This document shows positions 1 through 22,642 of a DNA stretch of 22,642 nucleotides, piece after piece. The DNA comes from a virus, in IMG/VR virus record IMGVR_UViG_3300010354_006220, positions 1 to 22,642 of that record; one strand, given 5' to 3'. Each line of letters begins with the position of its first letter. The first letter of the stretch is position 1. The notes under the pieces were generated by a model. The model saw only the letters and a program-made list of their open reading frames with translations. It had not been told where the DNA came from and did no database searches. The translations under genes were made by a program, and so were the position numbers.

Positions 1-111
1 AACTGGCAGTTATTAAACAAAGTTAAAAGATTTATCACTAAGTCTGACGAGTTTAGAAAAAGAAATATAAAAGATTTTATTCCAGAACTAGCAAAAGAAT
101 TACGTCTATGA
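1..111 (+). CDS. C-terminal end of an unknown protein (5' truncated)
   Basis: The first frame is open from the window edge to a TGA at 109-111 and gives 36 residues beginning NWQLLNKVKRF and ending in LAKELRL. The piece is rich in Lys, Arg and Glu and looks helical. The stop overlaps the next start in an ATGA, the usual sign of translational coupling in this cluster. That coupling supports a real gene end. Too little is present to name a family. Confidence 0.55.
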   Translation, partial: NWQLLNKVKRFITKSDEFRKRNIKDFIPELAKELRL

Positions 112-812
112 ATATCAAAACATCTTTAGAAAAAGAAGGATATTTGTTATATGAAAATTTTATCCCTAGAGTTTTAATAAGTGATTTTAAAAAACGACTT
201 ACTGATCTTTATGCTGTTCGCGCCAGCACTGCTGACAAGATATATGCTGAAGGTAAAGACATAGACAATCTTAAAAATGTTAGTGTATGGTGGAGTCAAA
301 CCGTACATAATTTTGAAGAATTTAAGAAAATTAAAAGGCTTATTGATCCAATCATACAGCATAATTTAGAAAATTTTGATTTTTACGCAAGTGATGTGGT
401 AACAATAAAAGCAGGAAGCCAATGGGTAAGCCCACATATTGATACACCCTATAGATTTAAACAATGGAACTTTGATCAGAGAATGTTAGGGGTTCAATGC
501 ATAGTTGCGTTGGGTAACTTAAGTAAAGAAAGTGCTAGCACAGGGTTGGTACCATTTAGTCAAAAAAGAGAATTTGACATAGACAAGTGTTACACAGGAG
601 TTTATGATCGTTGGTTTAAAGACAATGTTAAACAATATAATATGCCTATAGGAACTCTTTTACTTTATCACTGTAGATTATTACATAGCAGTATGCCTAA
701 CAACACAACTGAAGATAGGCCTGCTTTGTTACTTAATTATCTTAATAAGAATATTATAAATGAAGTTAGTAAAATAGATAATGTTTGGACAAGTAATGGT
801 CAACGTTCCTAA
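108..812 (+). CDS. PhyH-like Fe(II)/2-oxoglutarate dioxygenase
   Basis: This 234-aa protein has the layout of the phytanoyl-CoA dioxygenase (PhyH) group of non-haem Fe(II)/2OG oxygenases. A central HxD metal pair is visible at His110/Asp112 (SPHIDTPYR). A distal His193 lies in LLHSSMPNN, followed 11 residues on by Arg204 in EDRPALLLNY, the expected 2OG-binding Arg. The N-terminus (EGYLLYENFIP) is typical of the family. The start ATG overlaps the preceding stop by 4 bp, and the next gene begins inside its 3' end. Such enzymes hydroxylate small molecules or modified residues and are frequent in marine phages. The substrate here cannot be read from sequence. The family fold is fairly secure; the reaction is inference. 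Confidence 0.72.
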   Translation: MNIKTSLEKEGYLLYENFIPRVLISDFKKRLTDLYAVRASTADKIYAEGKDIDNLKNVSVWWSQTVHNFEEFKKIKRLIDPIIQHNLENFDFYASDVVTIKAGSQWVSPHIDTPYRFKQWNFDQRMLGVQCIVALGNLSKESASTGLVPFSQKREFDIDKCYTGVYDRWFKDNVKQYNMPIGTLLLYHCRLLHSSMPNNTTEDRPALLLNYLNKNIINEVSKIDNVWTSNGQRS

Positions 813-1071
813 AAATTTTCAGGATTTTGACGATGACGATCCTAAAGTAAAAAGAAGATTGTCACGTTGGACATATTGGAATAATTTAAAAATTTTAAAG
901 GCTGAGTTTGAAGAAAAGACAGGATCAAAGGATCATTTTGAATATTTGGTTTGGATAGAAAACACGTATGGATTTAAACCTATTGAAACAAGTGACGGCA
1001 TGATGACTGACGATTTAGATATAGTTGACGAGAAGAAATATTTAGTGTATATTCTTAAGTATGGCCAATGA
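781..1071 (+). CDS. small conserved-type hypothetical protein
   Basis: This is a 96-aa acidic protein that I do not recognise. It has an Asp run (DFDDDDP) near the N-terminus, a Trp/Tyr-rich stretch (RWTYWNNLKIL) and a C-terminal YLVYILKYGQ. A second in-frame ATG at 796 would give 91 residues beginning MVNVPKNF and would shorten the 32-bp overlap with the upstream gene. Neither start has a clear ribosome binding site, so the N-terminus is uncertain. It overlaps the DexA-like gene by 11 bp, which suggests one polycistronic message with coupled translation. It could be a small partner of the exonuclease, but nothing in the sequence proves this. Confidence 0.6.
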   Translation: MFGQVMVNVPKNFQDFDDDDPKVKRRLSRWTYWNNLKILKAEFEEKTGSKDHFEYLVWIENTYGFKPIETSDGMMTDDLDIVDEKKYLVYILKYGQ

Positions 1072-1606
1072 TTTAATGATAGATTTGGAAACGTTAGACA
1101 CAAGTCCGTATTGTGTTATACTAACTATTGGTGTTGTAAGGTTCGATCCGTACGGTGAGGGCATTGCAGAATCTTGGACATTAAAACCTACAGTTGAAGA
1201 TCAAACAGAAAAATACAATCGTATTATTTGTGACAACACAATAAAGTGGTGGAGTGAACAAAACCCGTCAGCACTTGATGAAGCATTTGATGAGCGTGAT
1301 AGATTGCCATTTAAAGATTGTATGGAAGTATTATATAAGATAGGTTGGAATCGCAGAGCAGTATGGAGTCATGGTGCACCTTTTGACGTTGTTGCTGTTG
1401 AAACAGGTATGCGTCAAACTAGTGACAGGCCTAATCCAATACCCTGGCCATTCTATACGGTTCGTGATACACGTACACTATTTGAAGTTGCTAGTGTAAA
1501 ATTGCGTGACGGTGGACATATAACAAGTCACAAAGCAGTAGAAGATGCTGAACGTCAGGCTATTGTAGTACAAGAAGCATATCGTAAGTTAGGACTTAAA
1601 AAGTGA
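1061..1606 (+). CDS. dexA: DexA-like DEDDh 3'-5' exonuclease
   Basis: This 181-aa protein carries the DEDDh exonuclease motifs: Asp8 and Glu10 in MIDLETLDT (Exo I), Asp109 in SHGAPFDVVAVE (Exo II), and His157 and Asp162 in SHKAVEDAERQ (Exo III). The YxVRDTRTLFE segment before Exo III and the NTIKWWSEQ segment match the phage DexA / Rv2179c-like group. T4 DexA is a single-strand 3'-5' exonuclease that helps degrade host DNA or process ends. The length is close to that of a single exonuclease domain with no extra module. The start overlaps the upstream gene by 11 bp; an alternative in-frame ATG lies at 1076, just before the Exo I motif. The stop overlaps the next gene's GTG (GTGA), linking it to the DnaE-like gene. 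Confidence 0.85.
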   Translation: MANDLMIDLETLDTSPYCVILTIGVVRFDPYGEGIAESWTLKPTVEDQTEKYNRIICDNTIKWWSEQNPSALDEAFDERDRLPFKDCMEVLYKIGWNRRAVWSHGAPFDVVAVETGMRQTSDRPNPIPWPFYTVRDTRTLFEVASVKLRDGGHITSHKAVEDAERQAIVVQEAYRKLGLKK

Positions 1607-2211
1607 AATTTAAAAGTGATATTGATATCGATCTAGGAGATCGTGATCAAATCTTAGAAAAGATAGATCATATTCCTGCTGCTATGTACAACGCAAAGGT
1701 ATCAAAACAAATAAATCACCAATCATCTACACGTAAACATGCCACAGGTGTATATGTGACAGAGATTCCATACGATCCAGTCTATGATATGTCAGCAATA
1801 GATTATGAAGTAGCAGAAGAACGTGGATATATGAAAATAGATATGTTAAATGTACATGTCTATAAATTAGTACGTGATGAAAATCATTTACTTGAATTAA
1901 TGCGCGAGCCAGATTGGTCACTATTAACTGATAGTAGTTTTGTTAAAAAACTAATTCACGTTTCAAATCACTATACCACGCTTATGAGTATGCCAGAACC
2001 AGTAAATAGTATACCTAGACTAGCAATGTTTTTGGCTCTTATACGTCCCGGCAAAAAACATTTAATTGGTCAACCTTGGTCAGAGGTTGCAAAAACAATA
2101 TGGCATCGTGAAGAGGGTACTTATAGTTTTAAAAAGTCACACGCAATCGCATACGCGCATCTTGTGGTAGTGCATATGAATTTACTTTCAAATGGAAATA
2201 CAATTACTTAA
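1603..2211 (+). CDS. miniature DnaE/PolIII-alpha-like palm protein
   Basis: This 202-aa protein starts at GTG in a GTGA overlap with the exonuclease gene. It reads like a compressed bacterial DNA polymerase III alpha subunit. SDIDIDLGDRD (5-15) corresponds to the DnaE palm motif with two catalytic Asp (Asp8, Asp10). RKHATGVYV (44-52) corresponds to the KHAGGVVI motif. GYMKIDML (75-82) corresponds to the KFDFLGL motif carrying the third Asp (Asp80). IPRLAMFLALIRPG (137-150) matches the D-ALYRPGP segment, and TYSFKKSHAIAYA (173-185) matches the GYGFNKSHAxAYA segment. The PHP, most fingers, beta-binding and OB regions of a full-length subunit (over 1000 aa) are absent. Whether it polymerises is unknown; it could be an accessory nucleotidyltransferase or a relic. 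The homology is read by eye from motif order. Confidence 0.72.
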   Translation: MKFKSDIDIDLGDRDQILEKIDHIPAAMYNAKVSKQINHQSSTRKHATGVYVTEIPYDPVYDMSAIDYEVAEERGYMKIDMLNVHVYKLVRDENHLLELMREPDWSLLTDSSFVKKLIHVSNHYTTLMSMPEPVNSIPRLAMFLALIRPGKKHLIGQPWSEVAKTIWHREEGTYSFKKSHAIAYAHLVVVHMNLLSNGNTIT

Positions 2212-2677
2212 AGAAAATGATCAAATATTAAGGCAAGTATCAGAGCCTTGGGATTTTACTACCGACGGAGATCCTACTGAGTTAGTCAAATCTATGACTA
2301 AAATTATGTTTGAAAATAATGGCATAGGGCTTGCTGCTCCTCAAGTTGGGGTCATGAAAAGATTGTTTATTATGGGTAACAGTGACAAACTTTTTGTTTG
2401 TATAAACCCAACTTTAATATCAGGGGGAGAGTTTGCTAGAGACCTTGAGGGCTGTTTAAGTTTTCCTGATTTATGGTTGCATGTAAGCAGATATAAACAA
2501 ATACAAGCAACTTACCAAGACATGCTAGGAAATGTCGTAGAGACAACATTAGACGGACTAATTGCTAGGGTTTATCAGCATGAATTAGACCATTTAGATG
2601 GGGTGTGTTTTGATACTAGGGTAGGACCGGTTACACTTGATTTTGCTAAACAAAAACGTAAAAAAAGACTTAAGTAA
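2192..2677 (+). CDS. def: peptide deformylase
   Basis: Removes the formyl group from the initiator Met of nascent proteins in the host cytoplasm. All three family motifs are intact. Motif I GIGLAAPQVG spans 44-53. Motif II EGCLSFP carries metal ligand Cys88. Motif III QHELDHLDG carries His130, Glu131 and His134. At 161 aa it is near full length, slightly shorter than typical bacterial enzymes, and ends in a basic tail (KQKRKKRLK). The N-terminus ILRQVSEP fits the family, so the ATG at 2192 is favoured even though it lies 20 bp inside the upstream gene and lacks a strong Shine-Dalgarno. Phage-encoded deformylases are common in marine myoviruses and are thought to sustain maturation of host or phage proteins during infection. 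The 3' end overlaps the convergent gene by 8 bp. Confidence 0.95.
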   Translation: MEIQLLKENDQILRQVSEPWDFTTDGDPTELVKSMTKIMFENNGIGLAAPQVGVMKRLFIMGNSDKLFVCINPTLISGGEFARDLEGCLSFPDLWLHVSRYKQIQATYQDMLGNVVETTLDGLIARVYQHELDHLDGVCFDTRVGPVTLDFAKQKRKKRLK

Positions 2678-3050
2678 TACGTTTTACAAGTGTAATACTT
2701 TTACGCTTACTGCGGCGTTTATTTAATTCGCTTATACTTAGAATTGGACCGTGTAAGATAACTAAACTCTTATTAGTAAAGGTTCTGAGATAAGGTTTAA
2801 AGATAGCCCATTCGTTTTTCAAAAACAGATTTATGGGTACTAATCTATTACTTTCCCACCACCATATATCGCCCAACTCTAGAAATCTATCTTTAATTTC
2901 TTGGTCAATAATACTACCGTAATCGTAAATGGTAGTAACCACATCATCTCTATTTTGTATGATACCAACATAATCTTGATTGGCATAGGAACATACCGTA
3001 ATGAAAGGATGGTTTTCGCTGAGTTTTTTGAAAAAGTCTTTTGCTAACAT
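2670..3050 (-). CDS. hypothetical protein
   Basis: This 126-aa protein is encoded leftward and is not recognised. Visible features are an N-terminal MLAKDFFKKL, a beta-rich middle (VCSYANQDYVGIIQN), an aromatic WWWESNRLVPINLFLKNEW block that suggests a compact globular fold, and a basic C-terminus (NKRRSKRKSITLVKRIT). A late-type TAAATA motif on the minus strand lies 16 nt upstream of its ATG, so it is probably a late gene transcribed alone. Its end overlaps the deformylase gene by 8 bp. It interrupts an otherwise rightward series. No function can be assigned. Confidence 0.7.
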   Translation of the reverse strand: MLAKDFFKKLSENHPFITVCSYANQDYVGIIQNRDDVVTTIYDYGSIIDQEIKDRFLELGDIWWWESNRLVPINLFLKNEWAIFKPYLRTFTNKSLVILHGPILSISELNKRRSKRKSITLVKRIT

Positions 3051-3066
3051 TGTAATAAGTTAGTAT

Positions 3067-3074
3067 TATTTACT
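3067..3074 (-). promoter_or_regulatory. T4-type late promoter motif (minus)
   Basis: AGTAAATA read on the minus strand, 16 nt upstream of the ATG of the leftward small gene. It is back-to-back with the rightward motif at 3110-3117. Confidence 0.5.
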
Positions 3075-3109
3075 CAATGTTGCCCGATTTAATATTTTAA
3101 TTTTTTCAG

Positions 3110-3117
3110 ACTAAATA
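3110..3117 (+). promoter_or_regulatory. T4-type late promoter motif
   Basis: ACTAAATA, 18 nt before the GTG of the virion protein gene. A GGGAG Shine-Dalgarno lies at 3122-3126, between the motif and the start. Confidence 0.55.
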
Positions 3118-3135
3118 CAGTGGGAGCGATAATCT

Positions 3136-3936
3136 GTGACTGTAACAAACGTAGGCTATTCAACAGCAGCATTTATTTTTACACAGCGACAGATTGTAGT
3201 CCTACTATCAGGAAACAGTCCGAGGGCCTTTATGCCAGTATATGCTAAAACACTTATGCTACACAAAGGTGTAGATAATAAAATACAGTTTCAGTTCTTA
3301 AATCAAGAGCAAAAACCCGTCGATATAACTGATAAAACTATAACTTGTCGTATAATTAATTACGATGGCACTGAGGTATTGATTAATAAGGCACTGACAC
3401 TAGAACTTCCATTAACTGGAATAGCATACTTAGAATTGTCTCCTGCTGAGTTAGAGAATATCGAAGCACAACAGTGCCATTATAGTTTAGAGATACCTGT
3501 AGGAGAATTTGGGTATCCAGTGTTCGTAGATCCAGCAGCAGGCGCACGTGGACAAATAAACATCGTTAATAGTGTCTTACCAAGTTTTGTGCCTAGTGAA
3601 ATAGTAACAATACCTACAGGACAACCATTTCCAAATTTAGATGCCAACAATAGCATATACAGTGTTTTACCCAATGCCAACACTTATTACAGCAGTATAA
3701 TTAACACACAAGATAACCCAGTATTAACTATTCAAGCATCATTATTTGAGTTTAATGGCGATGTTGCCATTGAAGGAACTACCAATCAACAAGCAACAGA
3801 TTGGTATCCTATTACTGATAGTGAATTTTTTGAAAGTACAGGTACATATGGATGGACTGTTCATGGATTCCATCCTTTTGTGCGTATGGTTTTCACTAGC
3901 AATACTGGCGCTGTAACAAATATTTTGGCAAGATAG
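3136..3936 (+). CDS. virion structural protein, BppU-like N-terminal domain
   Basis: A 266-aa protein starting at GTG, supported by GGGAG 9 nt upstream and a late motif before it. Residues from about 32 on (VYAKTLMLHKGVDNKIQFQF, then KPVDITDKTITCRI) resemble the Ig-like N-terminal domain of phage baseplate/upper-baseplate (BppU-type) proteins, where a polymer-like beta sandwich is followed by trimer parts. The C-terminal part (ATDWYPITDSEFF, GWTVHGFHPFVRMVF) looks like a second beta domain of a type common in virion proteins. An internal ATG at 3232 would begin exactly at this conserved domain and is the main alternative start. It probably acts in the baseplate or a fibre attachment. The exact T4 equivalent is unknown. 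Confidence 0.65.
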   Translation: MTVTNVGYSTAAFIFTQRQIVVLLSGNSPRAFMPVYAKTLMLHKGVDNKIQFQFLNQEQKPVDITDKTITCRIINYDGTEVLINKALTLELPLTGIAYLELSPAELENIEAQQCHYSLEIPVGEFGYPVFVDPAAGARGQINIVNSVLPSFVPSEIVTIPTGQPFPNLDANNSIYSVLPNANTYYSSIINTQDNPVLTIQASLFEFNGDVAIEGTTNQQATDWYPITDSEFFESTGTYGWTVHGFHPFVRMVFTSNTGAVTNILAR

Positions 3937-3950
3937 TATACCAATAGTCT

Positions 3951-3978
3951 TTGTTTTTTCGCAACACGGTGTTATAAT
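3951..3978 (+). promoter_or_regulatory. sigma70-like promoter of the primase-helicase genes
   Basis: TTGTTT (3951-3956), a 16-bp spacer and a consensus TATAAT (3973-3978). The GTG of the primase gene follows after only 6 nt, so a normal transcription start would fall on the start codon and give a leaderless mRNA. Use of host-type sigma fits an early or middle replication operon. Confidence 0.55.
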
Positions 3979-3984
3979 TAATAC

Positions 3985-4956
3985 GTGTTCGATATTCTAC
4001 AAGTAATTCCAGGCAAGAAAAAATTAACACAGAGCGGCTGGCATAGTTTTAACGCGGTGTGCTGCGGCTATCGTGGGCATAAAGCCGATCGTCGTGGTAG
4101 AGGTGGTATACGTATGGATGGTGATAACTGGAGTTATCACTGTTTTAACTGTGGCTTTAAATGTAATTTTACTCTAGGAAAAACACTATCCAAAAATACA
4201 CGAACTTTATTAGACTATTGTGGGCTTGATAAAGACCAAGTTGATAAATTCAGTCTTGAAAGTTTACAGCATAGGGATCTATTAGATTTCGCTAAAATTA
4301 TAAAAGAAAAAAAGAAAATAAATTTTAAAGAAGTAACGTTACCCGATGCAGAACTTATTGATCTCTCAAATCCTAATCATAAACTTTTTGTAGACTATCT
4401 TATAAAGAGAAAAGTAAAACCTACAGAATATCCCTTTATGGTAACACCTTATGCTGAGGGAAGGCAAGCAAATCGTATCATCATACCCTACACACATGAA
4501 AATAAAATAGTGGGTCACACTAGTAGGTACTTAGATGACCGAACTCCCAAATTCATAAATGATCAACAGCAAGGTTATGTATTTGGCTATGATTTGCAAA
4601 AGCCGGAATGGCAAGTTGCTATATTAGTTGAAGGTATATTTGATGCACTAAGTATTAATGGATTAGCACTGATGCATAATACCATAAGTGAAACTCAGGC
4701 TACTATTATAAAATCACTGAATAGAAAAGTAATTTTTGTCCCAGACCAAGATAAAACAGGACTTAAAATATGTGATCGCGCACTAGATTTGGGCTTTCAC
4801 GTTAGCATTCCTAACTGGGAAGAAGATGTTAAGGATGTCAATGATGCAGTAGTAAAATATGGCAAACTACCTACATTGTTAAGTATCTTACAAAATGCAA
4901 CAAATAGCAAAATTAAAATAGAAATGATTCGGAGAAAGCATGATAGAAGATTATAA
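3985..4956 (+). CDS. DNA primase, T4 gp61-like (zinc finger + TOPRIM)
   Basis: This 323-aa primase would synthesise RNA primers at the replication fork with the adjacent helicase. The N-terminus has a zinc-ribbon-like arrangement: Cys26/Cys27 and His32, then HCFNCGFKC with Cys53, Cys56 and Cys60. The TOPRIM core follows, with LVEGIFDALS (Glu216) and VPDQDKTG (Asp254, Asp256), and KDVNDAVVKYG further on completes the metal-binding region. Length and order match T4 gp61 and related phage primases. The GTG start is chosen because the conserved N-terminus begins at once and no Shine-Dalgarno precedes it; a TATAAT box ends 6 nt upstream. The gene end overlaps the helicase start by 17 bp, as expected for a primosome pair made together. 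Confidence 0.88.
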   Translation: MFDILQVIPGKKKLTQSGWHSFNAVCCGYRGHKADRRGRGGIRMDGDNWSYHCFNCGFKCNFTLGKTLSKNTRTLLDYCGLDKDQVDKFSLESLQHRDLLDFAKIIKEKKKINFKEVTLPDAELIDLSNPNHKLFVDYLIKRKVKPTEYPFMVTPYAEGRQANRIIIPYTHENKIVGHTSRYLDDRTPKFINDQQQGYVFGYDLQKPEWQVAILVEGIFDALSINGLALMHNTISETQATIIKSLNRKVIFVPDQDKTGLKICDRALDLGFHVSIPNWEEDVKDVNDAVVKYGKLPTLLSILQNATNSKIKIEMIRRKHDRRL

Positions 4957-6352
4957 TATACAAGTACAATCTTTATTTTTAAGAATGATGGTAACTAATG
5001 CTGAGTTGTTTACTCGGGTTATGAACATTTTTAATGCAGATCATTTTGATAAAAGATTACGTCCAGCAGCGGAATTTATATCTGATCATTGTAAGAAGTA
5101 TTCTGTTATGCCTGAGCCTATACAAATCAAGGCTACTACAGATTTAGACATAGAACCTGTGTCTGATTTAGATGAAGGTCACTATGAATGGTTTTTAACT
5201 GAATTTGAGAATTTTACTAAGCGCCAGGCACTAGAAAAGGCAATATTGAAATCGGCAGATTTATTAGAGAAAGGCGATTATGGTCCTGTTGAAAAATTAA
5301 TTAAAGATGCAGTACAAATAAGTTTGCAACGAGATATGGGTACAGATTACTTTGCTGACCCGAGGGGCAGACTTATGCATCTGAAATCAACCAACGGTCA
5401 AATCAGCACAGGCTGGCCCAGCATCGATCATAAACTCTATGGTGGTATGAATCGAGGAGAATTAAACATTTTTGCTGCAGGGTCTGGAGTAGGCAAATCA
5501 CTATTTTTACAAAACTTAGCAGTTAACTGGGTTTTACAAAATCTCAATGGTGTGTACTTAACTTTAGAACTTGCAGAAGACCTATGTTCAAAACGTATTG
5601 ATAGTATGGTTACTGATATCAATCAACAAGATATTTACAGAGACCTTGACAACGTAGAAATGAAAGTCAAAATGGTTGCTAAGAAGGCAGGAACATTAAT
5701 TATAAAATATATGCCTGCTCAGAGCAACGTTAACGACATAAGAGCATATGTTAAGGAACTGCAAATTCAAAAAAATCTGAAGATTGACTTTTTATGTGTT
5801 GACTACCTAGACTTAATCATGCCTGTAACTGCTAAAGTCAGCCCTAGTGATTTGTTTGTCAAAGACAAGTATGTATCAGAAGAACTGCGTAACTTGGCTA
5901 AGGAACTGAACGTATTGTTCGTAACGGCAAGTCAGTTGAATCGTAGCGCAGTTGAAGAAATCGAATTTGATCACAGTCACATTGCTGGTGGTATCAGTAA
6001 AATCAATACTGCTGATAACGTGTTTGGTATCTTTACAAGTAGAAGTTTAAAGGAAAAGGGTGCATATCAAGTTCAACTTATGAAAACACGAAGCAGTTCT
6101 GGAGTTGGGCAAAAAATAGAGTTATCATTTAATGTTAATACTTTAAGAATAACTGATCCTGATCCAGAAGCAAACACTAGATATAAACCACAACCTAGCG
6201 GAGTTGAACTATTAAATCAAATCAAAAGTGTTGGTAAAATTGGATCAGTAAACGATACAATACAAGAGACAATAGAGCCTGCAAATAAGCATGTAGAAGC
6301 CAATGCAGACACAGTAAAACTGCGTAGTTTACTTAATTCTTTAAAGAAATAA
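4940..6352 (+). CDS. replicative DNA helicase, T4 gp41 / DnaB-like
   Basis: This 470-aa RecA-fold helicase unwinds the fork 5'-3' and forms the primosome with the primase just upstream. The N-terminal helical domain (1-150) precedes the ATPase core. Walker A is GSGVGKS (181-187), the catalytic Glu210 lies in YLTLELAED, and Walker B is VDYLDLI with Asp288. Further on are FVTASQLNRSA and the HIAGGISKINTADNV segment typical of DnaB/gp41 motif H3-H4. KTRSSSGVG carries the likely arginine finger region. Length matches gp41 (about 475 aa). The ATG lies inside the primase 3' end (17-bp overlap), which implies coupling. The C-terminal 70 residues are variable and may bind the loader or primase. Confidence 0.92.
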   Translation: MIEDYNIQVQSLFLRMMVTNAELFTRVMNIFNADHFDKRLRPAAEFISDHCKKYSVMPEPIQIKATTDLDIEPVSDLDEGHYEWFLTEFENFTKRQALEKAILKSADLLEKGDYGPVEKLIKDAVQISLQRDMGTDYFADPRGRLMHLKSTNGQISTGWPSIDHKLYGGMNRGELNIFAAGSGVGKSLFLQNLAVNWVLQNLNGVYLTLELAEDLCSKRIDSMVTDINQQDIYRDLDNVEMKVKMVAKKAGTLIIKYMPAQSNVNDIRAYVKELQIQKNLKIDFLCVDYLDLIMPVTAKVSPSDLFVKDKYVSEELRNLAKELNVLFVTASQLNRSAVEEIEFDHSHIAGGISKINTADNVFGIFTSRSLKEKGAYQVQLMKTRSSSGVGQKIELSFNVNTLRITDPDPEANTRYKPQPSGVELLNQIKSVGKIGSVNDTIQETIEPANKHVEANADTVKLRSLLNSLKK

Positions 6353-6365
6353 TTGTCAAAAAGCC

Positions 6366-6373
6366 GATAAATA
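6366..6373 (+). promoter_or_regulatory. T4-type late promoter motif
   Basis: GATAAATA in the 39-bp gap after the helicase gene, 18 nt before the ATG at 6392. AGGA at 6379-6382 may be the ribosome binding site. It marks a switch from replication to late expression. Confidence 0.55.
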
Positions 6374-6391
6374 CTAGTAGGACTAATTAAA

Positions 6392-6637
6392 ATGCAAAAA
6401 CGTACTAAAAGTCTGCTTGAAGAATTAGAGGCCATTGGTAATAATCGTGACATGAACCATGTCATTGAAAGCCGTGCTAATAACATAATTACAAGCGCAA
6501 TTAACCTTATAGAACTTATTAATAAACAATATAGTGCAGAAAAGGCTGAGTTATTAGAAAAAAAACTTCTAAGTGCTATCAGGGGCAAGGATCAAGGACG
6601 TTTTTCTAAATCATTGAGAAAAACTGATGAAGAGTAA
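6392..6637 (+). CDS. small charged helical protein
   Basis: An 81-aa protein predicted to be almost all helix, with heptad-like spacing of Leu/Ile (SLLEELEAIGNN, then ITSAINLIELINKQY, then ELLEKKLLSAI) and a charged tail (SLRKTDEE). No catalytic motif is seen. A late motif and a plausible Shine-Dalgarno precede it, and it overlaps the next gene by 11 bp, so the pair is probably coupled. Small helical late proteins of this kind in T4-like phages are often head-core or assembly factors, but no homologue is recognised. Confidence 0.68.
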   Translation: MQKRTKSLLEELEAIGNNRDMNHVIESRANNIITSAINLIELINKQYSAEKAELLEKKLLSAIRGKDQGRFSKSLRKTDEE

Positions 6638-7526
6638 AGAATTTTTAGCAGAAGTTGGGTTTGATTTAACAGGTCCAAAACAATCTAGTGCCTCAAGTGC
6701 TGAAATACGAAATGCATTTTTACAAGATTTTTTTAATGATGCTTTTCATGCATTGAATACTGCTATTAAGACTGGTGTAGTGAGTGTCCAACAACCTACA
6801 ACTACGCCACAGGGACAAGCCACACCAAGGGCTGATTTATCCCCAGTAGGACAGGATCTAGCATCTATTAGAAAAGCAAAACAAGGCGCCGCTCAAGCAA
6901 AAATCGATCAAGTAAGTAAACAACAATATAAAACGCCTAAAGCACCAACTAGTACAACAAGCATAAACAAAGATCCAAATTTTGTATTAGAAGCATTAGA
7001 AAATTTATCAAAATTTTATTTGGTAGAACAACAACAGGGAATGTCAATATCTGAATTCTTAAATGATTTTTTTGCTGACTACGTAGCAGGGGCAAACGCT
7101 AATTATTCAAAGTATGAACCCATGATAAAAGATTTAACCAAAAAAATCGAAGCACAATATTTGTCCAACCCTAAAGGTGCATTGGGAATGGGTTATAATA
7201 AAAATATTAGAATCTATATGACCCAACTAGGTGATTTAGCACTTACAATTTATAAAACAAAAAGGGGCAGTTTAGGTAGAGAAGCAACGAGTAAAGCAAA
7301 CTTGGCAAAGGCTACAGATATATTGTTGCCTGATTACTTATCAAGTGTAACACAACAAACTCCAGAACCTCCACAACAGCAAGCCAAACCAACTGAAGTT
7401 TTAGTAGGCGGAAAGAAATGGATGTATGGACCTAGAGGTTGGGTAGATGAAAAAGGCACTGTAGCCAGTCCATCTATGGTAGCAATTATAGATCAATATT
7501 TGTCCGATACTGATGCGCAGACTTAA
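6627..7526 (+). CDS. unknown late protein with Gln/Pro-rich linkers
   Basis: A 299-aa protein of modular appearance. A helical N-terminus (EIRNAFLQDFFNDAFHALNT) is followed by a low-complexity Gln/Thr/Pro/Ala linker at about 50-115. A second helical domain follows (FLNDFFADYVAG). A second Pro/Gln linker (PEPPQQQAKPTE) leads to a small C-terminal domain with KKWMYGPRGWVDEKGTVAS. The phrase FLxDFF recurs (FLQDFFNDAF near residue 32 and FLNDFFADYV near 144), suggesting an internal duplication. It sits in the same late unit as its neighbours, with an 11-bp overlap upstream and 2 nt to the gene below. It could be a head/core or injected protein. The function is unknown. Confidence 0.7.
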   Translation: MKSKEFLAEVGFDLTGPKQSSASSAEIRNAFLQDFFNDAFHALNTAIKTGVVSVQQPTTTPQGQATPRADLSPVGQDLASIRKAKQGAAQAKIDQVSKQQYKTPKAPTSTTSINKDPNFVLEALENLSKFYLVEQQQGMSISEFLNDFFADYVAGANANYSKYEPMIKDLTKKIEAQYLSNPKGALGMGYNKNIRIYMTQLGDLALTIYKTKRGSLGREATSKANLAKATDILLPDYLSSVTQQTPEPPQQQAKPTEVLVGGKKWMYGPRGWVDEKGTVASPSMVAIIDQYLSDTDAQT

Positions 7527-7528
7527 TC

Positions 7529-8665
7529 ATGTCAGTAGAAGAGCTTTCCCAACTAATTTATAAACTTGATATACTAACAGAAGCAAAAGTTGGTAGAATA
7601 CCTCACTTTGAAGACCACTTAATTGATGGTACTGATAACGCAATTAACGCATTACAACAACTAAAATCACAATTAGGTCAGGGTTCTATTAAATGGGACG
7701 GGCAATCTGCTATATATTTTGGACATGATAAGCAAGGGAATTTTTATTTAGTTCCTAAATCACAATGGCTGCGTGGTCAACTATTAGACAAACAAGGTTT
7801 AACAAACGATATTTTAAGTACAGGTAAAAAAAGTCCCAAACAAACTGATGCTGAGTTTTTACAAACTAGAAAAAATTTAGCAAATACATATATGAAATTG
7901 TGGGACTCATTTGAAAATGCTAGTAAAAACACTAAAGGTTTTTTCAAAGGTGACCTAATGTTTGATCAAAGACAGAAACCTAATGCTGATGGGAATTATA
8001 GATTTACTCCAAGTAAAGTTACCTATACTGTAAGTCCGAAGGGTCTATATGGAAAAATGCCAAGTGCAAATGCATTTGTAACTATACATGGTAAGGCTAA
8101 AAAATTAGGATCAGAAGATCATGTACCTGTAAATCCAAAAGAGATTGAAAGTTTAAATAGTACCCCTTACGTTATAGCCCTTGGACCACAATATACAACA
8201 AATGCTAAGTTAGATACAAAACAGATAGATACACTTATAAATTATCTACAAAAAAATAAAAATAGTTTAGATGGTATTATCAATTACGTTGCTCCTAAGT
8301 TTTCAACAATAAAGAATGTATTATATGATTACGGTGTTAAAAGTCGTAAATCTGGTAATAATTTAACACTTGATCAATATTTGGCAACTAGTAATTTGAG
8401 TGCGAATCAACAATCTCTAATAAAGCAATTAAGTGCATCCAAAGAGTTTAAAATATTCATGGATACTTACAGTTCTTTAAGAAATGTTAACCAAAGTACT
8501 TTATCTCAACTAACAAAACAACACGCAAACAATATTTCTAAACAATTGGGGATAACAGCAAGTGTTGGAAATGAGCCGGGAGGGGAGGGTTATGTCATAC
8601 CCGGGGCCGGAAAATTCATAAATCCTGCTTGGTCCAAAGCAGCACCCAACCCCAAATTTACTTAA
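7529..8665 (+). CDS. nucleotidyltransferase-like (KxDG) protein of unknown role
   Basis: This 378-aa protein has features of the DNA/RNA ligase-type covalent nucleotidyltransferase superfamily. SIKWDGQSAIYFG gives a motif I KxDG with candidate nucleophile Lys55. FFKGDLMF at 138-145 could be motif III. GEGYVIPGAG at 352-361 could be motif IV (Glu353-Gly354), with Lys362 just after. The spacing between motifs I and IV, about 300 residues, is much longer than in ordinary ligases, so the middle must hold an insertion or the family is very divergent. An N-terminal HFEDHLIDGTDNAI segment precedes the core. Proteins with this KWDG architecture occur in marine myoviruses as uncharacterised genes. Ligase, capping or non-catalytic roles are all open. 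Confidence 0.6.
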   Translation: MSVEELSQLIYKLDILTEAKVGRIPHFEDHLIDGTDNAINALQQLKSQLGQGSIKWDGQSAIYFGHDKQGNFYLVPKSQWLRGQLLDKQGLTNDILSTGKKSPKQTDAEFLQTRKNLANTYMKLWDSFENASKNTKGFFKGDLMFDQRQKPNADGNYRFTPSKVTYTVSPKGLYGKMPSANAFVTIHGKAKKLGSEDHVPVNPKEIESLNSTPYVIALGPQYTTNAKLDTKQIDTLINYLQKNKNSLDGIINYVAPKFSTIKNVLYDYGVKSRKSGNNLTLDQYLATSNLSANQQSLIKQLSASKEFKIFMDTYSSLRNVNQSTLSQLTKQHANNISKQLGITASVGNEPGGEGYVIPGAGKFINPAWSKAAPNPKFT

Positions 8666-8702
8666 AAAAGCAATATCCAAATCCATATTTTTTACGACCA
8701 GG

Positions 8703-8710
8703 ACTAAATA
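8703..8710 (+). promoter_or_regulatory. T4-type late promoter motif
   Basis: ACTAAATA in the 90-bp gap before the gene at 8756. It would give a leader of about 40 nt carrying TGGAGA (8742-8747) as Shine-Dalgarno. Confidence 0.6.
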
Positions 8711-8755
8711 ATAGTATGAGCCAGTAAGGTTCAAACTAATATGGAGATTTAAAAA

Positions 8756-9139
8756 ATGGCACAATTTACAAGAGTCAATGGTGACCTAAAACCAGTACTA
8801 TGGTTAGACGCACCAGAATATACAAACACAGGCGTTAACGCTGTTACATCAGCAGCAACAGTTCAGCCACAAGGTCCAAAGTTAGACTTTTTCACTGCAA
8901 CTGCTAACGGTGCATTAACAACTACTCAGGTTGCTTATGCAATTCAGACTATCGAACAACTTGCAACTATGCACATCTATGAATATACAGATGACACTAA
9001 TGATACATTAGCATTTGCTATCTATCCTACAGGTGCATGGTCAGCTGCAGGTCTAGTTGCAGCATTAGAAGCAGGTCCTGCTGGTTCAGCATGGGCAAAC
9101 GCTGTAACTGTAACAACAGAAGCAACTTTCACTAACTAA
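8756..9139 (+). CDS. small virion-like protein
   Basis: A 127-aa Ala/Thr-rich, Cys-free protein with a late promoter, a good Shine-Dalgarno (TGGAGA, 8 nt before the ATG) and its own strong terminator. This is the arrangement of a highly expressed, individually transcribed virion component. The sequence alternates short beta-type segments (PVLWLDAPEY, HIYEYTDDTNDTLAFAIY) with small-residue loops. The composition resembles the virion-like protein encoded at 16830 (Ala/Thr/Asn-rich, many short beta strands), though I see no direct alignment. It may be a capsid decoration or tail accessory protein. No T4 homologue is recognised. Confidence 0.7.
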   Translation: MAQFTRVNGDLKPVLWLDAPEYTNTGVNAVTSAATVQPQGPKLDFFTATANGALTTTQVAYAIQTIEQLATMHIYEYTDDTNDTLAFAIYPTGAWSAAGLVAALEAGPAGSAWANAVTVTTEATFTN

Positions 9140-9165
9140 TAGTTAGTTTAAGTGTAACAATAAAG

Positions 9166-9195
9166 GCCCGAGAAGTAAAATTCTCGGGCTTTTTT
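9166..9195 (+). terminator. rho-independent terminator
   Basis: A perfect 9-bp stem (GCCCGAGAA / TTCTCGGGC), loop GTAAAA and a run of six T. It ends the virion-like gene at 8756-9139. This is the only strong terminator I see in the window. Confidence 0.95.
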
Positions 9196-9197
9196 AT

Positions 9198-9213
9198 TGC
9201 TGTAAATACAGCA
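9198..9213 (+). promoter_or_regulatory. palindrome containing a late promoter motif
   Basis: TGCTGTA-AA-TACAGCA, a perfect 7-bp inverted repeat with a 2-nt centre, contains TGTAAATA (9201-9208). The last base of the palindrome is the A of the next start codon. The element begins three bases after the terminator T-run. Confidence 0.6.
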
Positions 9214-9668
9214 TGAACCACAGGCTTACTTGTTACACATTGTTTGACATTACCTATACAGGGGTACTTAACAGAGCAAAGCCTAGCGAAAAAGATATGA
9301 CAGTTGACTGGGTGTATAAACGAAACACACAGTGTAATTTTGATACTATATTACAAGCAGTTTCGTTACGTGCGCAGCCTGAGGTTACGAAAAAGCCTAA
9401 GAAAGTTGATATGTTTTTTAAAGATAACAACTTCTTTGGTGAAGAATTTAAAAAAGTAAAAACGCAAATTCAGTGCTGGACATTTGAATTTGAAGTACAT
9501 CATTCAAGTGTATTTGAAGAAGGGGATAATGAATTAGGGTATTTGTTTAAAGATTGTCATAAAATACCCATGATAAAGTGCGGCACAGAGGTGTCTGAAT
9601 TGTCTAACTTTTTGGACACAAGTTTTGAACACAGGAACATATTTTTTATTAAATACAAAGATGAATAA
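9213..9668 (+). CDS. conserved-type hypothetical protein
   Basis: A 151-aa protein starting MNHRLTCYTLFDITYTGV and containing RNTQCNFDTILQAVSLRAQPE and FGEEF...CWTFEFEVHHSSVF. I have the impression this type recurs among T4-like marine phages as a small protein of unknown function, but I cannot name it. The ATG is 4 nt after a TAAATA motif and has no Shine-Dalgarno, so a leaderless message is likely. An internal ATG at 9299 would lose the RLTCYTLFDIT part, which looks like a genuine N-terminus. It contains several Cys (7, 41, 88, 115, 123) but no clear metal motif. It overlaps the next gene by 8 bp. Confidence 0.7.
   Translation: MNHRLTCYTLFDITYTGVLNRAKPSEKDMTVDWVYKRNTQCNFDTILQAVSLRAQPEVTKKPKKVDMFFKDNNFFGEEFKKVKTQIQCWTFEFEVHHSSVFEEGDNELGYLFKDCHKIPMIKCGTEVSELSNFLDTSFEHRNIFFIKYKDE
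9648..9655 (+). promoter_or_regulatory. T4-type late promoter motif inside a gene end
   Basis: ATTAAATA within the 3' end of the preceding gene, 5 nt before the ATG at 9661. The spacing matches the other motif-start pairs. Confidence 0.4.
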
Positions 9669-10110
9669 TAAAGAGTTGAAAAGTAAAATACGTGATCTCC
9701 TTATTATCCGTGATGATGATGGAAGTTACCACCTATTTGGAACCTATACTATTACTTCTAATAATGGATACTATACTGTCACATATGAAGATGAAGTGCA
9801 AAATATACATATATTTTCGTCATTAAAACATGCTGTGACTTGGTGTGTATTTGATAAAAACAACAAGTATAAAGAGGTTAAACGTATATTAGATTTAGAT
9901 TCTACCTTAAGTAGCCTTGACGTTTCTATAGCACAACATAAGAAAATGGTTAAAGATGTAAGCAAAGACGTAGCAGATAGATACATTTATATGGCTAAAC
10001 TTAATGAAGAAAAACTAAAAAAACAAGCAGCACTAAATGAACTTAATACCTATATTAATATTAGCAAGCATCTACAAACTAAAAAGTTTGCTGAAAATCA
10101 GGCTAAATAA
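9661..10110 (+). CDS. hypothetical coiled-coil protein
   Basis: 149 residues from the ATG at 9661, beginning MNNKELKSKIRDLL. The reading frame is open further upstream to an ATG at 9625, but 9661 is preferred: it overlaps the upstream gene by only 8 bp and has the TAAATA-5 nt-ATG arrangement. The N-terminal half is beta-rich (DDGSYHLFGTYTITSNNGYYTV, then VQNIHIFSSLKHAVTWCVFD), which suggests a small fold that holds the Trp/Cys core. The C-terminal half is a charged helix likely to form a coiled coil (LDSTLSSLDVSIAQHKKMVK through YMAKLNEEKLKKQAALNELN). Not recognised. It is followed by two late motifs. Confidence 0.68.
   Translation: MNNKELKSKIRDLLIIRDDDGSYHLFGTYTITSNNGYYTVTYEDEVQNIHIFSSLKHAVTWCVFDKNNKYKEVKRILDLDSTLSSLDVSIAQHKKMVKDVSKDVADRYIYMAKLNEEKLKKQAALNELNTYINISKHLQTKKFAENQAK
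10102..10109 (+). promoter_or_regulatory. T4-type late promoter motif
   Basis: GCTAAATA overlapping the stop codon of the upstream gene, 49 nt before the ATG at 10159. It may be a second start site for the same downstream gene. Confidence 0.35.
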
Positions 10111-10122
10111 TATTGGATAGTA

Positions 10123-10130
10123 GATAAATA
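10123..10130 (+). promoter_or_regulatory. T4-type late promoter motif
   Basis: GATAAATA within TAGATAAATA, the same decamer found twice before 16830. It lies 28 nt before the ATG at 10159. Confidence 0.55.
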
Positions 10131-10158
10131 TATAAATCAAGACTGGAATATTACACTT

Positions 10159-10860
10159 ATGAAACTACAAGACTTAGATACTAAAAATACAGCAGCAAAG
10201 GCATTAAAAGCAAATTTTGACTTTGCATTTGATCCTTCTAACTTAGATCGCGCCAAAACACGCGACTTGTTATCAAAGGTAAAAGGTCTTATCAAAGAAG
10301 CAAAATCTGATAAGAATTTTTATCAGAATCAAAAAACTTCAAGTTACATGAAGTTAGTATTCATGGAACAAGCACTAACACAACATTTTACATCCTTAAA
10401 AGAACCACGTATCGTAGTTGAAAATGAAGAGGTGGAAAAGTCACAGGTCATACTAGCAGCACAGGATATGGTTGATAGTTTACAGAAAATGATTGAAGAA
10501 GTTAATGATATGCTAGTAAAAGAATTACCTGCACTAACCGATAGTATACAGTCTGAAATAGGTGCAAACGAAAGTCAAACATTTAGTGCAACTGCTACAG
10601 AGGCATTAACATCATTAAATGCCACATTAGGACAAAGTAAAACAAGTTTACAAGGCGCACTAAATGGCTTAACTGGTGTGGGTGATCCAATGGCATTTGG
10701 TAGTCCTCCTGCTGCCGGTGGTGGCGAGATGCCTGTAACCGATATCGGTATTCAAGGTAATGTTTCAACCGGAGCAGGTGCTCCTAGCCCAGCCCCTGAA
10801 ATGCCACCAGAAGAACCTGAACTTCCAGCAGTAGGTAAGGTTGGTCGCGCAAAGAGATAA
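10159..10860 (+). CDS. helical structural or scaffold-like protein
   Basis: A 233-aa protein in two parts. Residues 1-165 are strongly helical and charged (KTRDLLSKVKGLIKEAKSD, then QDMVDSLQKMIEEVNDML), with coiled-coil character. Residues 170-233 are a disordered Gly/Pro/Ala tail (PPAAGGGEMP, APEMPPEEPELPAVG) ending in GRAKR. A late promoter motif precedes it. Long helices with a disordered tail are typical of phage prohead core/scaffold proteins, and head-core proteins of T4-like phages are often small and adjacent, as here with the gene at 10866. The scaffold role is inference from composition and context. No specific T4 homologue (gp22, gp67, gp68) can be asserted. Confidence 0.65.
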   Translation: MKLQDLDTKNTAAKALKANFDFAFDPSNLDRAKTRDLLSKVKGLIKEAKSDKNFYQNQKTSSYMKLVFMEQALTQHFTSLKEPRIVVENEEVEKSQVILAAQDMVDSLQKMIEEVNDMLVKELPALTDSIQSEIGANESQTFSATATEALTSLNATLGQSKTSLQGALNGLTGVGDPMAFGSPPAAGGGEMPVTDIGIQGNVSTGAGAPSPAPEMPPEEPELPAVGKVGRAKR

Positions 10861-10865
10861 ACCTC

Positions 10866-11198
10866 ATGCGCCTATTTGAGTTTGAAGACCCGCTTGTTAC
10901 TCAAATAGTAACAGTAACAGATCAGTTAAAAACTGATTTGGAAAATGAAAATATAGATTTTGATTGGGACGTAGACACCTTACTAAAATATTTTGATCGA
11001 TATGGAATAACTTTAGGTGTTGACGATTTGTATAAGATGATACAGAAACCACCTTTGAATTCTATTATTGCTGATATACAAGGTGAAAAAGTAGTGTTCA
11101 AAGGTCAAGAATCTACATCATTACCACAGCCTAATTCAAGTCCTGAAGATAGTAAAAAAACTGTCGCTGCAATGGCGAAAAAAGCACTCAAAAAATAA
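10866..11198 (+). CDS. small acidic hypothetical protein
   Basis: A 110-aa protein that starts MRLFEFEDPLV, has an acidic helical core (QLKTDLENENIDFDWDVDTLLKYFDRYGI) and ends in a basic Ala/Lys helix (KKTVAAMAKKALKK). It follows the helical scaffold-like gene after 5 nt with no promoter between them, so it is co-transcribed and may act with it. The acidic-then-basic layout is compatible with a prohead core or internal protein, but there is no recognisable family. The next gene has a separate promoter. Confidence 0.65.
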   Translation: MRLFEFEDPLVTQIVTVTDQLKTDLENENIDFDWDVDTLLKYFDRYGITLGVDDLYKMIQKPPLNSIIADIQGEKVVFKGQESTSLPQPNSSPEDSKKTVAAMAKKALKK

Positions 11199-11207
11199 CC
11201 ATAACTG

Positions 11208-11237
11208 TTGATTCTTTACAACATAATATCGTATAAT
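11208..11237 (+). promoter_or_regulatory. sigma70-like promoter before the Fe-S carrier gene
   Basis: TTGATT (11208-11213), an 18-bp spacer and a consensus TATAAT (11232-11237). The ATG follows after 4 nt (second ATG after 7 nt), again predicting a leaderless transcript as at the primase gene. Confidence 0.5.
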
Positions 11238-11241
11238 TATT

Positions 11242-11565
11242 GTGATGATTACAATAACAAATACTGCCAAAAATAGATTTCGTGAACAACTTAGCGAACG
11301 TGGTAAGGGATTAGGAATACGTTTAGGTATAACCAAAACTGGTTGTAGTGGTTATGCTTATAAGATTGAGTTTGCTGATGAATGGAAGTCCGAAGATCAT
11401 TTGTCTATACATGATAATCTTTATATTTTTATAACTCAAGAAGCCCAACAATATTTAAATGGAATGACAGTCGATTATATCAAAAAAGGTTTAAATGAAC
11501 AATTTGAATTTATTAATCCAAACGAAACTGGGCGTTGTGGATGCGGTGAAAGTTTTACTGTATGA
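11242..11565 (+). CDS. A-type iron-sulfur carrier (IscA/SufA/HesB)
   Basis: A 107-aa protein with the three invariant A-type cysteines: Cys35 in KTGCSGYAY, and Cys99 and Cys101 in GRCGCGESF. From the ATG at 11242 both length and cysteine numbering equal those of E. coli IscA, which supports this start over the ATG at 11245. Such proteins bind and deliver Fe-S clusters to apo-enzymes. Phage versions probably support Fe-S enzymes during infection, but the client is unknown. It is the first gene of a run of three, has its own sigma70-like promoter and overlaps the next gene by 4 bp (ATGA). It is complete with no missing key residue. Confidence 0.93.
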   Translation: MMITITNTAKNRFREQLSERGKGLGIRLGITKTGCSGYAYKIEFADEWKSEDHLSIHDNLYIFITQEAQQYLNGMTVDYIKKGLNEQFEFINPNETGRCGCGESFTV

Positions 11566-12383
11566 CAATAGAAGTATCACACTTAGTTGTTAATGGCTGT
11601 AGTTTTACATATTGTCAGGGACTAGAAGCACCATGGGTACAGGGTTGGCCTGCACTGCTAGCAAAAAAACTAGGAGTTCCCATAGTAAATTTAGCAGTAG
11701 GCGGCTCTGGAAATGATTCTATTCATAGACGCACATATGAATATTATTATAAAAATAAAAGTTTGATAGGAAAACCTTTATATATTATTGCATTTTCACA
11801 TGCCACACGAAGAGAAGAATTTTTTAAAAGTTATAAAGGTAAAGAAGTTGAAGAATACATGGGTTTGGATACTAGCAAAAGTTCAATTGACCTAGTAGGA
11901 TCACTTAGTAGTTCTAAAAAGCAAATTGAAGATTTTGAATTTGCACATATTATGAATTTAAGTTATGAGGCTTGTGAAAGAAAAAAATTCTTATTTTGGA
12001 ATAGTGTTGTAAATTTGTTCAAAGCCAATTCTATACCCTATGCTGTAGGGGATTATATGCCCAGTTGTAGCATACCTGTGCATGAGTATATGATGGAGCA
12101 TTATCGTGAGATTTATGGAGAAGCATTACTTAACAAAAATAGTATAGGTGACATAACTAAAATTACAAAACATTTTAAAAAACTTGAATGTGGGCACGAG
12201 CCTATTGATGCAATGCCTTTAATTTGTGATACATTTTACAATAAACTTATTGAAATATACGGACAAATTGTACCTGTAACTGAGGTTGATGGGCAACCAA
12301 TAAATTTTTTAAATCTTAAAGAATTTTACAGTCAAAGCGTACAAAAATTAATGCCTTGGAATTTATGGTTGCAAAACAGTTGA
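11562..12383 (+). CDS. SGNH/GDSL hydrolase-like protein
   Basis: A 273-aa protein with the SGNH-like arrangement common in marine phages. VVNGCSFTYC (Ser14) is in the place of the GDS nucleophile block. NLAVGGSGNDSI (43-54) supplies the Gly and Asn of blocks II/III. A late CGHEPIDAM with His212 is a candidate for the C-terminal His block. The usual second His of the GHxxxxGH pattern is not evident (DAM instead), so activity is uncertain. Members cleave ester bonds, for example acetyl groups on polysaccharides or lipids. Translation is coupled to the Fe-S carrier gene by ATGA, and the nuclease gene starts 28 bp before its end. Family is moderately sure; substrate is unknown. Confidence 0.65.
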   Translation: MTIEVSHLVVNGCSFTYCQGLEAPWVQGWPALLAKKLGVPIVNLAVGGSGNDSIHRRTYEYYYKNKSLIGKPLYIIAFSHATRREEFFKSYKGKEVEEYMGLDTSKSSIDLVGSLSSSKKQIEDFEFAHIMNLSYEACERKKFLFWNSVVNLFKANSIPYAVGDYMPSCSIPVHEYMMEHYREIYGEALLNKNSIGDITKITKHFKKLECGHEPIDAMPLICDTFYNKLIEIYGQIVPVTEVDGQPINFLNLKEFYSQSVQKLMPWNLWLQNS

Positions 12384-13069
12384 TTTATTTACCAAACAAA
12401 TATCCTTATAAAGAACTTACTAGGGAGTCAGTAAATGGTTCTAGAAAATATGTAACGCCTGACGGTAGCAGATTACCCAGCGTTACCACAATATTAGACG
12501 CTACCAAACCCGAAGAAAAGAAAAAGGCTTTGTTAGAATGGCGTAAACGTGTAGGCGAAACCAAAGCAAGAGAAATTACTACTGAGGCTGCAGGTCGCGG
12601 TACACGTATGCATAAGTTTTTAGAAAATCATGTAAAAACTGGAGATACTGGTTTACCTGGATCAAATCCATATAGTATACAAAGTCATACAATGGCAAAA
12701 ACTATTATCGATAAGGGTTTAATAAATTGTCAGGAGTTTTGGGGTACAGAAGTCAGTTTATACTTTCCTGAAGTCTATGCAGGAACAACAGACCTAGTAG
12801 GGGTGCATAATAATAATGAAGCAATCATGGATCATAAACAGACAAATAAGCCTAAAAAGCGTGAATGGATAGATGATTATTTTCTTCAGTTAGCAGCGTA
12901 TGCCCTTGCTCATAACGAAGTATGGGGAACTAAAATACGTAAGGGCGTAGTTTTCATGTGTAGTGCAGACAATCAATATCAAGAATTTATTATAGAAGGT
13001 AAAGATTTCGACTTTTATGTAGACAAATGGTACGAGAGACTAGAACAATATTATAAGCAGTTCATCTAG
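12356..13069 (+). CDS. PD-(D/E)XK exonuclease, RecB/Cas4/MGME1-like
   Basis: A 237-aa nuclease with the RecB-type core. An N-terminal helix RGTRMHKFLENH contains His86. Glu132 lies in WGTEVSLYF, Asp146 in YAGTTDLVG, and the DxK pair Asp159/Lys161 in AIMDHKQTNKPK. The QLAAYALAHNE helix carries the conserved Gln and Tyr after the core. SVTTILDATKPE at the N-terminus is also typical. These enzymes process DNA ends in recombination or genome maintenance. It begins within the 3' end of the SGNH-like gene; ATG12356 and the in-frame ATG12365 are both possible. It sits between the Fe-S carrier and the tail fibre. I see no four-Cys Fe-S signature of the Cas4/AddB type, so a link to the carrier cannot be claimed. 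Confidence 0.83.
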   Translation: MEFMVAKQLIYLPNKYPYKELTRESVNGSRKYVTPDGSRLPSVTTILDATKPEEKKKALLEWRKRVGETKAREITTEAAGRGTRMHKFLENHVKTGDTGLPGSNPYSIQSHTMAKTIIDKGLINCQEFWGTEVSLYFPEVYAGTTDLVGVHNNNEAIMDHKQTNKPKKREWIDDYFLQLAAYALAHNEVWGTKIRKGVVFMCSADNQYQEFIIEGKDFDFYVDKWYERLEQYYKQFI

Positions 13070-13077
13070 TCCTTTAG

Positions 13078-13085
13078 CATAAATA
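13078..13085 (+). promoter_or_regulatory. T4-type late promoter motif
   Basis: CATAAATA in the 41-bp gap before the tail fibre gene, 25 nt from its ATG. Confidence 0.55.
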
Positions 13086-13110
13086 GTTGTAATACTGGTA
13101 TATTATAACT

Positions 13111-15813
13111 ATGGCAATTATACAGATTTCTAAGATTCAGCAGAGATCAGGCGATTTAGTCGATCTACCCCAACTTGATACAGCAGAATTTGGCTTTGCA
13201 GAGGATGCAAAACGCCTTTTCATAGGTAAAGAAAATCCAAATGAGAACATAGAAGTTTTAACTTCCTATTCTGAGATAGCATTTAGTCAACTACAAGGTA
13301 GTGTAGGTAATCTTGATATAAGTCCAGTTACTATTGAAGATGGTCAAGTATTAGCATATAACGGAACAGATTGGGTTAATAGAGGGGGTAATGCTGGTGG
13401 ATTACTTACTTTTGGTGATGTTAGTAACGTTAAAATAGATGGTGGTGCTATTGGATACGTATTAGAAACTGACGGCACCGGTAACCTCAGTTGGACTCCA
13501 AAGTCAACAATAATCGCATTTATTGAAAATATTACAGTTGGTAATGGTGCTGCTGGTAATTTAACCACAGTAACTACAACACAAGATAATTTCTTTACTG
13601 AAGGCGCACAAATTACAGTAACCAATGTTCCTGGCATATCAGGAAGCATAGCAGATTTAGTTAATGCAAATACCTATTATGTTGATGTTATTACTTCAAA
13701 TACATTTGCTTTATGTACATCTGCTGGCACTCCACCAAGTGGTAATTTAGATGCTACAGGATATACAATATTCCCATATACATCGGTAACGGATACAACC
13801 GCTGGGTTAAATGAAATTACTGTTGGAAACAGTAATCCATTTGCTACAGATTACACTGTAAAATTTTTAGGAAATGTGTCTGGTACAGGTTTGAACAATG
13901 ATACCACTTACTACGTATATTCTATTCCTAGTGCAACTACTATTAAAGTATCTACATCAGATGATGGTAACGTATCAAACATAGTATCACTTGTAAACAA
14001 AACAGGTTTAACTGCAAATGTTTATGCGACCGGCGGTCGTATGGTATCTATTGTTGGTGGTTCAGGTTCTGCAGGTGCAGGTGGCTCAACTAACTCAGTA
14101 CAATACAATGTTAGTGGTGTACTTGCTGGAGACGGCAATTTAACTTATAATCCTGTATCAAAATTGTTTACGGTCACTAATGGTAATATCAATACAGGTA
14201 ATGTTAACGCTACTGGTAAAGTTGTAGCAAGTCAACTTGAATCAAATGTTGGCAATGGAACTGCCCCGTTGATTGTTTCTTCATTTACTAGAGTTCCTAA
14301 TTTAAGTGTGGCTTATGCCAACGTTTCAGATTTTGGTGTGGTGACTACTACAGGATCAGGTAATTATTATCCAGTATTTGTAAATGGTAGCACTACAGGA
14401 AATTATGCATTAGGCTCTAATTCAGCCTTTACATTTAATGCAGCAACAGGAGCATTAAGTGCTACATTATTGACAGGTACACTAACTACAGCAGCACAAC
14501 CTAACGTCACAAGTTTTGGTAATGCAACAACTATTACTGCTGCAGGTAATTTAAATCCAAGCGCCAACGTTACATATAATTTAGGTAATAATACTAATCG
14601 TTGGAATGACTTATATCTGTCAGGCAGCACTATATTCTTAGGTGCTCAAACTATAGGTGCTAATAGCACACATGTTTCAATTTCTGGAATACTTAGTGCT
14701 AATGTAAGTGGTGCTGCAACTACGGCTAATACTGTAGTTAACAATGCACAACCTAACATTACATCTGTAGGAACATTAACATCACTAGCAGTTACAGGTA
14801 ATGTTACAGCAGGAAATTTAGCTGGCGCAAATTTAGTAAGCGCAAATTTCTTAACTGGCACATTAACGACCGCTGCACAACCAAATATTACTAGTGTTGG
14901 TACACTAACATCATTGTCAGTAACCGGTACTCTAAGTGCTGGAAACATGATTGTAAATCCAGGTAGTTTTCAAGGAAGTGGCAACGGTATATTTAATTTA
15001 AACGCAAGCAACTTATCAACGGGTACTGTTCCTGCTGCTCGATTAAGTGGTATTTACACAATAGATATCATAGGTTATGCAAGTACTGTTACAACAGCAG
15101 CACAACCAAATATAACAAGTGTTGGTACATTAACTTCATTAGCAGTAACAGGAAACATTACTGCTGGTAACGTTTATGCAAATAGTGGCACGATTGGTGC
15201 AAGTTTATTGACTGGTACATTGACAACGGCTGCACAACCTAACATTACTAGTGTTGGTACTCTAACAAGTTTAGCAGTTACTGGTAATGTAACTTCTGGT
15301 AACGTTTATGCAAACAGCGGAACAATTGGTGCAGGAACAATATTAACTACAGTGTTGACAACTGGTGCTAACACTACAGCAGGCACTATAACAGGAAATT
15401 GGTCATTAAGTGCTGGATCACAACTAACAGCAACTTATGCTGACTTGGCAGAATATTATGCAGGCGATCAAAATTATATTCCAGGCACAGTATTAGAATT
15501 TGGTGGTGATAAGGAAGTAACTTTAGCAGGTATAGAAAGTAATAAATTAGCGGGTGTTGTTTCTAGTGATCCTGCTTATGTTATGAATGGTGATATTAAA
15601 GCCGAGCATCCAATCATAGTTGCGTTGATAGGTCGTGTCCCAGTTCGTGTAACTGGTCATGTAAGCAAAGGTGATATGCTTGTTAGTGCAGGAAACGGAT
15701 TAGCCAAATCATCAATCTTAACACCTAAGATAGGAACAGTAATTGGCAAGGCTATTGAAAATAAATGGACAGACGGGGAAGGTGTTGTTGAAGTAATGGT
15801 AGGAAGATTATAA
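13111..15813 (+). CDS. tail fibre / receptor-binding structural protein with repeats
   Basis: The largest gene, 900 aa. Residues 1-60 (MAIIQISKIQQRSG...LPQLDTAEFGFAEDAKRLFIG) match the N-terminal anchor of many phage fibre proteins. Residues 60-450 are Gly/Asn/Thr-rich beta structure. Five repeats of the AAQPN(I/V)TS type, begun at residues 461, 545, 588, 663 and 707, form a shaft. The C-terminus from about 775 (DLAEYYAGDQNYIPGTVLEF, KLAGVVSSDPAYVMN, then EGVVEVMVGRL) is a widely shared fibre-tip domain, probably involved in trimer closure or receptor contact. Repeats are conserved at protein level with synonymous changes. It is transcribed from a late motif and overlaps the leftward glycosyltransferase-like gene by 6 bp. 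Host recognition is inferred. Confidence 0.85.
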   Translation: MAIIQISKIQQRSGDLVDLPQLDTAEFGFAEDAKRLFIGKENPNENIEVLTSYSEIAFSQLQGSVGNLDISPVTIEDGQVLAYNGTDWVNRGGNAGGLLTFGDVSNVKIDGGAIGYVLETDGTGNLSWTPKSTIIAFIENITVGNGAAGNLTTVTTTQDNFFTEGAQITVTNVPGISGSIADLVNANTYYVDVITSNTFALCTSAGTPPSGNLDATGYTIFPYTSVTDTTAGLNEITVGNSNPFATDYTVKFLGNVSGTGLNNDTTYYVYSIPSATTIKVSTSDDGNVSNIVSLVNKTGLTANVYATGGRMVSIVGGSGSAGAGGSTNSVQYNVSGVLAGDGNLTYNPVSKLFTVTNGNINTGNVNATGKVVASQLESNVGNGTAPLIVSSFTRVPNLSVAYANVSDFGVVTTTGSGNYYPVFVNGSTTGNYALGSNSAFTFNAATGALSATLLTGTLTTAAQPNVTSFGNATTITAAGNLNPSANVTYNLGNNTNRWNDLYLSGSTIFLGAQTIGANSTHVSISGILSANVSGAATTANTVVNNAQPNITSVGTLTSLAVTGNVTAGNLAGANLVSANFLTGTLTTAAQPNITSVGTLTSLSVTGTLSAGNMIVNPGSFQGSGNGIFNLNASNLSTGTVPAARLSGIYTIDIIGYASTVTTAAQPNITSVGTLTSLAVTGNITAGNVYANSGTIGASLLTGTLTTAAQPNITSVGTLTSLAVTGNVTSGNVYANSGTIGAGTILTTVLTTGANTTAGTITGNWSLSAGSQLTATYADLAEYYAGDQNYIPGTVLEFGGDKEVTLAGIESNKLAGVVSSDPAYVMNGDIKAEHPIIVALIGRVPVRVTGHVSKGDMLVSAGNGLAKSSILTPKIGTVIGKAIENKWTDGEGVVEVMVGRL
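14464..15345 (+). repeat. coding repeats of the tail fibre shaft
   Basis: Five imperfect copies encode TTAAQPNITSVGTLTSLAVTGN-like units. Their AAQPN/NAQPN codons lie near 14491, 14743, 14872, 15097 and 15229. Copy 1 is divergent (FGNATTITAAGN). Copies 4 and 5 share a YANSGTIGA spacer. Third-base differences show old, selected repeats. Confidence 0.85.
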
Positions 15814-16761
15814 AATACTTGTTTTGTGCGCCAACTCAATTAATCGTTTTCTATTGTGTTCTAGTTTAGGTAGCATGTCTAGATATATTTTATAAATTTC
15901 GTCTTTGGTTTTTGTTTTAAGGTCTAACAATATATTAATAGCATCATCTATACTATTGTATTTTATATCAAATAAATCATTTGTATTATAAAAACCCTGA
16001 GCAGTTAGCACTGACTGTAAATTCGTATGACCAATAATAATAAATGGTCTTAAACCAATTATAGGTTTCCAAGTTTTTTCGGTAATATGCCAAGGATCCT
16101 GATATTCTGTTTCTGTTACTAATACACAAAATGAATTATTCCATATGTCTAAATTGCCTAAACTTGTCAAATCTTCTGGACGTGAAAAACGTTTATCTTC
16201 ATTAATTAAATCTTGATCAGTATGTCCACTTAAGTTGTCTATTTGTAAAAAAATGCCTTTGTTATAGGTTAGCCATCCACTTTCAAATAAATCATTTTCT
16301 ATAATTTTACTTACTAGTTCATGTCGATGTAATTTAGGTTTACGGTTATATGATAAGAAATTATATTTAAAGTCATTGTTTAATTTTACGTTATGATTTT
16401 TATTATTATCATAAATCCATTGTGGCATCCAACTATTCCAGTGGTTAGGTCCAAACCCCACAAAAGAATGCGTAAACCCTTTAGATATTATATAATTATG
16501 AAAGTTTCCTTTATACATCCATTGAATACCATCAATTGATGCAGATAACCATATTTTTGTATCAGTTGGGCTATATCTATCTAGAATTTCATACAAATTA
16601 TCTTCTTCAGCGTTTAACCAAGTACAATTAATCAATACATTATTATCATAGGTGCTTTTTACTTTTATCTCAGACTCTAAATTTGATAGCCACTGTAATT
16701 CTCTATCTGCTACATCTGTATGAGCAGTGTATTTTCTACCATAAGTTTTTAAAAAAGGCAT
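15808..16761 (-). CDS. glycosyltransferase-like protein
   Basis: A 317-aa leftward protein. FLSYNRKPKLHRHELV (135-150) and CVLVTETEYQ followed by HITEKTWKPIIGLRPF (225-240) resemble the nucleotide-sugar-binding half of fucosyltransferase/exostosin-type glycosyltransferases, where a conserved ITEKxxKPIxxxxPF block is diagnostic. The GH244 TNLQSVLTAQGF segment that follows is also family-like. No signal peptide or membrane segment is seen. The 3' end overlaps the tail fibre gene by 6 bp, and a TGTAAATA late motif lies 4 nt upstream of the ATG, so it is a late gene. A role in modifying the fibre or virion glycans is an inference from position; a host-envelope target is also possible. Confidence 0.72.
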   Translation of the reverse strand: MPFLKTYGRKYTAHTDVADRELQWLSNLESEIKVKSTYDNNVLINCTWLNAEEDNLYEILDRYSPTDTKIWLSASIDGIQWMYKGNFHNYIISKGFTHSFVGFGPNHWNSWMPQWIYDNNKNHNVKLNNDFKYNFLSYNRKPKLHRHELVSKIIENDLFESGWLTYNKGIFLQIDNLSGHTDQDLINEDKRFSRPEDLTSLGNLDIWNNSFCVLVTETEYQDPWHITEKTWKPIIGLRPFIIIGHTNLQSVLTAQGFYNTNDLFDIKYNSIDDAINILLDLKTKTKDEIYKIYLDMLPKLEHNRKRLIELAHKTSIL

Positions 16762-16765
16762 TAAC

Positions 16766-16773
16766 TATTTACA
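16766..16773 (-). promoter_or_regulatory. T4-type late promoter motif (minus), 4 nt from start
   Basis: TGTAAATA on the minus strand, separated from the glycosyltransferase-like ATG by 4 nt. It has the same octamer and spacing as before 9213. Confidence 0.55.
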
Positions 16774-16792
16774 GAAAAAAGAGCGCAAAATA

Positions 16793-16800
16793 GATAAATA
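16793..16800 (+). promoter_or_regulatory. T4-type late promoter motif, distal copy
   Basis: GATAAATA within TAGATAAATA at 16791-16800. It is the first of a tandem pair 24 bp apart. Transcripts from here would carry a leader of about 24 nt. Confidence 0.5.
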
Positions 16801-16816
16801 TTTAAGCAATCAATTA

Positions 16817-16824
16817 GATAAATA
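16817..16824 (+). promoter_or_regulatory. T4-type late promoter motif, 5 nt from start
   Basis: Second copy of TAGATAAATA (16815-16824); only ATATT separates it from the ATG at 16830. A transcript starting at the usual distance would be leaderless. Confidence 0.5.
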
Positions 16825-16829
16825 ATATT

Positions 16830-17099
16830 ATGGCAGCAGCAATTTACACTCCAAGCGGATCAAGTCAGCAAACAACAGCATCAAATACTGAAAAAGTCCG
16901 TATATCAACGACAAGCAGCGCAATCGCTGTATCAGTTGGAACCAATCCTACTGCTAACTTAACTGCTTGCGAAATTATTCCTGCCAATACAGTAAACAAT
17001 AGTTTTATTGTAGGTGAAGGTAATAAGATTGCTTATATTGCTGTGAGCGGTACTGGAATATTCTCAGTCACAGAACTTGGCGCGCCAGTAGGCGAATAA
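16830..17099 (+). CDS. small virion-like protein
   Basis: An 89-aa Ala/Thr/Ser/Asn-rich protein beginning MAAAIYTPSGSSQQTTASNT, with short beta-type segments (VRISTTSSAIAVSVGTNP, NNSFIVGEGNKIAYIAVSG, GIFSVTELG). The composition and the two tandem late promoter motifs fit an abundant virion protein, such as a decoration or fibre component. It has one Cys (Cys47) and no catalytic motif. The gene has no Shine-Dalgarno between the nearer late motif and the start. It is followed by a late motif and structured leader for the next structural gene. No homologue is recognised with certainty. Confidence 0.7.
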   Translation: MAAAIYTPSGSSQQTTASNTEKVRISTTSSAIAVSVGTNPTANLTACEIIPANTVNNSFIVGEGNKIAYIAVSGTGIFSVTELGAPVGE

Positions 17100-17127
17100 T
17101 TCCTCGCGTAAAAAATAAGCATTTTTT

Positions 17128-17135
17128 GATAAATA
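17128..17135 (+). promoter_or_regulatory. T4-type late promoter motif
   Basis: GATAAATA in the 120-bp gap before 17220. It predicts a leader of about 80 nt, the longest in the window. Confidence 0.55.
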
Positions 17136-17140
17136 TATTA

Positions 17141-17219
17141 TACCAATGACGTTGTTGTTATTGGTTTATGCGGTCCCCGCCGCGTATCGGCTAGAACCCG
17201 AAACTATAGGAGAAAAACA
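17141..17219 (+). promoter_or_regulatory. structured GC-rich 5' leader
   Basis: The leader of the virion gene at 17220 contains two adjacent hairpins. The first pairs 17167-17173 with 17180-17186 (TATGCGG/CCGCGTA, one wobble, loop TCCCCG). The second pairs 17187-17190 with 17198-17201 (TCGG/CCGA, loop CTAGAAC). TAGGAG at 17207-17212 is a strong Shine-Dalgarno 7 nt before the ATG. The GC-rich block stands out from the AT-rich surroundings. It may stabilise the message or regulate translation. Confidence 0.45.
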
Positions 17220-18230
17220 ATGGGTCGTCCACTTAAAATCGCAAAAGCGCAAGCAGTCATTACTATCACAAATACCAATGGTACTAGTGAATTAGTAACA
17301 ACTAATGCAAATTTCACAAATCTAGGTATCATTGCAGGTATGCCATTTATTGTTGCAAGCAACATTGGTAACTTAATTGCAGGTACTACGTATTACATTC
17401 TGCAAGTTGTAAATGCAGGCAACAATAGCACATTCTATGTGTCTGAATATCAGTTGTCAGCAAATCCAACGTACACTAAATTTAATTTAAGTACAGCAGC
17501 AGGTACGGTAGCAGCATCAGTAGGAGTTGTTGATGCATATTTCAACAATCCAAACGGTGGCGCAGGTTATCCAGCAACTAATGCTAATACATATAGTGTA
17601 GTTGGTGGAAACACAGCAATCTATGGTAAGCAAGTATTATGCCGTGTAGCAATCGCTCAAAACGGTGTTGGTACAATTACTGTAGCAGATGATAGCCCAA
17701 ACATCAACGGTGTAGGTACTGATTTTGCTAATACATTAGCAGATGGAATGTCAGTGGCAACAACTGATGGTGTATTCTTAGGTATTGTTGACGATATCGC
17801 AAATGCTAATGCAACATTCGCTACATTCGCAGCAAACGCAGCAGCCAATGTAACTGATAGCGCATTTGAATTTGCACAAAACGAAGCAGGCTTCATCGTT
17901 CGTCAGAAGGGTAAGCAGAAGTATCTAGTACAAGGTACTACAAGCGGATTAGTAGGTCCATGCTATACAGCAAATCTTGCTAACGCAGCATTGTATCCTG
18001 GTACTATGAATATTGTTGGTACATATGCAAACGCAGCAACAGTCAAAGTTCAATCATTGAGCGATCATACTGCTGAACTCTTTACATCAACATCAGGTGT
18101 AACTGCGGATCCAAATAATACTGCAAACATCAATAATACTTCACCAGCATATAGCACATTTAACAGTGCAGCAGTTGCAAACGCAGCAGCAGGTATGCCG
18201 TATCCATTAGTTACTATTAGTAACGCTTAA
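17220..18230 (+). CDS. virion structural protein
   Basis: A 336-aa Ala/Asn/Thr-rich protein starting MGRPLKIAKAQAVITITN. It contains mixed beta segments (AGTTYYILQVVNAGNNSTFYV), a small GxGTDF repeat-like motif (GVGTITVADDSPNINGVGTDF) and FIVRQKGKQKYLVQGTTS in the C-terminal half. No Trp is seen and there are only two Cys. A long structured leader, a late promoter and the best Shine-Dalgarno in the window imply high-level late synthesis. The composition is that of a tail or capsid-associated structural protein, and the KGKQKYLV type of segment recurs in marine phage virion proteins. The T4 equivalent cannot be assigned. The holin-like gene follows after 12 nt. Confidence 0.7.
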   Translation: MGRPLKIAKAQAVITITNTNGTSELVTTNANFTNLGIIAGMPFIVASNIGNLIAGTTYYILQVVNAGNNSTFYVSEYQLSANPTYTKFNLSTAAGTVAASVGVVDAYFNNPNGGAGYPATNANTYSVVGGNTAIYGKQVLCRVAIAQNGVGTITVADDSPNINGVGTDFANTLADGMSVATTDGVFLGIVDDIANANATFATFAANAAANVTDSAFEFAQNEAGFIVRQKGKQKYLVQGTTSGLVGPCYTANLANAALYPGTMNIVGTYANAATVKVQSLSDHTAELFTSTSGVTADPNNTANINNTSPAYSTFNSAAVANAAAGMPYPLVTISNA

Positions 18231-18242
18231 TAGGAAACAACA

Positions 18243-18557
18243 ATGCCAGCAACAGTACGTAAACTTAAACAAACTGAAACTGACATTGCGGTGCTTCAGG
18301 TTCAGGTCGCCAACCTCGATGAAAAGATTGACGACCTGAAATCTGATTTAACGGAAATAAAAGAAAGTTTAAAACAAAATGCCCAGCGTAATTCTGATAT
18401 GCTGGAAGAATTTAAGAAAGAAAATGCTGAACAACATAATGAACTAGCAGAAAAAGTAAGTTCATTAGAACGTTGGCGTTGGATGTTAATGGGAGCAGCA
18501 GCACTAGCAGGTGCACTAGGCTGGTCAGGCATTCAAAATATTTTTACTCAGCAGTAA
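18243..18557 (+). CDS. XhlA-like coiled-coil membrane protein (possible lysis protein)
   Basis: A 104-aa protein with a long coiled coil (about 13-76; LQVQVANLDEKIDDLKSDL and later EFKKENAEQHNELAEKVSSL) followed by a single membrane segment (about 79-99; WRWMLMGAAALAGALGWSGI). This order, with a short polar C-terminus, is that of the XhlA / haemolysin-type holin-associated proteins that work with a holin and an endolysin. No endolysin gene lies in the window, so a lysis role is inference; a virion-membrane or tail-associated role is possible. A Shine-Dalgarno-like TAGGAAA precedes the ATG. The 3' end overlaps the convergent Nudix gene by 14 bp. Confidence 0.7.
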   Translation: MPATVRKLKQTETDIAVLQVQVANLDEKIDDLKSDLTEIKESLKQNAQRNSDMLEEFKKENAEQHNELAEKVSSLERWRWMLMGAAALAGALGWSGIQNIFTQQ

Positions 18558-18951
18558 GAATATCTAATTTTTCTTGAACCACATCAATATTAACTGTTGA
18601 AAATAGTCCAGGATGTAGTGGGCGAGGATATTGTCCATCACCTACCCAAGCATAACCACAATGTTCGTCATTCAATAAAGGAATAAATTCAGAGTCAACA
18701 CTACAAAAAAAAGTATGATATGTAAATGTTTGATTGACAAATTTTTGTATAGGAATTAATTTAGCATCAATAGGAAAATATCCTATTTCTTCTTTACACT
18801 CTCTTTCCAAACCCTCTAATAAAAATTCATCTTTTTCTAACTTACCGCCTGGTATACTCCAACTGAAATTTTTACTATCATTTCTTAACAGGTACAAGAA
18901 ACGTTTTGTATTGTTAGAATAAAAGAATATGCCTGCGCTGGTATTTGTCAT
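18544..18951 (-). CDS. Nudix hydrolase (MutT-like)
   Basis: A 135-aa protein with a complete Nudix box from Gly36 to Gly57: GKLEKDE, then FLLEGLE, then RECKEEIG, giving Glu42, Arg50, Glu51, Glu54 and Glu55. The strand before it, SWSIPGGKLE, is typical. Nudix enzymes hydrolyse nucleoside diphosphates linked to another group, such as dNTPs, NADH, ADP-ribose or RNA caps. Nothing here fixes the substrate; a Trp-rich C-terminal part (GYAWVGDGQYPRPLHPG) is family-variable. It is read leftward from the unit downstream of the gp15-like gene (24 nt gap). It probably cleans nucleotide pools or alters a nucleotide signal during infection. Confidence 0.88.
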   Translation of the reverse strand: MTNTSAGIFFYSNNTKRFLYLLRNDSKNFSWSIPGGKLEKDEFLLEGLERECKEEIGYFPIDAKLIPIQKFVNQTFTYHTFFCSVDSEFIPLLNDEHCGYAWVGDGQYPRPLHPGLFSTVNIDVVQEKLDILTAE

Positions 18952-18975
18952 TTGTTTATTTTACTATGAAGTGTA

Positions 18976-20340
18976 CTAAATGACAATACTGTAATCGCCT
19001 TCTCCGTACCATCCTTCATATGATTTTACCCAAACACCATCAGTAAATCGATATTGGACATTTGTTTTTAAATTAGTCACAAACTCAATATTTGTATTTT
19101 CACTTGCATCAAATGCTACTATCCAGTTTGTACCGTTATATTGTATAATGTCATTGGCTTCAGCAACAAGATTTCCCCATGCAATAGTAGAGTTACCCTC
19201 ACTGCCAATGTTTTCTACAATCAAATATCTTTGTCCTGTAACAGGTCCAACTAATCCTGCATTAGGTCCATTTAATAATGGATTTATAATTGCGTTCACC
19301 GGACTTAATGTGTTTTGTGGGAGGGTGTCTGGGTCAATGTTGTAAATTAGTAATCTTTCATCTAATGGATCAACAACAATAGTGCCTACAATGTCATGGT
19401 CTATAAACGGATTTTGCAACCAAATTTGTGATACACCTGGTCTATACGCACCATACATATTAAGTAAACTTGGCCAGTATAATGATGTGTCAGGTGGCGA
19501 AGGTAAATCTAAATCAAAATTAGGTGGTGTAAAGGCTGTTCCATTAGGACATAACTGTAAAGTATTATTTAATAATAATACCTTATACCCGTAAGGACTA
19601 ATTTTTTGTCTTGTACCTAATAATAGATCATCATCTGAAATATCCTGTAATGCTGTGCCTTTATAAATGCTGGCAATAATTTTTTCGATGACGCCCATTT
19701 TCTTTAGTTTAGCACTTGTGCTAATCCATATAGGCATGTAAAATTTCCAACTTAATACGTCTATAGGATTTCCAGTGCCTTGAGGGATACTACGACTACT
19801 GAAAGTTAATCCATCTTGGTATACTACACTTAGTGAAGTCCAGTCAATAAAATTATCTGTGCTTTGTATTTCTAAACTTGGATTAAAAAGTGTTCCTAAT
19901 TGTTCAATTAATTCTAATTTTTGATTATAATTTGTAGTCCAAATATCAACCTGTACACGTAGTGTATATGGCACAGGCATCAATCTTTCAATAGTAAATG
20001 CTTGTCCCTGCACTGTTTCATATTCACCACTAGTTTGATTAAAAGCACGTTGTCTAACTTGCATTTTATCTACAAAGGTAGGAACTTGTGTCCTTTTCTG
20101 ATCATATTCTACTCCAGTGATATAATATGTTATCATTGGAGCACTAGGTAAATTACTTGCACTATTATTTGCTACTACAGTCGCCGCTTGCCTACTTTGA
20201 TCGCCGTACATAATTGGTACACGCACATATATAGGATTTCCATTAGGATCTTTACCTTTAGTGACGTACCAATTGCTAAAAATTTTCGCAAACTGTAGTA
20301 AAAATCTGCGTATTTGATTATCGTAAAAAAACTGTGCCAT
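18976..20340 (-). CDS. gp15-like tail sheath stabiliser / completion protein, extended
   Basis: A 454-aa protein whose first 230 residues resemble T4 gp15: FFYDNQIRRFLLQFAKIFSN, then YVRVPIMYGDQSRQ (39-52), then LRVQVDIWTTNYNQKLELIEQLG, then LSWKFYMPIWIS. In T4, gp15 caps the tail sheath and joins the tail to the head. The gene follows the gp14-like gene after 9 nt on the same strand, the T4 14-15 order, which supports the call. T4 gp15 is about 272 aa. This one has an extra C-terminal region: a linker at 240-350, then GQRYLIVENIGSEGNSTIAW and WIVAFDASENTNIEF, a small beta domain like the fibre-type DUF2793 modules. No Shine-Dalgarno better than AAGAG is seen. Confidence 0.75.
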   Translation of the reverse strand: MAQFFYDNQIRRFLLQFAKIFSNWYVTKGKDPNGNPIYVRVPIMYGDQSRQAATVVANNSASNLPSAPMITYYITGVEYDQKRTQVPTFVDKMQVRQRAFNQTSGEYETVQGQAFTIERLMPVPYTLRVQVDIWTTNYNQKLELIEQLGTLFNPSLEIQSTDNFIDWTSLSVVYQDGLTFSSRSIPQGTGNPIDVLSWKFYMPIWISTSAKLKKMGVIEKIIASIYKGTALQDISDDDLLLGTRQKISPYGYKVLLLNNTLQLCPNGTAFTPPNFDLDLPSPPDTSLYWPSLLNMYGAYRPGVSQIWLQNPFIDHDIVGTIVVDPLDERLLIYNIDPDTLPQNTLSPVNAIINPLLNGPNAGLVGPVTGQRYLIVENIGSEGNSTIAWGNLVAEANDIIQYNGTNWIVAFDASENTNIEFVTNLKTNVQYRFTDGVWVKSYEGWYGEGDYSIVI

Positions 20341-20349
20341 GAATATCTC

Positions 20350-22074
20350 TTATGGTATAGGCGGCAAATTATCTGGCGCTATTTGTAATATTTGAGACAA
20401 TGGTTGTGCCTGAGGAACAACATTGCCTGTTTGCTGTAGATAAATTTGTCCTTCATTATTTATAAATCCTGACAGTTGTGACTGATCATCTAGTGTAAAT
20501 CCAGTTTGTGTTCTGACGTTACTACTAATACGTATCCACAATCTGCCGTCCCAACGAAATAGCAATTGAGGCAAATAATCTATACGTAAAAAATAATCGC
20601 CTACTTGCGGATTGAGTGGGAAGGATATACCAGCCCCAACAGGATAACCATCTGGTGCAGTACCATCGCCTGTCATATAGCCTGCACTGTATCCAAATGA
20701 TCGAGGACTATAACGTGCTATGTATTGGAATCTTGGATCGCAATCTGCACGATAGTCCATAGTATTAGGACCATAAGGCTCAGTACCTGTGAATCCGGGT
20801 GCTGTAGGATCTTGGTCTGCCGTGGCATATGTGTTGTCAGCAGTACCATATGGACCGGTAATAACACCCAGTGATTGTACCGTAAGAATTTTTGTGGACT
20901 CGACACTGCCAGAACCATTTCTAGTAAGTTCGGGTTTTTGTTCTATTATTTCTAAACTTGCTTGTACGAACTTATCTAGTTTGTCTGATATATCCATATC
21001 AGCAGTCATATCCCAAATACTTTTTAGTGAATCTTTACTTACTTTTATTACAGGGCTTGAATTCTTATACTTAGGACTTCTCATTAATAATACTGTTCCA
21101 GTAACTGGAACAGGGGCACCTGAACTCCCAACAACAATATCAATTGGTGGCGCAGGCTGATTATCCTTTAGTGATAAACTATCGTTTGTTTCAAAAACTC
21201 CATATGTAGGAACAACGTAAAGGTCTTTTGCATTGTAACCTGATTTAGGTACAATACGTTTTGCTTCCTCTAACTGTGCATTATTAATTTCAATATTTTT
21301 ATTGTATGTTGATAGTATATCTGCTAAGTTACCGTTTGTAATTACCTTCCAATATTCTTCATTAGGAGGATTAATGCCAGCAGGAACAGTTTTTATTGAC
21401 TCATACAAACCATCACCCCAATTAACAGTATAGCCAGGTGGATAAGTTTTATTTTTATCATAGTCCCCTAAATAATTATCCTTGTTAATAGGTTCTTTGA
21501 GTATATCAGTAAATTCTTGTGAGTTGACTAACGGCTCACATTTTATGCGCCACAAATGTGGATACCATGTTTGACTAAAGCCTTCACTAGCATAGTTACT
21601 ATCAGTTATTTGATAAAAACGTTTTAATGCTACTGGTATAGTTTCTTTAAGTGGATTATAGTCTAATAAATGTGGTAATTCTAAAACATCGCCCACCATC
21701 AATTTTCTTCCAATGATATCGATCATATCATTGTAGTGGACGGTAATAAAAATAATGTCGTTGTTCAAGAATAAGCCAAACTGACTTAGATCGAAATCTA
21801 GATTTTGGACATTATAATGACCACGTAATCTATAAATATTTTTATCATAGATACGGTCCCTATTTTCCATAAAGAGTAAATCTTGTATGTTAGTAGGACT
21901 TAGTGTTGAATATTCAGGTTGTGTATAATCGTTGCTTGCTTGCCCTGCTACTGGACCTAAATATTTGTGTATATATAAGTCTGTACCCCCAACAGTAAGC
22001 ATTTCCGAAATTTGTTTATCGAAAAACTTATAATCTTGTTGTTTTGTGGGTGTATACAGCGACAATTTGGGCAT
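20350..22074 (-). CDS. gp14-like neck protein with an inserted module
   Basis: A 574-aa protein. Residues 20-180 follow the layout of the T4-like neck protein gp14: SEMLTVGGTDLYIHKYLG, IQDLLFMENRDRIYDKNIY, NLDFDLSQFGLFLNNDIIFI, then GDVLELPHLLDY and WYPHLWRIKCEPL. It is about twice the length of T4 gp14 (256 aa). A module at 203-246 (YPPGYTVNWGDGLYESIKTV, then INPPNEEYW) resembles carbohydrate-binding modules of the chitin-binding 5/12 type. The C-terminus (GDYFLRIDYLPQLLFRWDGR) is a further domain. It lies upstream of the gp15-like gene, and a GATAAATA late motif sits 4 nt before the ATG. Structural role is strong; gp14 identity is by remote resemblance. Confidence 0.65.
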   Translation of the reverse strand: MPKLSLYTPTKQQDYKFFDKQISEMLTVGGTDLYIHKYLGPVAGQASNDYTQPEYSTLSPTNIQDLLFMENRDRIYDKNIYRLRGHYNVQNLDFDLSQFGLFLNNDIIFITVHYNDMIDIIGRKLMVGDVLELPHLLDYNPLKETIPVALKRFYQITDSNYASEGFSQTWYPHLWRIKCEPLVNSQEFTDILKEPINKDNYLGDYDKNKTYPPGYTVNWGDGLYESIKTVPAGINPPNEEYWKVITNGNLADILSTYNKNIEINNAQLEEAKRIVPKSGYNAKDLYVVPTYGVFETNDSLSLKDNQPAPPIDIVVGSSGAPVPVTGTVLLMRSPKYKNSSPVIKVSKDSLKSIWDMTADMDISDKLDKFVQASLEIIEQKPELTRNGSGSVESTKILTVQSLGVITGPYGTADNTYATADQDPTAPGFTGTEPYGPNTMDYRADCDPRFQYIARYSPRSFGYSAGYMTGDGTAPDGYPVGAGISFPLNPQVGDYFLRIDYLPQLLFRWDGRLWIRISSNVRTQTGFTLDDQSQLSGFINNEGQIYLQQTGNVVPQAQPLSQILQIAPDNLPPIP

Positions 22075-22078
22075 CTAG

Positions 22079-22086
22079 TATTTATC
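22079..22086 (-). promoter_or_regulatory. T4-type late promoter motif (minus), 4 nt from start
   Basis: GATAAATA on the minus strand followed by CTAG and the ATG of the gp14-like gene. It probably drives the whole gp14-gp15-Nudix unit. Confidence 0.6.
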
Positions 22087-22133
22087 GTCTTTTAAGGCAT
22101 CGTAAGTTGTTGATTTTATTAAGGTTATAGTTG

Positions 22134-22162
22134 TTGACTTTACCCGTAAAATAACATAAAAT
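22134..22162 (+). promoter_or_regulatory. sigma70-like promoter of the last gene
   Basis: TTGACT (22134-22139), a 17-bp spacer and TAAAAT (22157-22162) lie in the 116-bp divergent gap. Unlike the primase and Fe-S carrier promoters, this one leaves a leader of about 20 nt with GGAG at 22182-22185. Confidence 0.6.
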
Positions 22163-22190
22163 ATATAAACAATTGCACAGTGGAGTATGT

Positions 22191-22642
22191 ATGGTTAAGT
22201 CTAAAGATATTAAAGAGTTGCACCCACGCGACCCCGACGCAAAGTACATTGGTCCCGAACCCACGTTTGACCCAAATGTAGTTAGTACTCAGTGGGACCT
22301 CAGTAAGGCGTTTTCTTGGTACAATCATTTTTATGACAACAAGGACGCAAAAGAATTTATTGCCCAATATCTTGATGTTGCGGGCAAGCAACAAGTTGCT
22401 AAAACGATACGCCGTGTCAATGATCGTCATGTAGTTCCAACTTATGGTTGGCTAGCACGATGCATCGTTCGTGGTAGCGTAGTTGATAACGACACACTTG
22501 CAAAACTTCATATTGAAATTGATCGTCTTGTTGCACTTGTGCAACCCGAAGTGTATGTTGAACATACACTTGGTGTGGTCAACAATCGTCCTAATGTGCA
22601 GGAGATCATGCGTGAGCGTACTCTGCAAGTTGGTGGAGAACT
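22191..22642 (+). CDS. unknown protein, 3' end beyond window
   Basis: Open from ATG22191 to the window edge (150 codons), read from a GGAG 5 nt upstream and a sigma70-like promoter. The protein starts MVKSKDIKELHPRDP and includes WDLSKAFSWYNHFYDNKDAKEF (interrupted here by no stop) and later PTYGWLARCIVRG and EVYVEHTLGVV. It is probably a conserved early or middle phage gene. Its divergent position and host-type promoter contrast with the late-motif genes to its left. An ATG at 22187 is closed after three codons, so 22191 is the start. I do not recognise the family. The C-terminus is missing from the window. Confidence 0.75.
   Translation, partial: MVKSKDIKELHPRDPDAKYIGPEPTFDPNVVSTQWDLSKAFSWYNHFYDNKDAKEFIAQYLDVAGKQQVAKTIRRVNDRHVVPTYGWLARCIVRGSVVDNDTLAKLHIEIDRLVALVQPEVYVEHTLGVVNNRPNVQEIMRERTLQVGGE

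Follow-up and report, generated by a model that had tools for sequence, protein, structure and literature searches.

Can a phage protein that keeps the catalytic palm of a bacterial replicative polymerase, and little else, still act as a polymerase, and in what company would it do so? The question is raised by an open reading frame of 202 aa at positions 1603-2211 (+) of a viral DNA stretch of 22,642 bases (IMG/VR record IMGVR_UViG_3300010354_006220; the window in the following). The initial annotation recognized in it five segments of DnaE, and all five were recovered in the sequence in the order given. The frame starts with GTG, and in the bases GTGA its start overlaps the stop of the exonuclease frame that precedes it (1061-1606), as had also been described correctly; the same start site is found in most relatives, but as ATG. 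We consider it highly likely that the protein is the C-terminal half (C-half) of a minimal two-subunit DNA polymerase III alpha (Pol III alpha) of a T4-related phage, and that its active site is rebuilt by a partner protein, the N-half. The gene family was already described in 2021: Iyer et al. reported that the minimal, split Pol III alpha of group 2.2 (T4-related) jumbo phages consists of two proteins encoded by distant genes, an N-terminal one that binds NTP and a C-terminal one that binds Mg and the template, and that it occurs beside a family B polymerase with which it might cooperate in strand synthesis or repair (PMC7824862). What is new here are the exact seam, the missing thumb, the complementary structural coverage of one chain, the one-to-one co-occurrence of the halves, the measured constraint (low dN/dS), the corrected catalytic residues and the incidental nature of a link with the exonuclease. 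The relevant features of the window are:

108-812, plus strand: phytanoyl-CoA dioxygenase-like protein (PF05721)
1061-1606, plus strand: Rv2179c/DexA-like 3'-5' exonuclease (Pfam PF16473, 1.1e-25; PHROG 255)
1603-2211, plus strand: putative C-half, i.e. the metal-binding palm and reduced fingers of a split minimal Pol III alpha (PHROG 11778, hhalign, model alignment, invariant Asp)
2192-2677, plus strand: peptide deformylase (PF01327)
2670-3050, minus strand: convergent gene for a 126-aa protein, function unassigned (PHROG 11637, E 1.6e-30)
3985-4956, plus strand: DNA primase, a conserved neighbour and not a part of the enzyme (PHROG 47, E 1.5e-36)
4940-6352, plus strand: DnaB-type replicative helicase, likewise a conserved neighbour and not a part of the enzyme (PHROG 19, E 1.8e-75; Pfam DnaB_C, 2.6e-22)
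11242-11565, plus strand: phage-borne iron-sulphur cluster assembly protein (PF01521, E 1.5e-17)
13111-15813, plus strand: 900-aa protein with many near-identical TAAQPNITSVGTLTSLAVTGN-type repeats and a weak Peptidase_G2 autoproteolysis match, possibly a tail fibre

The window also encodes a T4-type tail sheath stabiliser (PF16724), which together with the phage primase and the DnaB-type helicase fits a T4-related myovirus, probably a jumbo phage. Relatives of the C-half are encoded in at least 595 IMG/VR stretches and 63 phage records; the nearest homologue in an isolated phage is that of Phosso (44.5% identity). Among 84,980 genomes of bacteria and archaea that were scanned, the C-half turned up in 7 metagenome-assembled contigs; the family is confined almost entirely to phages. 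One of these 'bacterial' contigs measures 335 kb and is labelled Neomarinimicrobiota; they are probably jumbo phage contigs that were binned into bacterial genomes.

The homology to Pol III alpha is evident at the level of families. The protein matches PHROG 11778 ('DNA polymerase') with an E-value of 4.9e-56, and a profile-profile alignment (hhalign) of 82 homologues with seven DnaE proteins (that of E. coli and six phage-borne ones) yielded a probability of 97% (E 6e-11), where control profiles (one reversed and 15 column-shuffled) reached at most 0.7%. The likeness to Pol III alpha therefore exceeds chance. Searches of Pfam, NCBIfam and the PDB with the single C-half sequence returned nothing usable, scanning the 82 homologues against Pfam produced nothing beyond sporadic low-scoring matches that resembled chance, and the C-half profile, run against PDB sequences, retrieved one unrelated chain (E 0.38); the empty single-sequence searches reflect a limit of sensitivity and do not count against homology. 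The AlphaFold2 model of the protein (mean pLDDT 90.9) could be aligned to 14 C-family entries over 177-199 residues with Z-scores of 6.4-9.7 (PolC 9.7, Taq Pol III 9.6), and within the E. coli Pol III alpha chain it aligned only to residues 397-787. The best unrelated chain reached Z 3.5, and unrelated folds that matched at Z 2-3.5 were treated as background. The assignment to the C-family palm, for which a profile-profile search and a structure prediction had been proposed as checks, is borne out by all three lines (PHROG 11778, hhalign and structural alignment).

The alignment also shows which residues are involved. DIDID in the phage protein lines up with DFDVD in E. coli Pol III alpha, so that Asp6, Asp8 and Asp10 correspond to D401, D403 and D405, and within the KID segment Lys78 and Asp80 correspond to K553 and D555. 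In the E. coli enzyme the Mg ions are held by D401, D403 and D555, and D405, which is conserved across all DnaE groups and differs from PolC, is not a metal ligand (PMC3919608). Judged by this correspondence, the metal-binding aspartates of the phage protein are Asp6, Asp8 and Asp80; the pair Asp8/Asp10 that was named originally is one step out of register. Asp6, Asp8, Asp10, Lys78 and Asp80 are invariant among the 82 homologues, the catalytic aspartates are kept even in the divergent phages RAS14 and XacN1, and the predicted strands that carry the catalytic residues span positions 7-11 and 79-83 of the model.

Since dS between the window and the relatives nearest to it had reached saturation, selection was measured on the closer pairs among the relatives: the 23 pairs with measurable dS (NG86) showed a median dN/dS of 0.067 and a maximum of 0.21. 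The purifying selection and the invariant metal ligands argue strongly against decay, and the frame is a real, constrained gene homologous to the C-family Pol III alpha. That the gene would be what is left of a bacterial dnaE, captured and now in decay, could be surmised from its length, far below that of DnaE, and from a study of phage CBB in which the Pol III alpha-like protein was described as truncated (PMC5259590). The hundreds of homologues of near-constant length, the invariant catalytic residues at a dN/dS of about 0.07, the fixed neighbours and a one-to-one partner (see below) leave this reading practically no chance, and the low ratio (median 0.067, 23 pairs) rules it out; the absence of any obvious sign of a relic and the presence of all catalytic aspartates had been pointed out correctly from the start.

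What the protein lacks is equally informative. The PHP, beta-clamp-binding and OB parts are absent, in agreement with the initial annotation. The distance between Asp10 and His46 is 26 residues in most members of the family and 36 in the protein of the window, a 10-residue insertion included, versus 106 residues in E. coli (D405-H511), where this stretch holds the thumb. The distance between Arg148 and Phe176 is 28 residues versus 117 in E. coli (R639-F756), and therefore most of the fingers are gone. Several residues that are invariant in the DnaE set used for comparison (F609, Q610, Q687-Q689 and R709) fall in the changed or missing parts, so that the activity could differ from ordinary polymerisation. 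The C-half begins just before the first catalytic strand and is without the GS motif, which in DnaE precedes that strand; PHP, palm, thumb and fingers do not occur together in one phage polypeptide.

The missing GS motif was recovered elsewhere in related genomes. A search with PF07733 in RaK2, Atu_ph07, Phosso and phi30-3 identified one N-half each, encoded by a distant gene and matching profile positions 18-98 of 260. The N-half proteins (PHROG 11127) are about 170 aa long, contain an invariant GRGSS motif and end in EFLK or similar. Counted from the first residue of GRGSS to the chain end, they have 33 residues in 79 of the 80 IMG/VR loci and 34 in the remaining one; in E. coli the stretch from GRGSG to FLN (G361-N393) also counts 33 residues, and the DxDxD segment starts 8 residues later, at D401, the counterpart of residue 6 of the C-half. 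All 80 N-half genes stop at this seam and a fused gene was not seen among them. The model of the N-half (pLDDT 89.2) was matched only weakly by Foldseek alone (best E 0.049), and its residues 1-67 are barely covered by the structural alignments; the two predicted halves nevertheless align to adjoining stretches of one solved chain, N-half and C-half covering, respectively, residues 279-393 and 397-787 in E. coli, 305-413 and 417-814 in M. tuberculosis, 822-964 and 967-1307 in PolC (9qrn), and 295-455 and 458-844 in Taq Pol III. The GS-motif region is also found close to the C-terminus in proteins of the phage families PHROG 13169 and 7513 (461-463 aa). These may represent additional split Pol III alpha genes, severed at about the same loop and with a longer N-terminal part.

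The halves occur together. Eleven out of eleven isolated phages (RaK2, Atu_ph07, Phosso, phi30-3, RAS14, SCTP-2, XacN1, Vibrio 2.275.O, 121Q, CBB and PA5oct) matched one N-half, one C-half and a family B polymerase; each of the nine IMG/VR records checked at lengths of 240 kb or more contained both halves, which brings the number of large genomes to 20, and the family B polymerase was found in the three long IMG/VR records tested. Records with a single half measured 51-201 kb and may be fragments. The two genes were separated by as little as some 14 kb in RAS14 and by over 100 kb in SCTP-2 and Phosso. In CBB and in the Vibrio phage, PF07733 produced one additional weak match each, below the cut-off; that of CBB (NC_041878.1, 53183-53395; positions 151-226, E 5.8e-4) lies apart from both halves. 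The window, a fragment of its genome, contains no N-half, and the partner in this virus is therefore assumed from the relatives.

Because the GS motif that completes the nucleotide site (R362-G363-S364 in E. coli) sits in a separate, distant gene in every large genome tested, the protein is not a stand-alone polymerase, and the 'unusually small polymerase' of the initial annotation is not supported in that form. The related idea, that the 202-aa protein by itself is a miniature or template-independent nucleotidyltransferase, could draw on its three catalytic aspartates and on the confident fold predicted for it alone. It is very improbable in view of the separate gene for the GS motif, which accompanies the C-half throughout these large genomes, and of the structural matches, the 14 strong ones all being C-family replicases. 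The matches listed include no family X polymerase or terminal transferase, an absence that does not by itself speak against such a fold.

The suggested pairing with the exonuclease did not hold up either. Among the 72 loci with at least 2 kb upstream of the C-half, 40 contained an exonuclease homologue, directly adjacent in only 10, and the flanks examined in RaK2, Atu_ph07, Phosso and phi30-3 contained none; the link is weak, incidental and not conserved. Many close relatives also have the dioxygenase-like gene (PF05721) upstream of their exonuclease. Downstream, the last 20 bases of the C-half are shared with the start of the deformylase gene, and a deformylase homologue was found in 26 of 60 related loci. 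Homologues of the primase and the helicase occurred in 37 and 36, respectively, of the 42 C-half loci with at least 4.9 kb downstream. The antisense PHROG 11637 gene was present in 60/60 C-half loci with at least 1.5 kb downstream and is thus tied to the C-half more tightly than any replication gene; its 126-aa product found no match in Pfam. Of the 80 N-half loci, for their part, 79 have a GroES-like gene downstream and 69 a gp44 clamp-loader gene; the loci without the latter are mostly truncated.

How could the two proteins work? The C-half would contribute the Asp triad that binds the metals, two further conserved residues (Lys78 and His46) and shortened fingers, and the N-half, from its distant gene beside those for GroES and the gp44 clamp loader, would supply the GS motif. 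In Pol III this motif holds the phosphates of the incoming nucleotide. The halves probably bind via the cut palm sheet, in such a way that the GRGSS loop would face the three aspartates and one active site would be formed. We are rather confident that the proteins belong to the split Pol III alpha family and assemble into one nucleotidyl-transferring unit. A different reading is that the complex is no longer a polymerase, having become a structural or regulatory subunit of the replisome whose metal site would serve another phosphoryl transfer or nucleotide binding. The loss of the thumb, of much of the fingers and of the clamp-binding parts (26-36 versus 106 and 28 versus 117 residues) would be in line with this, as would the family B polymerase already present in the genomes, and the low dN/dS fits both readings; the metal ligands, Lys78 and GRGSS are, however, invariant across both families, beyond the needs of a scaffold, and a non-polymerase complex seems unlikely.

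If the pair is a polymerase, poor processivity is to be expected because PHP, thumb and clamp-binding parts are missing, and we therefore propose, with low confidence, an auxiliary role: primer extension or the filling of short gaps beside the family B replicase. The context of primase, helicase and clamp-loader genes tentatively suggests the same. In a more specific version, about which we remain doubtful, a two-subunit C-family polymerase without thumb and PHP would extend primers, after which the family B replicase would take over. A possible comparison is Bacillus, where DnaE hands over to PolC.

The origin of the pair is a separate matter, on which the biochemical mechanism does not depend. 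Iyer et al. suggested an evolutionary reading in which it is a surviving ancestral Pol III core (PMC7824862), rather than a reduced and split DnaE. The pair indeed holds little beyond the nucleotidyltransferase core and is nearly restricted to phages (the 7 contigs among 84,980 genomes). Against this, Asp10 is kept as the counterpart of D405, a residue that is DnaE-wide and different in PolC (PMC3919608), and the break lies in a loop between intact elements, as gene fission predicts. We consider an ancestral core improbable; the branch of the phage pair is long. If the pair is active, no smaller C-family polymerase would be known to us: its two chains total about 370 residues. Activity would then show which parts of Pol III alpha catalysis can spare, reveal polymerases of two unrelated families in one phage replisome and provide a direct test of the ancestral suggestion. 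Annotation would also gain: the papers on CBB and Atu_ph07 each name one piece Pol III alpha (PMC5259590, PMC6102473), and by gene number and position these pieces are the N-halves; in CBB and its relatives the label Pol III alpha goes to the N-half and 'putative membrane protein' to the C-half.

Compared to known systems, the split Pol III alpha of Iyer et al. (C-half PHROG 11778, N-half PHROG 11127) includes the same C-terminal Mg- and template-binding piece and differs in nothing essential; the member described here comes from an uncultured virus, on a fragment that does not reach the N-half. No experimental study of the split enzyme was found in the literature searched, which misses most subscription journals. 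Cyanobacterial DnaE is likewise one Pol III alpha made from two genes; there the halves are intein-split and spliced into one chain (cited in PMC3919608), whereas the phage pair has no room for intein sequence: the N-half ends at the seam, and only 5 residues of the C-half precede the catalytic strand. E. coli DnaE (Pol III alpha, 1160 aa) shares the fold of the C-half over some 200 residues, and its Asp triad, D405, H511, K553, R639-P640, F756, H760 and Y764 have counterparts there; the phage enzyme differs in that it is cut before the DxDxD strand, totals about 370 aa, leaves little room for a thumb and is without PHP, most of the fingers, and the clamp-binding, OB and C-terminal parts. PolC of Gram-positive bacteria has a fold that is just as close (Z 9.7; Taq Pol III, 9.6), and its thumb is reduced too (PMC3919608); unlike PolC, the phage protein is without a built-in exonuclease and retains the DnaE-type Asp10, the equivalent of D405.
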